This document shows positions 1 to 64,000 of a stretch of DNA of 64,000 nucleotides, one piece after another. Both the position numbers and the translations under genes were made by a program. The notes below the pieces were generated by a model. It ran no database searches, was not told the DNA's origin, and saw only the letters and a program-made list of their open reading frames with translations. The number at the start of each line of letters is the position of its first letter. Position 1 is the first letter of the stretch. Source of the DNA: a virus; IMG/VR virus record IMGVR_UViG_3300042335_000796, positions 1 to 64,000 of that record. One strand, written 5' to 3'.

Positions 1-482
1 TTAAAATTTTGGGTAATGTTGATTTAAGTAAAAATCAAGAAATAACAACTCTTGGCAATTGTTATGCTGTTGGTGGTCATTTGTATTTAAATTGGTGCCA
101 AAATCTCGAATCACTTGGAAATTTAACCGAAGTTGGTGGTTATTTAGATTTAAGAGAGACAAATATCCAATCACTTGAAAGTTTAACTGCTGTTGGTGGT
201 AATTTGTATTTAGAAAATTGTACAAATCTCCAATCACTTGGAAATTTAACAGAAGTTGGAGGTAATTTAAATTTAAGATATTGTACAAATCTCCAATCAC
301 TTGGAAAGTTAACTGAAGTTGGTGGTTATTTAGATTTAAGAGAGACAAATATCCAATCACTTGAAAGTTTAACTGTTGTTGGTGGTAATTTGTATTTACA
401 AAATACACCAATAGCTAAGACAATGACAAAAAATGAAATAAGACAACAAGTTAATGTTGGTGGTAAAATTTATATGCTATGA
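1..482 (+). CDS. LRR-like repeat protein, copy 1 (5' truncated by window edge)
   Basis: Open from the first codon of the window (frame beginning at base 3), so the true start lies upstream. The first residues (KILGNVDLS) match an internal part of the complete copies that follow, which places the missing N-terminus about 45 residues upstream. Six 20-21-residue modules follow the pattern LGNLTEVGGxLxLxxCxNLQS, a leucine-rich-repeat-like solenoid. The protein ends in the C-terminal cap shared by all copies (NTPIAxTMTxxEIRQQVNVGG). The first 127 bases are identical to bases 597-723 in copy 2, indicating recent duplication or gene conversion. The stop overlaps the next start as ATGA. Function unknown. 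The solenoid suggests protein binding. Confidence 0.8.
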   Translation, partial: KILGNVDLSKNQEITTLGNCYAVGGHLYLNWCQNLESLGNLTEVGGYLDLRETNIQSLESLTAVGGNLYLENCTNLQSLGNLTEVGGNLNLRYCTNLQSLGKLTEVGGYLDLRETNIQSLESLTVVGGNLYLQNTPIAKTMTKNEIRQQVNVGGKIYML

Positions 483-1018
483 AAACTTTAATTAGAAAAC
501 TATTAAAAGAACAAGAAGAAATAATAACTCTTCCACCTATTATACATTTCGATAATGATTGGAATCTGGTATTGGAAGCGTCTGAAGGAAAACCATTTAA
601 AATTTTGGGTAATGTTGATTTAAGTAAAAATCAAGAAATAACAACTCTTGGCAATTGTTATGCTGTTGGTGGTCATTTGTATTTAAATTGGTGCCAAAAT
701 CTCGAATCACTTGGAAATTTAACTGAAGTTGGTGGTTATTTGGATTTAAGGGAGACAAATCTTCAATCACTTGGAAATTTAACCGAAGTTGGTGGTTGGT
801 TGAATTTATATTATTGCAAAAATCTCCAATCACTTGGAAATTTAACCAAAGTTGGTGGTTGGTTGAATTTAGAAAATTGTGCAAATCTCGAATCACTTGG
901 AAATTTAACCGAAGTTGGTGGTTGGTTGGATTTAAAAAATACACCAATAGCTGATACCATGACTGAAGATGAAATAAGACAACAAGTTAATGTTGGTGGT
1001 AATATTTATATGCTATGA
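479..1018 (+). CDS. LRR-like repeat protein, copy 2
   Basis: A complete 179-aa member of the tandem family. The N-terminus is MKTLIRKLLKEQEE, a short basic amphipathic stretch, followed by a linker with the motif DNDWNLVLE, a first cap repeat (LGNCYAVGG), five 20-21-residue LRR-like modules and the conserved C-terminal cap. There is no signal peptide or membrane segment. It is coupled to copies 1 and 3 by 4-base ATGA overlaps, so the array is probably translated as one message. The N-terminus resembles T4 capsid-targeting peptides, which are cut after (I/L)xE. Here LKE ends at residue 11. Packaging into the head is inferred, not shown. Confidence 0.85.
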   Translation: MKTLIRKLLKEQEEIITLPPIIHFDNDWNLVLEASEGKPFKILGNVDLSKNQEITTLGNCYAVGGHLYLNWCQNLESLGNLTEVGGYLDLRETNLQSLGNLTEVGGWLNLYYCKNLQSLGNLTKVGGWLNLENCANLESLGNLTEVGGWLDLKNTPIADTMTEDEIRQQVNVGGNIYML

Positions 1019-1491
1019 AAACTTTAATTAGAAAACTATTAAAAGAACAAGAAGAAATAATAACTCTTCCACCATTTGAATATTTCGAATACGATTGGAA
1101 TCTGGTATTGGAATTAAGTGAAGGGAAACCATTTAAAATTTTGGGTAATGTTAATTTAACTAATAATCAAGAAATAACAACTCTTGGCAATTGTTATGCT
1201 GTTGGTGGTTGGTTGGATTTATATAAGTGCAAAAATCTCCAATCCCTTGGAAATTTAACAGAAGTTGGTGGTGATTTGGATTTATTTGGGTGTGAAAATA
1301 TCCAATCACTTGGGGATTTAACAGAAGTTGGTGGTGCTTTAAGTTTATATAATTGCGAAAATCTTGAATCCCTTGGAAATTTAACCGAAGTTGGTGGTGA
1401 TTTGGGATTGAGTTGTACACCAATAGCTGATACAATGACAGAATATGAAATAAGAAAACAAGTTAATGTTGGTGGTAATATTTATTTATAA
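1015..1491 (+). CDS. LRR-like repeat protein, copy 3
   Basis: This 158-aa member has four LRR-like modules. Its first 20 residues equal those of copy 2, but the linker differs (FEYFEYDWNLVLELSEGK). It is one module (about 21 residues) shorter than copy 2, as expected if length changes by gain or loss of whole repeats. It starts within the ATGA overlap with copy 2 and ends in TAATG, sharing one base with copy 4. Cysteines recur at the same position of most modules (KC, GC, NC), a ladder position in the solenoid. Function unknown. Confidence 0.85.
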   Translation: MKTLIRKLLKEQEEIITLPPFEYFEYDWNLVLELSEGKPFKILGNVNLTNNQEITTLGNCYAVGGWLDLYKCKNLQSLGNLTEVGGDLDLFGCENIQSLGDLTEVGGALSLYNCENLESLGNLTEVGGDLGLSCTPIADTMTEYEIRKQVNVGGNIYL

Positions 1492-1907
1492 TGAAAAAAT
1501 TAATCAGAAAACTATTAAAAGAACAAGAAGAAATAATAACTCTTCCACCATTTCATTATTTTGATAATGATTGGAATCTGGTATTGGAATTAAGTGAAGG
1601 GAAACCATTTAAAATTTTGGGTAATGTAGATTTAAGTTATAATCAAAAAATAACAACTCTTGGCAATTGTTATGCTGTTGGTGGTAATTTGGATTTATAT
1701 TTTTGCGAAAATCTTGAATCACTTGGAAATTTAACTGAAGTTGGTGGTTATTTGGATTTATTTGGGTGCAAAAATCTCCAATCAATTGGAAATTTAACAG
1801 AAGTTGGTGGTGATTTGTATTTACAAAATACACCAATAGCACATACCATGACAGAAAATAAAATAAGACAACAAGTTAATGTTGGTGGTAAAATTTATAT
1901 GCTATGA
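1491..1907 (+). CDS. LRR-like repeat protein, copy 4 (shortest)
   Basis: At 138 aa with three repeat modules, this is the shortest copy. It begins MKKLIRKLLKEQEE (K instead of T at residue 3) and keeps the linker motif DNDWNLVLELSEGK and the full C-terminal cap. The one-base TAATG overlap upstream and ATGA overlap downstream keep it in the coupled array. That caps and N-terminus are conserved while the module number varies argues that both ends are needed for function and the solenoid length is free to vary. Confidence 0.85.
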   Translation: MKKLIRKLLKEQEEIITLPPFHYFDNDWNLVLELSEGKPFKILGNVDLSYNQKITTLGNCYAVGGNLDLYFCENLESLGNLTEVGGYLDLFGCKNLQSIGNLTEVGGDLYLQNTPIAHTMTENKIRQQVNVGGKIYML

Positions 1908-2443
1908 AAACTTTAATCAGAAAACTATTAAAAGAACAAGAAGAAATAATAACTCTTCCACCATTTCATTATTTTGATAATGATTGGAATCTGGTATTGG
2001 AATTAAGTGAAGGAAAACCATTTAAGATTTTGGGAGATGTTGATTTAAGTAATAATCAAGAAATAACAACTCTTGGCAATTGTTATGCTGTTGGTGGTTG
2101 GTTGAGTTTATTTAATTGCGAAAATCTCCAATCACTTGAAAGTTTAACTGTTGTTGGTGGAGATTTATACTTATACAATTGCACAAATCTCCAATCACTT
2201 GGAAATTTAACCAAAGTTGGTGGTAGTTTGAATTTAAGATATTGTACAAATCTCCAATCCCTTGGAAATTTAACTGAAGTTGGTGGTGATTTAGATTTAA
2301 GAGAGACAAATATCCAATCACTTGAAAGTTTAACTGTTGTTGGTGGTTATTTGGGATTGAGTTGTACACCAATAGCTAAGACAATGACAGAAGATGAAAT
2401 AAGACAACAAGTTAATGTTGGTGGTAATATTTATTGGTGGTAA
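1904..2443 (+). CDS. LRR-like repeat protein, copy 5 (last of array)
   Basis: A 179-aa member with five modules. It mixes module types seen in copy 1 (RETNIQSLESLTVVGG) with types seen in copies 2-4, suggesting exchange between copies. It begins MKTLIRKLLKEQEE and ends NIYWW rather than NIYML. It is the final gene of the array and is followed by about 240 bases of almost pure A/T before the tail tube gene. LRR-like folds are common in bacterial and phage proteins that bind other proteins. No enzymatic motif is visible. Confidence 0.85.
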   Translation: MKTLIRKLLKEQEEIITLPPFHYFDNDWNLVLELSEGKPFKILGDVDLSNNQEITTLGNCYAVGGWLSLFNCENLQSLESLTVVGGDLYLYNCTNLQSLGNLTKVGGSLNLRYCTNLQSLGNLTEVGGDLDLRETNIQSLESLTVVGGYLGLSCTPIAKTMTEDEIRQQVNVGGNIYWW

Positions 2444-2684
2444 AATTTTTTTTAATTAAAAAAGTAATATTAATAATTATTAATATTAATAATAATATTA
2501 TATTAATAATAATTTATATATATATATATATAAATAAAATAAAAAAAATAATTAAAAAAGTCAATAGTTTTTTGAAAAAAAATCATAACACTAATATTTA
2601 TATTAAAAGGTATCATAAACACCTTTGTTAATATAATTAACACAAATGTTTATATAAAAAAATAGATATAAAAGAAAAAATATA
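2444..2684. promoter_or_regulatory. AT-only intergenic region before the tail tube gene
   Basis: Longest gene-free stretch of the window (241 bases). Bases 2444-2560 are almost entirely A and T with repeated ATTAATAA and TATATA units, likely flexible or easily melted DNA. Nearer the tube gene are a TATTTATA element (2595-2602) and a small inverted repeat with arms TGTTAAT/ATTAACA at 2626-2642 around a 3-base loop. A 65-codon open frame here is low-complexity and not credible as a gene. The region probably carries the promoter for the tail tube gene. Confidence 0.4.
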
Positions 2685-3173
2685 ATGGCTGATTTATTAA
2701 TGAAAATGCCCATACCTTATGAACCTAAAAGACAAAATAGGTTTATTTTAAGGTTTCCATCCACATTAGGAATAAATGAATGGTTTGTTGAAACTGCAGC
2801 AAGACCAAGTTATAAAGTAAATGCTACAGAAATTCAATTTTTGAATACTTCAACATATGTTGCTGGTAGATTTAATTGGAACCCTATTACTGTTAAATTT
2901 AGAGACCCTATAGGTCCATCAGCGTCTCAAGCTATTATGGAATGGGTTAGACTTTGTACTGAATCTGTTACAGGTAGAATGGGGTATGCTGCAGGGTATA
3001 AGAAAAATGTTGATTTAGAGATGTTAGACCCAACTGGTGTTGTTGTTGAAAAATGGATACTTGAAGGTACTTTCTTAGAATCCGTTAACTTTGATTCATT
3101 ATCATATTCTCAGGATAGTATAGCAAGTATTACAGCAAGTCTTAGAATGGACCGTTGTATTCTTGTTTATTAA
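2685..3173 (+). CDS. Tail tube protein (gp19-like)
   Basis: A 162-aa protein, almost the length of T4 gp19 (163 aa), the subunit whose stacked hexamers form the inner tube of contractile tails. The sequence has the gp19 layout: an N-terminal segment (YEPKRQNRFILRFP), alternating beta strands, and a C-terminal strand ending SLRMDRCILVY. It starts with ATG after an A-rich leader and no Shine-Dalgarno motif. Just downstream are an intruding homing endonuclease and then the chaperone and tape measure genes. The sheath gene, usually beside the tube gene, is not in the window. It is expected upstream of the LRR array. Confidence 0.85.
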   Translation: MADLLMKMPIPYEPKRQNRFILRFPSTLGINEWFVETAARPSYKVNATEIQFLNTSTYVAGRFNWNPITVKFRDPIGPSASQAIMEWVRLCTESVTGRMGYAAGYKKNVDLEMLDPTGVVVEKWILEGTFLESVNFDSLSYSQDSIASITASLRMDRCILVY

Positions 3174-3215
3174 TTTATTTTTCTAAACCCTTTACAACCA
3201 AAATTTAAATTCATA

Positions 3216-3223
3216 TATTTATA
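3216..3223 (+). promoter_or_regulatory. TATTTATA element before the homing endonuclease
   Basis: TATTTATA ends 7 bases before the start codon at 3231, within an alternating TA tract. It resembles the element found before several structural genes, but the local TA repeat makes this copy the least convincing. Confidence 0.2.
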
Positions 3224-3230
3224 TATATAT

Positions 3231-4808
3231 ATGGATTTAAATTTTTTTTTATTAAATAACAAATCAGGATTTAAAACTAAGGAAGCTTGGTTTAAAAAGA
3301 ATTATCCTGATGAATATTTAGATATTTTAGACTATTCAAAAAACATTGATTGTTCATTTAAAGAAAGAATTTGGTTTTATTTTAATAAAACCATTGAACG
3401 ACCTAAATGCTTCAATTGTAAAAATGAATTAAAATTCAACGAAAGATTCGATAATCCATATTCAGAATTCTGCTCAATACAATGCTTTAACTCAAATAAA
3501 GAAGAAATGATTAAAAGGCAAGTTAAAACATTTAATGAAAAATATGGTGTAGATTTTTACCCCAAATGTAGTGATTTTATTAAAAAACAAAAAATAACAA
3601 AACATCAAAGATATGGGAATGAAAATTATGTTAATGTTGATAAAATAAAGGAAACTAAGAAAAAAAGATATGGTAATGAAAATTATACTAATATTGAAAA
3701 ATATAAAATAACTTGTATATCGAAATATAATACTGATAATTATTCAAAGTCTAATCATTATAAAGAAATAATTAATAAAAAATATTCAGAATTATATCCT
3801 AATATAAATTTTATAGAAATTAATAAAAGTTTTGTAAAAATTCATTGCCATAAGTGTAATTCTAATTATGAAATATCAAAACAATTAATATATGAAAGAA
3901 ATTTAAGAAATTATGAAATATGTATAAATTGTAATCCTATTGATGTTTCTAAAAGAAGTGGTTATGAAGATGAAATTATACAATTCTTAATTAAAAATAA
4001 TATTGAAATTATCAAAAATTATAAATTTAATAATTCAAAAAAAGAGATAGACATATTTTTACCAAAATATAATTTAGGTATTGAATTTAATGGGTTATAT
4101 TGGCACTCAGAACTATTTAAGAGTTCAACATATCATCTTGATAAAACGGTTTTAAGTAAAAATGAAAATATTGATTTACTACACATTTTTGAAGATGAAT
4201 GGATTTATAAAAAAGAAATTGTTAAATCAATAATTTTAAATAAATTAGGTATTTTAACTGAAAAAATAAATGCTCGAAATTGTGTAATTAAAGAAGTTTC
4301 ATATAATGATTCAAAAGATTTTTTAGAAAAAAATCATATACAAGGAAATGTTAAATCAAGTATTAGATTAGGATTATATTTTGAAAATGAATTAGTTTCA
4401 TTAATAACATTTTCAAAAGGTCGTATAATTATGGGTGGTAAAAGTGATGAATTTGAACTAAATAGGTTTTGTAATAAACTTAATACAATTGTTGTTGGTG
4501 GATTTTCTAAACTTTTTAAATTTTTTACTAAAAATTATAAATTTAATAAAATTATTTCATATTCAGATATAAGATATTTTAATGGTGGAATATATCTTAA
4601 AAATGGTTTTAAATTTATACATCAAACAAATCCAAACTATTGGTATATTGTTGGCGACTTAAGAATGCATAGATTTAATTTTAATAAGAGAAAATTAATT
4701 TCTATGGGTTACGATTCAAATAAAACTGAAAAAGAAATAATGATTGAAAGAAAAATATATAGAATATATGATTGTGGAAATATTAGATGGGAATATGATT
4801 TACAATAA
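3231..4808 (+). CDS. Putative free-standing homing endonuclease (Vsr/EDxHD-like nuclease)
   Basis: This 525-aa protein is unlike its structural neighbours. In order it has: a zinc-finger-like site (C60, C63, C81, C85); two short repeats around RYGNENYxN (residues 120-160) of a kind common in phage endonucleases; a second four-cysteine site (C206, C209, C231, C234); a nuclease core near residues 240-340 with motifs EIDIF (D274), GIEFNG (E285) and YWH (H292), typical of Vsr-like or EDxHD enzymes; and a C-terminal domain (about 350-500) seen in Hef-type proteins. It is Lys/Asn-rich. Such genes copy themselves by cutting allelic sites lacking them, here presumably a neighbouring tail gene. The exact family is not certain. 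Confidence 0.7.
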   Translation: MDLNFFLLNNKSGFKTKEAWFKKNYPDEYLDILDYSKNIDCSFKERIWFYFNKTIERPKCFNCKNELKFNERFDNPYSEFCSIQCFNSNKEEMIKRQVKTFNEKYGVDFYPKCSDFIKKQKITKHQRYGNENYVNVDKIKETKKKRYGNENYTNIEKYKITCISKYNTDNYSKSNHYKEIINKKYSELYPNINFIEINKSFVKIHCHKCNSNYEISKQLIYERNLRNYEICINCNPIDVSKRSGYEDEIIQFLIKNNIEIIKNYKFNNSKKEIDIFLPKYNLGIEFNGLYWHSELFKSSTYHLDKTVLSKNENIDLLHIFEDEWIYKKEIVKSIILNKLGILTEKINARNCVIKEVSYNDSKDFLEKNHIQGNVKSSIRLGLYFENELVSLITFSKGRIIMGGKSDEFELNRFCNKLNTIVVGGFSKLFKFFTKNYKFNKIISYSDIRYFNGGIYLKNGFKFIHQTNPNYWYIVGDLRMHRFNFNKRKLISMGYDSNKTEKEIMIERKIYRIYDCGNIRWEYDLQ

Positions 4809-4835
4809 ACTAAATTTTATTATATTATAAATAAT

Positions 4836-5579
4836 ATGAACGAACAATTTCAAAATAATATTACTCTACCCCATGATATTGTAAAATTATCATCTGGCGG
4901 AATTTTTTATAAAAATAATAAGAAAAGTGTAAAAGTTGGATATTTAAGTGCTTCAGATGAAAATTTAATGTTAGCTGTTGGCAGTATTAAAGATTCATTT
5001 GTTTTAAGGCTTATTCGAGAAAAATTATATGAAATTGATATTAAGCCTGAAGAATTATTACAGGGAGATATTCAATCAATATTATTATTTTTACGCAATA
5101 CATCATTTGGTCCTGAATATACAACAACAGTTATTGACCCAATGACTAATAAACCATTTGAAGTTACAGTATTATTAGATGAGGTTAATTTTATAAAACC
5201 TAAAGTTAAGATTAATGAAGATTTAACATTTTCAACAATTTTACCTAAGAGTAATAAATCAATTAAATTAAGACCATTAACATATGGTGAAATTGAGGAA
5301 ATTAATATTGCGGCTGATAGGTATCCTGATGGAATGATTGCGCCAGTAAATACTTGGAAACTTAATAAAATGGTTGTTGAATTAGATGGTAATAATGATT
5401 TAAGTTATGTTTCAGAAACTATTTCAAAATTACCAATAGCTGATGCGAAATATATTCGTAAATTCATGCTTGAAAATGAACCAGGATTAGATTTAACAAA
5501 AGAAGTTACAGCCCCATCAGGAGTAAAAGTTCAAGTAAAACCGAACTTTGGGGTTGACTTTTTTCGTCCTTTCTTCTAA
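4836..5579 (+). CDS. Tail assembly chaperone, short form (T4 gp26-like)
   Basis: A 247-aa protein directly upstream of the tape measure gene. It resembles the T4 gp26 baseplate/chaperone group: N-terminal beta-rich segment (VKLSSGGIFYKNNKKSVKV), a helical part (ENLMLAVGSIKDSFVLRLI), a strand pair around TVIDPMTNKPFEVTV, and a C-terminal half with LRPLTYGEIEEINI. It ends GVDFFRPFF at a TAA, but an open frame continues immediately in the +1 frame to 5721 and encodes a plausible C-terminal domain. Position and frameshift fit the G/GT type of tail chaperones that coat the tape measure during tail assembly. Annotation as a gp26 homologue is from recognition of sequence character and context. Confidence 0.65.
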   Translation: MNEQFQNNITLPHDIVKLSSGGIFYKNNKKSVKVGYLSASDENLMLAVGSIKDSFVLRLIREKLYEIDIKPEELLQGDIQSILLFLRNTSFGPEYTTTVIDPMTNKPFEVTVLLDEVNFIKPKVKINEDLTFSTILPKSNKSIKLRPLTYGEIEEINIAADRYPDGMIAPVNTWKLNKMVVELDGNNDLSYVSETISKLPIADAKYIRKFMLENEPGLDLTKEVTAPSGVKVQVKPNFGVDFFRPFF

Positions 5580-5721
5580 TTATCGTGAGCTTCAATCTTG
5601 GGAATATTATATTTGTACAAGATATTTGAATGTTTCTTATACAGATTATTTAATAATGCCAATATATTTGCGTAAATTTTTAATAGAACAATATATTGAG
5701 TCTAAGACACCTAAAACTTAA
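5539..5721 (+). CDS. C-terminal extension of tail chaperone, reached by +1 (or -2) frameshift
   Basis: Open frame overlapping the end of the 4836 gene in the +1 frame. The coding part after the short-form stop reads SNYRELQSWEYYICTRYLNV and continues to residue signature KFLIEQYIE, a normal-looking helical sequence. The frame has no ATG before 5656, only TTG codons at 5548 and 5554. Candidate slip sites are the six-T run in GAC TTT TTT C (5559-5565) and the TTC TAA T at the short-form stop. A +1 shift would give a 294-aa product ending at 5721, 30 bases before the tape measure gene. This is the usual architecture of phage tail chaperones, but the site and efficiency are inferred. Confidence 0.6.
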   Translation, partial: NRTLGLTFFVLSSNYRELQSWEYYICTRYLNVSYTDYLIMPIYLRKFLIEQYIESKTPKT

Positions 5722-5728
5722 AAATGGG

Positions 5729-5736
5729 TATTTATT
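5729..5736 (+). promoter_or_regulatory. TATTTATT element before tape measure gene
   Basis: TATTTATT lies 22 bases upstream of the ATG at 5751 in the short gap after the chaperone extension. It belongs to the set of similar elements before structural genes and is a candidate late-promoter core. Confidence 0.3.
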
Positions 5737-5750
5737 ATTAAATAATAGAT

Positions 5751-7607
5751 ATGGCGGAACAGAATAATAGTTATATACCATCTGAAGATTTTAATGTAAA
5801 TAAATTAATACCTTCTTTAGCTGCAGCTATAAAGAATGAGTTTTATGCTTCATTAATAGGTGATGTGACAGATACTTTTCAAAGTATTGAAAATTCAATA
5901 ATAAATATCACTAAGCAATTTGGTGGTGGACGTGAAATGTCTAAAGCTATTGAAAGAAATTTTGCAGATGCTACAATTCAAGTAGGTCAATTAGGTGGTA
6001 CATTAAAAGATATTGAAGCAATACAAGTTAGTGTAATTAAAGCAACTAATACACAAACAATATTAAATGGCGAAGCATATGCATCACTTTATGCAACATC
6101 TAAATTAATTGGCGATAATACCAAAGATGCAAGTCAAGTTGTCGGTGAAATGATTCAAAATATTACAAAAGTTGGTTATGGTTTATATGATACTACAAAG
6201 CAATTATCAACAGTAATTGATTTAGCAAGACAATATGGATTATCAACTACATCAATATATTCACAATTAAAAGATAATATTTCTGCAGTTAATTTATACA
6301 ATTTTGATAATGGTGTTCAAGGATTATCAAAAATGTCAGCACAAGCTGCAATGGTTAAAGGTAATATTAGTGACACTTTAAAATTTGCTGAAAAAGTTTT
6401 TTCACCAGAAAAAGCTATAGAAACTGCAGCATCATTTCAAAGACTTGGGGTTCAAGTTTCTGAATTACTTGACCCATATTCATTAATGGATATGGCAAGA
6501 AACAGACCTGAAGATTTACAAAAATCGATTATTGAAGCAACCAAAGAGTTAACATATTTTGATGAAAAAAATAATAGGATTTCAATATTACCTGGTTCAC
6601 AAGAAAGATTAAGAGAACTTGCACCAGTTCTTGATATGAGTGCAGATAAGCTTGCAGAATTAGCAATTAATTCAGCTAATTTAGAAAGAAAACTTAAAAC
6701 AATTCAGTTTAAAGATTTCATGAATGAAGATGATAAAACATTAATTGCTAATTTAGCACAAATGAAAGATGGTAAATACGTAATTGATGTACAAGGTGTT
6801 GAAAAAGATGTTGTTACTTTAGATGAAAAAGATATTGAAGCCTTGAAAGTTGACCCTGATAAGTCAGCCATTCAATTACAAAGAGAATCAAATGGTAGTT
6901 TATTAAATATACAAAATGATGTTGCAGCGATTAAAACAGCAACAGCTGTTAGATTTTCAACAAATGAAGAATTAAAACAAGTTGTTAAAACTTTAAGTGA
7001 AAAAGCTTTTATAGCTACAGAAACTATAGCCACGGGTGTTGGGTTTAAAAGGCAAATATCTGGAGAAGGTGAAGGATTATACAGTGATATTGATGTTAAA
7101 AATTTCATTAATGATAAATTAGGTGGAACTATTAGAGAATTTTATGCAACTTTTACTGGTGAAAGGTCGCCTATGGAAGTTCTTGAGAATTTAAAAACTG
7201 CACTTACAGGAACTTTTGAATCAATAACAGGTTTTATCAATGATATTCCTAAAAATTATGAAGAAGCTAAAAAAAATATGCGAGAAATTGACCCAGAATA
7301 TGGTAAATTTCCAAATGATTTTGAAAAATCAACTAAAGAATTAAAAGAAAAAATATTGGGTTCAAATGTTTCAGAATCAACAAACAATACAAACAGTAAT
7401 AATTCAACTGCAAAAACTTTAACTGAACCTACACAAATAAATTTAGTTCATACGCATAATATAAATATCAATGGACAAAATTTACCACAATTGGTTGCAA
7501 ATATTCTAAATAGTTCTGAAATGATTAGTACATTAGATTTGAATATGAGTAAATATAAGGAAGAAGTTAATAATTTAATTGGTAAAAATATAGAAATGAC
7601 TGGTTAA
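5751..7607 (+). CDS. Tail tape measure protein
   Basis: A 618-aa, largely helical and Ala/Ser-rich protein, close in size to T4 gp29 (590 aa), which sets tail length. The N-terminal half has the look of a tape measure (FGGGREMSKAIERNFADATI, then repeated helical Ala/Gly/Ser segments). The C-terminal part (residues 520-618) is low-complexity Asn/Ser/Thr and then a short beta segment (NLVHTHNININGQNLP). No clear transmembrane helix is seen. The location after the frameshifting chaperone and before very large baseplate genes strongly supports the call. If length scales as in other phages, the tail should be about as long as that of T4. Confidence 0.75.
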   Translation: MAEQNNSYIPSEDFNVNKLIPSLAAAIKNEFYASLIGDVTDTFQSIENSIINITKQFGGGREMSKAIERNFADATIQVGQLGGTLKDIEAIQVSVIKATNTQTILNGEAYASLYATSKLIGDNTKDASQVVGEMIQNITKVGYGLYDTTKQLSTVIDLARQYGLSTTSIYSQLKDNISAVNLYNFDNGVQGLSKMSAQAAMVKGNISDTLKFAEKVFSPEKAIETAASFQRLGVQVSELLDPYSLMDMARNRPEDLQKSIIEATKELTYFDEKNNRISILPGSQERLRELAPVLDMSADKLAELAINSANLERKLKTIQFKDFMNEDDKTLIANLAQMKDGKYVIDVQGVEKDVVTLDEKDIEALKVDPDKSAIQLQRESNGSLLNIQNDVAAIKTATAVRFSTNEELKQVVKTLSEKAFIATETIATGVGFKRQISGEGEGLYSDIDVKNFINDKLGGTIREFYATFTGERSPMEVLENLKTALTGTFESITGFINDIPKNYEEAKKNMREIDPEYGKFPNDFEKSTKELKEKILGSNVSESTNNTNSNNSTAKTLTEPTQINLVHTHNININGQNLPQLVANILNSSEMISTLDLNMSKYKEEVNNLIGKNIEMTG

Positions 7608-7621
7608 AATTAAAATTGAAC

Positions 7622-7629
7622 TATTTATT
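7622..7629 (+). promoter_or_regulatory. TATTTATT element before 1643-aa baseplate gene
   Basis: TATTTATT starts 27 bases before the ATG at 7649, in the 41-base gap after the tape measure gene. It matches the element before other structural genes. The rest of the gap is A-rich leader. Confidence 0.3.
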
Positions 7630-7648
7630 TAAAAAATAATAAAGATAA

Positions 7649-10600
7649 ATGCCAAGTCCTTTAGATTTTCCATCAACAGCAAGTTTTAGAAATGCTTTAA
7701 TAGTAAGGAATTTAAGTCCATATTCAGTTCCTGGAGTATATTCACCACCAAGTGGACCAAGAATATATGAAGTAATTCAAAGAGATTTACCAGTTATTGA
7801 TTCTGATGATAATTTAATTTTAAATGACCCTTTTGCGGATATCTTATATCCATTAAATGCTTATGGACCATCTGGCGGTTACAATAAAAATATTAATGCA
7901 GGTAATTTAGCAAATACAAAAACTAATTTAGGTGAATATGATTATTCAGATGCGAATTTATTAATTAATAGTGAACAATTTACTAAAGACTCATTTAATA
8001 ATAATATATTTAATCCGTCACCAAATACTTCAACATTTACTGTTGGTAATACTATTCAGCCAAGAACTGGTCCAACTGTTCAATTTTATACTAATTATGG
8101 CGTTCCAACTTCTTTTGTTCCATCATCATATTCACCATATCAACTTTTATTACAAGATAATCCTCAAGGTACTAATGGAAGATTATCACAAGATTCATAT
8201 TTAGCGAGACTTGGTGCAACAACATTAAGAAACGAATTTAGAGAAAGAATTGCAAGAGAATTAACACAAAATACAATAGGTAGAGTTAATTTACCTAATG
8301 CTGTTTCAGACCCTATTGAAGCTTTACAAATTTTACAAGGTAAAAGACCACTTATAGAAAGAGATTGGGTAATTACAAGACCTTCAAATTTAGCATTAAG
8401 AGGCATAGATTTTACAGCAAGACTATCTGGGGCTTATTATCCATCATCACCAATTCCTGGTGAATATTTTCAATTTAGTGAACAGAATTTAAGTCTTTTT
8501 GGTCAGATATCTGCAGCGTTTAATAATGGTAAAACGCCATCTGGTGGTATTTTGGGTAAAGTTATGGGTTTACTTTCAAAAGAAAAAAATCCATCGCAAT
8601 TATTTTTGGATAATACTGGTGATGGTCAAAAATCACAATTATTTTATCTTCTTGATTATAACAAATATACGCCAACATATGAGCGTAGTAATTTGGGGCT
8701 TGTTAATACTGTAAGAGACTTTTTTAGAAGCTTATTGGATAAACCTTCTGAAGGTGGTTATTATGTTGGTAGTAAACAATCTGAGCCATCATTAATAAAC
8801 TCACCAAGTGGAGACTTGCCATTAAATTCTTTTGGTCAAGAAGTTCAGTCACCAGTATATGGTCCTGAAGTTTTAAGTAATTTATTTGAAGGGGACCAAA
8901 GATTAAAATTTGGATTTAATGGTAAAAGTTTAACAGATGGTGGTGGTATTGACGGTGGTTTTGTTTGGACTTCACAAAAGTACAATAATCCAGGATTTAA
9001 AGCGACTGTTGGTGGAGACCAAGGTCCTGAAGATTCTGAATTCAATTTGATTAAATCACAAATTGATTCATCAATATCTCAAAATTATAACTTTAAACAA
9101 GGTTCTATCTTAGATATTACACAAAGATTAGTTGATTCTACGCCAAATGGTTCTAAAAGATTATCTCACGTTGGTAATGCTATTAATCAATTAAGTAAGG
9201 TGTTTAATGATGGATATAAAGAAATAACTAAAGGGTCTAAAGTAATTGGATATACTAATCCATCTAAAGGCCAGTACGTTTCGTCAAATATTTATTGCAG
9301 AGTATTCACCAAAGATACGCCATATTATACATATGCAGATTTACAAAAAACTGATGGTAATATTCGAAAATTTACATATTCAATATTAGATAATACATAT
9401 AATTTAAATATTGCACCATTAAAAAATCCTGGTTCAACAAATATTGTAGATAATAAAGTTAAAAAATATATGTTCTCACTTGAAAATCTTGCATGGAGAA
9501 CATCAAATAGACCAGGATTTACATACGATGATTTACCAGTTTGTGAACGAGGCCCCAATGGTGGTAGAATAATGTGGTTTCCTCCGTATGATTTACAATT
9601 TAATGAGTCGGCAACACCATCATTTCAAGATAATGATTTTCTTGGAAGACCTGAACCAATATACACATATAAAAACACTAAAAGAACTGGTAGTGTTAGT
9701 TGGAAGATAATTGTTGACCATCCAAGCATATTAAATACCATTGTTAATAATGAATTAAGAAAAGAGACAAATACTGAAAATATTAATGCAATTGTTGATT
9801 CATTTTTTGCAGGATGTTTAAAATATGATATATATGAGCTTGCAAAACGTTGGAATACATTATCACCTAATGAATTATTTGAAATTCAAAAAATAATTAC
9901 TGATGTTAATTTAAAAGGTGAAGATTTAGACAATTTGAAAAAAAATGCTCAGAGTGTTAATTTACAAAATTCTGAACCAAATGGTGATAGTGGGGTAAAT
10001 CCAGATATTTCATCAAACAATATTAATATAATTAATTTTAGTAATTATGAAAATTTAGGATTTTATTTTGATAATGATTATCCAGACCCCAAAACTGAAA
10101 GGACAACGGCAACTGCTAATTTTCAAACTTGGTATAATACATATACATCGCCAAAAGATATTAAAAGATATCAAGATAACGCTAAAAACAAACAATCTGT
10201 TGATACATTTTTTGAAAAAGTAATAATTAATAATTACAATTATATTAATTCTGAATTATTAAATGCTATTCAAGAGTATTTTGAAAGTTTTATTAATGTA
10301 AATAATGATGGTGTAAAGCCAAATTTAAAAATATTTCTTAAAGGTTCAGCATCATCACCAAATACAAAAAATTATAACATTAATTTATCTAAACGTAGAA
10401 TAGATTCTGTAAAAAAATATTTTGAAACTATTCGTGATGGGTTTTTTAAACCATATGTTGATAACAAAAATTTAGAAATTTCTGAATCAGCTCTTGGTGA
10501 AGAAACAACTGTTACGCCACGTACAGTACCTTCAGATATTACTTATAATTCTTATAATTGTACGGATGCGGATACAAACAATGTAAATTATGATAAGATA

Positions 10601-12580
10601 TATTCTGTAGATGCTATGGCGTGTCGTAGAGTTGTTATTGATAAAATTGTAGCTTACTATCCACCACCAGTAAACATTAATACGCAAAATACGACACAAA
10701 ATAATGACCCTAATGAAGTTATTATAACACCGCCAAGGCCAACAGTAACAATTCAGCAAAAATTAAGAGATGGTATATCTAAAAAGATTTTAAGAAGATT
10801 ATTATCTGAATGTGATTATTTTGAATTAATTAAAGAATCTAATCCGATGTTTTATGATTCAGTTAAAGAAAAACTTAAATATTTTTCTCCAGCATTTCAT
10901 TCAATTACACCTGAAGGATTAAATTCTCGATTAACATTTTTACAACAATGTACAAGACCTGGTGACACAATACCAGTAATTGGTACAGATGGTAAACCAA
11001 AATATGATAATGCAACAAATACTAATTTTGGTGCACCACCTGTTTTAGTTCTTAGAATTGGTGATTTTTTTCATACGAAAATTGTTCCAACGGGTTTACA
11101 AATTGGTTATGACCCATTAGTTCTTGATATTAATCCTGAAGGTATTGGTGTTCAACCAATGATTGCTAAAGTTACATTAAATTTTAATTTTGTTGGTGGG
11201 CAAGGTCTAAAAGAACCGATTAATAAATTACAAAATGCCTTAAGTTTTAATTATTATGCGAATACTGAAATGTTTGACGAAAGAGCTGACGCTACTGATG
11301 ATTCGTATAAAGTATTTGATGAGGATTTAAAAAATGATATATTGTCCCAAAGTCAACCAGTATTACCTGTTAATAATAATATTGAAAATGCTGGTGGTCA
11401 AACAATTGGTACAATATTAACACAACAAAGTTTAGAAAATGGTATTTCAGGTACAACTTCATATCAAAAAATAATGGGAGCATTATTAACAGATGGTCAA
11501 ACATATATTGACTCAGTGTATAATAAATTTAATCAGATTATTACAAATTATAATTTACCATTGGTTAATTTGCTTACACAATCTGTTAAGTATAATACGG
11601 GTAATATTTTACAATACAGTGCGGAACCAAAGTCATTAAAAATTATTGGCAAATCTGATTCATATGAGTCATTAATAATTAGTTTAACTAATAAAATAAT
11701 TGATGAAATTGAAAAAGTTAATAGTAAAAATGATGATGGTTATGGTTTAATTAAAGAATTATATAATAATAATTGTAAAAAAACTTACATTAAACAATTT
11801 AAATTAAATTTAATTAATTATTTACTTAGATTACAAGAAAATGTTATATTAAATTTAACAGAGATTAATAATGAATTTGTATCTGTTCAACAAAAATTAA
11901 TTACAGATTTTTCAAAAATCGATTTTGTTGCAACATTAAGTGATGGTTATATTAATTCGAATCAAGATGCAATAGTATATAATCTATTATCAACAACTGG
12001 CGTTACACCAAATAGTAAATATGCTAATACATTAGATGAGTTAGTTGGTGACTATAAATTAAGTAGTGATAAATTAAATAGTTATTATCAATTATATAAT
12101 CAATATAATTTAGTTAATAAAGATATTACTATTAATAATCTTAGTATAGTAAACGAAATTGAAAATTTTAAATTCTTAGCAAATACTGATAAATTAGTAT
12201 ATGTTTTAATGTCAAATATTATTTTAAATAGTGAAGAGTTTAATAAATTTACTGATGCTGTTTTAAAAGATATTGAAATTGATATTAATTTAAGTACAAC
12301 AAATGTAAAAACAGTTTTTAATAACTATTTTAAGAATAAGGAACCAATATATCGAGGTCAATATAATAGTGATTTAACATATTTTAAAGGAATTACCTCA
12401 GAATATAATTTATTATATAAAAAATGGAGTCAATTTGATAACACGTCTAATAGAGTTTTTAATTTTAACAATTTTACACCAGCAACTGATGAACAAAAAA
12501 CGAGGATTCAAAATATATATAAAAACGGTAATTCAAATGAAGATACCAAAGTGTTTAATGGAAAAAATAAATTAAATTGA
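7649..12580 (+). CDS. Very large baseplate hub/tube-initiator-like protein with OmpA-like segment
   Basis: A 1643-aa protein between the tape measure and gp53-like genes, so a baseplate hub or tube-initiation role is likely. Around residues 640-700 lies a segment with MWFPPYDLQF, GRPEPIYTYKNTKRTGSVSW and VDHPS. Near 1150-1215 is GVQPMIAKVTLNFNFVGG followed by LQNALSFNYYANT. I associate both motifs with baseplate proteins that nucleate the tail tube. Between them, at about 855-935, the motif KGSASSP...NINLSKRRIDSVKKYF resembles the OmpA C-terminal peptidoglycan-binding domain. T4 counterparts (gp48, gp54) are about 320-365 aa, so this is a strongly expanded or fused protein. It ends in TGATG, overlapping the next gene by one base. 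Confidence 0.5.
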   Translation: MPSPLDFPSTASFRNALIVRNLSPYSVPGVYSPPSGPRIYEVIQRDLPVIDSDDNLILNDPFADILYPLNAYGPSGGYNKNINAGNLANTKTNLGEYDYSDANLLINSEQFTKDSFNNNIFNPSPNTSTFTVGNTIQPRTGPTVQFYTNYGVPTSFVPSSYSPYQLLLQDNPQGTNGRLSQDSYLARLGATTLRNEFRERIARELTQNTIGRVNLPNAVSDPIEALQILQGKRPLIERDWVITRPSNLALRGIDFTARLSGAYYPSSPIPGEYFQFSEQNLSLFGQISAAFNNGKTPSGGILGKVMGLLSKEKNPSQLFLDNTGDGQKSQLFYLLDYNKYTPTYERSNLGLVNTVRDFFRSLLDKPSEGGYYVGSKQSEPSLINSPSGDLPLNSFGQEVQSPVYGPEVLSNLFEGDQRLKFGFNGKSLTDGGGIDGGFVWTSQKYNNPGFKATVGGDQGPEDSEFNLIKSQIDSSISQNYNFKQGSILDITQRLVDSTPNGSKRLSHVGNAINQLSKVFNDGYKEITKGSKVIGYTNPSKGQYVSSNIYCRVFTKDTPYYTYADLQKTDGNIRKFTYSILDNTYNLNIAPLKNPGSTNIVDNKVKKYMFSLENLAWRTSNRPGFTYDDLPVCERGPNGGRIMWFPPYDLQFNESATPSFQDNDFLGRPEPIYTYKNTKRTGSVSWKIIVDHPSILNTIVNNELRKETNTENINAIVDSFFAGCLKYDIYELAKRWNTLSPNELFEIQKIITDVNLKGEDLDNLKKNAQSVNLQNSEPNGDSGVNPDISSNNINIINFSNYENLGFYFDNDYPDPKTERTTATANFQTWYNTYTSPKDIKRYQDNAKNKQSVDTFFEKVIINNYNYINSELLNAIQEYFESFINVNNDGVKPNLKIFLKGSASSPNTKNYNINLSKRRIDSVKKYFETIRDGFFKPYVDNKNLEISESALGEETTVTPRTVPSDITYNSYNCTDADTNNVNYDKIYSVDAMACRRVVIDKIVAYYPPPVNINTQNTTQNNDPNEVIITPPRPTVTIQQKLRDGISKKILRRLLSECDYFELIKESNPMFYDSVKEKLKYFSPAFHSITPEGLNSRLTFLQQCTRPGDTIPVIGTDGKPKYDNATNTNFGAPPVLVLRIGDFFHTKIVPTGLQIGYDPLVLDINPEGIGVQPMIAKVTLNFNFVGGQGLKEPINKLQNALSFNYYANTEMFDERADATDDSYKVFDEDLKNDILSQSQPVLPVNNNIENAGGQTIGTILTQQSLENGISGTTSYQKIMGALLTDGQTYIDSVYNKFNQIITNYNLPLVNLLTQSVKYNTGNILQYSAEPKSLKIIGKSDSYESLIISLTNKIIDEIEKVNSKNDDGYGLIKELYNNNCKKTYIKQFKLNLINYLLRLQENVILNLTEINNEFVSVQQKLITDFSKIDFVATLSDGYINSNQDAIVYNLLSTTGVTPNSKYANTLDELVGDYKLSSDKLNSYYQLYNQYNLVNKDITINNLSIVNEIENFKFLANTDKLVYVLMSNIILNSEEFNKFTDAVLKDIEIDINLSTTNVKTVFNNYFKNKEPIYRGQYNSDLTYFKGITSEYNLLYKKWSQFDNTSNRVFNFNNFTPATDEQKTRIQNIYKNGNSNEDTKVFNGKNKLN

Positions 12581-12903
12581 TGTCAACATTATATTATAAT
12601 AGATACAATAATTTTTTAATTAATGGCCAACAAACCGTTGTACCATTTGTGAAGATTCCTTCAAAATCTACAGATAAACAATTTATTTATCGTCAAGGTA
12701 TTAGTAGATTAGATAAAATATCTCAAGAGTATTATCAGAGTCCTGTATTTGGTTGGTTAATTATGCTTGCTAATCCACAGTATGGTGGGCTTGAATGGAA
12801 TATACCTGATGGTTCTATATTGACAATTCCATTTCCTTTAATATCTTCTATTCAGGATTATGAATCTCAATTAAATAATTATTTCTTTTATTATGGTAGG
12901 TAA
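12580..12903 (+). CDS. Baseplate wedge gp53-like protein with LysM-type core
   Basis: A 107-aa protein if started at the ATG 12580 (TGATG overlap with the gene before), preferred over the in-frame TTG at 12577. The core (RLDKISQEYYQSPVFGWLIM, then LANP and IPDGSILTIP) has the LysM-like pattern of gp53 and related small baseplate proteins, which clamp the wedge or hub. It is shorter than T4 gp53 (196 aa) and consists of little more than this module. The next gene begins inside its last codons. Confidence 0.6.
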   Translation: MSTLYYNRYNNFLINGQQTVVPFVKIPSKSTDKQFIYRQGISRLDKISQEYYQSPVFGWLIMLANPQYGGLEWNIPDGSILTIPFPLISSIQDYESQLNNYFFYYGR

Positions 12904-15900
12904 TGAAAATATTCTTGTCGATTTTGACTGTCAAAACTTAATTTTAGTTAACCCAAATAAAGTTGTTAATGATTTTGGTGAAGTTAATGACAGATTAATT
13001 AATCATGAAAATTTAGTTTTTTATGCTAATTTAGAGTGCTCATTATTTCCAAGAACAAGACTTGCTGTAGGTTCAAATGGTAATTATAACAATGAAACAA
13101 TATCAATTGCTAAAGTAAATTTTTTAAAACCTGGTAATAAAACAAATTTAACAAATGAATATTTAGATGAGATTACTGGTTTAGATACTGTTAAAGGTAA
13201 AGGTGTCAATCAAATCATTGAAAAAACTAATAATCAATCCTCTGAAAAATATATTACGCAAACTGTAGAAAATAATATTGATACAGAATTATTAGGAATT
13301 ACTCAAATTGAGATTAATTCCAATTTAAGTTTTATGCCAGAAGTAACAATTCAAATGGAAGATATCCGTGGCAGAGCTTTATTTGAGAAAGGTGAAAATT
13401 CCCCATATTCAGTATTTTTCAATTATCCATATCCACTTTTTTATTTAACAGTAAAAGGCTATTTAGGCCAAGCAATTAAATATCAATTAGCATTAAGAAC
13501 ATTCTCAGCCAGATTTGATACTGAAAGTGGAAATTTTAAAATAACTGTTAAATTTTATACATATAAGTATAATATTCTTACAATGTTACCTATGAAGACA
13601 ATAATGAATGTGCCTTATATGTATCGAAAAAAATATCAAATTTCTCCAACAAATAATGCTAATTTACAGTCTTCAGCTAATCAGTTAAACCAAAATCGGA
13701 AACCAGTATCAGTAATAACTTCATCAAAAGGATATGAAAAAGTTAGAGAAGTTTATTCAGATTATAAATCTAAAGGGTTAATACCTGACAATTTTCCTGA
13801 AATAACAATTCAGGATTTATTAATTAGATTAGAAAATCTTGAGACATACATTTTGAATACTTTTACACAAGCTGATTTAATACCGTTAACAGATGCTAAA
13901 AATTATAGAACAACATTAAATAAATTTGAGGGTGAAGTTATATTATATAATCAAGTATCTTGGGTTAATAAGTATTTGAACACTAAAGATTTTTATAGTT
14001 ATAATAATAATAGAATATATACGTTTAAAAAAGAAATTGTTGAAAATGGATTAATTTCAAGAGCTTTAGTTGAATTAAAGGAAATAACCAATAAATACAA
14101 TGAAGAATTAAAAGAAAATAAAACATATGGATTAAATGGTAATTACACAATTAACAATAAAACAATTAATTCAAGTGTATATCAAAAAATAAAGGTTAAT
14201 AAAATTAATCCTTTATTAAATAATAAAGATTATGAAGAGTCTTACAAATTAAGATTTAATAAAAATCCATTAACAAATACTGAAGATTTTAATAGGTTTG
14301 TTAATGAAAGTAAGGTATTATTTTTATCATTACCAAATAATACATTTAATAGTACAATGTGGTTTTCATTTGATGGTAATGGTGAGTTTACTAAACAAAT
14401 TCAGTTAATGAATAATCGTTTAGATGAAAAACAACAATTAATTCAAAAAGAACTTACTGAGATTTTATCAACACGTCTTTCAAGTAGTGATGGTGGATTA
14501 GGTTTCAAACCAAGTATACGTAATATTCTTGCTGTAATATTAGCAAATACTGAAGCATTTATTAGACTTATGTGTGATGTTCATGAATCAGCTTGGGAAC
14601 AGCGTCAAAATAAATATAGACTTGAATCTATTATTGGTACAAATTCTACAGTATTATCTTCAGATTCTAAAGATAGAGTACAAATTGAAGGTGAAGAATT
14701 AAATCCAGTATATCCATGGCCTCAATATTTTAGAGAGACTAATGATGATAATGGTGAAAAGTATGAGTTAATGTATCCTGGGGACGCAACAGTTATCTCT
14801 AAAACTAAAGGATATTTATATGATGTATGGCCTGAAATTGAATTTATTGAAGAATTTTTAAAAGCTGATGTTTTAACAAAAGATGGTGGAAGTTTATCTG
14901 AAATAACACCTTATACAAATGCCCAATATGTTGTTAACAGAGTATCTTTAAATAGTATTGATTTTCCGACAAGTAATACAATATTTTCAAATAAACAAGA
15001 AAGTAAATTTCTTTATGAAATATGGGAAAGACTGTATTTAGCATCTTTTTATCAGAGATTTAACAAAAGGGGTGCTAAAAATAGAATAGCTGATGTAATT
15101 TCAGAATCTGAATTTATTAATATCCAAAAATCTCTTGGTGCAACATCACCAAGTTTAACTCAAAAATTAAAAAATTATGGATTTAATTCTACAAATTATG
15201 AATCAGTATTATATAATATTTCAAATAACGGTTTAGGAGAAAGTTGGCAAAAGTACATTAGAGGGGATTTTGCAACATCATATATTCAACAAGAAATTGA
15301 AAATAGTTTTGCAATATTTGATAAAGAATTATTAGATAATAACTCAAATGTTATCGAGCCAGAACCTACACAAATATCTAAATTACAAGATTATTTATTA
15401 AGTACTGAATCCAATAATTTTGAGTTTTTAGATACTGTTCCATATAATAACGATACATGGTATGTTAAAAATTTAGCAAATTCAAAAACTACAAGTATAG
15501 CGCAAACTTTCAATACTACACAAACATTATTTTATAATGTAAACAAAAAAATGATTTCAAATTTTACTCCAGAAATGTCAACTAATGAAGTTAGACCTGT
15601 TGTAAATTTTAATATATATAAAATTTTTAATATTGACCCTACGCCAACCCAAAATAGGCTATCAACATTTTATTCTGAAAAAACAAACGCTAAAATGTAT
15701 CCTACTGAAGGTTTTATTAATTATAGTGGAAATGTTTTACAAACCACATCAATATTAAATACTCCATATTTTATTAATTCAATTCAGGAGGGTGTAAACA
15801 ACTGGCTTAATGGTGATAAAAATCCATATAAAGCTGCAGCATATCTTTTCTTGAATAGTTTACCATTATCAACATTAAGAGAAAAATATAAAACATATAC

Positions 15901-18900
15901 ATCAAATGAAACAACAAATGATTTAGATTATATTTTTGCAACATTTAAAAAATATGGAGCCTTACACAAGGTACCATATGCTTTTATATTGAAGTACGGT
16001 TCTATATGGCATAGATATAAAAATTATGTAGAAAATGGTGTTGATATATTACAAAATGTTTTTACAAATTTTAGTGCACAAACAAATTATGACCCAATCG
16101 GTAATAGTTTATCAAAAGAGTATAATTTAATTATTAATGGTACTCCTAAAAAAATTGTAGCACAAAATACAACGACTGTTGGAGCAACAAGTTTAACAGA
16201 AATTAATGTAGGATTTTATCCAAAATTAATAAATGATTTTAGCGTATTTTTAAGGGGATATCAAATTTTTGATACATATTCAGATTCTGATATCCAATCA
16301 CAATTAAATGTTACAAATGGTTTTAATTTGGTTTTTGGTGATAGTTCATCATTTAATTTAGATGTTGGTTATGACCCATTAAATATAAACGATAGATTAA
16401 GATTCAAAACTTGGTCAGTATCTTTACAAGATTCATTATTAAATAAAACATATATTTTACCATCTTTTGGTACAAATATTAATCAAGTTTTAAATGAATG
16501 TATTGTTGATAATAAATTAAAGCAACCAATAAAAAATAACCCATCTATATTTAATGGTTCAGTAAGAACTTTTTGGTCTTTACCTAATTACGGTTATTTC
16601 AATAATTCGAATATCGTAATTGCAACACCTGAGCAGTATTTAAAACAAATTTTAACAGGCGAAAGCGAACAGCAAACATTTATTTTAAATAATTCAGATA
16701 ATTACACAAACATTGAAGAAATTTTTTCAATTTTTGACAGGTCGGCTTTAGACATTATGGAAACTGAATTTTTAAATTTTGCTAAATCTGAATATGATTT
16801 TGAAGTTCAGGGTGTATCAACATCATCAAGTGGAACAACTATTAATAAAATTATTATAGATTCTTTACCTAATAATACTGAAACAACATATAAAAACTTT
16901 CAATTATTAATAAAAGAATTATTATCCGTTAATCAAGTATCTTATACAAATTCTGAAAATTTTATTAATTCTAATAAACAAAGCCAATTAAATAATGCTA
17001 ATTTAATAATTCAGAAATTTATTGAATATGATGTAGTAATTAAAAATGGTAATCCTGCAAATTATAATCGTAAAGTGTTTGAAAGTTTTAGACAAAACAC
17101 TAACATTATTGATACCTTAACATATGAACCATATATTGAAAATAGTTTACCAACTATCGGTGGTACAACTACATTAGCACAATCTGTATTAGCATATCCT
17201 TCAGCTTGGAAAGCATTAAGAACTTATGTCGGATTTTCATCAATAGATGGTTTAAAATATTCTGATAATGGTAGTTTTTACACTGATTTCTTTGTTGATA
17301 TGAATATTGAGTTTAGTGAAAAATCTGTTAAAGAGTTGGCTCCACTAATTAAAGTGTATGCAACACAAAAAACAAAAAATAATGTTATAAATAGAAATCA
17401 ATTTGTTCAGCTTATTGAGAATTATTTAAATTCAGAACAAGAATTTTCAAATTTATTATTAAATAGTTTATTTCAAAAGGTAAATAAAAATTTACCAAAT
17501 GTTTCCGAAGCAAGTATTTCTGAAAAAACTACAGCTATAGATTCTGAAGTTACTAAATTACAATTATGGGAAAAATTTAAATCAATAAATGATTCTTGGA
17601 TTTCAGGATATGATTATAAGCAAACAACATTCTTAGAAGATGTTTTAATATTAGATAGAGCAAATCGTGATATTGGCAATGATATTTTAATTGACCCATA
17701 TAAAGTTAGAATATTGTTAACAGATATGAATGAAAGTGCTTCAGTATTCGCATATATTAACTCAATAATGACCAAGCATGACTTTGTTACAATGATGAGT
17801 CCAGGTTATGTTAATTTTTATAATGTTCAAGAAGTTCAGCGCAATTCAGTACCAAAAATTGAAGGTACACTCGAATTTGCTAATAATCTTTTTGGTACAT
17901 TTTTAAATGTTGATACCAGAAAAGCATCACCAAAGTTAATTTGCACATACATTGCAAAACCGAGTGAATACCCTAATATGGATAAAAATCAAACTTTCAG
18001 ATTTAAAAATGATGCATTTAAATTTGGTTGTGGTGGTGATAACCCATTACTTGATAAATTAAAAGATAAGCAAAATTGGGGATTAACTAACCGAGTTGTA
18101 GGATTTAATGTTGATATTGGGTTAAGAAATCAAAATATATTTTATAGATTTAATGTTAGCCAGGATTTAGGTAAACAAACTTTGGAATCCATGGAACAAG
18201 TTAATAGAATGATTAATCAAGCTAACGGTAAAAAAGTTGCGACACAAAACGTTTCTTTATGGAATTTTTACACAACAAGGTCTTATGAATGTGAAGTTGA
18301 ATCGTTAGGTAATGCATTAATTCAACCAACTATGTATTTTAATTTACAATATGTTCCAATGTTTAATGGTCCTTATCATATAAATGAAGTACGACATGTA
18401 ATTACACCAAGTTCATTTAGAACAACATTTAAAGGTATTAGACAACAAATTTTCGCATTACCTAAAATAAGTAATTATATTCAAAGTTTAACTAATCAAA
18501 TATTTAATGATTTAGTTAAGACAACAACGCAAAGCGTAAGTACAAATCCAACAAATAGTAATACTGGAACAACTCAAAATTCCCCAAGTAACCCAATAAA
18601 AAGAAATACTTTTAAAATTGATAATAATTCGAGTAATTGTTTAAGAATTATTAATAAAAAATTTACTAATTATATTTCTGTAGAAGAATCTGGAAGTAAA
18701 CTTAATATTACAGATGTTATTAATAAAATAAAAGAGCAGGTTACTATAGGGGGTAATTTAACAAATTCAAGAGTTTTAACATTTGTAACAATTTATTTAG
18801 CAACATATAATGATAATGTATTTACTACTTGGAATAATAATTTTTGTGGAGCAAGATTAGATGTAAATTGGAGGGGTAATTTGCAATTTTTCTTTAATAA

Positions 18901-19195
18901 AGAATTTATTTGTCAAATAGGTTCAGATGGTGTTTCTTATCCTTATGCAGTTTTTGATGATTTAAATATAATGCTTAAATTTATGGAGGCTTTTTGGCAA
19001 AATGTTTCAGGCACATTTTCAACAATAGACGCTCAAACAATTTTTGCAAAATGGAAAAGTAATTTCAATACATCTAATACTTTATCAGCTGGGGCCTTGG
19101 TTGATTATATAAATAAGAATCAGGAAGAATATAATTATTATTTAAAAGAAATTGAAAAAGCTCTTAAATTGGCAAAAGATAATTCATTGTATTAA
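12893..19195 (+). CDS. Giant baseplate hub protein (2100 aa) with possible muralytic C-terminus
   Basis: Largest gene of the window. The N-terminal 260 residues (FMPEVTIQMEDIRGRALFEK, then YPLFYLTVKGYLG) look like a beta-barrel hub domain. The middle (400-1500) is Asn-rich with no recognised motif. Residues 1600-1870 (MMSPGYVNFYNVQEVQ, FKFGCGGDNPLL, GPYHINEVRHVITPSSFRTT) look like a second hub-type domain. After a Thr/Ser/Asn linker near 1880-1905, the last 190 residues contain NNNFCGARLDVNWRGN and YPYAVFDDLNIMLKFMEAFW, weakly reminiscent of FlgJ-type glucosaminidase folds. A hub carrying a cell-wall hydrolase would parallel T4 gp5. The start ATG overlaps the previous gene by 11 bases. Confidence 0.5.
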   Translation: MVGNENILVDFDCQNLILVNPNKVVNDFGEVNDRLINHENLVFYANLECSLFPRTRLAVGSNGNYNNETISIAKVNFLKPGNKTNLTNEYLDEITGLDTVKGKGVNQIIEKTNNQSSEKYITQTVENNIDTELLGITQIEINSNLSFMPEVTIQMEDIRGRALFEKGENSPYSVFFNYPYPLFYLTVKGYLGQAIKYQLALRTFSARFDTESGNFKITVKFYTYKYNILTMLPMKTIMNVPYMYRKKYQISPTNNANLQSSANQLNQNRKPVSVITSSKGYEKVREVYSDYKSKGLIPDNFPEITIQDLLIRLENLETYILNTFTQADLIPLTDAKNYRTTLNKFEGEVILYNQVSWVNKYLNTKDFYSYNNNRIYTFKKEIVENGLISRALVELKEITNKYNEELKENKTYGLNGNYTINNKTINSSVYQKIKVNKINPLLNNKDYEESYKLRFNKNPLTNTEDFNRFVNESKVLFLSLPNNTFNSTMWFSFDGNGEFTKQIQLMNNRLDEKQQLIQKELTEILSTRLSSSDGGLGFKPSIRNILAVILANTEAFIRLMCDVHESAWEQRQNKYRLESIIGTNSTVLSSDSKDRVQIEGEELNPVYPWPQYFRETNDDNGEKYELMYPGDATVISKTKGYLYDVWPEIEFIEEFLKADVLTKDGGSLSEITPYTNAQYVVNRVSLNSIDFPTSNTIFSNKQESKFLYEIWERLYLASFYQRFNKRGAKNRIADVISESEFINIQKSLGATSPSLTQKLKNYGFNSTNYESVLYNISNNGLGESWQKYIRGDFATSYIQQEIENSFAIFDKELLDNNSNVIEPEPTQISKLQDYLLSTESNNFEFLDTVPYNNDTWYVKNLANSKTTSIAQTFNTTQTLFYNVNKKMISNFTPEMSTNEVRPVVNFNIYKIFNIDPTPTQNRLSTFYSEKTNAKMYPTEGFINYSGNVLQTTSILNTPYFINSIQEGVNNWLNGDKNPYKAAAYLFLNSLPLSTLREKYKTYTSNETTNDLDYIFATFKKYGALHKVPYAFILKYGSIWHRYKNYVENGVDILQNVFTNFSAQTNYDPIGNSLSKEYNLIINGTPKKIVAQNTTTVGATSLTEINVGFYPKLINDFSVFLRGYQIFDTYSDSDIQSQLNVTNGFNLVFGDSSSFNLDVGYDPLNINDRLRFKTWSVSLQDSLLNKTYILPSFGTNINQVLNECIVDNKLKQPIKNNPSIFNGSVRTFWSLPNYGYFNNSNIVIATPEQYLKQILTGESEQQTFILNNSDNYTNIEEIFSIFDRSALDIMETEFLNFAKSEYDFEVQGVSTSSSGTTINKIIIDSLPNNTETTYKNFQLLIKELLSVNQVSYTNSENFINSNKQSQLNNANLIIQKFIEYDVVIKNGNPANYNRKVFESFRQNTNIIDTLTYEPYIENSLPTIGGTTTLAQSVLAYPSAWKALRTYVGFSSIDGLKYSDNGSFYTDFFVDMNIEFSEKSVKELAPLIKVYATQKTKNNVINRNQFVQLIENYLNSEQEFSNLLLNSLFQKVNKNLPNVSEASISEKTTAIDSEVTKLQLWEKFKSINDSWISGYDYKQTTFLEDVLILDRANRDIGNDILIDPYKVRILLTDMNESASVFAYINSIMTKHDFVTMMSPGYVNFYNVQEVQRNSVPKIEGTLEFANNLFGTFLNVDTRKASPKLICTYIAKPSEYPNMDKNQTFRFKNDAFKFGCGGDNPLLDKLKDKQNWGLTNRVVGFNVDIGLRNQNIFYRFNVSQDLGKQTLESMEQVNRMINQANGKKVATQNVSLWNFYTTRSYECEVESLGNALIQPTMYFNLQYVPMFNGPYHINEVRHVITPSSFRTTFKGIRQQIFALPKISNYIQSLTNQIFNDLVKTTTQSVSTNPTNSNTGTTQNSPSNPIKRNTFKIDNNSSNCLRIINKKFTNYISVEESGSKLNITDVINKIKEQVTIGGNLTNSRVLTFVTIYLATYNDNVFTTWNNNFCGARLDVNWRGNLQFFFNKEFICQIGSDGVSYPYAVFDDLNIMLKFMEAFWQNVSGTFSTIDAQTIFAKWKSNFNTSNTLSAGALVDYINKNQEEYNYYLKEIEKALKLAKDNSLY

Positions 19196-19213
19196 TTTTT
19201 TTATTATATATGA

Positions 19214-19221
19214 TATTTATA
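19214..19221 (+). promoter_or_regulatory. TATTTATA element before small gene 19233
   Basis: TATTTATA begins 19 bases before the ATG at 19233, in the 37-base gap after the giant hub gene. The sequence continues as TATAAATAAAA, so it also contains the T4-type TATAAATA on the same strand. Confidence 0.3.
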
Positions 19222-19232
19222 AATAAAATATT

Positions 19233-19457
19233 ATGGATATTCAAAATAAATTGGACAGTTACTTAAATAAAACAGGTAGATATACTGAAAAAACTACAGA
19301 AAATGGATTTAAAGAGGTTTGTGATTTAGACTCTGGGAATTGTTATACTATTAGAATGAAAGACGGATTAATTGAAAGAGTTGATAATACAATTAATCAA
19401 AATAAAAAAATTCAAGTAGAAACATCAACAGGTATGAAACAACTATTAATTGGATAA
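19233..19457 (+). CDS. Hypothetical 74-aa protein
   Basis: Not recognised. It is a small, soluble, mixed-charge protein with a central segment DLDSGNCYTIRMKDGLIERV that looks like two beta strands with a turn. It begins with ATG 19 bases after a TATTTATA element and ends 4 bases before the likely start of the next gene, so the two are probably co-transcribed. The position between baseplate and ssDNA-binding genes gives no firm clue to function. Confidence 0.7.
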   Translation: MDIQNKLDSYLNKTGRYTEKTTENGFKEVCDLDSGNCYTIRMKDGLIERVDNTINQNKKIQVETSTGMKQLLIG

Positions 19458-19461
19458 TGCT

Positions 19462-20148
19462 ATGTTAAAAATTGATGAAAGAATTTTAGAAGAATTAAAG
19501 AGATATAATCAAATTAACAATTATATTTTTGAACAAGACACTGCAGCATTACCAGATGCTGAAGTTGATGCACCCTTAGATATTGCCGCACCAACTGATG
19601 CTACACAATCAGCACCAATTGATACAACTCAACCAACACCACCTGCAGATGTTGTACAACCAACACCAATTGATGTTGAATCAGACCCTGAAGTTGAAAA
19701 AGTTGATAATCAAGGAAATCCAGAAGGTTCTGAGGCGACAAGTGAAGATGGTACTGAAGAATTAGAAATTACAGATTTAGTAAATTCTCAAAATTCAATA
19801 ATTGAAAAACAAGATAATTATTTTAATCAATTGTTTAATCAATTATCAAATTTAGAAACTAAATTAGGTGAAATGGATAATTTAATTGATAAAATCAATT
19901 CTTTAGAAACTAAACTTGAAAAATATCGTCCAAAAACTCCACAGGAAAAACTTGAATTACGTAGTTTAGATTCAGGACCATTTAATCAGAAATTGACAGA
20001 TTTTTTTAATGATAAAGAGGTTGATATGGAAAAATCTGGTAAAAATGAATATGTTTTAACTGTAGATGATGTTAAAGACTTTTCAGAATCCGAAATTCAA
20101 GATACATTTGATGTAGATGATGAGGATGAGAATTTTGAGAAATTTTAA
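19462..20148 (+). CDS. Acidic coiled-coil protein, possible virion component
   Basis: A 228-aa protein if begun at ATG 19462. A TTG at 19450 in frame would overlap the previous gene and is less likely. Residues 1-25 (MLKIDERILEELKRYNQINN then YIFEQ) are helical. They are followed by a long Pro/Ala/Asp/Thr-rich disordered segment to about 95, a coiled coil around 110-150 (NQLFNQLSNLETKLGEMDNL) and an acidic C-terminus. The IFE|QDTA sequence fits the (I/L)xE|Q motif seen in other putative virion proteins here. Function unknown. The layout suggests a scaffold, internal or tail accessory protein. Confidence 0.65.
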   Translation: MLKIDERILEELKRYNQINNYIFEQDTAALPDAEVDAPLDIAAPTDATQSAPIDTTQPTPPADVVQPTPIDVESDPEVEKVDNQGNPEGSEATSEDGTEELEITDLVNSQNSIIEKQDNYFNQLFNQLSNLETKLGEMDNLIDKINSLETKLEKYRPKTPQEKLELRSLDSGPFNQKLTDFFNDKEVDMEKSGKNEYVLTVDDVKDFSESEIQDTFDVDDEDENFEKF

Positions 20149-20157
20149 GCTACTTAT

Positions 20158-20188
20158 TTGACATTTTATAATTCTATAACTATACTTG
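20158..20188 (+). promoter_or_regulatory. Possible host-type promoter before ssb
   Basis: TTG (20158-20160), 20 bases, then TATACTTG (20181-20188). This matches the Bacteroidota TTG-N17-23-TAnnTTTG promoter with one mismatch in the downstream box. The gp32-like gene starts 24 bases further on. It sits in a true 63-base intergenic gap ahead of the replication genes. Confidence 0.35.
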
Positions 20189-20211
20189 TTTAGTAACAAA
20201 ATTATAAATAT

Positions 20212-21072
20212 ATGATGTCAACATTAGATTCAGTATTAGCACAGTATGATAAGGCTAATCAAAGTAGCTCTTCAGGACCTAAAATGTCTCAAGAGGAACG
20301 GTTAAAAAAGTATTTTGCAGCAATTCTACCTAAAAATCAATCTTCAGGTCAATTGAGGATTAGGATTCTTCCAACTAAAGATGGTTCTTCACCATTCGTT
20401 GAAGCGTATTTTCACGAAATTTATGTTAATGGTGAATTAACAAAATTGTATGACCCTTCAGGAAATGATAATGAAAGGTCACCATTAAATGAAGTATATG
20501 AAGAACTTATTTCAACTGGTAAAGAAAGTGATAAAAGTCTTGCTAACCAATATAAAGCTCGTAAGTTTTATGTTGTAAAAGTAATTGACCGTGATAACCC
20601 ACAAGATGGTCCTAAGTTTTGGAGATTTAAGCACAATTATAAAAAAGAAGGTGTTTTTGATAAAATCATTCCAATTTATAAGGCAAAAGGTGATATTACA
20701 GATGCTGATAAAGGCCGAGATTTGATTTTACAACTCGTTAAACAAAAAAATCCGAAAGGGGGTGAGTATGTGGCAATTCAGACAATTATGTATGATGACC
20801 CAGCACCACTTAGTGAAGATAAAGACCAAATGAAATCTTGGTTAGATGATGAATTAACTTGGAGAGATGTTTATTCTAAAAAACCTTTGGAATATCTCGA
20901 AGCAGTTTCTCTTGGTAAAGTTCCTAAATGGGATTCAGCTCTTGGTAAATATGTATATGGTGATTCAACAACATCAAATTCTACTTTTGGGGGTAAACAA
21001 ATTAATAATGTATCTACACCAGTAGTTGACCCTCAAGAGCAGGAGGAATCTGATGATGATTTACCGTTCTAA
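20212..21072 (+). CDS. Single-stranded DNA-binding protein (gp32-like)
   Basis: A 286-aa protein, near T4 gp32 (301 aa). The N-terminal basic segment is followed by an OB-type core (SGQLRIRILPTKDGSSPFVE, then KFWRFKHNYKKEGVFDKII) and an acidic tail ending EESDDDLPF. It coats ssDNA at the fork and recruits partner proteins through its tail. The zinc site of T4 gp32 is not visible: the protein has no cysteines. The DDDLPF end is closer to bacterial SSB tails than to T4 gp32 and may bind host SSB partners. Two adjacent ATGs (20212, 20215) are possible starts. A strong terminator follows, so it may be expressed at its own high level. Confidence 0.8.
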   Translation: MMSTLDSVLAQYDKANQSSSSGPKMSQEERLKKYFAAILPKNQSSGQLRIRILPTKDGSSPFVEAYFHEIYVNGELTKLYDPSGNDNERSPLNEVYEELISTGKESDKSLANQYKARKFYVVKVIDRDNPQDGPKFWRFKHNYKKEGVFDKIIPIYKAKGDITDADKGRDLILQLVKQKNPKGGEYVAIQTIMYDDPAPLSEDKDQMKSWLDDELTWRDVYSKKPLEYLEAVSLGKVPKWDSALGKYVYGDSTTSNSTFGGKQINNVSTPVVDPQEQEESDDDLPF

Positions 21073-21092
21073 TAAATATAAATAAAATGATT

Positions 21093-21128
21093 AATAGACA
21101 TGGGTTAATTCTCATGTCTATTTTTTTT
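21093..21128 (+). terminator. Intrinsic terminator after ssb
   Basis: Perfect 10-bp stem AATAGACATG (21093-21102) with CATGTCTATT (21113-21122), extendable by G-C and G-U pairs to 12 bp with a 6-base loop, followed by a run of eight T (21121-21128). The next gene starts only 14 bases later, so it may act as a partial terminator lowering uvsX expression relative to ssb. Confidence 0.85.
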
Positions 21129-21142
21129 AAAAATAAAAATAT

Positions 21143-22147
21143 ATGGCAATTAAAAAAAATGATTTCGGTTCGATAAAAAAGAAGTTTTCAACTTCTGCTA
21201 AATATAAACCACAAAGATACTTTGATTTGGGTTCAGAGTTCTTGGATGCGGTTGGTATTCCTGGTCCAGCAATTGGACATTTAAATATGTTTCTCGGTCA
21301 TTCAGATACGGGAAAGACAACTGCAGCAATTAAAACCGCTGTTGCTTCACAAAAAATTGGTATTTTGCCTGTTTTTATTATTACAGAGCAAAAATGGAGT
21401 TTCGACCACGCTAAACTTATGGGTTTAGAATGTAAAGAGATTATTGACGAGGAAACAGGTGAACTTGATTGGGATGGTTTTTTTTTATTTAATAATAACT
21501 TCCAATATATCGAACAAATAACAGATTTTATTAATGATTTATTGGATGCGCAAGAAAAAGGTGATTTAGATTATAGCTTGTGTTTTATTTGGGATTCTGT
21601 TGGTTCGGTTCCTTGTCAAATGACATATGAAGGTAAAGGTGGTAAAATGCATAATGCAGCAACATTATCTGATAAAATAGGTATGGGTATTAACCAAAGG
21701 ATTTCAGGTTCAAGAAAGGCAGATTCTAAATATGAAAATACACTAATTATTTTGAATCAGCCCTGGGTCGAGCCAGCTGATAATCCATATGGACAACCTA
21801 AAATTAAAGCCAAAGGTGGTGAAGCAATTTGGCTAAATTCATCTTTGGTATTCTTATTTGGTAACCAAAAAAATGCAGGAACAACTAAAATTACAGCAAC
21901 AAAAGATAAAAGAACAGTTAAGTTTGCAAGTAGAACAAAAATTTCTGTATTAAAAAATCATATTTCAGGATTGGGTTATGAGGATGGTAAAATTATTGTA
22001 ACACCACACGGATTTTTAGCAGGTAAAGAAGCATCTGAAGAAAAGGCATCAATTGAAAAATACAAAAAAGAATATGCTGAGTATTGGAAAACAATATTAG
22101 GAGTTGATGGGGATTTTGATTTGAAAGAAGAAAAAGTATTAGATTGA
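21143..22147 (+). CDS. uvsX: UvsX-type RecA-like recombinase
   Basis: A 334-aa RecA-fold ATPase. The Walker A motif GHSDTGKT is at residues 52-59. Walker B is in CFIWDSVGSVP near residue 150. A LIILNQPWVEP strand precedes the DNA-binding loop region with the Gly-rich AKGGEAIWLNSS. It has the UvsX length and lacks the long C-terminal domain of bacterial RecA. It catalyses strand invasion for recombination-dependent replication, loading onto SSB-covered DNA supplied by the preceding gene. It ends TTGA, overlapping the TTG start of the nuclease gene by 4 bases. Confidence 0.85.
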   Translation: MAIKKNDFGSIKKKFSTSAKYKPQRYFDLGSEFLDAVGIPGPAIGHLNMFLGHSDTGKTTAAIKTAVASQKIGILPVFIITEQKWSFDHAKLMGLECKEIIDEETGELDWDGFFLFNNNFQYIEQITDFINDLLDAQEKGDLDYSLCFIWDSVGSVPCQMTYEGKGGKMHNAATLSDKIGMGINQRISGSRKADSKYENTLIILNQPWVEPADNPYGQPKIKAKGGEAIWLNSSLVFLFGNQKNAGTTKITATKDKRTVKFASRTKISVLKNHISGLGYEDGKIIVTPHGFLAGKEASEEKASIEKYKKEYAEYWKTILGVDGDFDLKEEKVLD

Positions 22148-23169
22148 AAAAAACATTAATAATTGACGGATATAACATCTTAAAAATTGGCGTTAATGGT
22201 GTTAAAAATTATTATCATAATAATAAGCATATTGGTGGCATCTGGTATTTCATAACAACACTTAAAAACTTTATCGAAACCTATGATTTCGATAAAGTTG
22301 TTGTTATGTGGGATGGTGAAGATAATCGAATAGCAAGGAAATTAATATATCCCAAATATAAAGAAAAAAGACCTGAAGTTATTGAGGATGATGTGTATGA
22401 AGAATCTTTTAGATATCAGAAACATAGAGTTCAATTATATCTTGAGGATATGTTTGTCAGGCAAATTGATATTAAAGGGGTTGAAGCTGATGATTTAATA
22501 GCTTATTATTGTAGTATTGCTAAAGATGAAAAAATAACAATATTATCATCAGATACTGATTTATTACAATTAGTTTCTGAAAATGTTTCACAATATTCAT
22601 TATCAGTAAAAAGATTATTTAAAAAAGGTGATAAAATAAAGTTAAAATATTATGAATTACCTATTGAAAATGTTAAAACTTATAAAATATTGTCTGGTGA
22701 CAAATCTGACAATATTGATGGAATTTATTATTTAGGTGAAAAAACTTTTGTAAAATTATTTCCTGAAGTACTTGAAAGAGTGGTAACAATTTCCGATATT
22801 TTATCAAAAGCAGAACAATTATTTAATGAGGATAAAAACAACTCAGCTATAAATAATCTTTTAACTGGTAAAACAAAAAATGGTGTTTATGGTGATGAGT
22901 TTTTTATAATTAATGAACAGTTAATTGATTTATCAAAACCTTTAATTAATGACGATGGAAAAAATATTGTAGAGATGTATTATCGTGAATCATTAGACCC
23001 AAATGGTAGAGGGTACAAAAACTTAATGAGATATATGATGGAAGATGGATTTTTTAAATTTCTACCAAAAACTGATGATGTATGGATTAAATTAATAACA
23101 CCATTTTTAAAACTAACAAGAAAAGAAAAAAGAATATATGACAAACACGAAAGAACAAGAATTGGTTAA
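22144..23169 (+). CDS. FEN-type 5' nuclease (T4 RNase H-like)
   Basis: A 341-aa protein of the PIN/FEN 5'-3' exonuclease family, which removes RNA primers and flaps. Acidic metal-binding motifs appear in the usual order: LIIDGYN (D8), VVVMWDGEDN (about 61), GVEADDLIAYY (about 115), ILSSDTDLLQL (about 138) and LSGDKSDNIDGI (about 182, the helix-hairpin-helix entry). T4 RNase H is 305 aa. Translation begins at TTG 22144, within the stop of uvsX. No in-frame ATG precedes the first strand, so a TTG start is needed. The next gene overlaps by 32 bases. Confidence 0.8.
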   Translation: MKKTLIIDGYNILKIGVNGVKNYYHNNKHIGGIWYFITTLKNFIETYDFDKVVVMWDGEDNRIARKLIYPKYKEKRPEVIEDDVYEESFRYQKHRVQLYLEDMFVRQIDIKGVEADDLIAYYCSIAKDEKITILSSDTDLLQLVSENVSQYSLSVKRLFKKGDKIKLKYYELPIENVKTYKILSGDKSDNIDGIYYLGEKTFVKLFPEVLERVVTISDILSKAEQLFNEDKNNSAINNLLTGKTKNGVYGDEFFIINEQLIDLSKPLINDDGKNIVEMYYRESLDPNGRGYKNLMRYMMEDGFFKFLPKTDDVWIKLITPFLKLTRKEKRIYDKHERTRIG

Positions 23170-23599
23170 GCTTGAATTTTTAATGAAATTGAACGATAAG
23201 ATTATTGTTCAAAGGTACTTCAATGTGAGAGAGTATAATCATGATGCAAAAAGCTCATATGAGTTATATGAATACATTAAATACCTGAAAGATGATATGG
23301 AAAAAGAATTGATTGACAGAACTGCATTATATATGCTTGAAAATATTGATGACATTATGGCTAATGAAACTATTTTAAATACTTCAATGACTGATGGGGT
23401 TGAGAATTTTAATATTTTTATTAAACATGGTGATAATATTATTATGCATAGAGAATTTAATGCTAAAATATATCCACCTAAAGTTAGGTACACTGTTGAT
23501 TTGAGACCTAAAGTTAAGGAAATTATGAAAAATCTTGTTGAAATTTTTTCATCAAAAAACTTGACTTACACATATCTTAATTACAATTTAGCTGGTTAA
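23138..23599 (+). CDS. Hypothetical 153-aa protein in replication cluster
   Basis: Not recognised. It starts at ATG 23138, 32 bases inside the end of the nuclease gene, an unusually long overlap here. It is a soluble mixed alpha/beta protein: an N-terminal strand-rich part (KLNDKIIVQRYFNVREYN), a helical middle, a repeat-like strand (NIFIKHGDNIIMHREFNAKI) and a hydrophilic end. The two parts KLNDKIIVQRYFNV and KHGDNIIMHREFNA resemble each other and may be an internal duplication. Placed between nuclease and helicase genes, it may be a replisome accessory. Confidence 0.75.
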   Translation: MTNTKEQELVKLEFLMKLNDKIIVQRYFNVREYNHDAKSSYELYEYIKYLKDDMEKELIDRTALYMLENIDDIMANETILNTSMTDGVENFNIFIKHGDNIIMHREFNAKIYPPKVRYTVDLRPKVKEIMKNLVEIFSSKNLTYTYLNYNLAG

Positions 23600-23623
23600 T
23601 TCAACCAATAAAAAAAAATATAA

Positions 23624-24997
23624 ATGAATTCTGATAAAAATTTTAATTATTTAGGTGAGAATTTTCAATTACAGCTAATCAATCAAATAATTCTTGATAA
23701 AGAATTTGCAAGAGCAATACTTGAAGTATTAAAAGTTAATTATTTTGAGAATAAATATTTCAAAATAATTATTCAAATGGTTAAGGAATATTATTTAAAG
23801 TATGATTCTTCACCATCTTTTAATACTTTAGAACAAATTTCAAAATCTGAAATAAAACAAGAATTAGCGTTAAATATTGTATTAGATACAATAAAGAAAA
23901 TTAAAGATGTTACATGTGAAGGTGTTGATTTTGTAAAGACAAAAGCTACTAAATTCTGCAAGCAGCAAGAATTACAAAAAGTTTTAGAATCTGCACAAAA
24001 ATTAATCGATAATGGTGATTTTGAGAATTATGATGTTCTTGAAAGTATGGTTAGGGATGCGTTACAAGTTGGCGATGTTAGACGAAATCTTGACAACGTA
24101 TTTTCAGATTTAGATAATGTTTTAAGCGAAGATTATCGAAATCCTATACCAACAGGTATTCAAGCATTAGATAATTTAATGAAAGGTGGTTTGGCTAAAG
24201 GGGAAGTTGGTCTTATCCTTGCGCCAACAGGAGTTGGTAAGAGTACTATTTTAACTAAGTTTTCAAACCATGCATTTAACTTGGGATATAATGTTTTACA
24301 AATATTTTTTGAAGATAATCCAAAAATTATTAAACGTAAACATTATACACTTTGGACAAAAATTAGTCCAGACGATTTATCATATAGAAAGGAAGAAGTT
24401 TTACAAAAAATTTCTGAAATTGAAGGTAATGCTAAGAATAAATTACATTTAGTAAAATATTCATCAGATAGTATGACTATGACGCAAATTAAAAATGAAA
24501 TTAGAAAGTTAATTGCTGATGGTAATAATATTGATATTGTTTTATTGGATTATATTGATTGTGTAGTTCCAGATATTCAAGGTGATGAGTGGAAGAGTGA
24601 AGGTACAGTGATTAGAAAATTTGAGGCTATGTGTCATGAGTTAGATATTGCAGGTTGGACAGCAACCCAAGGTAATCGAGGTTCAATATCTTCAGAGGTT
24701 GTTAATCATGACCAAATGGGTGGCACAATTAAGAAAGCACAAGTTGGTCATATTATTATAACAATTGCTAAAACACTACAACAGAAAGAACAAAAACTGG
24801 CAACAATTGCTATTACTAAATCAAGGATTGGTTCCGATGGAATAATTTTTGAAAATTGTAAATTTGATAATGAAATGCTTGAAATTGATACTGAAAATTC
24901 TATGACTTTTTTAGGTTTTGAAGACAAAAAAGAAGAGGAAAATAAAAATAGAATAAAAGATTTAATGGAAAAGCGAAAATTACGCACACAACAATAA
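23624..24997 (+). CDS. Replicative DNA helicase, DnaB/gp41 family
   Basis: A 457-aa RecA-fold hexameric helicase. The N-terminal helical domain (1-150) is followed by the linker helix and ATPase core. Walker A is APTGVGKST at residues 200-208, Walker B is [10 protein letters not shown] near 310, and motif H4 includes [11 protein letters not shown]4 gp41 is 475 aa. It unwinds the fork on the lagging strand and activates the primase encoded at 51397, which is far away in another cluster. The ATG follows an A-rich leader without Shine-Dalgarno. nrdB starts 8 bases after its stop. Confidence 0.85.
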
Positions 24998-25005
24998 TTA
25001 TATAT

Positions 25006-25953
25006 ATGGAAAAAATTTTAGTAGAAAATCCGAATAGGTTTGTAATATTCCCTATTGAACATAATGATATTTGGGAGTATTATAAAAAGCATCAGTCAGC
25101 ATTTTGGACTGCTGAAGAGGTTGATTTATCTAATGATATTAGAGATTGGGAAAACTTATCAGAAAATGAAAAATACTTCATAAAAAATATTTTATCATTT
25201 TTTGCGGCATCAGATGGTATTGTTAATGAAAATTTGGCTGAGAACTTCTACAGAGAAGTTCAATATCCTGAAGCCAAGTTTTTTTATGGGTTTCAATTAA
25301 TGATGGAAAATATTCATAGTTTAATGTACTCATTATTAATTGATACTTATGTATCAAATCCTAATGAAAAAAATGAGTGCTTTAATGCTATTGATAGATT
25401 ACCTGCAGTTAAGAAAAAAGCATCATGGGCTCTCAATTGGATTAAAAATGCATCATTTGAAGAAAGATTAATTGCATTTGTTGCTGTTGAAGGCATATTT
25501 TTTTCAGGGTCATTTTGCTCAATTTTTTGGTTAAAATCAAGAGGAATTATGCAAGGTTTATGTAATGCAAATGCTTTAATCTTTAAAGATGAAAATTTAC
25601 ATTGTGATTTTGCTATTCATCTTTTAAATAACCATCTACAAAATAAGCCAAGTGAAAAAGTTATAAAAGATATTTTACTTTCAGCACTTGAAATTGAAAA
25701 AGAGTTTATTACTGAATCTTTACCAGTTTCATTAATAGGTATGAATCAAAATTTAATGAGACAATATCTTGAGTTTATAACAGATGGTTTATTAATTAAA
25801 TTGGGTTGTAATAAAGTATTTAACGTTGAGCAACCATTCAAATTTATGGAACAGATTGCAATTGAAACTAAAGGAAATTTCTTTGAATCAAGAACAATTG
25901 AATATCAAAAAGCTAAATTAAACGAAACATTAACATTTACAGAAGATTTTTAA
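25006..25953 (+). CDS. nrdB: Ribonucleotide reductase class I, small (beta) subunit
   Basis: A 315-aa ferritin-like R2 protein generating the radical used by NrdA. All six metal ligands are present with family spacing: D70, E101, H104, E162, E196, H199. The radical tyrosine Y108 lies four residues after H104, as Y122 does after H118 in E. coli. It is somewhat shorter than E. coli NrdB (376 aa), lacking mostly N-terminal sequence. It lies two bases upstream of nrdA, so the two subunits are made from one message. This allows the phage to make its own dNTPs during infection. Confidence 0.92.
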
Positions 25954-25955
25954 AA

Positions 25956-28382
25956 ATGATGTCATTAAGAATAATTAAAAGAAACGGGGAATTACACTCA
26001 TTTAATCCTCAAAAAATTTATAACAGAATTAAAAGAACTGCTAAAACCTTAAATGTAAATTCTGAAGAAATTTTTATTAAAGTTGTCACATCATTACCAA
26101 CTGAAGGTGAAATTTCAACAAAAGAATTGGATAAATTAATTTATGAAATATCAGCATCATATACTGGTAGTCATCATGACTATTCTCGTTTAGCAGCAAG
26201 TATTGCAATATCTTCATACCATAAAGAAACTTTAGATAGTTTTAGTGAAACTATGAATATTTTGAACAGTGAAGGTGTTATTAATGATAAATTAATTGAA
26301 ATTATTAATGAATATGGTGCTGATAATATTGATTCATTAATTAATCATAATAATGATTACAATTTTGATTATTTTGCTTGGAGGTCATTAAGAGAAATGT
26401 ATCTGTTAAGAAAATCTGATGGTACATCATTTGAAAGACCACAACATATGTATATGCGTGTTGCATTATGGGTAACTAATAATTTAGAAGAGGCTATAGT
26501 ATATTATAATTCATTGTCTAAGCAATTGATTTCACCAGCAACGCCAATAATTATCAATTCAGGAACTAATATTCCACAATTGGCATCATGTGTTTTACAT
26601 TATAATGATGAAGATTCTCGAAATGGATTATTAAATACTCTTGATGATGTTTCAACATACTCGGCACATGCTGCTGGTATTGGCCTTTGCATGTCTAATA
26701 TTAGAAGTAAAGAAAGTAGAATTTCAACATCTGGGGGACATTCTGGAGGTTTGCTTAAGTATTTAAAAATTATAAATGAATCTTTACGTTTTTTTAATCA
26801 GCAAGGTAGAAGACCAGGTTCTGCAGCAATTTATATTGAACCTTGGCATAAAGATATTTTTGATTTATTAGATATTAAGAAAAACACAGGTGCTGAAGAA
26901 TTACGGGCTCGTGATTTATTTACCGCTTTATGGATACCAGATAATTTCATGAATGCTGTTAAAAATAATTCAGATTGGTATTTATTTTGCCCCAACGATA
27001 TTATAAAAGCTGGAATTAAACCTTTACAAGAATGTTATGGTGAAGAGTATGAACTTAATTATAAAAAAGCTGTTGATTTAGGCTTAGGTAAAAAAATTAA
27101 GGCCCAAGATGTTTGGACAAAAATTATCGAATCTCAAGTTGAAACGGGTGTTCCATATTTATGTTCAAAAGATAATGCAAATAATAAAACAAACCATCAA
27201 AATATTGGAGTAATTAAGCAATCTAATTTATGTAATGAAATTTATCAATATACTGATGAAAAAACTACAGCAATATGTACATTATCATCTTTAGTATTAA
27301 AAAATTATATTATTAATGGTGAGTTTAATCATAATTTATTATTTGAAGAAACAAGAAAAGTTGTTAGGGCTTTAAATCATGTTATTGATATTAATGCATA
27401 TTCAACTGTAAAAGGTTCAAAAGGTGGCCTTGAACAAAGAGCTATTGCTATAGGTACACAAGGTTTAGCTGACGTATTCTTTATTCTTGATTATATTTTT
27501 AATTCAGAAGAAGCTCGTAAATTAAACAAAGAGATTTTTGAAACTATTTATTTTGCTGCAATAACTGAAAGTAATGAATTATGTATTGAAGGAAATTATG
27601 CGCCATATTCATATTTTAAAGGTTCACCAATGTCAAATGGTGTATTTCAATTTGATATGTGGGGACTTGATTCCAAATCCTTGTCAGGAAGATGGGATTG
27701 GGAACTTTTAAAAGAAAGGGTTATTAAATATGGTGTTTGTAATTCATTGTTTACAGCACAGATGCCTGTAGCCTCTTCCGCTAAAATAACAGGTTCATAT
27801 GAGATGACAGAACCCGCACATTCTGCAATCTTTAATAGAAGAGTTGTTGGTGGTGAAATTATGATTGTTAATAAATATTTAATTAACGATTTTGAAAAAA
27901 TTGGTATATGGTGTGAGGAATTAAAGAATGAAATTATAATGAATGATGGTTCAATTCAAAATATAAATTTTAATAATTATCTTGAACAAGATGATAAAAA
28001 ATACAATTTTAAAATTTCAAGAATTGAGCATTTAATTAATAAGTATAAAACAATTTGGGAAATTTCACAAAAGTCATTAATTGAAATGGCTGCTGATAGG
28101 GCACCATTCATTGACCAATCACAGTCTATGAACATTTATATGGCAAATCCAACGTTATCTAAAATTTCATCATCACATTTTTATTCTTGGGAAAAAGGTT
28201 TAAAAACAATGTGTTATTATGTTAGAACTAAAGCAATATCAACAGGTGCTAAACATTTAGCTTTTGATATTTCAAAAGTTAAGCAAGAATTGCCAGAAAC
28301 ACCTAAAGTTGATTACACATATATGAATTTACCATCAAAACCTGAAAATTCACCGTTTGATTGTTTTGGTTGTTCGTCATAA
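25956..28382 (+). CDS. nrdA: Ribonucleotide reductase class I, large (alpha) subunit
   Basis: An 808-aa catalytic subunit that reduces ribonucleoside diphosphates. An N-terminal ATP-cone (LRIIKRNGELHSFNPQKIYN) suggests allosteric activity control. Active-site residues are all present: C212 in LASCVLH, N424, C426 and E428 in NLCNEI, C441 in ICTLSSL, and the radical-transfer pair Y754-Y755. The C-terminus is DCFGCSS, with C803 and C806 as the likely shuttle cysteines, a CxxC pair rather than the CxxxxC of E. coli. ATG codons at 25956 and 25959 are both possible starts. A strong terminator follows. Confidence 0.92.
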   Translation: MMSLRIIKRNGELHSFNPQKIYNRIKRTAKTLNVNSEEIFIKVVTSLPTEGEISTKELDKLIYEISASYTGSHHDYSRLAASIAISSYHKETLDSFSETMNILNSEGVINDKLIEIINEYGADNIDSLINHNNDYNFDYFAWRSLREMYLLRKSDGTSFERPQHMYMRVALWVTNNLEEAIVYYNSLSKQLISPATPIIINSGTNIPQLASCVLHYNDEDSRNGLLNTLDDVSTYSAHAAGIGLCMSNIRSKESRISTSGGHSGGLLKYLKIINESLRFFNQQGRRPGSAAIYIEPWHKDIFDLLDIKKNTGAEELRARDLFTALWIPDNFMNAVKNNSDWYLFCPNDIIKAGIKPLQECYGEEYELNYKKAVDLGLGKKIKAQDVWTKIIESQVETGVPYLCSKDNANNKTNHQNIGVIKQSNLCNEIYQYTDEKTTAICTLSSLVLKNYIINGEFNHNLLFEETRKVVRALNHVIDINAYSTVKGSKGGLEQRAIAIGTQGLADVFFILDYIFNSEEARKLNKEIFETIYFAAITESNELCIEGNYAPYSYFKGSPMSNGVFQFDMWGLDSKSLSGRWDWELLKERVIKYGVCNSLFTAQMPVASSAKITGSYEMTEPAHSAIFNRRVVGGEIMIVNKYLINDFEKIGIWCEELKNEIIMNDGSIQNINFNNYLEQDDKKYNFKISRIEHLINKYKTIWEISQKSLIEMAADRAPFIDQSQSMNIYMANPTLSKISSSHFYSWEKGLKTMCYYVRTKAISTGAKHLAFDISKVKQELPETPKVDYTYMNLPSKPENSPFDCFGCSS

Positions 28383-28404
28383 AATGGATAACTTTAGATA
28401 ATTT

Positions 28405-28431
28405 AAAAAACCGCAAACTGCGGTTTTTTTT
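28405..28431 (+). terminator. Intrinsic terminator after nrdA
   Basis: Stem of 11 bp, AAAAAACCGCA (28405-28415) pairing with TGCGGTTTTTT (28419-28429), with a 3-base AAC loop and a continuing T run. The A run upstream makes the structure potentially usable in both directions. It separates the replication/RNR block from the wedge module. Confidence 0.88.
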
Positions 28432-28438
28432 ATTTATA
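28431..28438 (+). promoter_or_regulatory. TATTTATA element right after nrdA terminator
   Basis: TATTTATA directly follows the T run of the terminator and lies 39 bases before the gp25-like ATG. A second copy follows at 28457. Being just downstream of a terminator, this is a natural place for the promoter of the wedge operon. Confidence 0.35.
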
Positions 28439-28456
28439 AAAAAAATTGTTTCAGTA

Positions 28457-28464
28457 TATTTATA
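28457..28464 (+). promoter_or_regulatory. Second TATTTATA element before gp25-like gene
   Basis: TATTTATA starting 13 bases before the ATG at 28470. A promoter here would leave almost no leader, so of the two copies the upstream one is the better promoter candidate. Confidence 0.22.
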
Positions 28465-28469
28465 TACAT

Positions 28470-28931
28470 ATGGCAAATGGAAAAACATATGGAATTGATT
28501 TCCCATTTAATATTTCAGATAAAGGTCAGTATCTAAAATTAACTGAGACTGCAAATGATGAAATTAGGGCGAATTTAATTCATTTATTATTAACAAAAAA
28601 AGGTTCAAGATATTTTTTACCAGACTTTGGTACTAATTTATATGGATTTATTTTTGACCCATTAGATTCGCCAACATTTACATCTATTGAATCAGATATA
28701 AAAGAATCTTGTGAAAAGTATTTACCACAATTAAGAATAACTAATATTGAAATAACTGCTTTAGAATCTGAAGAAACTGATTCAATAATAACAACAAATG
28801 GTAATGATATTAATCGTGAATTTTTATTACCATCAGCAAATAAGAATGAATACACTGCAAAAGTTAGAATAGAATATGCTATAACAAATGATGTATTTAA
28901 TTCTAAAGACTTTTTAATTATTAATATTTAA
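28470..28931 (+). CDS. Baseplate wedge protein gp25-like
   Basis: A 153-aa protein of the GPW/gp25 family, a conserved sheath-initiator component of contractile tails. It has the family pattern: a hydrophilic N-terminus (KTYGIDFPFNISDKGQYLKL), the segment IRANLIHLLLTKKGSRYFLP with the downstream DFGTNLYGFIFDP, and a C-terminal strand-rich region. It is slightly longer than T4 gp25 (132 aa). ATG 28470 is chosen over an in-frame TTG at 28446 because it matches the usual N-terminus. It is first in the wedge operon, 5 bases before the gp6-like gene. Confidence 0.85.
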   Translation: MANGKTYGIDFPFNISDKGQYLKLTETANDEIRANLIHLLLTKKGSRYFLPDFGTNLYGFIFDPLDSPTFTSIESDIKESCEKYLPQLRITNIEITALESEETDSIITTNGNDINREFLLPSANKNEYTAKVRIEYAITNDVFNSKDFLIINI

Positions 28932-28936
28932 CCATA

Positions 28937-30778
28937 ATGGCTGAAAAAAGAATATCGTATACTGTCAGAGATTTTCAATCTTTAAGAACTGAATTAATCA
29001 ACTTTACAAGAATATATTATCCAGATTTAATAGATAATTTCAATGATGCGGCAATATATTCAGCATTTTTAGACCTTAATGCTGCAATAGCAGATAATTT
29101 ACATTATCATATTGATAGAAGTATTCAAGAAACTGTTTTACAATTTGCTCAACAAAAATCCTCAATTTTTAATATTGCCAGAACTTATGGTTTAAAAATT
29201 CCAGGTCAAAGACCATCAGTAGCACTCGTTGATTTTTCAATAACAGTTCCTGCAAATGGTGATAAAGATGATGAAAGGTATGAAGGATTATTAAGACGTG
29301 GAGCTCAAGTTTTTGGTGCTGGTCAAATTTTTGAAACAGTTAATGATATTGATTTTTCATCACCATATAATGCTGAAGGTTTTCCTAATAGATTAAAAAT
29401 TCCTAATTTTGATTCCAATAGTAATTTAATTAATTATACAATAACTAAACGTGAAATTGTTGTAAATGGTGTAACTAAAGTTTTTAAACAAGTAATTACA
29501 CCTGCTGATGTAAAACCATTTCTTGAATTATTTTTACCTGAAAAAAATGTTTTGGGGGTGACTTCAGTAATACAAAAAGACGGGACAAATTATGCAAATG
29601 TACCAACAGCACAAGAGTTTCTTTCATCTGTTGGTAAATGGTATGAAGTTGATGCCTTGATTCAAGATAAGGTTTTTATTGAAGACCCAACTAAACCAAC
29701 AGACCAAGCAGGATTAAAAGTTGGTAAATATATAACAACAAATAACAAATTTATTACTGAATATACTCCAGAGGGTTTTTATAAATTAACATTTGGTGGT
29801 GGAAATACTTCTGCCGAAGAACAATTAAGAGAATTTGCAAGAACTGGTCTAAATGTTCAGCCTATGGAAAGATATTTAAATAATTTTTCTTTGGGTAGTG
29901 CATTGCAACCTAATACAACATTATTTATTCAGTATCGTGTTGGTGGTGGATTAGCGACAAACGTTGGTGTTAATGTAATTAATCAAATCGGTACTGTATC
30001 ATTTTTTGTAAATGGACCATCAGAAATTCTAAATTCTTCAGTTATAAGTTCACTAAGGTGTAATAATATTACTGCAGCGATTGGTGGTAGTGGTTTACCA
30101 ACAATTGAAGAGATTAGAAATTTTGTGGCTTTTAATTTTGCCGCACAAAATAGAGCAGTTACAATTAATGATTATGAATCAATAATTAGAAAAATGCCTT
30201 CACAGTTTGGGGCACCAGCTAAAGTTGCAATTCTTGAGGAAGATAATAAAGTTAAAGTTAAAATTTTATCATATGATGCTTCAGGGTCATTAACACAAAT
30301 TGTGTCGAATACTTTAATTAATAATATAGCAACCTATTTATCAAATTATAGGATGCTTAATGATTATATTTCAATTGAAACTGCAGAAGTTATTGATTTA
30401 GGTATGGAACTTTCAGTTGTTTTAGACAGCACACAAAACCAGGGGGTTGTCATATCATCAATTATTGATACAATATCTAATTATTTTAATCCTGCTGTCA
30501 GACAATTAGGACAAAACGTTAATATTTCTGAATTGACAAGGATTGTTCAGGGGCAAAATGGTGTATTATCTTTGGGAGAAATAAAAGTTTTTAATCTCGT
30601 TGGTGGACAATATTCATCATCAGAAACTTCAATGACATATTCTGACAATGCAACTAAACAAATTTCATTTGTTGATAATAACATTTTTGCATTACCAAAT
30701 CAAATATATCAAATAAGATTTCCTAATAAAGATATTACGGTTAGAGTTAAAAATTTTAAGACTATCAGCATTCAATAA
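28937..30778 (+). CDS. Baseplate wedge protein gp6-like (baseplate J family)
   Basis: A 613-aa protein, close to T4 gp6 (660 aa). It starts ISYTVRDFQSLRTELINF, followed by a helical bundle with HYHIDRSIQETVL. It then has the strand-rich centre (YKLTFGGGNTSAEEQLREFA) and the C-terminal part with AQNRAVTINDYESIIRKMP, a signature of the J/gp6 family. gp6 forms the ring of the baseplate wedge and joins neighbouring wedges. It lies between the gp25-like gene and a large wedge-region gene, the same order as the T4 wedge pathway. Confidence 0.85.
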   Translation: MAEKRISYTVRDFQSLRTELINFTRIYYPDLIDNFNDAAIYSAFLDLNAAIADNLHYHIDRSIQETVLQFAQQKSSIFNIARTYGLKIPGQRPSVALVDFSITVPANGDKDDERYEGLLRRGAQVFGAGQIFETVNDIDFSSPYNAEGFPNRLKIPNFDSNSNLINYTITKREIVVNGVTKVFKQVITPADVKPFLELFLPEKNVLGVTSVIQKDGTNYANVPTAQEFLSSVGKWYEVDALIQDKVFIEDPTKPTDQAGLKVGKYITTNNKFITEYTPEGFYKLTFGGGNTSAEEQLREFARTGLNVQPMERYLNNFSLGSALQPNTTLFIQYRVGGGLATNVGVNVINQIGTVSFFVNGPSEILNSSVISSLRCNNITAAIGGSGLPTIEEIRNFVAFNFAAQNRAVTINDYESIIRKMPSQFGAPAKVAILEEDNKVKVKILSYDASGSLTQIVSNTLINNIATYLSNYRMLNDYISIETAEVIDLGMELSVVLDSTQNQGVVISSIIDTISNYFNPAVRQLGQNVNISELTRIVQGQNGVLSLGEIKVFNLVGGQYSSSETSMTYSDNATKQISFVDNNIFALPNQIYQIRFPNKDITVRVKNFKTISIQ

Positions 30779-30804
30779 TCTATTTAAGATTTCTCATTTC
30801 TTAC

Positions 30805-30812
30805 TATTTATT
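30805..30812 (+). promoter_or_regulatory. TATTTATT element before 1653-aa gene
   Basis: TATTTATT starts 30 bases before the ATG at 30835, inside a 56-base gap. It is one of the better-spaced members of the element set upstream of structural genes. Confidence 0.3.
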
Positions 30813-30834
30813 AGTAAATTAATTTAAATTAATA

Positions 30835-33800
30835 ATGGGTAAATCGTATAGAATTAGAACCAAAGTTGGTTCAAATGAAAATATTAATATATTATTAGAA
30901 CAAGATTTTGAACAACTTGAAATTTTATCACTTAAAATACGACAAGATGATGTATATATACGTTCTTGCGCTGATTATGGAGTAATTACTGGTAGAGTAT
31001 TTTGTAATGGCGGATTTGGGGTTCCAAACGCTAAAGTTTCAATATTTATACCAATAAGTAATGAAGATGAGAATAACCCATTAATATCAACAATTTACCC
31101 ATACAAAACAGTTTCAGATGTTAATGAAGATGGTTTTAAATTTAATTTACTACCTTATGTTCCATCATATCCTGGACATGTACCAACGGGGACTTTTCCA
31201 TCAAGATTAGATGCAATTAATGACCAGAATGTTATAGAATTATATGATAAATATTATAAATATACTGTAACAACTAATGATAGTGGAGATTATATGATTT
31301 TTGGAGTACCTGTTGGTACTCAAACAATTGTAATGAATGTTGATTTATCTGATATTGGTCAATTTTCATTATCACCTCAAGATATTATTAGATTAGGTAT
31401 TGGTAATGAGTCACAAATTGATGGTTTAAATTTTAAATCGTCACCAAACTTTAATGAGTTACCACAAATTGTTGTAATAAATAAAGTTATTGAAGTTTCA
31501 CCATTTTGGGGTCAAGATGATGTATGTCAAATTGGTATTACAAGGTCAGATTTTGATTTGACAAATGAAGCTAATATTGAAATTCAACCAACAGCTGTTT
31601 TTATGGGCTCAATTTTTTCATCATCCGATACAAAATATTTGGGTAAAAATTGTAATATTAAAAATAGACAAGGTAATTTATGTGATTTGGTAACAGGCCC
31701 TGGAGAAATTGTAGCAATTAGGCAAACGGTTTTTAAAGATTCAAATGGTGACCCAATACTTGAACAACATTTATTAGATAACGATGGTAAAGTTATCGAT
31801 GAAAATGGCTCATTTTTAGTTGAGTTACCAATGAATTTAGAATATGTAACAACTAATGAATTTGGCCAGCAAATAATATCTTCAGACCCAAAAATTGGAA
31901 TACCAACAAAAGGTAAATATAGATTTAAGATTAAATATCAAACTGATAAAAATGGTACACCAATATTAAATGGTACAAGTACAGCAATTAAAGGTACAGT
32001 AAATCGTGCAAATTTTATCGTTCCACAAATTAGAGAATATGGCTGGATTGATTCAATAACTGACCCAGCAACAAAATTAATCGGCATTACTAATTATGAT
32101 TTATTTCAAAAATCATATGCTTTTAGTTTAGATTGGAATGACTATCCTGATAAAAATGCCGCAATTAATTGTGAAGATTTTTTTTATGAAATGGCGTATA
32201 ATAAAGTTTATACAACTGCACAATTAATTGATGAGTATAGGCAAGGCGGTGGTAGAGCTAAATTTTTAGGTATTAAAGAAATTTTAGATGATACTTGTGA
32301 AACAGAAAACAATAAGTTTCCAGTAAATGATGGGGTTAGAAATTTTGACTTTTTATTTTTCATTTTAAATATTTTTAATACGTTATTTACCAGAACAATT
32401 ATTACATTAATTCCAATATTACATTTAATAGCTATATTATGGCCAATTTTAAAGTGGGTATTATTTACTGTTATTGGTTCATTGTTTGGTTATTTGACTT
32501 ATTATTTTACTGCTGCAGTAATAACTTCTTTAGCTACGGTTCCCCCAGATGTTGCAGATTCAATACTTAATGGAGTTTTGGCAGCAATATTTGCAGGAAT
32601 TACTGTTGCATATTTTGTTAAAATTACGCCATTAGTTCCTAAATTCAAATTTAAAGGCTTATCATTACCAATGTTAAGTTATCCTGAATGTCAAACATGT
32701 TCATGTGATATAGATGATTTAGATGATGATGAAATTACCGACCAGTTAGCTGTTGTTGGTAATGAGTCAGAATTTAAAATTGGAAATTATACAATTTATA
32801 ATCGTTCAAATGGTTCAACAATAGCTGATTTAAATTCTAATACTACCTGGGCAGGATTAGTTGGGGATTTAGGTTCAACACAACCAGTTGGATTGGACCC
32901 TGATAATTATTCTGGAAGTCAAAGTAAAAAACAAGAAAAGTATAATGCTGATTTATTTGGTTTTAGATATGCTTTAGCGGGGTATCCGATTGGTGAAGAA
33001 ATGGGTACGCCAATTGTTAGAAACTATTCAGTGAGTAATAATGATAATAATAATTCATATTATTTAAGTAAAGATGTTACTTTATCACAATCGTTAAATT
33101 TAGCAAATTTAAGAAGTAGATATTTCACGCAAGAAAACATTATACAAACAACAGTAAATAATTCAACATTACCATTTACTGATAGTATAATGATTTTACT
33201 ATTAGACCAAAATAGTACATATCAATTTTCCCCAGGTACACTATTATCATTTGTTAATCCAAACGATAGTACAATTCTTAATGACCCAAATATTACTGGT
33301 GGTACATTAAATCAATTTGGTACAAATTCTATCACAGGTACCTCTGTTAGCACTAAATTAATTAATCAACAATATATTAAACCTGATGGAACAATTGGAA
33401 CATCAGTATTTAGTGTTAATAGCTCAATTACTGAGCAAGAATATTTATATAAAACTGGTATTGAATATTTCCAAGTTATAACTGGATTAACAACTGATTC
33501 AATAAATAATTTAATTACTGCTGGTAATTCATTATTAAAAAATTATTTATTAGATAAGAATCAAAGTATAACATATTTTAATCCTGATACAAATTCATTA
33601 AATACTGTAAATATTAACCCTTTAAAGTCTATTGGGGCTGACTCTTGGAAAAATTATGATGTTCTTATTTTAACTCGTGGTGTTGACCCATATACTGAGA
33701 AACAAAACATTAAATACGATTTATCTAAATTATTTGGATATTCTTTAGGTAGTGATACAATTACTGTTGAAGGTGAATATTTCTTAAATATTCCAATACA

Positions 33801-35796
33801 AGCAAATTCTGGTTCAGGTTCTTGGTTTAATGACTATAAAACTCCAGAATCACATATTGTATCATATACAACATCAAAAATATTTTATACACCATATAAT
33901 TTTAATGTAAGTGGTTCATATACTTCAGTTACGACAAATTCGTTAAGTTATTATTCATCATTAGATAAGAGCCAAGCATTATTCAAACCTGATGCTACAG
34001 CTTTAAGAGTTGAATATTTTACAAATCCTGATGGTGTTCAAGATGGTGTTAATAATCAAATATTTTTTGATTCTTTAAACAATATAAGACAAGGGATTAT
34101 TGAAGGTGGAACTTACATGGCAGCAAGTAATTTAAGTAGCATTGGTAATATTAGTGGATTATCTGCAAGAGTGTATTCACCAAAATATTCAACAATTTCT
34201 ACAAGCATTGGTGGACCAGCTCCAAAATTAGTTATGAGGTCTGATAGATTACCTACATCAGATATTGTTCAAGATAATAATAGTAATTCATTTGCCTTTA
34301 ATTTAAATGATAATTTTGCAATATACGTTATTAGTCAAAATGGTAATTCTGAAGTTATATCATTAGGTAATGACGATTCTAATGACAATTTAGAAGATTT
34401 TATTCAAAGAATGCCACAATTGGCTAATAGTGTTGGTTCAACCTTTAATTGTAAAGGTATGGTACCATTAAAATGTTATAAATCAACATCTACAGGTATT
34501 GTTGTAAAAACACCTTGTAAAGATAATGAAAACCCTGTAAGAGTAAAAGAAGGTTGTTATAAAATAATTCAAAAACCTTATATTTTAAATATAACGAAAG
34601 ACATTCAAAATATTATTGAATGGAATTCCAGATTTAGATTTACATTTGCTTTATGTAGAGATGTTGTATCGTTTACATTTGTTAATAATTGGATAAATGG
34701 TGGTTTATATATGTATTCATTCCAAAAAGATGATGTATATCCAAGCAATCCTAATAACACAAAATATAATAGTTTACCTGATTATAGATATTGTAAAAAC
34801 AATTTAGTCTTTCATGAACAAAGTAATTCTTTCTTTTATCGTGCAACACCATATATTAGTGGAAATACTACTTTTTATGGTAAGGAAGCCCCAAAAAATA
34901 TTTTTGGAGATTATTTTTCAGCATCTAACACAAAATTACTTGGTAACCCAACAACAATCACAGATTTGGGACCAAAATCAGATGTAATTAAACAATTGAA
35001 TTTTGCTAAAGAATATTTAGGGTATGTTGTTGATGCAATACCATCAACAACATATAATGACATTTCAGATGTTGTACAATTGTATGTGGTTTCAAGATTG
35101 ATTAATACTAATTTCTTAGAGCAACTTTTAAAGTTTAATGATGGCTCAATTAATAGTTTATTTAGTCGTCAAAATTATAGAATTGATGGTGATTTAGCAC
35201 AATTAATTAGTATAAATTCAGAATTTGGTGTTATACCATATTTTGGAGCAAACTATGCGGATTCAAATATATCATATAGTGAATTTAATAATAAACCAAC
35301 CATAGGAATATTTTATTCCGCAAATACTTTAGATAGGGATTATTTATCTCCAGGTAGAGAAACTTTTTATGATGATAGAACAAATTTTATATCTCAAAAA
35401 TATGGATTTAGAGACCAAAAAGTGCCATATTATTATTGGAATATTGAAAATACTGCAAAAATATTTGGAAATGAAAAAAATGATTGGTTAATAAAAAATA
35501 CTCAAAATGGAATAAGTTCAGTAAAATATCAATCTGTTGATAGATTATTTGCCAATAGTTTATCTAATCCGACATTCCCATCTGATATCCGTAAACCTTC
35601 TACAGAAATTCCTGGATATATTTATAACTCTAAGTTTTTAGGTACTGAAATAGTTTCTAATGCAGATTTGCCAAATAATTTTAAACAAAATATTCTTGTG
35701 GGTGCACCTTATCATTTTTATTTTGGATTAAAAATTGGTAAAACTTCAATGAATAAATTTATTACAAAATATATAAACAATATTGAACAATTATGA
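30835..35796 (+). CDS. Large wedge-region structural protein with hydrophobic segments (1653 aa)
   Basis: The position after gp6 corresponds to T4 gp7 (1032 aa), but homology is not obvious. The N-terminus contains a carboxypeptidase-regulatory/Ig-like beta domain (ADYGVITGRVFCNGGFGVPN, then DSGDYMIFGVPVGTQTIVMN). Residues 503-600 are strongly hydrophobic, with about three to four helix-length stretches (TIITLIPILHLIAILWPILK and GVLAAIFAGITVAYFV). They are followed by a Cys cluster (CQTCSC). The C-terminal 900 residues are Asn/Ser-rich beta-type sequence. Membrane-like helices inside a structural protein are unusual and may be hidden in the virion until infection. It ends in ATGATG shared with the next gene. 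Confidence 0.55.
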   Translation: MGKSYRIRTKVGSNENINILLEQDFEQLEILSLKIRQDDVYIRSCADYGVITGRVFCNGGFGVPNAKVSIFIPISNEDENNPLISTIYPYKTVSDVNEDGFKFNLLPYVPSYPGHVPTGTFPSRLDAINDQNVIELYDKYYKYTVTTNDSGDYMIFGVPVGTQTIVMNVDLSDIGQFSLSPQDIIRLGIGNESQIDGLNFKSSPNFNELPQIVVINKVIEVSPFWGQDDVCQIGITRSDFDLTNEANIEIQPTAVFMGSIFSSSDTKYLGKNCNIKNRQGNLCDLVTGPGEIVAIRQTVFKDSNGDPILEQHLLDNDGKVIDENGSFLVELPMNLEYVTTNEFGQQIISSDPKIGIPTKGKYRFKIKYQTDKNGTPILNGTSTAIKGTVNRANFIVPQIREYGWIDSITDPATKLIGITNYDLFQKSYAFSLDWNDYPDKNAAINCEDFFYEMAYNKVYTTAQLIDEYRQGGGRAKFLGIKEILDDTCETENNKFPVNDGVRNFDFLFFILNIFNTLFTRTIITLIPILHLIAILWPILKWVLFTVIGSLFGYLTYYFTAAVITSLATVPPDVADSILNGVLAAIFAGITVAYFVKITPLVPKFKFKGLSLPMLSYPECQTCSCDIDDLDDDEITDQLAVVGNESEFKIGNYTIYNRSNGSTIADLNSNTTWAGLVGDLGSTQPVGLDPDNYSGSQSKKQEKYNADLFGFRYALAGYPIGEEMGTPIVRNYSVSNNDNNNSYYLSKDVTLSQSLNLANLRSRYFTQENIIQTTVNNSTLPFTDSIMILLLDQNSTYQFSPGTLLSFVNPNDSTILNDPNITGGTLNQFGTNSITGTSVSTKLINQQYIKPDGTIGTSVFSVNSSITEQEYLYKTGIEYFQVITGLTTDSINNLITAGNSLLKNYLLDKNQSITYFNPDTNSLNTVNINPLKSIGADSWKNYDVLILTRGVDPYTEKQNIKYDLSKLFGYSLGSDTITVEGEYFLNIPIQANSGSGSWFNDYKTPESHIVSYTTSKIFYTPYNFNVSGSYTSVTTNSLSYYSSLDKSQALFKPDATALRVEYFTNPDGVQDGVNNQIFFDSLNNIRQGIIEGGTYMAASNLSSIGNISGLSARVYSPKYSTISTSIGGPAPKLVMRSDRLPTSDIVQDNNSNSFAFNLNDNFAIYVISQNGNSEVISLGNDDSNDNLEDFIQRMPQLANSVGSTFNCKGMVPLKCYKSTSTGIVVKTPCKDNENPVRVKEGCYKIIQKPYILNITKDIQNIIEWNSRFRFTFALCRDVVSFTFVNNWINGGLYMYSFQKDDVYPSNPNNTKYNSLPDYRYCKNNLVFHEQSNSFFYRATPYISGNTTFYGKEAPKNIFGDYFSASNTKLLGNPTTITDLGPKSDVIKQLNFAKEYLGYVVDAIPSTTYNDISDVVQLYVVSRLINTNFLEQLLKFNDGSINSLFSRQNYRIDGDLAQLISINSEFGVIPYFGANYADSNISYSEFNNKPTIGIFYSANTLDRDYLSPGRETFYDDRTNFISQKYGFRDQKVPYYYWNIENTAKIFGNEKNDWLIKNTQNGISSVKYQSVDRLFANSLSNPTFPSDIRKPSTEIPGYIYNSKFLGTEIVSNADLPNNFKQNILVGAPYHFYFGLKIGKTSMNKFITKYINNIEQL

Positions 35797-37550
35797 TGGA
35801 TATTAAAATTATATTAGGTTCATTAAAGTATAAAAGTTCAGTAGACACTGATAATTTTATATCCGTACCATTTTTAAATAAAATTAAAGAGCTTGATGAA
35901 TTTGATAGAAATATTAATTATAATCTTGCGCAATTATTTGATGATGAAAGACAAGCATCATCAATATTTAGGATATCGGCAAAAATTGATTTTCTTTTTA
36001 AGAATGTATATTCAGGATTTACAAATTCATCAATTTTAAATTATAAACCATTTACTAATAATTTAGCATATGTTGATGCTGTAACTTCATTATTAACTAA
36101 TAATTGGGGTGGATATCCACAATATAGCGAATTTGATTTAATTAGGACTGATAATAAAGTATCAGGTTATACTACAAATTCTGGAACAACTCAACCACAT
36201 ATTAAATTTATTAATAAAAGTGCATCAACATATAATTGGACACAGTATATAACATATCCTTATGAAAACGATAATAATAAAAAGTTACAATACCATATTA
36301 CACAATCAAACAATCATATTTGGACATGTTCAGATGGAATACCTTTTTATATAAAAAGACCTTATACAATAAATGGACAACCTTGCATATCTTTTATTTG
36401 TCCAGTTAAACATAATTTAAAAATTGGCGATTGGGTTGAAATTGAATTTGTAAATCCTTGGAGCGGTTATAATGGGGTTAAAACTTTTCAAGTGTATTCG
36501 TTAGGTAATAATTCATACCAATCTGATGAATATATATTTAATATTTATGATATCGGGTTTACAGGGTTTACATTTTTAAATTTATCTAAAGGTACTTTTA
36601 AAAGAATTTTAGATATTGCTAATTCTGCAGAAACCAAATCAATATATTATGTTAGAAAGCATAAAGTATTAACTACCGTAAAAGATTCAGTATTAAATAA
36701 TGCTGGATATAATCTAAACCCTTTTAATGTTAAAAAACAATTTGAATATATTACTCCAGATAATCAAACACGGACATCAATCATTGAAAATAATCAATCA
36801 TATTTATTAAATTTTACAAAAGATATTGATATATCAAAGTACAAAGATAATCTAAATAGACCTTTAACACAATTATTTGTAACAATAATAAATAAAGGGT
36901 ATTTTGGGTGGTTTAATAGACCAATATCATCATCTAATTCAGGAATTAGACAAGGGTATTCATTTAATTTAACAAATTATATTTCACCATATTGGAGTTT
37001 AACAAATAATGCAATAAATAAAACAAATTTAATTGTTGATTCTTATATTAGAACAGAAGGTTCAACTAATTTTCAATTTTATTACACAAAAGATTTAAAT
37101 GCTGGGGATACTCTTGATGGTGATTATTGTGAATTTAATAAATTTGAACAAGAAGAAAAAGTTTTATCAAATTTGTATCATAAATTATATTTTAATCCTA
37201 ATCTTTTTAAAATTCAAAAAATCAGCACATCAAATCCTGAAGGTTATTATTATCAACCACACTATCCAATTACTTTAAGGGCCTATTCATCATATATTGA
37301 ACAAGACAGTATTAATAATTCAGCATCAGCACCAAATTATTCATATTTTTCAGAATATTCTCAAAATTTAATTTGGAGAGATATATACAATTATGGATTT
37401 ATAGATGATTCTGGAGTTGGTGTTGATTATCCATTTTTAAATGGTGCTCATTACCCAACAATAAACATAATATTTAGATTATTCCCTGAAGGAAATGTAA
37501 CTCAAAATATTACAACAATACAAAATCCAACAATAGATAATTGTGAATAA
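35793..37550 (+). CDS. Unknown tail/baseplate structural protein (585 aa)
   Basis: Not recognised. It is coupled to the large wedge-region gene by an ATGA overlap and so likely works with it. It is rich in Asn, Tyr, Ser and Phe with alternating hydrophobic residues, as in beta-rich tail proteins. There is no signal peptide or membrane helix. T4 gp8 occupies this place in the T4 wedge order, but I see no clear gp8 motif. The next gene starts at GTG 8 bases before its end. Confidence 0.7.
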   Translation: MMDIKIILGSLKYKSSVDTDNFISVPFLNKIKELDEFDRNINYNLAQLFDDERQASSIFRISAKIDFLFKNVYSGFTNSSILNYKPFTNNLAYVDAVTSLLTNNWGGYPQYSEFDLIRTDNKVSGYTTNSGTTQPHIKFINKSASTYNWTQYITYPYENDNNKKLQYHITQSNNHIWTCSDGIPFYIKRPYTINGQPCISFICPVKHNLKIGDWVEIEFVNPWSGYNGVKTFQVYSLGNNSYQSDEYIFNIYDIGFTGFTFLNLSKGTFKRILDIANSAETKSIYYVRKHKVLTTVKDSVLNNAGYNLNPFNVKKQFEYITPDNQTRTSIIENNQSYLLNFTKDIDISKYKDNLNRPLTQLFVTIINKGYFGWFNRPISSSNSGIRQGYSFNLTNYISPYWSLTNNAINKTNLIVDSYIRTEGSTNFQFYYTKDLNAGDTLDGDYCEFNKFEQEEKVLSNLYHKLYFNPNLFKIQKISTSNPEGYYYQPHYPITLRAYSSYIEQDSINNSASAPNYSYFSEYSQNLIWRDIYNYGFIDDSGVGVDYPFLNGAHYPTINIIFRLFPEGNVTQNITTIQNPTIDNCE

Positions 37551-38337
37551 TTATAAATTAATTTTAAATGTAAATTCAACCAAAGAATTAAATATACCAA
37601 TTCAAATGGATTGGGATTATTTGGATAGAAGTGATAGTTTAATCGATTTTGAACAAAAAACAATCAATGAAATAATAAATAATGATAAAGATTTTGAAGT
37701 TGAAAGGTTTTCACATGCTGGAAATTTAAATGATACTGAAATAAATTATAATTTTTATTTTGCACCATCTGGGGCAACTTCGGCAAATACAATATGGGAT
37801 AAATCATATATTACGCAAGGGTTTACACCAAATCAGATTTATTATTCGAGTAATAGTTTTGTTCGTTCATTTTTTAAATTAGATTTTTATGATACGACAA
37901 ATCAAAAAGACCAAAAAAACTATTTTACAATAATTTTAACGCCACCAAATAGTATTACGCCTGAAATTGCCGTAGCTACAAATTTTTTAAATGTTAAAAT
38001 TCCAACATTTAAAATGGATTACATCGGAAATAAAGAAGGATTTTTTATTTATTGGCTAAAGAATAGAGATTTCATCAATATTGATACTTTTTACATGACG
38101 GCTAAATTTTTTGATGCTAAAAATGGAATCTTTTATAAGATGATGAATAGACCACAATCAACATTAAGTGGTATAAATAAATTTAATTTTTCACAAGAAA
38201 ATTATTTTTATTATAAAGTCAAGTTAGATTATAGCACTTATCAATATAGTGTTTATGATATAAATAATCCATTAACTGAAGTTTTAGTTGGGGATTCATT
38301 AAATCCAATAAAATGGTACGAATATATTAACCCATGA
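37543..38337 (+). CDS. Unknown structural protein (264 aa), GTG start
   Basis: Not recognised. It begins at GTG 37543, inside the last codons of the preceding gene. No ATG is available nearby in frame, and the sequence NNYKLILNVNSTKELNIPIQ reads as a normal N-terminal strand. It is beta-rich with many aromatic residues (NYNFYFAP, FFIYWLKNRDF). An ATGA overlap joins it to the next gene. The operon context indicates a baseplate-proximal tail component. Confidence 0.7.
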   Translation: MNNYKLILNVNSTKELNIPIQMDWDYLDRSDSLIDFEQKTINEIINNDKDFEVERFSHAGNLNDTEINYNFYFAPSGATSANTIWDKSYITQGFTPNQIYYSSNSFVRSFFKLDFYDTTNQKDQKNYFTIILTPPNSITPEIAVATNFLNVKIPTFKMDYIGNKEGFFIYWLKNRDFINIDTFYMTAKFFDAKNGIFYKMMNRPQSTLSGINKFNFSQENYFYYKVKLDYSTYQYSVYDINNPLTEVLVGDSLNPIKWYEYINP

Positions 38338-39434
38338 TTGACGAAGATAAATATAGTATCAAGATATCCCCAGAAGTTTTAAGTGGTGATATTTTCAAAG
38401 TCTGTTATCCAAGTGGATTAACATATAATAGCGGATGTACATTTGTATATTCATCAATGACAAATGTTTTATCAGGTGGAACAAATGGGTCATCATTATT
38501 AACTGGATTAACAATACCAATTTTATTTAGACAAGTAGCTATAGATTTAGGATATTATTCAGTTTTTGATGGTGCAATAATTCAAAAAGATGTTGTAACA
38601 AATTTTGTATTTTCTGCAGTAACGGGATTTCCAAATACTTATTATGTTTATAATACCTCAGATGAATTAATTAATTTTTTAGAATTATCATCATATACTA
38701 TTGATTGGGGTGATGCTACAGTACCAACAGTTTTAACAACTACTTCACCAGATTTCATTTCGCATAATTATTTAAATAGTGGCGACTATACTATAAAATT
38801 AATACAAAACACTCCATGGGGTTTAAATATTGTTGAAAAAAATATAACAGTACCATATACTGGAAATACTATTCAAAACCCAAAAGGCACGGCATATTTT
38901 ATATCAAATGTTGGTTCCTGGTCAGCAACACCGATTTCATATGATTTTATTTTTAGTGGGGATTCTGAAAATTTTGTTGATAAACAAACAAGTAATAATT
39001 ATACAACAACACCATTTATTATAAGTGGGTTAACAAATTCGAGAATTCAAGAATTGTCACAATATGGTGTTAATAAATTTGTTTTACATAAGCCAATAAT
39101 TAAGCAGAATAAAGTTTTTGGCGTTATTAATTCTATAACAACAGAATTTACAGGTTATACGATAGATGGTGTAAACTATTTAGATTTTTCAAATGGTACA
39201 TCAATATTTATAGCTAATTCATCTGGTCTTACATCAAATTGGTTAGTTCAAGAACCAATAGTAAAAGATGAAAGTTTGTTAAATATTGTTTCAAATCCTG
39301 AAGTTCAATCAGATATTTATGTTGAACGTGGTAAAAGTAGTGTATTTGAAAATCTGGAAAGATTAGGTGAGATAAATAATTTAGGAAATTTAATTAATTA
39401 TGGTTATGGTTTTTATAAAATAAAACCGCAATAA
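38334..39434 (+). CDS. Structural protein with PKD-like domain (366 aa)
   Basis: Residues 100-180 resemble a PKD-type beta-sandwich: TIDWGDATVP, then HNYLNSGDYTIKLIQNTPWG, the usual WGDG...H.Y...G.Y.V arrangement. Such domains are common in surface and fibre proteins and act as spacers or weak binders. The rest is Ser/Thr/Asn-rich beta sequence with a short C-terminal helical end (SSVFENLERLGEINNLGNLI). The ATGA overlap with the previous gene places it in the same assembly operon. Specific function unknown. Confidence 0.65.
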   Translation: MIDEDKYSIKISPEVLSGDIFKVCYPSGLTYNSGCTFVYSSMTNVLSGGTNGSSLLTGLTIPILFRQVAIDLGYYSVFDGAIIQKDVVTNFVFSAVTGFPNTYYVYNTSDELINFLELSSYTIDWGDATVPTVLTTTSPDFISHNYLNSGDYTIKLIQNTPWGLNIVEKNITVPYTGNTIQNPKGTAYFISNVGSWSATPISYDFIFSGDSENFVDKQTSNNYTTTPFIISGLTNSRIQELSQYGVNKFVLHKPIIKQNKVFGVINSITTEFTGYTIDGVNYLDFSNGTSIFIANSSGLTSNWLVQEPIVKDESLLNIVSNPEVQSDIYVERGKSSVFENLERLGEINNLGNLINYGYGFYKIKPQ

Positions 39435-39437
39435 AAC

Positions 39438-39445
39438 TATTTATA
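39438..39445 (+). promoter_or_regulatory. TATTTATA element before gene 39458
   Basis: TATTTATA begins 20 bases before the ATG at 39458 in a 23-base gap, followed by an A run. It is the only gap among the contiguous wedge genes between 35793 and 45449, and it contains the element. Confidence 0.35.
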
Positions 39446-39457
39446 AAAAAATAAGAA

Positions 39458-40366
39458 ATGGCAATAGGAAATTATGGCACAGTACGAAGTGCGGACATGA
39501 GTCCAGAAGATGTTGAAATAATATTACATTATACACCAAGCAGAGATGCTACAAGCAATTTTGTGCTTAAAACATTAAATGCTGCAAACATATTAAGACC
39601 CTATTTTAATAATACAGAAACAGGTGGTAATCCTGATATTGAAATTTTGGGTGGATTATATAATTTAAGATTACCTGCTGAAGAATTTAATCAGCTTGGA
39701 ATTTATACATTATATCTTCGTCCAGCGCAAATACGAACAACAATAACAGATTGTGGTGTATTATCTTCATTACCAAATGTTAAAGGCTTGATTATTGATT
39801 TAAATAATATCCCTACACAATTTAGAAATAAATTTGTGGCACAAGGGCTTGTGGGGTTTAGAGTTGAATACTTAAATAGTGATGGTACAAAAATACCAAA
39901 TTTTTTCAGAATAATAACTTCAAATTTTTTCTGTGAGCCTGTAACACAAAATTTAACAAATACTTCACAAAAAGCTATAAGATACAGATATGTTGATGGT
40001 GCAACAAATTTAATTTTTTGTACATTATCACCATCATCATCACCAACTAATAAACCTAATGCGACACCTTTTATTGGTCAACCTGCGCAAAGTATTATTA
40101 TTACAAATACATTTTTCAATCCTATTACTTTAGATATTGAAATGGTTGAATATGATACATCATCACTTGCAATTGCATTGTATGGTAATCAAACTAAATC
40201 AATTGATGATGGAATTTACACCATTTATGATTCAAATAATAATATTTATAAACAATATAATCTTTATGAAATTAGAGATGAGTTTAATAAATTATTGTTT
40301 GAAGTTAAGGAAGACCGTGGTAATAATATTGATTTCAGTAAAAACTTTATAAATATTACACAATAA
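39458..40366 (+). CDS. Unknown structural protein (302 aa)
   Basis: Not recognised. It begins MAIGNYGTVRSADMSPEDVE after a TATTTATA-containing gap. It is a mixed alpha/beta protein with an N-terminal domain up to about residue 160, a Ser/Pro/Thr linker (SPSSSPTNKPNATP near 190) and a C-terminal domain. It shares one base (TAATG) with the gpI-like gene, so the two are tightly coupled. It may help attach the following tail-tip proteins to the wedge. Confidence 0.7.
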   Translation: MAIGNYGTVRSADMSPEDVEIILHYTPSRDATSNFVLKTLNAANILRPYFNNTETGGNPDIEILGGLYNLRLPAEEFNQLGIYTLYLRPAQIRTTITDCGVLSSLPNVKGLIIDLNNIPTQFRNKFVAQGLVGFRVEYLNSDGTKIPNFFRIITSNFFCEPVTQNLTNTSQKAIRYRYVDGATNLIFCTLSPSSSPTNKPNATPFIGQPAQSIIITNTFFNPITLDIEMVEYDTSSLAIALYGNQTKSIDDGIYTIYDSNNNIYKQYNLYEIRDEFNKLLFEVKEDRGNNIDFSKNFINITQ

Positions 40367-43332
40367 TGGCTAATAATTTTTTCAGATATCCTCCAAGACC
40401 TTCAAGTGGTAATGGTACATTTTCAGATAATATAGTTGGTTTACAAACTGTTGATGGGGGTGGTTTAACTCAAGGTAATTTTGAGTTTACAACATCTATT
40501 ACTGAAAAAATTAATCGTGAGTTTAATACTGGGGTATTTAGTAATCCAATATCATTAAATGATTTAGATTTAAATACTGTTCAAGAGGCGAAAACTATTA
40601 TTGCTAAAGAATTTAAAGTATATCCTAATTATGATTTAAGTGAGGTTACAAAATTTAATTTATATGGGTCATTAACTAAAAGATTATCAGTATCAATACA
40701 AAAAATTATTAATTTTTTTCCAGCATCTTTAGATGTTAGATTAATAAATTCAGACTTTTCAACAGGGTATACTGTAATCAATGTTGTGTATGATTCAATA
40801 GAAAATACTACAACATTCAACATTGATGTAATAAAATTAAATAACCCATTTGATATTGATTATTCAAAAAATGCTGAACGAAATATTTCTGCAAGAGAAT
40901 ATGTAGTATCACCATTAAGAAATTTAACAAAGGAATTTAGGAAATATTCAATTTTTGTTGATGATATTGAATATGATATTTTAATGTTTAGTCCAACTAA
41001 TTCATTATTTCGTGGTCAATTAGAAATTATTGTTAGTGGTAATCCGTTTCCTGGTGAATATTTTTCAGTTAAAGACTTTATAATAAAACCTAATACATTT
41101 TATACTGAAAAAACATTTACTGAAGCATTTGATGAAGTTGAAAGATATCTACTTAATAGACTAATAACGCCAAAATATACTGCACAATTTCAAATTCCTA
41201 AAGAAACTGATGAAGGTTTAAATTATATAAGTTATGAAAACGTTACTTGGCCATTAGAAGGTTCATGGAATTTAGATATAAGAACATTATCTTTTGATAA
41301 TTATTTAAGTAAGATTAGTACAATTGCATCTGATTTAGATACATATCGTACTAATCTAATTTCACGATTTTTAGTAACAGATGCTTTTAAAGAATTTGAT
41401 ACTGATGACCAAAGGGTTTCAAAAATTCTTAACATTTACGGTAGAAGTTTTGATGAAGTTAAAAAATTCATTGATGCTTTAGCATTTATGAATTCTGTAA
41501 ATTATACAACTGGAAATGACATACCATCACAATTATTAAAAAATTTAGCAGAAACATTAGGTTGGAGTACAAATATATCCCCAATATCAGATAGTAATTT
41601 CTTAGATTCAGTTTTTGGGACAAATTCACCATCGATGTTTGGTGGATATTCAATCTCAGAAACACCAACAGAAATTAATTATCAATTTTATAAAAATTTA
41701 ATTCTTAATTCAGCATATCTTTTTAAATCAAAAGGGACTCGTAAGTCTATAGAAGGTTTATTAAGATTAATTGGTGCACCAGAATCATTGGTAGAATTTA
41801 ATGAATATATCTATATTGCTGGTCAACGAATTAATATGTCAGAATTTAACAATCAGTATGCAAGTATTTCTGGAGGGACATATAGTCAAGAGTTACCAGT
41901 TTTAGATAATAATTTAACATTTTCAATATATGGTAAAAAATACTCAGGATTCACATCTGAGGTTATTATATCAGATTCAGATACGTTACAAAGTGATTAT
42001 CCTGTTGATTCTGAAGGATATCCAAAGGCTCCTGAAGATACTGAAGATTTTTATTTCCAAAAAGGTGCAGGTTGGTTTGAGTTAGTTAAAACGCATCAGA
42101 GTCCACAAGTTATTAACCAAACAAATAGTGTTTTTACAGGTCAAACTTTTAGTATTCAAACACAATTTGAACCTTTTACATATGGCGAAAAGTATTTAGA
42201 AAGATTTAGGAGTTTTCCTAATATGACTTTAGGTTTTGATTTAAAAAGAGTTCCTGATAATAAAAAAAGCTGGGGTTATAATGATAATGGTTTAAGAACA
42301 AGTTTTGAAGGTAATCAAAATGCTTATTATTATGTTGGAGATGAAAAATTAGTATTAAATGTTAAGAATGTTGAGTTGTTTTTAAATCCAGCTCAAGGGC
42401 TATTATATGATGTTTGGAGTATGTCAAATAAATATAATTATCCTATACCAAGTTCTGGATTATCTACACCATATCCAACGCCTAATGGTATTGACTGGAC
42501 ATTTATAAATCCCCAACCAAATAAAAAAACATTTTTTGAATTTGCGCAAACGTTTTGGCAAAAAACTATAAATGTAAGAAATCGTTTTTATACATCTGAT
42601 GGTAAAACAAGTGGGTATCCTACGTTACAATCAATTTATTGGGATTATTTAAATTCTGGGCAAGCAATCAATGTGCCGAATGATAACTTTAATTATCGTA
42701 CAATGATAGATTATGTTCAAGGGTTAGGAGATTATTGGGTTAGATTGGTTGAACAGATGATTCCTGCAACAACAATTTGGCAAACAGGAACAAAATTTGA
42801 AAACTCAATATTTCATAGACAAAAATTTGTTTATAGATATCAACGCGGTTGTCAAATTATTCCAGTACCTTGTGAACCATGTATTATTGAAGGTAGTTTA
42901 TTTCCATATGATTGTGTTTTAGAGTCAATATCTTGTCCAATTTATCCATGGTTAAATGGAAATCCTTTAGTTAATTCTTTTTCGGATGTTTTATATCAAT
43001 CTTTAGTTAAATATTTAGCAACACAATCAAAATCAATAAATGATTGTTTAACAAATACTTTAATAACTGACTGGTATATTGATTTAAGAATAGATTCAAA
43101 TATTTTAATTCAACAAAAAATATATACAGGATTTGGTTTAATTGACATACCAACTAATGACTATTGGATAAATCAATTAAATATTTATTTACAGGATTTA
43201 GTTTATTCAGGTTATGATTATATTATACAAGATAATATCTTAACACTATTTAATTTAGGTTGTGAACCGTTTAACGCCAATAAAAACTTCCAATTAAATA
43301 TTGGTTTAGATTTTAAAATAACATGTAATTAA
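40366..43332 (+). CDS. Tail-tip/wedge protein with gpI-like region (988 aa)
   Basis: The N-terminal part (about 1-330) is beta-rich. Residues 400-480 hold a helical segment with LLKNLAETLGW and, after it, YLFKSKGTRKSIEGLLRLIG, a pattern typical of phage tail proteins of the gpI type that connect wedge to fibre. The C-terminal 120 residues are Cys-containing (CEPCIIEGSLFPYDC) and end in a domain that resembles the C-terminus of the next protein (shared pattern YTxxxLxDxPT...LN...ANK). It shares single-base TAATG overlaps on both sides. It probably anchors the adhesin proteins that follow. Confidence 0.65.
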   Translation: MANNFFRYPPRPSSGNGTFSDNIVGLQTVDGGGLTQGNFEFTTSITEKINREFNTGVFSNPISLNDLDLNTVQEAKTIIAKEFKVYPNYDLSEVTKFNLYGSLTKRLSVSIQKIINFFPASLDVRLINSDFSTGYTVINVVYDSIENTTTFNIDVIKLNNPFDIDYSKNAERNISAREYVVSPLRNLTKEFRKYSIFVDDIEYDILMFSPTNSLFRGQLEIIVSGNPFPGEYFSVKDFIIKPNTFYTEKTFTEAFDEVERYLLNRLITPKYTAQFQIPKETDEGLNYISYENVTWPLEGSWNLDIRTLSFDNYLSKISTIASDLDTYRTNLISRFLVTDAFKEFDTDDQRVSKILNIYGRSFDEVKKFIDALAFMNSVNYTTGNDIPSQLLKNLAETLGWSTNISPISDSNFLDSVFGTNSPSMFGGYSISETPTEINYQFYKNLILNSAYLFKSKGTRKSIEGLLRLIGAPESLVEFNEYIYIAGQRINMSEFNNQYASISGGTYSQELPVLDNNLTFSIYGKKYSGFTSEVIISDSDTLQSDYPVDSEGYPKAPEDTEDFYFQKGAGWFELVKTHQSPQVINQTNSVFTGQTFSIQTQFEPFTYGEKYLERFRSFPNMTLGFDLKRVPDNKKSWGYNDNGLRTSFEGNQNAYYYVGDEKLVLNVKNVELFLNPAQGLLYDVWSMSNKYNYPIPSSGLSTPYPTPNGIDWTFINPQPNKKTFFEFAQTFWQKTINVRNRFYTSDGKTSGYPTLQSIYWDYLNSGQAINVPNDNFNYRTMIDYVQGLGDYWVRLVEQMIPATTIWQTGTKFENSIFHRQKFVYRYQRGCQIIPVPCEPCIIEGSLFPYDCVLESISCPIYPWLNGNPLVNSFSDVLYQSLVKYLATQSKSINDCLTNTLITDWYIDLRIDSNILIQQKIYTGFGLIDIPTNDYWINQLNIYLQDLVYSGYDYIIQDNILTLFNLGCEPFNANKNFQLNIGLDFKITCN

Positions 43333-45449
43333 TGGCAATATTTTATTCAACATCAATAACTGGAGATTGTCAGAATTTAAGTTCTGGTACAATTATTTTA
43401 TATCCTTCTGGAGGAACCTCTCCATATACTGTGGATTGGTATAATCCAAATTTAGGGGTTGATACTTTGGTTACGACAGGTTCTACAAGAACCTCGTTAT
43501 CAGCAGGAACATATCAAATTTTAATTACTGATTCAACAACACCAATAAATGAATATTTATATGTTAACTTAGTAATATCTTCAGGAGTTTGTACGTCAAT
43601 AGCAGCATCTAAAGATACAACATGTAATGATGAAAATGGTTCAATAACCGCAACAACTGTAAGTTCATATACACCAATTACTTATAATTTATATAGTCAA
43701 TCTTCAGGAAATTTAATACAATCATCAACAACATTTGATTCGTCTTATATTTTCAATAATTTAAGTGCTGATACATATTATATTGATGTATTTGATGGCG
43801 GTGGATGTTCAGGAAATACTGGAACATGTATAATATCACCATCATCAGCATTTACATGCGGATTATTTATTGTTAACAATTCAGGGTGCGCGGGTACAAA
43901 TTCTGGAGCATTATATGTTACAGGTCAAACTGGAACACCACCATATACTTATTTGTGGTCAACAAGTCAAACTACAGAATCAATAAAAAATTTACCAAAT
44001 GGTAATTATTCAGTTGTTGTTACAGATTCTAATGGTTGTTCAGTAACTTTAAGTACAAATATTGAATCAATATTACCGTTAGGTATTATTAACTTTGTTC
44101 AAAATCCTCCAACATGTTTTGATTCTAATGGGTCAATAACAATAAATGTTTCTGGGGGTACAGCACCATATTATTATCAATTATCAAATGGTTCTGGAAT
44201 AATTAGTTATTCAAGCTCATATACCTTTACAAATTTATCATCAGGTTTATATACCGCAACAATAACTGATGCAGCATTATGTACAACAAGTGGTTCTACA
44301 ACATTACTTTCACCAGATTCTTTTTCAGTTGTTGGGGTTGTTGTAACAAACTCAACGTGTTCACAAAATAATGGGGTAATTACAATTAATGTTCTTGGTG
44401 GTAATACACCTTATACATATAGTATTGATGATACTTTTGGTAATATTATAACATCGGCATCAACATCCCCAACAATACAATTTACAAATTTATCAAGTGG
44501 ATTTTATGTAGTTAAAATAACAAATTCAAGTGCATGTGAATATATTACTACAGTGTATGTTAACAATTCATCAACATTTAATGCTACAGCATCAAAAATA
44601 GATACAAGTTGTGGTTTAAATAATGGTGAAATTGCGTTAGAAGTTTCAACAAATGGTATATATACATATCAAGTAAATGATAATATAATTTCTAATACAA
44701 CACAGACAGGTGTTACATTTACAAATTTAGCATCTGGTTTATATAATGTTTTAATTACAGATTCTTCAGGTTGCACATTTAATACATCAGTTTTAATACT
44801 TTCAAGTTCGCCAGTTGAATTCGGTTTTAATACTGTTGAATGTGGTTCAGGTTCAGAAGGTGCTATAACAGCATTAATTACAAATGGTGTACCGCCTTTC
44901 ACATTAAATTGGTCATCAAATGTTGGGGGCCAATCTGGAATTTATGTTACAGGTTTAACTGCTGGCACATATACATTGACAGTAACAGATAATAATAATT
45001 GTTCGTTAACAAAATCAACAGAAATAACTTGTAAAGAATCAAATGTTACATATGAATTATTTAATATTTGTGAAGGTAATTTTATTCAAACAGAATCTTC
45101 TAAAACTGGATTAATTCAATTATTAAATCAGGGTTTTGATGATTTAATTGATACTGAAACTGATTGTCGATTACAAAAAGCAGATTTTACAATTATAGTT
45201 GAAGTTGGGGTAACTCAATATTCATCCACTTTTTATACATCAACATCATTATTAGATGTACCAACTGATGAAGATTATGCCAACACATTGAATAACATAT
45301 TAATTGGAATAACAGGTATTGGTGTAGTATTTATTGAACCTTTAACTAATAGTATTAAAATAAACACCGATTGTGAGAAAATTCTTGCAAATAATAAAAT
45401 TAAAATATCATTAAAAATAACTTATGATATTTGTTGTGTAAGTTTATAA
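43332..45449 (+). CDS. Tail fibre/adhesin with seven SprB-like repeats (705 aa)
   Basis: About seven modules of 60-85 residues follow the pattern C...NGSI.....GGTxPYTYxW...L.xGxYxVxVTDxxGC, that of the SprB repeat family known from the flavobacterial gliding adhesin SprB. Each module is probably an Ig-like sandwich. The last 130 residues form a different domain related to the end of the 988-aa protein. The role is most likely host-surface binding or extension of the fibre. The repeats are a strong pointer to a flavobacterial host or to gene exchange with one. No signal peptide is present, as expected of a virion protein. Confidence 0.75.
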   Translation: MAIFYSTSITGDCQNLSSGTIILYPSGGTSPYTVDWYNPNLGVDTLVTTGSTRTSLSAGTYQILITDSTTPINEYLYVNLVISSGVCTSIAASKDTTCNDENGSITATTVSSYTPITYNLYSQSSGNLIQSSTTFDSSYIFNNLSADTYYIDVFDGGGCSGNTGTCIISPSSAFTCGLFIVNNSGCAGTNSGALYVTGQTGTPPYTYLWSTSQTTESIKNLPNGNYSVVVTDSNGCSVTLSTNIESILPLGIINFVQNPPTCFDSNGSITINVSGGTAPYYYQLSNGSGIISYSSSYTFTNLSSGLYTATITDAALCTTSGSTTLLSPDSFSVVGVVVTNSTCSQNNGVITINVLGGNTPYTYSIDDTFGNIITSASTSPTIQFTNLSSGFYVVKITNSSACEYITTVYVNNSSTFNATASKIDTSCGLNNGEIALEVSTNGIYTYQVNDNIISNTTQTGVTFTNLASGLYNVLITDSSGCTFNTSVLILSSSPVEFGFNTVECGSGSEGAITALITNGVPPFTLNWSSNVGGQSGIYVTGLTAGTYTLTVTDNNNCSLTKSTEITCKESNVTYELFNICEGNFIQTESSKTGLIQLLNQGFDDLIDTETDCRLQKADFTIIVEVGVTQYSSTFYTSTSLLDVPTDEDYANTLNNILIGITGIGVVFIEPLTNSIKINTDCEKILANNKIKISLKITYDICCVSL

Positions 45450-45452
45450 AAA

Positions 45453-45671
45453 ATGAGTTCACAAATTATAATTAGCGGAATAACTGGAACATCACCATAT
45501 AATATATATGTTTGTGATACTCTCGGAACTAATTGTCAATATATTGGGGTATTTACAACAGTGCCACAGACAATTATTTTGCCATCAACTTTTACATATG
45601 CTCCAGCAGTTTTAATTAGAATTATTGATTATAATTTATGTGTAATGGAGCAAATTAAAACTTGTACATAA
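45453..45671 (+). CDS. Small beta protein, paralogue 1 (72 aa)
   Basis: Consists of one short beta domain: QIIISGITGTSPYNIYVCDT, then a C-terminal strand IRIIDYNLCVMEQ. It is clearly related to the following 73-aa gene (GTxPYNIYxCDxL, NC at the same place) and more weakly to the N-terminus of the 443-aa protein at 47166. It lies 3 bases after the SprB-repeat gene, in the fibre operon. It could be a cap or adaptor subunit on fibres. Function unproven. Confidence 0.7.
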   Translation: MSSQIIISGITGTSPYNIYVCDTLGTNCQYIGVFTTVPQTIILPSTFTYAPAVLIRIIDYNLCVMEQIKTCT

Positions 45672-45685
45672 TATATTTAGAATAA

Positions 45686-45907
45686 ATGGCTAAACAAATA
45701 ACAATTACAAATATTGTTGGTACTGAACCCTATAATATTTATTTATGTGATAATTTATATAATAATTGCATCTATATAGCAACAATATCAAATATTGATA
45801 TTCCATATAATTTTATTGTTCCTACGGCTTTCGAAGCATTATCTACAGTTGGTGTTAAAATAATTGATGCAAATAACTGTGAAATTAAAGACACTATAAC
45901 AATTTAA
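45686..45907 (+). CDS. Small beta protein, paralogue 2 (73 aa)
   Basis: A second copy of the small domain: QITITNIVGTEPYNIYLCDN and VGVKIIDANNCEIKD, aligned with the 72-aa protein over the full length with about a third of residues shared by eye. It starts 14 bases after the first copy and ends 2 bases before the next gene. Tandem duplication with divergence suggests a heteromeric pair or adaptation to different partners. Confidence 0.7.
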   Translation: MAKQITITNIVGTEPYNIYLCDNLYNNCIYIATISNIDIPYNFIVPTAFEALSTVGVKIIDANNCEIKDTITI

Positions 45908-45909
45908 TT

Positions 45910-47166
45910 ATGACAATTTTTGTTTCGGGATGCTGTGATAATAAAGTATATAAACTTAAATCAGAAACTTCTTTAAATGTTGGTAATGTTATAAGTTTAA
46001 ATCCTAATAATTATTGCTATACAGCAATAAATCAACCATCTTTTCAAACATCATTTAGTATTTTAGATGATAGTTTAGGGTTTTCAGTATTAAGTGGTGT
46101 AACTGGATGTACAAGTCAATATTGTTTACCTTGTTCAGGATATACTGGAACATCAACAACTAACGAATGTAATGTAATTACATTATTTAGCCTTGGTGTG
46201 GAGTGTGTTTCAGTAAATCCAACAATATCAAATCCAAATAGTGGAATTTTGTCTGTTAATGTAACAGGTGGAACAGCCCCATATACAATAATTTGGGAGT
46301 CTCCAAGTGGCCAAACTTTTACAGGTCAAACAATATATAATAAAAGTGAAGGATTTTATAAAGTAACAGTGTATGACAAATGGAAAGATTATGTTGTTGT
46401 TACAGGATGTACATTAGCATTACCAACAGATTGTGTATTTAGCGGTAGTGTTGTACCATTCTATACGCCAACAGCAACTCCAACACCGACACCTACACCT
46501 ACACCAACAGCAACACCTACGCCAACTGTTACGCCAACCCCAACACCTACGCCAACATCTGGGCCAATCCCAACTCCAACAGCGACTTCAACAATAACTT
46601 GTACACAATGGTATTATTCAACAAACTTTGGTGAAGATACGATAAATTATGTTGATTGTGCGGGTGTAACACAAGCTTTAGTAATTTCACAATATGAAAG
46701 TGGATTTATTTGTGTTAGAGATGGTAGTCCAGCACCATATTGGTCAATAAATATACCAGGTAATATTTTAACAGCTCTTGGATACGCTTGTGTACCAGCA
46801 ACAACAACAACAACAACATTATCATTTACGCCAATTATATTATATTCTGCAGTAACAATTAGTGGAACTAAATATGTATTAACAGGTGAGACCAGTGAAT
46901 TAGCTGTTAAAAATTTATGGAATGATATAAATAAAGCCTCAGACCATGGTTATACATTCTATATAACAACAGGATTTGCTACAGGGGTACAATTATATTA
47001 TTTAGATTTAATGGCATTACAATATTATCCATGGACAGATGGTGGCTATTGGGTTGCTGCACCGACTGTTGGAAATCCAATAGGGTTATTAGTTAATGGT
47101 GATAAATATGTTGTAACATTAAATTCTGGTAGCGTTGATACCATAACAAATTTTAATAGTATATAA
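45910..47166 (+). CDS. Tail fibre-like protein with Thr-Pro linker (418 aa)
   Basis: The N-terminal 80 residues are Cys-rich (SGCCDN, CTSQYCLPC). One SprB-like module follows near 100-165 (GGTAPYTIIWESPSGQTFTG). A linker of repeated Thr-Pro dipeptides runs at about 178-220 (TPTATPTPTPTPTPTATPTP and on), then a C-terminal domain with a poly-Thr stretch (ATTTTTTLS near 300) and an aromatic-rich end (YYLDLMALQYYPWTDGGYW). The linker is locally rich in C and A codons, unlike its neighbours. The overall design, binding domain on an extended stalk, suggests a receptor-contacting accessory fibre. Confidence 0.65.
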   Translation: MTIFVSGCCDNKVYKLKSETSLNVGNVISLNPNNYCYTAINQPSFQTSFSILDDSLGFSVLSGVTGCTSQYCLPCSGYTGTSTTNECNVITLFSLGVECVSVNPTISNPNSGILSVNVTGGTAPYTIIWESPSGQTFTGQTIYNKSEGFYKVTVYDKWKDYVVVTGCTLALPTDCVFSGSVVPFYTPTATPTPTPTPTPTATPTPTVTPTPTPTPTSGPIPTPTATSTITCTQWYYSTNFGEDTINYVDCAGVTQALVISQYESGFICVRDGSPAPYWSINIPGNILTALGYACVPATTTTTTLSFTPIILYSAVTISGTKYVLTGETSELAVKNLWNDINKASDHGYTFYITTGFATGVQLYYLDLMALQYYPWTDGGYWVAAPTVGNPIGLLVNGDKYVVTLNSGSVDTITNFNSI

Positions 47167-48497
47167 TGAATCAATATTATACAATACAAATAACTGGTGG
47201 AACACCAATAGGTACTTATAGCATATTTTATAATACTATTGGCGTTGGGAATTATGCATTATTATATCCAACATTAAATATCGCATCAGGAATTACTTTA
47301 TCAGAATTAATTACTGGAACAACCATTCAAGTTCCAGAACCAACTAATAAAATATATTTATTCAATGAAAATTGTTCAACATTTCAAGAATTTATTGTAT
47401 CACCACCAGATGAACAATATCCATGTTTATGTTTAACAATTACGGAATTGTCACCACTGAGTACAACTTCATTAGATTTTTGTTATTCAGGGGTTACAAC
47501 AAATTCTAAACCTGAATATACAAATTCAAGTGGATATACAATATATTGGAATACTTTAGGTTATTGGGAATTAAGTGGATATACAATTAATGGTGGGTCA
47601 ACAGTTTTAAGGTCAACATATTCAAGTAATATTCCAGATTCTGCTTGGAATGCTTATGGGTTAAATGCATTTAATTATTCAATAAATGTTATACAAGGAG
47701 AATGTACATCACAAATTACACCAATATTATTGAAGTTAGATTTAAATGTTCCAACATGTGAGGGAATTTCTGATGGTTCAGTTATAGCGTTAGCAACAGG
47801 TGGTAGTGGAGGATTTACATATTCGTTGGATGGAATTTTATATTTAAATAATACAGGAATTTTCACAGGTTTAAGTGGTGGAACATATACAATATATGCT
47901 AAAGATTCTATTGGTTCAATATATAATCAATCTTTCACAATAAATTCACCAACAATTAATTATATATCTATAGGTGCAAATTCAACAACACAAATCAAAT
48001 TATATACTCTTGGTAATATGTCGTATTATTTGGTTAATATAATTTATGATACAAGTACAATACCTTCAGGTACAACTGTTGTTGTTAATTTACAAGAAGT
48101 TATTAATTTAACATATAGTGAACCTGGACAAGTTCTTTTTGATACGTCATTAATTAAAGTTTTTAAAAATAGTTCACAATTAAGTCTTACAACATCTGGT
48201 TCAACAGCGTTATCAATAGCTTCACCATTACCATGTAATCCATTATTATTTAATAAGTATGTTGGTAATTCGATATATAATTATAATAATATTAGTTTAC
48301 AAAAAGGTGATTCATTAATTGTTGAAGCAATTTACGGAATTGATGTTGATACTAATGGTGGTGTTAGTGGTAGTTGTATAACACAAGCACAAGTAAATGT
48401 TGAATCAAACTTAACAATTGTATCATATGATTGCACATGTTGTGAAATTAATAACATTTCAATAACAGAAAATGGAATACCAATTATTTATAGTTAA
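47166..48497 (+). CDS. Tail fibre-like protein with SprB-like module (443 aa)
   Basis: The N-terminal 75 residues (QYYTIQITGGTPIGTYSIFY, then NKIYLFNENC) resemble the two small paralogues just upstream. A single SprB-like module lies near 195-260 (CEGISDGSVIALATGGSGGF, LSGGTYTIYAKDS). The C-terminal half is beta-rich with a final CTCCEINNISI. It overlaps the previous gene by one base (TAATG). Together with its neighbours it forms a modular fibre cluster in which the same domains are reshuffled. Confidence 0.65.
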   Translation: MNQYYTIQITGGTPIGTYSIFYNTIGVGNYALLYPTLNIASGITLSELITGTTIQVPEPTNKIYLFNENCSTFQEFIVSPPDEQYPCLCLTITELSPLSTTSLDFCYSGVTTNSKPEYTNSSGYTIYWNTLGYWELSGYTINGGSTVLRSTYSSNIPDSAWNAYGLNAFNYSINVIQGECTSQITPILLKLDLNVPTCEGISDGSVIALATGGSGGFTYSLDGILYLNNTGIFTGLSGGTYTIYAKDSIGSIYNQSFTINSPTINYISIGANSTTQIKLYTLGNMSYYLVNIIYDTSTIPSGTTVVVNLQEVINLTYSEPGQVLFDTSLIKVFKNSSQLSLTTSGSTALSIASPLPCNPLLFNKYVGNSIYNYNNISLQKGDSLIVEAIYGIDVDTNGGVSGSCITQAQVNVESNLTIVSYDCTCCEINNISITENGIPIIYS

Positions 48498-48510
48498 ATG
48501 AGAAATTAAA

Positions 48511-50727
48511 ATGGGATATATAATTAAAAATACTTCAGGTTTATTAAATACAAGAATCACAGATATGGGTAGAAAAAAACTATCCGAAGGTAGATTTAAT
48601 ATTAGTTATTTTCAAGTTGGTGATAGTGAAATATTATACAATTTAATACCTAATTATAATCAAGCTGATAACTACGTTTTGGAGCCAGCATATAACGCTC
48701 AAAATGGGGACCAACAACCTCAAACAAATAAAGCTAATATAAAATATCCAATAAAAGTGCAAGGGCCAGTTGTTGTAGTTGCCAGTGATAATACTTATGG
48801 AATACCTTTTAGAGATTCTCAAGTTAGTCCAGTATTCAATACTGCAGCACCAAAAGGATTTTTTAGTGGAAGCCCAAGCGGATACACAGCATATACTTCA
48901 TCAGCATATACAATCACTTCAAATTATATGGTTGAAATGTGTTCATTATGTGGAACTGATATTATGACAATAATTCCAGATTTTTGTTCACCAACAACTG
49001 GAACGCCATCAGTAAATGATTTTGTAACAATATTTTTTGATGCTTCTGGAAGTTGTGGTAATATTGTTGGAGATTTCCCAATATTAACATATAAAGTACA
49101 AGGTGTTACAGGAACAACAATTCAAGTAGACAGAAATCTACCATATTTTAGTGGAATAAGTTGTTGCGGTAATGCCAGAGCAATTTTCTATCCATCAGGT
49201 ATGACAGTTTTATACGATACTGCAACACCTCAAGGATATTGGCCACCAAATGTTTTAGATTTTGAAACAATATGTGAAATTAGTGAAATTGATGTTCCAG
49301 TCTGGAATATGAATATTCCATGGTCAGTAAATCCTGCAGGATTATTATCAACTGTAAGTGAAGGATTTCAAAAATTTGGTTCACGAGAGTATTTGGGAAC
49401 TAAAGAATATTTAGGGTATCAATCCATATCAGGTCAAAGTTTTTATGTTACACCTATTTTTACATCAGAAACTACTAACACGTATTTTTATAATTCATTT
49501 GATGAACCAATTTTTGTACAACCTTATGAGCAAAAAACGATAGCAATTGTGCATTTTACAAATAACGCTATTGATACATTTTATGGTGAAAAATTTGCAA
49601 CTGAACCTTTTGATATTGGTGCATTGGACCCAACAGGATTTGCAAGGAATTTTAAAGTAACGATACCTTGGTTAATGTGGCATAAGACAAAAACTGGAAT
49701 AATGGGTGAAACTTTTTATATTGACCCACAAGTCGGTTCTGAAAATTACTTAGATATCAAATATATGAAATCAAGTAGGAATGAAGACATGAATGAACCT
49801 GGCTTAAGATATTATCATTTATGGGATACACATCTTAATGATGATTCCAATCCAAGTAGGGTTGGTAAAGTTTTTCCAGATTTAAAAATTATTGTGTTTG
49901 ATGATGAAGAAATTGTTGCAGCAATGTCATATAAAGCAAATCGAAATTGGACATTACCAGCCCCTAAATTATTTTTGGTAACACCAAATACTTGTGATAC
50001 AACAGATGATGATTTTGGGTTGCTTGGTAATAATGATGAATATTTATATGTCACATATAGATTTAATACAACAAGTGGTTTAACAAACTCATTACACTGT
50101 AATTATTACGTTAAAATTCAGGGACCATCTGAAGATTGTACGACATCAAGACAAGATGTTTCAGTTAAATTTGGTGACGAGTTTTTTTTCCTAAAAGATT
50201 GTTGTCCACAAGGGTATAGTGCTAACGAATTTATGATATTAGCACAAGTTGTTACAGGTTCAACAACTCAACCTGACCCTGAAAACTGGAGAATTATTGA
50301 TTATACTAACCAATTAAGTGGGTCGTCAATAAATGGATATATTCAAGCTTCAGGAATGACAGCATCAACATTTACAATATCATACAATCAATATAATAAT
50401 GCTGGAATATATAATTTGGCCGATTATTTAACATTACCTGTACCATTTGGTGAAGAATTTAAATTAAATTTTGGGGATGAATATTATTTTTATGGTAACA
50501 TTCAAACTGATATTCAAGCAACAATTTATGAAATGAAATATTTGTGTAATTTACAACAAACACAATTTTTAACCAGTACAAATCCTACTTGGACATTAAA
50601 TGATGATATTTATATTACTGAAATTGGCTTATTTGACTCTGATAAAGATTTAATGGTAATCACTAAATTACAACAACCTGTAAAGAGACAAGGAACTCAA
50701 CAGTTTGCTATTAAATTAGATTTTTAA
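48511..50727 (+). CDS. Large tail structural protein (738 aa)
   Basis: Not firmly assigned. It begins MGYIIKNTSGLLNTRITDMG, contains several Cys pairs (MCSLCG, SCCGNAR, DCCPQGY) and ends ITEIGLFDSDKDLMVITKLQ, resembling the EIGLFD motif of P2-type tail fibre proteins, which mounts fibres on the baseplate. The centre holds PWLMWHKTKTG and a long acidic beta-rich section. It is the last gene of the tail cluster and is followed by a 40-base gap and the recombination genes. It may be the main fibre-connecting or sleeve protein. Confidence 0.6.
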   Translation: MGYIIKNTSGLLNTRITDMGRKKLSEGRFNISYFQVGDSEILYNLIPNYNQADNYVLEPAYNAQNGDQQPQTNKANIKYPIKVQGPVVVVASDNTYGIPFRDSQVSPVFNTAAPKGFFSGSPSGYTAYTSSAYTITSNYMVEMCSLCGTDIMTIIPDFCSPTTGTPSVNDFVTIFFDASGSCGNIVGDFPILTYKVQGVTGTTIQVDRNLPYFSGISCCGNARAIFYPSGMTVLYDTATPQGYWPPNVLDFETICEISEIDVPVWNMNIPWSVNPAGLLSTVSEGFQKFGSREYLGTKEYLGYQSISGQSFYVTPIFTSETTNTYFYNSFDEPIFVQPYEQKTIAIVHFTNNAIDTFYGEKFATEPFDIGALDPTGFARNFKVTIPWLMWHKTKTGIMGETFYIDPQVGSENYLDIKYMKSSRNEDMNEPGLRYYHLWDTHLNDDSNPSRVGKVFPDLKIIVFDDEEIVAAMSYKANRNWTLPAPKLFLVTPNTCDTTDDDFGLLGNNDEYLYVTYRFNTTSGLTNSLHCNYYVKIQGPSEDCTTSRQDVSVKFGDEFFFLKDCCPQGYSANEFMILAQVVTGSTTQPDPENWRIIDYTNQLSGSSINGYIQASGMTASTFTISYNQYNNAGIYNLADYLTLPVPFGEEFKLNFGDEYYFYGNIQTDIQATIYEMKYLCNLQQTQFLTSTNPTWTLNDDIYITEIGLFDSDKDLMVITKLQQPVKRQGTQQFAIKLDF

Positions 50728-50767
50728 AATATTTACTAAAGAATTTTATTTTTTATATTAAATATAA

Positions 50768-51367
50768 ATGAAACTAAAATTAAAAAACAATCCTAAAATA
50801 TTGGGGCTTGATGTTTCAACAACAACAATAGGTTGGGCTTTATTTGATGTTGTTACTCAAGAACTATTAGAATTAACACATATTTCGCCAAAATCCAAAC
50901 CAAAGAAAGAAAATAAGATGGAAGAGCTTTTGGTTAAGGCTAAAATGTTTAGGACAAAATTGGAAGAATATAAAAATCTTGGGATTACATATATTGTAAT
51001 TGAAGAGCCGTTATTACAATCAAATAACATTTATACTGTTGGTACCTTGTTAAGGTATAATACTCTAATTATGAAAGAGTGTTATGATGTCTTAGGTATA
51101 ATACCAGATTTTATATCTACATATAACTCAAGGAAATTTGCATTTCCAGAATTGGTTCAAAAAAATGATAAAGGTAAATTTGTATTGTTTGGCGGATTAC
51201 CAAAAAATATTGATAAAAAACATATAATTTGGGAGAAAGTTGCACAAAGGGAACCACAAATAACTTGGTTATATACAAAAAATAATACATTAAAAAAAGA
51301 AAATTATGATTCAACTGATGCATATTCTGCAGCACTTGGCTACATGAAAAGTAAAAATATTTGGTAA
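50768..51367 (+). CDS. RuvC-like Holliday junction resolvase
   Basis: A 199-aa RNase H-fold nuclease. The acidic residues are in place: D15 in ILGLDVSTTTIGW, E79/E80 in IVIEEPLLQ, and D181 and D184 in YDSTDAYSAALGY. It resolves recombination and replication junctions before packaging, the role of T4 endonuclease VII, but with an unrelated RuvC-type fold. It is first of a recombination block and begins after an A/T leader without Shine-Dalgarno. Confidence 0.75.
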   Translation: MKLKLKNNPKILGLDVSTTTIGWALFDVVTQELLELTHISPKSKPKKENKMEELLVKAKMFRTKLEEYKNLGITYIVIEEPLLQSNNIYTVGTLLRYNTLIMKECYDVLGIIPDFISTYNSRKFAFPELVQKNDKGKFVLFGGLPKNIDKKHIIWEKVAQREPQITWLYTKNNTLKKENYDSTDAYSAALGYMKSKNIW

Positions 51368-51396
51368 TTTGATTTTATTTACCTAATATTGTAGTT

Positions 51397-52290
51397 GTGA
51401 ATGAAAATGAGTCTATTATTGAGATACTAAATGAATTTCTTGGCGAACCAAAACATGTAAATGATTATCAAACACAAATTCAGTATAATTGTCCAATTTG
51501 TGATGACGGTAGAAAAAAAGGTAATCTTGAAGTTAATATAGAAGAAGAAGTCTTTCATTGTTGGTCATGCGGAGATGAAAATGGTACTCATGGTGTAATA
51601 TCGAAATTATTCGATATGTTTGGTAATAAAAAATTAAAAAAGTTATATAATTTAATTAAACCTGAAGATAAAAAACCTATAAAGCGTGAAAAGAAAGCTT
51701 TACAATATCCTGAAGGATATATTAAATTTTCAGAGTCTAATCCAAGATATCCTATACATAATGAAGCATTAAATTATTTATACCGTCGTGGAGTAACTGA
51801 CGAAATTATAAATAAATATGATATTGGATATACTGCATTAGGTAAATATATGTATCGAATAATAATACCATCATATGATTCAAAAAATAAATTAAACTAT
51901 TTTATCGCAAGAGCCTGGGGTAAAACAAAGTTTAAATATTTAAATCCTGACGCTGAAAAAGATTTAATAATCTTTAATGAAAATAAGATTGATTGGGATA
52001 AAGATATATATATTGTTGAAGGGGTATTTGATTCAATTTTTATTGAAAATTCTATACCTTTATTAGGTAAACATTTATCTGAATTATTATTTAATACCTT
52101 ATATAATAAAGCAAATGGAAATATTCATATTTGTTTAGATGGTGATGCATATAAAGATGCTTTATTAATATATCATACCATAAATGGTGGTAGATTATAT
52201 GGAAAAGTTGTTTTATATAAATTTCCAAAAGATAAAGATGTTTGTGATTTAAAAGGTGATATTAGCAGATATAAAATAATAATACTATGA
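51397..52290 (+). CDS. DNA primase (DnaG/gp61-like)
   Basis: A 297-aa compact primase. The zinc finger is C32, C35, C55 and C58 (NCPICD...FHCWSC). The Toprim domain has the glutamate in IYIVEGVFDSIF (about 205) and the acidic motif ICLDGDAYKDA (about 245). It makes RNA primers for the lagging strand together with the helicase encoded at 23624. The start is GTG 51397. The nearby ATG at 51401 is out of frame. The size is close to T4 gp61 (342 aa), smaller than bacterial DnaG. It is joined to the next gene by an ATGA overlap. Confidence 0.85.
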   Translation: MNENESIIEILNEFLGEPKHVNDYQTQIQYNCPICDDGRKKGNLEVNIEEEVFHCWSCGDENGTHGVISKLFDMFGNKKLKKLYNLIKPEDKKPIKREKKALQYPEGYIKFSESNPRYPIHNEALNYLYRRGVTDEIINKYDIGYTALGKYMYRIIIPSYDSKNKLNYFIARAWGKTKFKYLNPDAEKDLIIFNENKIDWDKDIYIVEGVFDSIFIENSIPLLGKHLSELLFNTLYNKANGNIHICLDGDAYKDALLIYHTINGGRLYGKVVLYKFPKDKDVCDLKGDISRYKIIIL

Positions 52291-53150
52291 AATTAACAAA
52301 AATTGCACAAGAAATTAGAGAAATAATTCGAGACAAACAACTTGAATATAATTTAACGTTTGATGAGGAAACTCACACATATACGATGAAAGATATTGAA
52401 GGTAATATTAGAAGTGATTGGTATTCAGTGTCTAAAGTTCTTAAGTTTTTTTACGAAGAGTTTGATTCATATAGCATATCACTCAAAAAGGCAAATGGTA
52501 ATATATTTGAACAAGAAAAATTATTAAAGGAATGGGGTGATGCTGGAACATATAGTACACAAATGGGGTCAAGAACTCATTATATTTTAGAAAACCGTGC
52601 TTTGGAATTATTTAAACTAAATAAAAATGTTAGACAACCAATATATGATTGTAATGAAGAACAAATACTAAAAAGCGATTCTATGGTATATTCTGGAATT
52701 AAGTATTTAAATCTAATGAAAGAACGTGGGGCTGAATTAATTGACACCGAAATGGTTCTCGGAAGCCCACATTTATGTTATACAGGTCAACCTGATAAAT
52801 TATGGTTGATACCTAATGCTGAAAAAACTGAATATGGTGTTGTAATTACTGATTGGAAGACAAATAAACCTAAAAATTTTGAGGTTAATAGGTGGACAAA
52901 ATCGATGTATAAACCATTTAACAAATATCCAAACAATGCTTTAGGTCATTATTATTTACAATTACCATTTTATGTTAAACTTTTTATTAAAATGTTGGAA
53001 AACACTAAATATTCTAATCTAAAGTTTTATGGTGGTGTTGTAGTATTATTAAAGGAAGATAAAACTTATAAAGAATACAAAGTTCCTAAAGATATTATAA
53101 CAACAGTAATGAATTTAAATATTCAAGATTATTTGATAATTAATAAATAA
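52287..53150 (+). CDS. PD-(D/E)XK nuclease (RecB/Cas4-like exonuclease)
   Basis: A 287-aa protein with the nuclease core: GSRTHYILENRA (His motif, about 95), ELIDTEMVLGSPHLCYTGQP followed by DKLW (catalytic Asp, about 165), VITDWKTNK (the D/E-x-K motif, about 195) and GHYYLQLPFYV (Gln motif, about 230). This order is typical of RecB-family exonucleases. No cysteine cluster for an Fe-S site is seen, unlike Cas4. The location between primase and gp47/gp46 supports a role in DNA recombination or host DNA breakdown. It is coupled to the primase by ATGA. Confidence 0.75.
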   Translation: MKLTKIAQEIREIIRDKQLEYNLTFDEETHTYTMKDIEGNIRSDWYSVSKVLKFFYEEFDSYSISLKKANGNIFEQEKLLKEWGDAGTYSTQMGSRTHYILENRALELFKLNKNVRQPIYDCNEEQILKSDSMVYSGIKYLNLMKERGAELIDTEMVLGSPHLCYTGQPDKLWLIPNAEKTEYGVVITDWKTNKPKNFEVNRWTKSMYKPFNKYPNNALGHYYLQLPFYVKLFIKMLENTKYSNLKFYGGVVVLLKEDKTYKEYKVPKDIITTVMNLNIQDYLIINK

Positions 53151-53168
53151 AAGCTTATTATTATAAAT

Positions 53169-53390
53169 ATGGATAAAGACTTAAGACCAAAAATTGACCT
53201 AAAAGAACAGCCAACAGTAAAATGTGAATTTTGTGGCTCAAGTTACTTCAAAGAAGTAACCATGTTAAAAAAAGTATCAAAGATTTTAACAGGAAGCTCT
53301 GAAGACACATATGTACCTTTTAGTGTGTACATGTGTAATAGTTGTAATTATGTGAACTCGGATTTTAAAGTTTTTGGGGATGATAACTAA
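53169..53390 (+). CDS. Small zinc-ribbon protein (73 aa)
   Basis: Two CxxC knuckles (VKCEFCGSS and YMCNSCNYV) separated by about 30 residues form a zinc-ribbon, and nothing else is recognised. It starts 18 bases after the nuclease gene and its end is overlapped by the gp47-like start. Zinc ribbons in phages often bind DNA or RNA polymerase. The position next to gp47/gp46 suggests DNA metabolism. Function not established. Confidence 0.75.
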   Translation: MDKDLRPKIDLKEQPTVKCEFCGSSYFKEVTMLKKVSKILTGSSEDTYVPFSVYMCNSCNYVNSDFKVFGDDN

Positions 53391-54165
53391 TATTGTACAT
53401 TTTTCCGACCTACACATTAGAATATTTAAGTATCATGAATTATATCGTGATATTTTGAAAAAAATGTTTACTGAATTTAGGAAAATTAATCCTGATAGGA
53501 TTGTTTTTACTGGAGATTTGGTACATTCTAAAAACCAATTAAGCCCTGAATTAGTTGAAATGGTTATATGGACTTTAAGTGAGAGTTCAAAGATTGCTAA
53601 AACAATTCTTATTAGCGGTAATCATGATTTTCTAAATTCAAATCTTGAAAGACTTGATACATTATCACCAATTATCTCAGCATTAAACAATGATAATATT
53701 GTTTATTATAAAGATAGAGGGGTTTATGAGGATGAAAATGTTTCTTGGTGTGTTTATTCACAATTTCAGGGTAATGTTCCACCAGATATTAAAGACGCAA
53801 AAGGTTTTAAAATTGGTTTATTTCATGACCCAATTCAAGGATTAAAAACTGATTTGGGGTTTGATTTTGGTGAACATGCATATGATATTGAAAAATTTGA
53901 TGGTCTTGATATTGTTTTATGTGGTGATATACATAAACGAGCCACATTTAAAATACCAAATGGTAAACTTGGAGTGATGATTGGGTCAACAATACAACAA
54001 AATTTTGGTGAGTCAGTTAAAAATCACGGATTTGGTGTGTTTAATATACCGAATTATAAATATGAGTTTGTTGATATTGATAATCCAAGACCTTTTCTAT
54101 CATTTAAAATTAATGGAATAAAAGATATTGAGAATGGAACAGAAAAACTTGTCAATCTCGGATAA
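53380..54165 (+). CDS. Recombination nuclease subunit gp47-like (SbcD/Mre11 family)
   Basis: A 261-aa metallophosphatase with all motifs: VHFSDLHIR (D and H), VFTGDLVH, ISGNHDF, LFHDPI and CGDIHKRA. It is the nuclease partner of the gp46-like ATPase at 55064 and processes DNA ends for recombination-dependent replication. T4 gp47 is 339 aa, so the C-terminal partner-binding part is reduced. ATG 53380 is preferred over TTG 53374. It overlaps the zinc-ribbon gene by 11 bases and the next gene by 32 bases. Confidence 0.85.
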   Translation: MITNIVHFSDLHIRIFKYHELYRDILKKMFTEFRKINPDRIVFTGDLVHSKNQLSPELVEMVIWTLSESSKIAKTILISGNHDFLNSNLERLDTLSPIISALNNDNIVYYKDRGVYEDENVSWCVYSQFQGNVPPDIKDAKGFKIGLFHDPIQGLKTDLGFDFGEHAYDIEKFDGLDIVLCGDIHKRATFKIPNGKLGVMIGSTIQQNFGESVKNHGFGVFNIPNYKYEFVDIDNPRPFLSFKINGIKDIENGTEKLVNLG

Positions 54166-54472
54166 TGAAATAGTAAATGATGTTCTTCAATATGTTTTAT
54201 TAAATGATATTAAAGATATTGATTCATTTACATTGACATGTTTTAAAAATGGATATTTTATCCAAAAATATGGACTATTAAATGAGGAAGCTTCAATAAA
54301 TATTAAATCAGAAGATAATAAAGAATTACAAAATAAAATAAACATGTTAACAGAAACAATTCAGCATTTAAAACGTGAAGTTTTAAATAAAGATAATGTT
54401 ATAAAAGAACAACAAAACAAAATAGATAATTTAAGTCAAATTATTTCAAATAAATTATTAAAATTCACATAA
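54134..54472 (+). CDS. Hypothetical coiled-coil protein (112 aa)
   Basis: Not recognised. ATG 54134 (MEQKNLSISDN) is preferred to the in-frame TTG at 54128. Both lie inside the end of the gp47-like gene. Residues 60-105 form a strongly predicted coiled coil with heptad-like Leu/Ile spacing (LQNKINMLTETIQHLKREVL). Between gp47 and gp46 genes, it may bind the nuclease complex or DNA, though this is inferred only from position. Confidence 0.65.
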   Translation: MEQKNLSISDNEIVNDVLQYVLLNDIKDIDSFTLTCFKNGYFIQKYGLLNEEASINIKSEDNKELQNKINMLTETIQHLKREVLNKDNVIKEQQNKIDNLSQIISNKLLKFT

Positions 54473-54474
54473 AA

Positions 54475-54813
54475 ATGGAAAAATTTATAATATGGTCAAT
54501 TATGCTTTATGGAATCAGTAATATACTTGTTTACGGTTCTATATTAAATAGCTTTAGAAATTTTATTGAAAAAATTGGAAATTCTACTATATTAATTATA
54601 AGTCCAATTTTTAAGTTTATCAGAGAAATGCTTAAATGTATGATGTGTACACCTTTTCATTTAGGTTATTTGTCAACTTTTTTTATTTATTCGCCAACAT
54701 TTGAATATTTTTCATTACCTTTGTACTATTCTTGGATATTAGATGCTGGGATAGCTTCAGGGGTTGTTTGGGGGATAAATTCAATAATAGAATGGTTTGA
54801 AAATAAACATTAA
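54475..54813 (+). CDS. Small membrane protein (112 aa)
   Basis: Hydrophobic stretches at about residues 5-25 (IIWSIMLYGISNILVYGSIL), 35-52, and 60-105 suggest three to four membrane helices. A central MLKCMMCTPFHLGYLSTFF resembles the CxxC-x-P/F-W/H motif of DUF1360-type phage and bacterial membrane proteins. It lies 2 bases after the coiled-coil gene. Function unknown. It is an oddity in the middle of the recombination cluster. Confidence 0.65.
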   Translation: MEKFIIWSIMLYGISNILVYGSILNSFRNFIEKIGNSTILIISPIFKFIREMLKCMMCTPFHLGYLSTFFIYSPTFEYFSLPLYYSWILDAGIASGVVWGINSIIEWFENKH

Positions 54814-54830
54814 TTTAATATATACATAAC

Positions 54831-55067
54831 ATGCCAAAATCAAGAAAACGCGGTGGTGACAAAGTTCACAGAAGAAGAGTTCAAAATAGAAATAAAAATA
54901 TCGACACAATGATGAAAACCCAACAAAAATTATTTGAACGAGCAATGCTTGAACAAATAAATAAAGTAAGAAACTCAAGTGGTGACACATCAAATGATAT
55001 AACCACAAGTCAAAATATTAAGTTAAATACTGAGGGTTTTAACACAAATCTTGCAACAGATTTATGA
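54831..55067 (+). CDS. Small basic protein (78 aa)
   Basis: The N-terminus is very basic (MPKSRKRGGDKVHRRRVQNR), followed by a helix (TQQKLFERAMLEQINKVRN) and a Ser/Thr/Asn tail. It likely binds nucleic acid, but no domain is recognised. It starts 17 bases after the membrane gene and overlaps gp46 by ATGA, hence translation is coupled to the gp46-like ATPase. Confidence 0.65.
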   Translation: MPKSRKRGGDKVHRRRVQNRNKNIDTMMKTQQKLFERAMLEQINKVRNSSGDTSNDITTSQNIKLNTEGFNTNLATDL

Positions 55068-57391
55068 TAGATATTGATAAATTAGATAATCCATACGTCC
55101 AGGTAATTTGGGAAGATTATTCTGAAAATTTTACACAAGAACAAATTAAAAGTGTAAAACAATATTTTCAAAATAAATACAACACAAATAATGTTAATGT
55201 AATATCTAAAATTAAAAATGATATTATTAATGAAACTCAGCAAACTGTTGATGTTTCAATTAACATTATGGATAAAAACTATCAAAAAGAATTAATTAAA
55301 AATTATTTAGTTAGTAAAAATTTTGATAGTTACCAAGAAGATATTATAAAATTAGATAATGAAGTTGAAAACAAAATTGCAGCATCAACAGATGATGTAT
55401 CAGCATTTAAAAAATGGTATATCAAAAGAATTGAGTTTTCAAATTTCTTATCATATGGGGATAATCAAGTTTTAGATTTTACAAAATGTAATGGTTTAAC
55501 TGTTATTAAATCAACACCAGAGAATTTTGGAGGAAAAACCGTAATATCTACAGATTTATTGTTGTTTTTATTTTTTAACACAACAACTAAAACATCAAAG
55601 GTTGAAGATGTGTTTAATAAATTTACAGAAAAAGATTATGTTAGAGTAAAAGGTGAAATTACAATTGATGGTGAAGATTATGTAATTGAAAGAAACTTAG
55701 AAAGGAAAAAAAGTAAATCTGGAGATTATAACATAAAAACTTATTTAGAGTTTTTCAAAAAATTACCAAATGGTGAATTACAAAATTTTACAGGTGAACA
55801 AAGAAAAGAAACAGAAAATTTCATCAAAAATTCAATTGGTGAACAAAATGATTTCTTAATGACAATTTTGACCACAGCTTCAAATCTTGAAGAGCTTTTA
55901 GAATCAAAACCAACAACGAGGGGTCAAATTCTTTCAAGATTTTTGGGTCTTGAGTTCTTAAAGAAAAAGGAAGAAGTTGGTAAAGAATTTTATTCTGAGT
56001 TTTCAAAAAGTATGTTATCAAATATATACAATATTGAACAACTTAAACAGGAAATTGAAAATAATCTTGATAAGATATCTGAATATCAAGCTGAAATTAA
56101 TCAAGCAAAGGTTGTAATTGAAGATATTACTGAAAAACTAACTACAGGTAAAGATTATAAGGATAATCTTCTTAAAATGAAGTATAACGATATTGACAAA
56201 GATTTGTTAATATTGAACCCTGAACATATCAAAAAAGAGATTGATAGTATAAAATATCAGCTTGATAATTCAATACGTGAGCTTGAAAGTTTTGAATTAA
56301 TTGAGCCTTCAGAATTTTACAATGAAGATATTCACGATAAAATTAAGTCAGATATAAATGAGGTTTATAGAAATATTGTTGATGTTGAATCAAAAATAAA
56401 AGATATTAAAACTTTACAAAATTCTGTCAGTGGTGGTGTTAAATGCGAACATTGTGGAATTGATTTAATTAACGCAGCTATAACGCAATCTAAAATTTCA
56501 AATTTAGAATCTTTAACAATAAATCATGAGGAATTAAAATCTAAAATGGATGAATTATCGGCAAAAGATAATGAGTTTTTAAAGATTAAGAGAGATTTCG
56601 ATAAATATGAAAAAGATAAACTAATTAAAGTCCGTTTAGAATTAAATGTTGAAAGTAATAATTTAAAATATTTAAAAAATGTTGAATTATTAAATCGGTA
56701 TAATGATGTACAAGATAAAATTTCTAAAAATAAAGAAATTGAGGCTAAATTAATTAAGGCAAACCTTAGAATTGATGAATTAGAGCGTGATAAAAAGTCT
56801 AAAGAGTCAATTATTACCAGTAATCAAGTCATGATTAAAAATATTCAAGAAAAGAATGTTAAAAACAATGACTATATTATTAAAATAGGTAAAGAAAACG
56901 AGAGGGAAAAAATATATAAAATATATTCAGAAATTTTTGGTAAAAATGGTATTACTAAAAATATTATGAAAACTATGATGCCATTAATTAATTCAGAACT
57001 TCAGCGTTTATTACAAGATAGTGCATATTTCAAACTTGAAATCAGAATTTCAGATAAAAATGAAGTAGAATTTTGGATGATAGACAATTCAACGGGCGTT
57101 GAAAAACTAATGATTTCTGGGTCAGGATACGAAAAAACTATAGCATCATTAGCATTGAGGGCTGTTCTTAGTAAAGTTTGTTCACTACCTAAACCAAATA
57201 TTATTGTAATGGATGAAGTTTTTGGTAAAATATCAAACGAAAATCTTGAAATGGTTGGTGAGTTCTTTGTAAAAATAAAAGAATATTTTGAAAAAGTTTT
57301 CGTAATCTCCCATAATCCGCTTGTAAACAATTGGGCTGATAGTATTATCAGCATTGAAAAAATTGATAATATTAGTTGTGTTACTCAATAA
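55064..57391 (+). CDS. Recombination nuclease ATPase gp46-like (SbcC/Rad50 family)
   Basis: A 775-aa SMC-like ATPase. An N-terminal extension (about 1-120) precedes the ATPase lobe. The P-loop is STPENFGGKTVIS with K158/T159; its first position is Pro152 instead of Gly. Long coiled coils flank the zinc hook CEHC (C461, C464). The signature and Walker B follow (MISGSGYEKTIASLALRA, then IIVMDEVFGK with D717/E718) and the switch His in VFVISHNP. It pairs with the gp47-like nuclease to resect ends. T4 gp46 is 560 aa. The extra length is mainly N-terminal. Confidence 0.85.
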   Translation: MIDIDKLDNPYVQVIWEDYSENFTQEQIKSVKQYFQNKYNTNNVNVISKIKNDIINETQQTVDVSINIMDKNYQKELIKNYLVSKNFDSYQEDIIKLDNEVENKIAASTDDVSAFKKWYIKRIEFSNFLSYGDNQVLDFTKCNGLTVIKSTPENFGGKTVISTDLLLFLFFNTTTKTSKVEDVFNKFTEKDYVRVKGEITIDGEDYVIERNLERKKSKSGDYNIKTYLEFFKKLPNGELQNFTGEQRKETENFIKNSIGEQNDFLMTILTTASNLEELLESKPTTRGQILSRFLGLEFLKKKEEVGKEFYSEFSKSMLSNIYNIEQLKQEIENNLDKISEYQAEINQAKVVIEDITEKLTTGKDYKDNLLKMKYNDIDKDLLILNPEHIKKEIDSIKYQLDNSIRELESFELIEPSEFYNEDIHDKIKSDINEVYRNIVDVESKIKDIKTLQNSVSGGVKCEHCGIDLINAAITQSKISNLESLTINHEELKSKMDELSAKDNEFLKIKRDFDKYEKDKLIKVRLELNVESNNLKYLKNVELLNRYNDVQDKISKNKEIEAKLIKANLRIDELERDKKSKESIITSNQVMIKNIQEKNVKNNDYIIKIGKENEREKIYKIYSEIFGKNGITKNIMKTMMPLINSELQRLLQDSAYFKLEIRISDKNEVEFWMIDNSTGVEKLMISGSGYEKTIASLALRAVLSKVCSLPKPNIIVMDEVFGKISNENLEMVGEFFVKIKEYFEKVFVISHNPLVNNWADSIISIEKIDNISCVTQ

Positions 57392-57406
57392 AATGTGCTA
57401 ATTTTG
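57376..57406 (+). promoter_or_regulatory. Host-type promoter TTG-N20-TAATTTTG
   Basis: TTG (57376-57378), 20 bases, TAATTTTG (57399-57406): an exact match to the Bacteroidota primary-sigma consensus TTG-N17-23-TAnnTTTG. It lies over the end of gp46, just before the gene at 57415 and the sigma factor gene. Transcription from it would begin only a few bases before ATG 57415, giving a very short leader. Confidence 0.5.
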
Positions 57407-57414
57407 CCACATAT

Positions 57415-57969
57415 ATGATAAATTCAAATATTAATAATAAGTATCTACTATTTGTATTCGGAGACTTTAACCAACCAACAGCCAAATTTATTGCTGATTT
57501 TATAATAGATTTAAACAAAATAACTGTTACTAAATTTTATAAATTAAATTATGGATATGTTTACAATTTTTCATCATTAATTGATTTTAATGAGTTAAAA
57601 AGAATGGTAAATATATCTTTTAAAGAACAAAAAATTAGTAATACATTTTTTCTAATTCAAACTAATAATTCAATACATGTTGAAATTCCTGAAGATTTTA
57701 ATTTCTTAGAGCTTGAGAATATAAATTGTGAAGATGTTGAATCAGATTATGAAATATCTTATAAATTTACATATGATTTTTGCAATGATGATGAGGATGA
57801 TGAGGATGATGAGGATGATGAAGATATTGTTAGAATGATTAAATCATTTAGTGAAAAATCTAAAAGTCGTATAAATTTAGATGATATTTTAGATAAAATT
57901 TCAGAATTTGGAATAAATTCCTTAAATAAATTTGAATTAGACTATTTAAATGATTATAAAAACAAATGA
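57415..57969 (+). CDS. Hypothetical acidic protein (184 aa)
   Basis: ATG 57415 is chosen. The frame stays open back to 57376, but that region overlaps gp46 and holds a promoter. The N-terminal part (KYLLFVFGDFNQPTAKFIAD) is alpha/beta, and a run of Asp/Glu (DDEDDEDDEDDED, about residues 125-137) is encoded by a GATGAG(GAT) microsatellite at 57787-57822 that may vary in length. The end is helical. It overlaps the sigma gene by ATGA, so the two are co-translated. It could be an acidic DNA mimic or sigma partner. Neither is shown. Confidence 0.6.
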   Translation: MINSNINNKYLLFVFGDFNQPTAKFIADFIIDLNKITVTKFYKLNYGYVYNFSSLIDFNELKRMVNISFKEQKISNTFFLIQTNNSIHVEIPEDFNFLELENINCEDVESDYEISYKFTYDFCNDDEDDEDDEDDEDIVRMIKSFSEKSKSRINLDDILDKISEFGINSLNKFELDYLNDYKNK

Positions 57970-58787
57970 AAAATTCTAATAATTACACGAAGAGTACTTC
58001 AACCCAAATATCATTTAATCAGAAAGATATTTATACATATCTCAAAGATTTAAGAAAAATTAATGTTTTAAATCCTGAAAGGGAAAAAGAACTTGCAAAT
58101 ATAATGAATTCAGATTCTGTTACTGAAAAGCAAAAACTTGAAGTTGAAAGAGAGCTTGTTGAGGGTAACTTACGATTTGTTATTACTATAGCTAAACAGT
58201 ATCAAAATCAAGGATTGGAGTTATCAGATTTAATAGCAGAGGGTAACCTGGGATTAATTAAAGCTATTAAAAACTTTGATTGGTCTAAAGATATTAGATT
58301 TATTTCTTATGCTGTATGGTGGATTAAACAGTCAATTTTGCAATGTTTAAGTGAGCATTCAAGGATAATTAGATTACCTGTCAATATTGTTCAAGAAATG
58401 CAAAGAGAAAAAAGAAAAGTTGACTCTGGAGATTCAGAAGAATCTGAAAAATTTGCAATGTTGCCAACAGTAACGTATCTTGAAAATACTATTAATGAAG
58501 AGGGTGATAGTTTGATTGATTTAATTGTTAATGATAATGCAACATTGCCTGATAATAGTTTTAATAGTAGTGAAGAACTACATAAAAAAATGTTATCAAT
58601 ATTGAATGTTTTAGATAGTCGGGAACGTATAATTATCGAAGATTATTTCGGATTATCTGGCAATACTAAAACTCTGGAAGATATTGGGGAAGACCTTGAT
58701 TTAACAAAAGAACGTGTTAGACAAATTAAAGAAAAAGCACTCAGAAAATTAAGAAATGAGTCAGAATTTTTATTTGATTATATTTAA
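57966..58787 (+). CDS. RpoD-like RNA polymerase sigma factor
   Basis: A 273-aa sigma-70 protein. Region 1.2 is at about 21-47 (DIYTYLKDLRKINVLNPERE). Region 2 at 66-130 includes LVEGNLRFVITIAKQYQNQG, DLIAEGNLGLIKAIKNFDW and the -10 recognition helix FISYAVWWIKQSI. A region 3.2-like finger contains EEGDSLIDLIVND. Region 4 at 212-265 contains DSRERIIIEDYFGLSG and LTKERVRQIKEKALRKL, the -35-binding helix-turn-helix. It is closer to housekeeping sigma than to T4 gp55. It likely redirects host polymerase to phage promoters. Confidence 0.9.
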   Translation: MKNSNNYTKSTSTQISFNQKDIYTYLKDLRKINVLNPEREKELANIMNSDSVTEKQKLEVERELVEGNLRFVITIAKQYQNQGLELSDLIAEGNLGLIKAIKNFDWSKDIRFISYAVWWIKQSILQCLSEHSRIIRLPVNIVQEMQREKRKVDSGDSEESEKFAMLPTVTYLENTINEEGDSLIDLIVNDNATLPDNSFNSSEELHKKMLSILNVLDSRERIIIEDYFGLSGNTKTLEDIGEDLDLTKERVRQIKEKALRKLRNESEFLFDYI

Positions 58788-58791
58788 TATT

Positions 58792-59076
58792 ATGAAAACA
58801 ATTATAAAAAACAACATCTTAACAATTGCATTAACAATTTCATTATTATCTTTTTTTAAAAGTTGCTCAGATTCCAGGCACTTGTCAAAAATTGAAAAAG
58901 ATATTAAATCAATAAAAGATTCAGCATATACTAAAACAGAATTTCAAAAAGAGTTAGAAATAATGGGCCTTGAAGCTGAACATCGAATGATTGAATCAAC
59001 AGATAGAAAGATGCTTGATTTAACAAGACAAGATTCTATTAGAAAAGCTATAAAAGAACTTAAGAGTCAAAGATGA
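58792..59076 (+). CDS. Putative small lipoprotein (94 aa)
   Basis: An N-terminal signal-like stretch (NILTIALTISLLSFF) ends at a cysteine in KSCSDS (C25), consistent with the loose lipoproteins of Bacteroidota. The remainder is a charged helix. It would be anchored in a membrane with its helix in the periplasm, and might be a spanin-like lysis component given the amidase gene nearby. ATG 58792 is chosen because the signal begins there; an upstream ATG at 58756 overlaps the sigma gene. It is coupled by ATGA to the next gene. Confidence 0.6.
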   Translation: MKTIIKNNILTIALTISLLSFFKSCSDSRHLSKIEKDIKSIKDSAYTKTEFQKELEIMGLEAEHRMIESTDRKMLDLTRQDSIRKAIKELKSQR

Positions 59077-59735
59077 GTTGGTTTCAAAAAAATTTAAAAA
59101 CCATACTGTACATTGCATTTGTAATACCAATTCTTACAGTAGCTTTTGTATCAATTTCACATGTTACTAAATGGTATGGTATTTCAAATCCCGCATCCTG
59201 GGCGATGTATCTTTCAGTAGGTATTGAGATTGCTGCATTATCGGCTTTAGCAGCATTATCAGCAAAAATGGGTAAAAAAGTATATTTCCCATTTGGTGTT
59301 GTAACATTAATACAGTTTATTGGTAATATTTTCTTTTCATATCATTACATTGATGTTAATTCAGAACTATTTAAAGATTGGGTAGATTTAGTTAATCCAC
59401 TTATTAGTTTAACTGGGGTTGAGTCTGGTGATATTTTAGCGCATAAAAGATTCATTGCGTTAATTTCTGGAGGGATGTTACCATTGATATCTTTATCATT
59501 CTTACATATGCTTGTAAAATTTGAAGAAAATAATGATAATACTTCAAACAAAGTTTTAAATACTGATGATACACCATCTATAGAAAACGTAGAAAAAGAA
59601 ATTATTGTAGAGTCTGAAAATTTGGAACCAATTGCTGAACCTGAATCTAATACTGAAATTGTTTCTACGGATAGTCAAGAAGATAATGGTACACCTAAAA
59701 TTAGAAGATTAACATATAAAACAAATAATGAATGA
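59073..59735 (+). CDS. Four-helix membrane protein (220 aa), possible lysis or host-membrane protein
   Basis: Four hydrophobic helices at about residues 10-30 (TILYIAFVIPILTVAFVSIS), 42-64, 68-92 and 128-150, followed by an acidic, disordered C-terminal tail of 65 residues. The number of helices and position before an amidase gene make a holin-like function possible, but classical holins are smaller and the long tail is unusual. It overlaps the lipoprotein gene by 4 bases and the amidase-like gene by 8. Confidence 0.55.
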   Translation: MSWFQKNLKTILYIAFVIPILTVAFVSISHVTKWYGISNPASWAMYLSVGIEIAALSALAALSAKMGKKVYFPFGVVTLIQFIGNIFFSYHYIDVNSELFKDWVDLVNPLISLTGVESGDILAHKRFIALISGGMLPLISLSFLHMLVKFEENNDNTSNKVLNTDDTPSIENVEKEIIVESENLEPIAEPESNTEIVSTDSQEDNGTPKIRRLTYKTNNE

Positions 59736-60324
59736 AAATTTTAATCTAAATCATTTAGAAACTTTATATATTAATAATGATAAGAAACAAATTATCCTAA
59801 CTAATACGTTAAGAGATATTTCATATTACATATTAGAACTTACAAATCGTAAAACTGGGTATTTCAAAAGAATACCCAATTTTATTATTGGTAGAGATGG
59901 TAAAATATACGAAATCATAAAACCTAATTATTATACTAAATATTTTAATAATGATTGGTTAAATAAAAATTCTATAGTAGTTTCATTTGAAAATGTTGGT
60001 TGGTTAAAAAATAATCCATTAAATAATGAATATATTAATTGGGTGGGTGATATTTATAATGGATTAGTATTTAAAAAACGATGGAGAAATTATATTTATT
60101 GGGAGCCGTATAAAGACATTCAATTACAGGTTGCTGCAGAGTTGTGCAGTACTTTGGTTGAAGAGTTCTCAATAGATAAAAGATGCGTTCATCATAATAC
60201 TAAGATAAATGATTATATGAAATATAATGGAATTTTAACGAGGAGTAATATATCTCAATATTATACGGATGTTAATCCTTCTTTTAATTTTGAAACTTTT
60301 ATAAAATTATTAAAATATGACTAA
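59728..60324 (+). CDS. Amidase-like endolysin candidate (198 aa)
   Basis: Resembles N-acetylmuramoyl-L-alanine amidases of the Amidase_2 type in strand order: KQIILTNTLRDISYYILELT, PNFIIGRDGKIYEIIKPNYY, SIVVSFENVGW and later RCVHHNTKINDYM. The first zinc-binding His, normally in the first strand (pattern IVxHxT), appears replaced by Thr (IILTNT), while the later His pair remains. So it may be a degenerate or alternatively liganded enzyme. It has no signal peptide, so it would need a holin to reach the cell wall. Confidence 0.55.
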   Translation: MNENFNLNHLETLYINNDKKQIILTNTLRDISYYILELTNRKTGYFKRIPNFIIGRDGKIYEIIKPNYYTKYFNNDWLNKNSIVVSFENVGWLKNNPLNNEYINWVGDIYNGLVFKKRWRNYIYWEPYKDIQLQVAAELCSTLVEEFSIDKRCVHHNTKINDYMKYNGILTRSNISQYYTDVNPSFNFETFIKLLKYD

Positions 60325-60895
60325 GAATAATCAATACGACGAAATTAAAAAATTATTACAGGCATCTAATAAGATGCTATCAAATAAAAATTTGAATGAG
60401 AATTTAAGTAAAATCAGAAATCAATACAGAATATTAAATGAACAAGAAGATTCAGCAATAGCTCGAATTAATCCAATAAAAGATATTGAGAAAGATATTG
60501 AACAAACTTCTAATAAAAAAGATAAACAGCAATCATACAAAATTTCAGGAAATATCATTACTTTACATGGTAAAGAAAAAAATCAGCTCGAATTAACAAG
60601 CGATGAAAAAAGTGCGTTCCAAGAAACTATGAATGAATTTAAAGAAGAAGTTAGCGAACTTGTTGATTTTGAAATTTTAAATTTATACACCAATAATGTT
60701 GAATGGGGTGGTCAAATTTATGATTTAGATATTAAATTTTATTATACCATAGGTGAGAATAATGGAATTTATATTAACGGTGATATGATAAAAGCTGATG
60801 ATGAATTTTTAACAGTTTTGGATAAATTAAAAATATTCTATGAAAAATTTAAATCTAAATGGGGTAGAATTTTAGCAAATAGAAAATTGTCATGA
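60317..60895 (+). CDS. Hypothetical 192-aa protein with ILNE|Q motif
   Basis: Not recognised. A helical N-terminus of about 40 residues ends in YRILNEQEDSAIARI, where LNE|Q fits the motif found in the LRR proteins and others here. A variable linker follows and then a conserved-looking alpha/beta C-terminal domain (FEILNLYTNNVEWGGQIYDL, DKLKIFYEKFKSKWGRIL). It may be a processed virion protein. It overlaps the amidase gene by 8 bases and the next by 4. Confidence 0.6.
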   Translation: MTKNNQYDEIKKLLQASNKMLSNKNLNENLSKIRNQYRILNEQEDSAIARINPIKDIEKDIEQTSNKKDKQQSYKISGNIITLHGKEKNQLELTSDEKSAFQETMNEFKEEVSELVDFEILNLYTNNVEWGGQIYDLDIKFYYTIGENNGIYINGDMIKADDEFLTVLDKLKIFYEKFKSKWGRILANRKLS

Positions 60896-61473
60896 AAAAA
60901 AATATTAATTTAAAAAATTGTATAATTGGTTTATTATTATTAGTTATAATATTTTTGAAATTCTGCTCAAAACCTGAAGTAATTACAAATCCTAAAGTAA
61001 TTACTAATACGCAAATTGATACATTTTATAAAGATACTGGTAGTATAGTTTATAAAAAAGGTAAAAATCTTATTATTAAAGATAGTATAAGATTCGAAGT
61101 ACCAGTTGATGTTGACACAAATAAAATCTTAGAAGAGTTTTATACTCAATACATTTATAATGATACGTTAAATCTTGTAGATTCTTTAGGATATGTTACA
61201 GTTATTGATACAATATTTAAAAATAGAATATATTCCAGAAAATATGAAAGTAATATTCGACAAAAAATAATTAAAGAGGTTTTTTATGTTCAAGAACCTA
61301 TAGTTAATGAATATTATCTGGGGGCAAATATTGGTTTTAATTATTTAGGAACATCATTTATATTTAAGAATAAGAATAATAAAATGTATAGCCTTGGATT
61401 AGGAATAACACCAGATGTTAATAAAAAAATGTCAACTTTAATAGTTGGTGGTATTTATTATAAAATAAAATAA
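60892..61473 (+). CDS. Membrane-anchored or lipoprotein-like protein (193 aa)
   Basis: One N-terminal hydrophobic stretch (CIIGLLLLVIIFLKFC) ends at C25 in KFCSKP, similar to the small lipoprotein at 58792. The remaining 165 residues are periplasm-facing if exported and end in alternating beta sequence (YYLGANIGFNYLGTSFIF, LIVGGIYYKIK). It may be a spanin-type partner or a surface protein. Function unknown. Confidence 0.6.
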   Translation: MKKNINLKNCIIGLLLLVIIFLKFCSKPEVITNPKVITNTQIDTFYKDTGSIVYKKGKNLIIKDSIRFEVPVDVDTNKILEEFYTQYIYNDTLNLVDSLGYVTVIDTIFKNRIYSRKYESNIRQKIIKEVFYVQEPIVNEYYLGANIGFNYLGTSFIFKNKNNKMYSLGLGITPDVNKKMSTLIVGGIYYKIK

Positions 61474-61475
61474 TT

Positions 61476-61721
61476 ATGGCTTTAACCGATAGCGATAAAA
61501 GAGAACTTGAGATTATGATGAGAAAAGAAATTAAAGATTTTTTTGGTCATAATACTATGAGACAATTTGAAGAAAAATTAATGGATAATATTGCTAAAGA
61601 AATAAAAAGAGGTAAGCTTGAAGACGATATAAAAGATATTGTTGTCAGAGTTTTTAGAGAGTTTTATAACTTTATGTGGACAAACCGAAGTTATTGGGAA
61701 TCAAGAATTAAAACAGCATAA
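61476..61721 (+). CDS. Hypothetical 81-aa helical protein
   Basis: All-helical, highly charged protein (MALTDSDKRELEIMMRKEIK, then NIAKEIKRGKLEDDIKDIVV) with an aromatic end (FYNFMWTNRSYWES). It is separated from the previous and next genes by 2 bases each. It resembles small head or neck accessory proteins by size and composition only. Not recognised. Confidence 0.65.
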   Translation: MALTDSDKRELEIMMRKEIKDFFGHNTMRQFEEKLMDNIAKEIKRGKLEDDIKDIVVRVFREFYNFMWTNRSYWESRIKTA

Positions 61722-61723
61722 TT

Positions 61724-62344
61724 ATGGCAGACTTAGTTAATAATTTAAAAACTCAGCTTGGTAAAGAATTTAGCAATGCTGATGCGTTTTCAACCACTGA
61801 TGGTTCATCAACATATAATAATATAATTTCATCATTAGCTGAAGAAGATATTGAAGAAGAATGGTCTGAAAAGTATAAAAAGAGTATTAATTGTGATAAA
61901 CCTAAAGGTTTTAGTCAAAAAGCATATTGCACAGGTAAAAAGAAAAAAACTGAAAATACTGAAGCGACAGGTGCAGCATCAGCTGGAGGGTTTGAAGCAC
62001 CATTATTCTCAAATCCCAGTAAAGTTGAAACTAAAGAGGCTACAGGGTCAAGTTCATCAGGTTCATATGAAACACCTAAAATATGGGCTAAATCCCAAAA
62101 CAAAAATGATTGGAGAGGTAAATCTAAGCCACAAATTCCAGGGGGTAAATTTGTAACAATAAAAGAAAAATGTAAAACTTTTCCATATTGTAATCAGGGA
62201 GATATTAAAGCTTTAAAAATATATGAAAATGATATTTTAAAAAAGGTTATTACAAAAATTTCAAAGCAGAATAACATATCTGAAAATATAATTAAAGCGA
62301 TTATCCAATATACTCTTGAAAACAATAAATCAAAATTAATTTAA
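61724..62344 (+). CDS. Putative virion protein with KxINCxxPKGFSQKAYC motif (206 aa)
   Basis: Contains the motif KSINCDKPKGFSQKAYCTGK (about 50-68), a Cys-Cys element I associate with structural proteins of large phages and viruses. A Gly/Ser/Ala-rich repeat region follows (EATGAASAGGFEAPLF and EATGSSSSGSYETPKIWAKS), then a helical C-terminus. The two EATG...P(L/K) segments look like an internal repeat. It probably is a minor head or decoration protein. That role is inferred from the motif and neighbours. Confidence 0.55.
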   Translation: MADLVNNLKTQLGKEFSNADAFSTTDGSSTYNNIISSLAEEDIEEEWSEKYKKSINCDKPKGFSQKAYCTGKKKKTENTEATGAASAGGFEAPLFSNPSKVETKEATGSSSSGSYETPKIWAKSQNKNDWRGKSKPQIPGGKFVTIKEKCKTFPYCNQGDIKALKIYENDILKKVITKISKQNNISENIIKAIIQYTLENNKSKLI

Positions 62345-62349
62345 ATTAA

Positions 62350-62370
62350 TTAACTAATTTTATTAGTTAA
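62350..62370 (+). other. Inverted repeat in gap before gene 62388
   Basis: Perfect 9-bp arms TTAACTAAT (62350-62358) and ATTAGTTAA (62362-62370) with a TTT loop. There is no T run, so a terminator is unlikely; an RNA stability or processing hairpin is possible. Confidence 0.5.
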
Positions 62371-62374
62371 CAGA

Positions 62375-62382
62375 TATTTATA
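62375..62382 (+). promoter_or_regulatory. TATTTATA element before gene 62388
   Basis: TATTTATA starts 13 bases before ATG 62388, just after the inverted repeat. If ATG 62397 is the true start the spacing becomes 22, like the other elements. Confidence 0.28.
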
Positions 62383-62387
62383 TAAAA

Positions 62388-63419
62388 ATGTATCGCATGA
62401 ATAAGCAAAATATAACTAACGAAATTAAAGATAGAATTTTAAACGAATCTATTAATAGTAGAATTGAAGAAATAACTGGAAAAATCATGTCAAAAATTAA
62501 CGAATTTGGAGGTAGTCCACAAATTTCAAATCAACCTACAGATATGACTGAAAAACTTCATGGAGGTCAAAAAAAGATTGATGTCGCAGCACCAAAAGGT
62601 AAAATTACAAAAGCTGATTTTGAAAAATTACGTAAATCTAAAAAAATGGAAACTGATGAAGGTAACGCTTTTACTGGTGAGTTAGCCAAAGCTAAAAAAG
62701 CTGGTAAAAGTTCTTTTATGTTTGATGGTAAAAAATATCCAGTTAAAGAATCTAAAAAAACTGAATATATTTTATCTGAAGATAAATTAATAGATTTAAT
62801 TGAGAGGGTTATTTTGGAACAAAATAAGGCAAAAGGTTTAGCAGCGACTGAGAAAGTATTGAGAGCGGATAAAAATATTAACTCAAAAGCTCTTAAAGAT
62901 GTTAATAAAAAAATGAAAGATTATTTAAAACCAATGACTAAAGGTTCATATGAAACTAATCCAGATTTTTACCCAAAAACTAACTCAGATTTTAATAAAA
63001 CTGAAAAGAAAGCATATAAAGCTTCTGACGCAGTTGAAGAATATATTGAAAACTTCGCATATGCACCAGGTATGGAAAATTTACAATATGACGAAATTGC
63101 ACCAAATGAAAAATGGTTAGAAAAGACTATTGAAGGGGACTCTACAACTGGTAATAATCCAAAATGGGCAAATGCTGTAGATACTGGTCTTGGTAAAAAA
63201 ATTAATGCGAAAAGAAAGAAAAATCTATATGGCCAAGAAAAAAATCGTTCATATAATAGAGTAAAACAACCTGTAGATGTTGCTGGTGAATCCAAGGGGT
63301 CGAAATCTTTAGATAAGATGTTTAAAAAATTAAATACCGAGTCTAAAGATGCTGTCAAGTTAAATGAAGAATTTAATAAGATTAGTAATTTAATTAATTA
63401 TGATACAAAAACTCAGTAA
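62388..63419 (+). CDS. Putative internal head/virion protein (343 aa)
   Basis: A Lys-rich protein (starts at 62388 or 62397). Near 58-82 is HGGQKKIDVAAPKGKITKAD followed by FEKLR, which looks like a degenerate EF-hand-type loop and helix. Near 96-120 is NAFTGELAKAKKAGKSSFMF followed by DGKKYPVK, a short motif I have seen in phage virion proteins. A predicted helix ends in ERVILEQNKAKG (about 138-150) with the ILE|Q motif. The rest is basic and disordered. It may be a scaffold or internal protein processed during head maturation. This is an inference. Confidence 0.5.
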   Translation: MYRMNKQNITNEIKDRILNESINSRIEEITGKIMSKINEFGGSPQISNQPTDMTEKLHGGQKKIDVAAPKGKITKADFEKLRKSKKMETDEGNAFTGELAKAKKAGKSSFMFDGKKYPVKESKKTEYILSEDKLIDLIERVILEQNKAKGLAATEKVLRADKNINSKALKDVNKKMKDYLKPMTKGSYETNPDFYPKTNSDFNKTEKKAYKASDAVEEYIENFAYAPGMENLQYDEIAPNEKWLEKTIEGDSTTGNNPKWANAVDTGLGKKINAKRKKNLYGQEKNRSYNRVKQPVDVAGESKGSKSLDKMFKKLNTESKDAVKLNEEFNKISNLINYDTKTQ

Positions 63420-63432
63420 TTAATTATATATT

Positions 63433-63897
63433 GTGCAATTTATTTCAGAAGAAGATTTAAATACTTGGATATTATCTAATAATATAGTTATTGAAAAAAA
63501 TCAATTATTTTTTGATTTTTGTTTAACATTATTTAATTTTATTAAAACAACATACTTAGGTAATAAAGAAGTTGTTAATGAAACTTCAATAGTGTTAACT
63601 GAAAATGATAACTTTAAACATTTTGAATGGTGCTGGAGACAAACAATTGAATTATTTAAGTATGAAAATATTATTTTTAATTCTGATGGTAATCATTTGA
63701 ATTTTTTTTACAATATATTTAATAAACTTTACTATTTATCAGATAAAATTACAGAAAATAATATTGAATTATACTTCACCGATTTATTTAATTTAGAAAT
63801 ACCTTTTACTGAATATGAATTAAATAAATACATTGAGATTTATAAAGTATTAGATACAAATCTTAATATATGTAATATCTTGACTTTTACAAAATAA
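63433..63897 (+). CDS. Hypothetical 154-aa protein, GTG start
   Basis: Not recognised. It begins at GTG 63433 (QFISEEDLNTWILSNNI), and there is no ATG near the start. It is helical and aromatic-rich (FDFCLTLFNFIKTTY, NHLNFFYNIFNKLYYL) with many Asn. It lies 13 bases after the putative internal protein and 43 bases before the next start. Confidence 0.6.
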   Translation: MQFISEEDLNTWILSNNIVIEKNQLFFDFCLTLFNFIKTTYLGNKEVVNETSIVLTENDNFKHFEWCWRQTIELFKYENIIFNSDGNHLNFFYNIFNKLYYLSDKITENNIELYFTDLFNLEIPFTEYELNKYIEIYKVLDTNLNICNILTFTK

Positions 63898-63940
63898 TCA
63901 TTTATTATTTTAACGTAATAAACAAGATAAATTAAATATT

Positions 63941-64000
63941 ATGGGAGAAACAAAAACATTCGAAGTTATTAGTCAAAAATTTCAAGAATTAACTGAAAAT
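63941..64000 (+). CDS. Start of a gene cut by the window edge
   Basis: ATG 63941 opens a frame (MGETKTFEVISQKFQELTEN) that continues to the last base. Only 20 codons are visible, too few to assign. The A/T leader without Shine-Dalgarno matches the other genes. Confidence 0.5.
   Translation, partial: MGETKTFEVISQKFQELTEN

Follow-up and report, generated by a model that had tools for sequence, protein, structure and literature searches.

A conserved and very probable +1 ribosomal frameshift in a tail assembly chaperone gene of T4-like phages

The chaperone gene and the open frame behind it

In the window (the whole stretch of 64,000 nucleotides analysed here, which is contained in a 91.5-kb virus record), the frame of a tail assembly chaperone gene closes shortly before the next gene, and the +1 frame runs on across that stop. 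This raises the question whether the downstream frame belongs to the chaperone and is reached by ribosomes changing frame, or has another origin. We consider it highly probable (about 0.92) that the gene makes a second, longer chaperone by a ribosomal +1 slip from UUU to UUC, which would yield a pair of products of the G/GT type.

All genes concerned lie on the plus strand. The gp19-like tail tube gene (2685-3173; phrog_4542, 5e-26) is followed by a homing endonuclease gene of the HNH/MTES_1575 type (3231-4808; phrog_3339), by the chaperone gene itself (4836-5579), whose zero frame encodes a short, G-like form of 247 aa, and by an ORF at 5751-7607. The chaperone matches PF12322 (T4_baseplate; E = 1.8e-8, 34.8 bits with a curated cut-off of 24.5), as do T4 gp26 and gp51, and phrog_150 (E = 1.8e-12). 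No family match above the cut-off was obtained for the ORF at 5751-7607, which is a probable tape measure gene by position; in the phages immuto, LIS04 and SP-15 a tape measure is annotated at the equivalent place. The window has the gene order tail tube, chaperone, tape measure, the last assigned by position, with the endonuclease gene interposed, and the placement directly before the tape measure gene agrees with what an earlier note on this DNA had reported.

A homologue of the endonuclease, 37% identical to window 3231-4808, also lies directly 5' of the chaperone gene in the distant huge phage LR756508 (L003, 1859-3592). Besides, four to five paralogous proteins carrying 'LESLGNLTEVGG'-like repeats are encoded as a tandem array 5' of the tail tube gene (9-2443), and 7649-12580 encodes a 1643-aa tail-module protein with a weak OmpA-like domain at 868-963 (PF00691, 5e-4, below the cut-off).

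The zero frame ends as GAC TTT TTT CGT CCT TTC TTC TAA, the stop being read directly from the sequence at 5577-5579. The +1 frame is open from 5539, behind a TAA at 5536-5538, to a TAA at 5719-5721 and thus extends 47 codons beyond the chaperone stop. Entered at GTC 5566-5568, it would add a T-like domain (5566-5721) to give a fusion of 294 aa. The only start-like codons 5' of the conserved part are TTG at 5548 and 5554, and the first ATG, at 5656, lies deep within the extension. The earlier note had described the two frames, the six-T run at 5559-5564 and the lack of a nearby ATG correctly. Since the chance of 47 open codons is about 1% by composition, the open frame alone is only mildly unusual; it is conservation that makes the extension compelling.

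Near relatives were collected via the tail tube, which gave 79 further contigs, 83-90% identical save for one copy of the window's phage. Including the window, 75 loci with 56 distinct 70-base junctions could be read across the junction. Of the 73 loci uncut by a contig end, 72 have a +1 extension of 42-50 codons beyond the chaperone stop (the exception, L276, stops after 16 codons). In every locus the -1 frame is closed within 24 codons, so the near set does not carry the -1-frame extension of a canonical X XXY YYZ frameshift. Within the extension, pN/pS is 0.21 in the +1 frame versus 1.12 and 1.29 in the other frames, and 0.25 in the chaperone itself. A profile of 54 near-relative extensions recovered window 5539-5718 with E = 1.9e-25 as the first of 986 six-frame segments (next 0.15), and a profile of distant extensions, built before the near set was known, also found the window's +1 frame (1.3e-5; next 0.8). 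The homology begins at the slip itself, with FFVLSSNYR in the window and FFGLTPEYR in the distant set. Judged by these comparisons, the extension, which the earlier note had called protein-like, is really coding and selected as a protein in the +1 frame. An extension that lies in another frame and is conserved as protein is also what characterizes the G/GT type.

Contig L001 differs from the window at 23 positions in 8.7 kb, all at 847-953 inside the tandem array; its bases are identical across the junction, although such a near-identical contig is not a fully independent check on the sequencing. With the window's chaperone and tape measure as queries only the near-identical contig was recovered, and a search of bacterial and archaeal genomes returned no relatives. 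The structural model of the fusion has a mean pLDDT of 82 and three helices in the extension at moderate confidence, computed from an alignment that held no extension rows. A viral fold search led to T4-like baseplate hub proteins and to a protein of an uncultured phage with 51% identity. The PDB fold search gave nothing significant, with the HK97 chaperone 2ob9 at E 2.7 only.

The slip site and its competing explanations

At the nucleotide level, comparison shows the near-set junction conserved as GGGG-N5-UUY-UUU-CGN-CCU. In the window, the candidate slip site is UUU UUU at 5559-5564 (plus strand), and most likely the second codon (5562-5564) slips and re-pairs with UUC 5563-5565. This second Phe codon is UUU in all 75 near loci; at the first, 72 loci have UUU and three have UUC, so that in these three the second codon must be the one that slips. 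A conserved slippery codon in the overlap, as known from G/GT-type genes, is thereby present (UUU in 75/75 near loci, with all 166 loci of the distant tally described below allowing +1 re-pairing).

The A site at the slip would be occupied by CGU (5565-5567, plus strand), a rarely used Arg codon. CGN stands here in 73 of the 75 near loci (CGG 36, CGC 22, CGT 14, CGA 1; the other two have CTC), and CGG or CGC alone in 58/75 versus 3/656 of the Arg codons upstream, among which AGA accounts for 535/656; rarity is judged on phage genes only. CGN is also partly forced, as its C completes the +1-frame Phe codon and the bases that follow encode Gly, Ala, Val or Asp in that frame.

The second conserved element is GGGG at 5550-5553 on the plus strand, a probable SD-like stimulator 5 nt from the first and 8 nt from the second Phe codon. 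Three codons ahead of the Phe pair, all 75 near loci encode Gly as GGG and continue with another G, compared with a GGG share of 85/994 (8.6%) among Gly codons upstream. As no second frame is translated there, GGGG looks like an RNA-level signal. At the matching Gly column of the distant sets GGG occurs in 60%, i.e. GGGG is not universal. In the distant sets, SD-like bases 23-26 nt upstream were rejected as a stimulator, as they consist of lineage-specific purine-rich codons and lie beyond stimulator reach. No downstream RNA structure was found at the slip site, the Rfam search gave no match and the window contains no tRNA genes.

The distant relatives comprise two sets, related to Flavobacterium phage immuto and Microcystis phage Mel-JY01, respectively, and have the +1 extension in 158 of 158 contigs. 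In the first set (immuto relatives), pN/pS is 0.23 in the +1 frame versus 1.5-1.8 in the others. Here all 155 Phe-coded cases have TTT as the first Phe codon, whereas TTC makes up about a quarter of the Phe codons elsewhere; since some loci read TTT CTA TGG, the first Phe codon is the more likely place of the slip in these sets. The distant tally amounts to 166 loci, among them the window and seven named records that share the +1 arrangement: Bacillus phage SP-15, Listeria phage LIS04, Streptococcus phage GXN1, Pseudomonas phage QdP_Psa3, the huge phage LR756508, Mel-JY01 and immuto. Eight diverse chaperones offered no conserved blocks usable for an alignment-based search, and a mixed alignment of chaperones and extensions was discarded as its extension rows were wrongly placed.

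The most serious competitor of a frameshift is a separate small gene with its own start, translated by reinitiation or from an internal start. It gains some plausibility from KVP40, where an ATG overlaps the stop, from the annotation of the KVP40 and cyanophage gp51 pieces as genes of their own, from the TTG codons at 5548 and 5554 in the window and from the presence of some upstream +1-frame ATG, GTG or TTG in 73/75 near loci. However, an independent ATG in relatives, which the earlier note had named as refuting its proposal, is no general feature: from the last +1 stop up to the slip, the +1 frame contains neither ATG nor GTG in 45 of the 75 near loci and 90 of the 166 in the distant tally. 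A start of its own would also leave the conservation of UUU without reason and does not suit a homology that begins at the slip, and in several database records the annotated start is an ATG within the conserved domain, or the frame carries no annotation. We regard a separate gene as very improbable.

Slippage of the RNA polymerase on the T run, producing shifted mRNAs, would suit the six to eight Ts of most loci, and a ribosomal shift of -2, which the earlier note had offered as an alternative to +1, would lead into the same frame and is permitted by the window's UUU. Both are even less probable, to about the same degree. The +1 extension is kept in 44 loci of the distant tally with T runs of three or fewer, and three near loci read TTC TTT CGG, which speaks against slippage of the polymerase. 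The -2 shift is disfavoured because re-pairing is impossible in the same 44 of the 166 loci, whereas all 166 allow +1; the three near loci reading TTC TTT do not permit it either. A sequencing error or a recently broken single frame might be suspected in a metagenome-derived record; yet 74 near and 165 other loci, drawn from many samples and from isolate genomes, share the arrangement, and both frames are under purifying selection, which makes this explanation negligible and effectively refutes it for the family. The programmed +1 shift is supported by the frame, the purifying selection and an invariant slip codon with its context in 74 near and 165 distant loci, and the relatives' alignment, the check suggested at the outset, brought out both a conserved extension and slippery bases. 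Of the two slip sites the earlier note had considered, the six-T run was retained (as UUU 5562-5564 before CGU) and TTC TAA T was dropped, because the distance from the first Phe codon to the stop varies between 9 and 24 nt, whereas UUU-Y is fixed.

Proposed mechanism and known frameshift systems

For the programmed +1 shift we infer how translation via the slip, its stimulators, the ratio of the products and their binding roles might fit together. Most ribosomes would terminate at 5577 and release the 247-aa short form. In a fraction of them, peptidyl-tRNA-Phe would stand on UUU 5562-5564 with the rare Arg codon CGU in the A site, move one base forward and pair with UUC 5563-5565. These ribosomes would resume at GTC and follow the +1 frame to 5721, giving the 294-aa long form. 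It is a natural guess that GGGG 5550-5553 pairs with the 3' end of 16S rRNA over a short distance and so probably aids the slip, as in the RF2 gene. Acting like lambda gpGT, the long form would bind the tape measure protein by its common part and recruit tail tube subunits by its extension. The products of 5751-7607 (probable tape measure) and 2685-3173 (tail tube) would be the expected partners of chaperone and extension, respectively. This G/GT-type role of the pair is suggested by the protein family and the gene order.

The lambda gpG/gpGT system, reviewed with its counterparts in PMC5009743, resembles the present one in having its chaperone gene flanked by those for tail tube and tape measure, in a short and a C-terminally extended product and in a site just before the short-frame stop. 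It differs in protein family, the window's chaperone belonging to PF12322. Lambda and its counterparts shift by -1, and the chaperone gene of phage Mu by -2, whereas the shift proposed here is +1 at UUU_C. With prfB, the RF2 gene, it would have in common the forward re-pairing at a U-rich P-site codon and, on the 5' side, a G-rich SD-like element that may be stimulatory. That element is spaced 3 nt from the slip codon in prfB and 5 or 8 nt here (GGGG in 75/75 near loci). In prfB a stop codon occupies the A site, while the near set has CGN or CTC there and hence not the RF2-type arrangement; the junction would be a +1 signal of high conservation that works without a stop codon. Moreover, prfB is autoregulatory, and the shift in the window would rather set a ratio. 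UUU_U is present in a minority of prfB genes (PMC5009743).

As the earlier note had stated, frameshifting of the G/GT type is mostly -1; a likely +1 shift has been predicted in the chaperone gene of the haloarchaeal myovirus HSTV-2 (PMC5009743), and SEA-PHAGES chaperone data include +1 events (PMC10885494). These belong to other phage groups and are comparable to the window in the direction of the shift within a tail chaperone gene.

Direction of the shift in the T4-like family

A 2016 review describes G-T frameshifting as conserved in long-tailed phages 'except T4' (PMC5009743). According to papers citing Vladimirov et al. (2022), that study identified the T4-like chaperones, and T4-like phages have either short/long gene pairs or poly-T -1 sites (PMC10885494, PMC12846349). 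Frameshifting in the T4-like family is therefore not wholly new, since -1 sites and gene pairs are already published. In the literature searched, with Vladimirov et al. (2022) represented by the papers citing it, no +1 shift is described for the T4-like chaperone family. Very probably the +1 frameshift is real and strongly conserved as judged from the sequence comparisons, and it is the direction that is apparently new with respect to that literature. The earlier note knew of no frameshift in T4's own chaperone genes; T4 itself has two separate paralogous genes, and other T4-like phages do have published frameshifts.

A -1 extension with U UUU UUC just before the stop occurs in KVP40 and Synechococcus phage Bellamy as well as in Aeromonas, Citrobacter, Stenotrophomonas, Acidovorax and Agrobacterium phages, and in 80/80 cyanophage-like contigs. 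One Ochrobactrum phage has U UUU UUU with a -1 extension, and in the huge phage LR756511 U UUU UUC lies farther upstream of the stop. Cyanophages, KVP40 and others thereby have their -1 site at the same Phe-Phe as the +1 phages. T4 gp26, of the same Pfam family PF12322 as the window's chaperone, ends in Phe-Phe without such an extension, and its -1 frame enters gene 25; gp51 is a separate, long paralogue, so that T4 carries two genes (26 and 51) where KVP40 and the cyanophages have a -1 site and the window a +1 site. The profile of -1 extensions matches the C-terminus of T4 gp51 with 8e-7 and the profile of +1 extensions with 2e-6, each in a single comparison. Through these matches of the -1 family profile, the extension appears to correspond to the C-terminus of T4 gp51.

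In a tree of 43 chaperones, the window falls into a supported clade of 20, all of them +1, and the starred branches require the direction to have changed at least twice, with long branches making the deep order unsure. On balance, we lean towards a family-wide, so far undescribed +1 signal GGGG-N8-UUU_CGN in a large T4-type branch, in which case the direction would have switched between -1 and +1 at the Phe-Phe and T4 would have gone over to two genes. The pattern fits both the 'except T4' of the review and the cyanophage gp51 lacking its first 200 residues in a 2010 comparison (PMC3037559), as the short piece would be the tail of gp26, shifted by -1 in some lineages and by +1 in others. The pattern would also supply many genomes with a protein that they now lack, the extension in immuto, SP-15, Mel-JY01 and LIS04 being either a hypothetical gene or without annotation, and it provides a natural series in which to study how the direction of a shift is determined at a single dipeptide.

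Two minor observations concern the -1 phages. In the cyanophage-like contigs (L096-L175), the Glu-Gly just 5' of U UUU UUC is encoded as GAG-GGN or GAA-GGG in 78/80, with GGG after GAA in 18/20, so that an SD-like stretch is retained about 8-11 nt upstream of the -1 site. Vibrio phage 207E48.1 (L263, 1198-2102) has a -1 extension without the U UUU UUC heptamer, and the ATG of its downstream gene overlaps the stop, so this lineage may use reinitiation.
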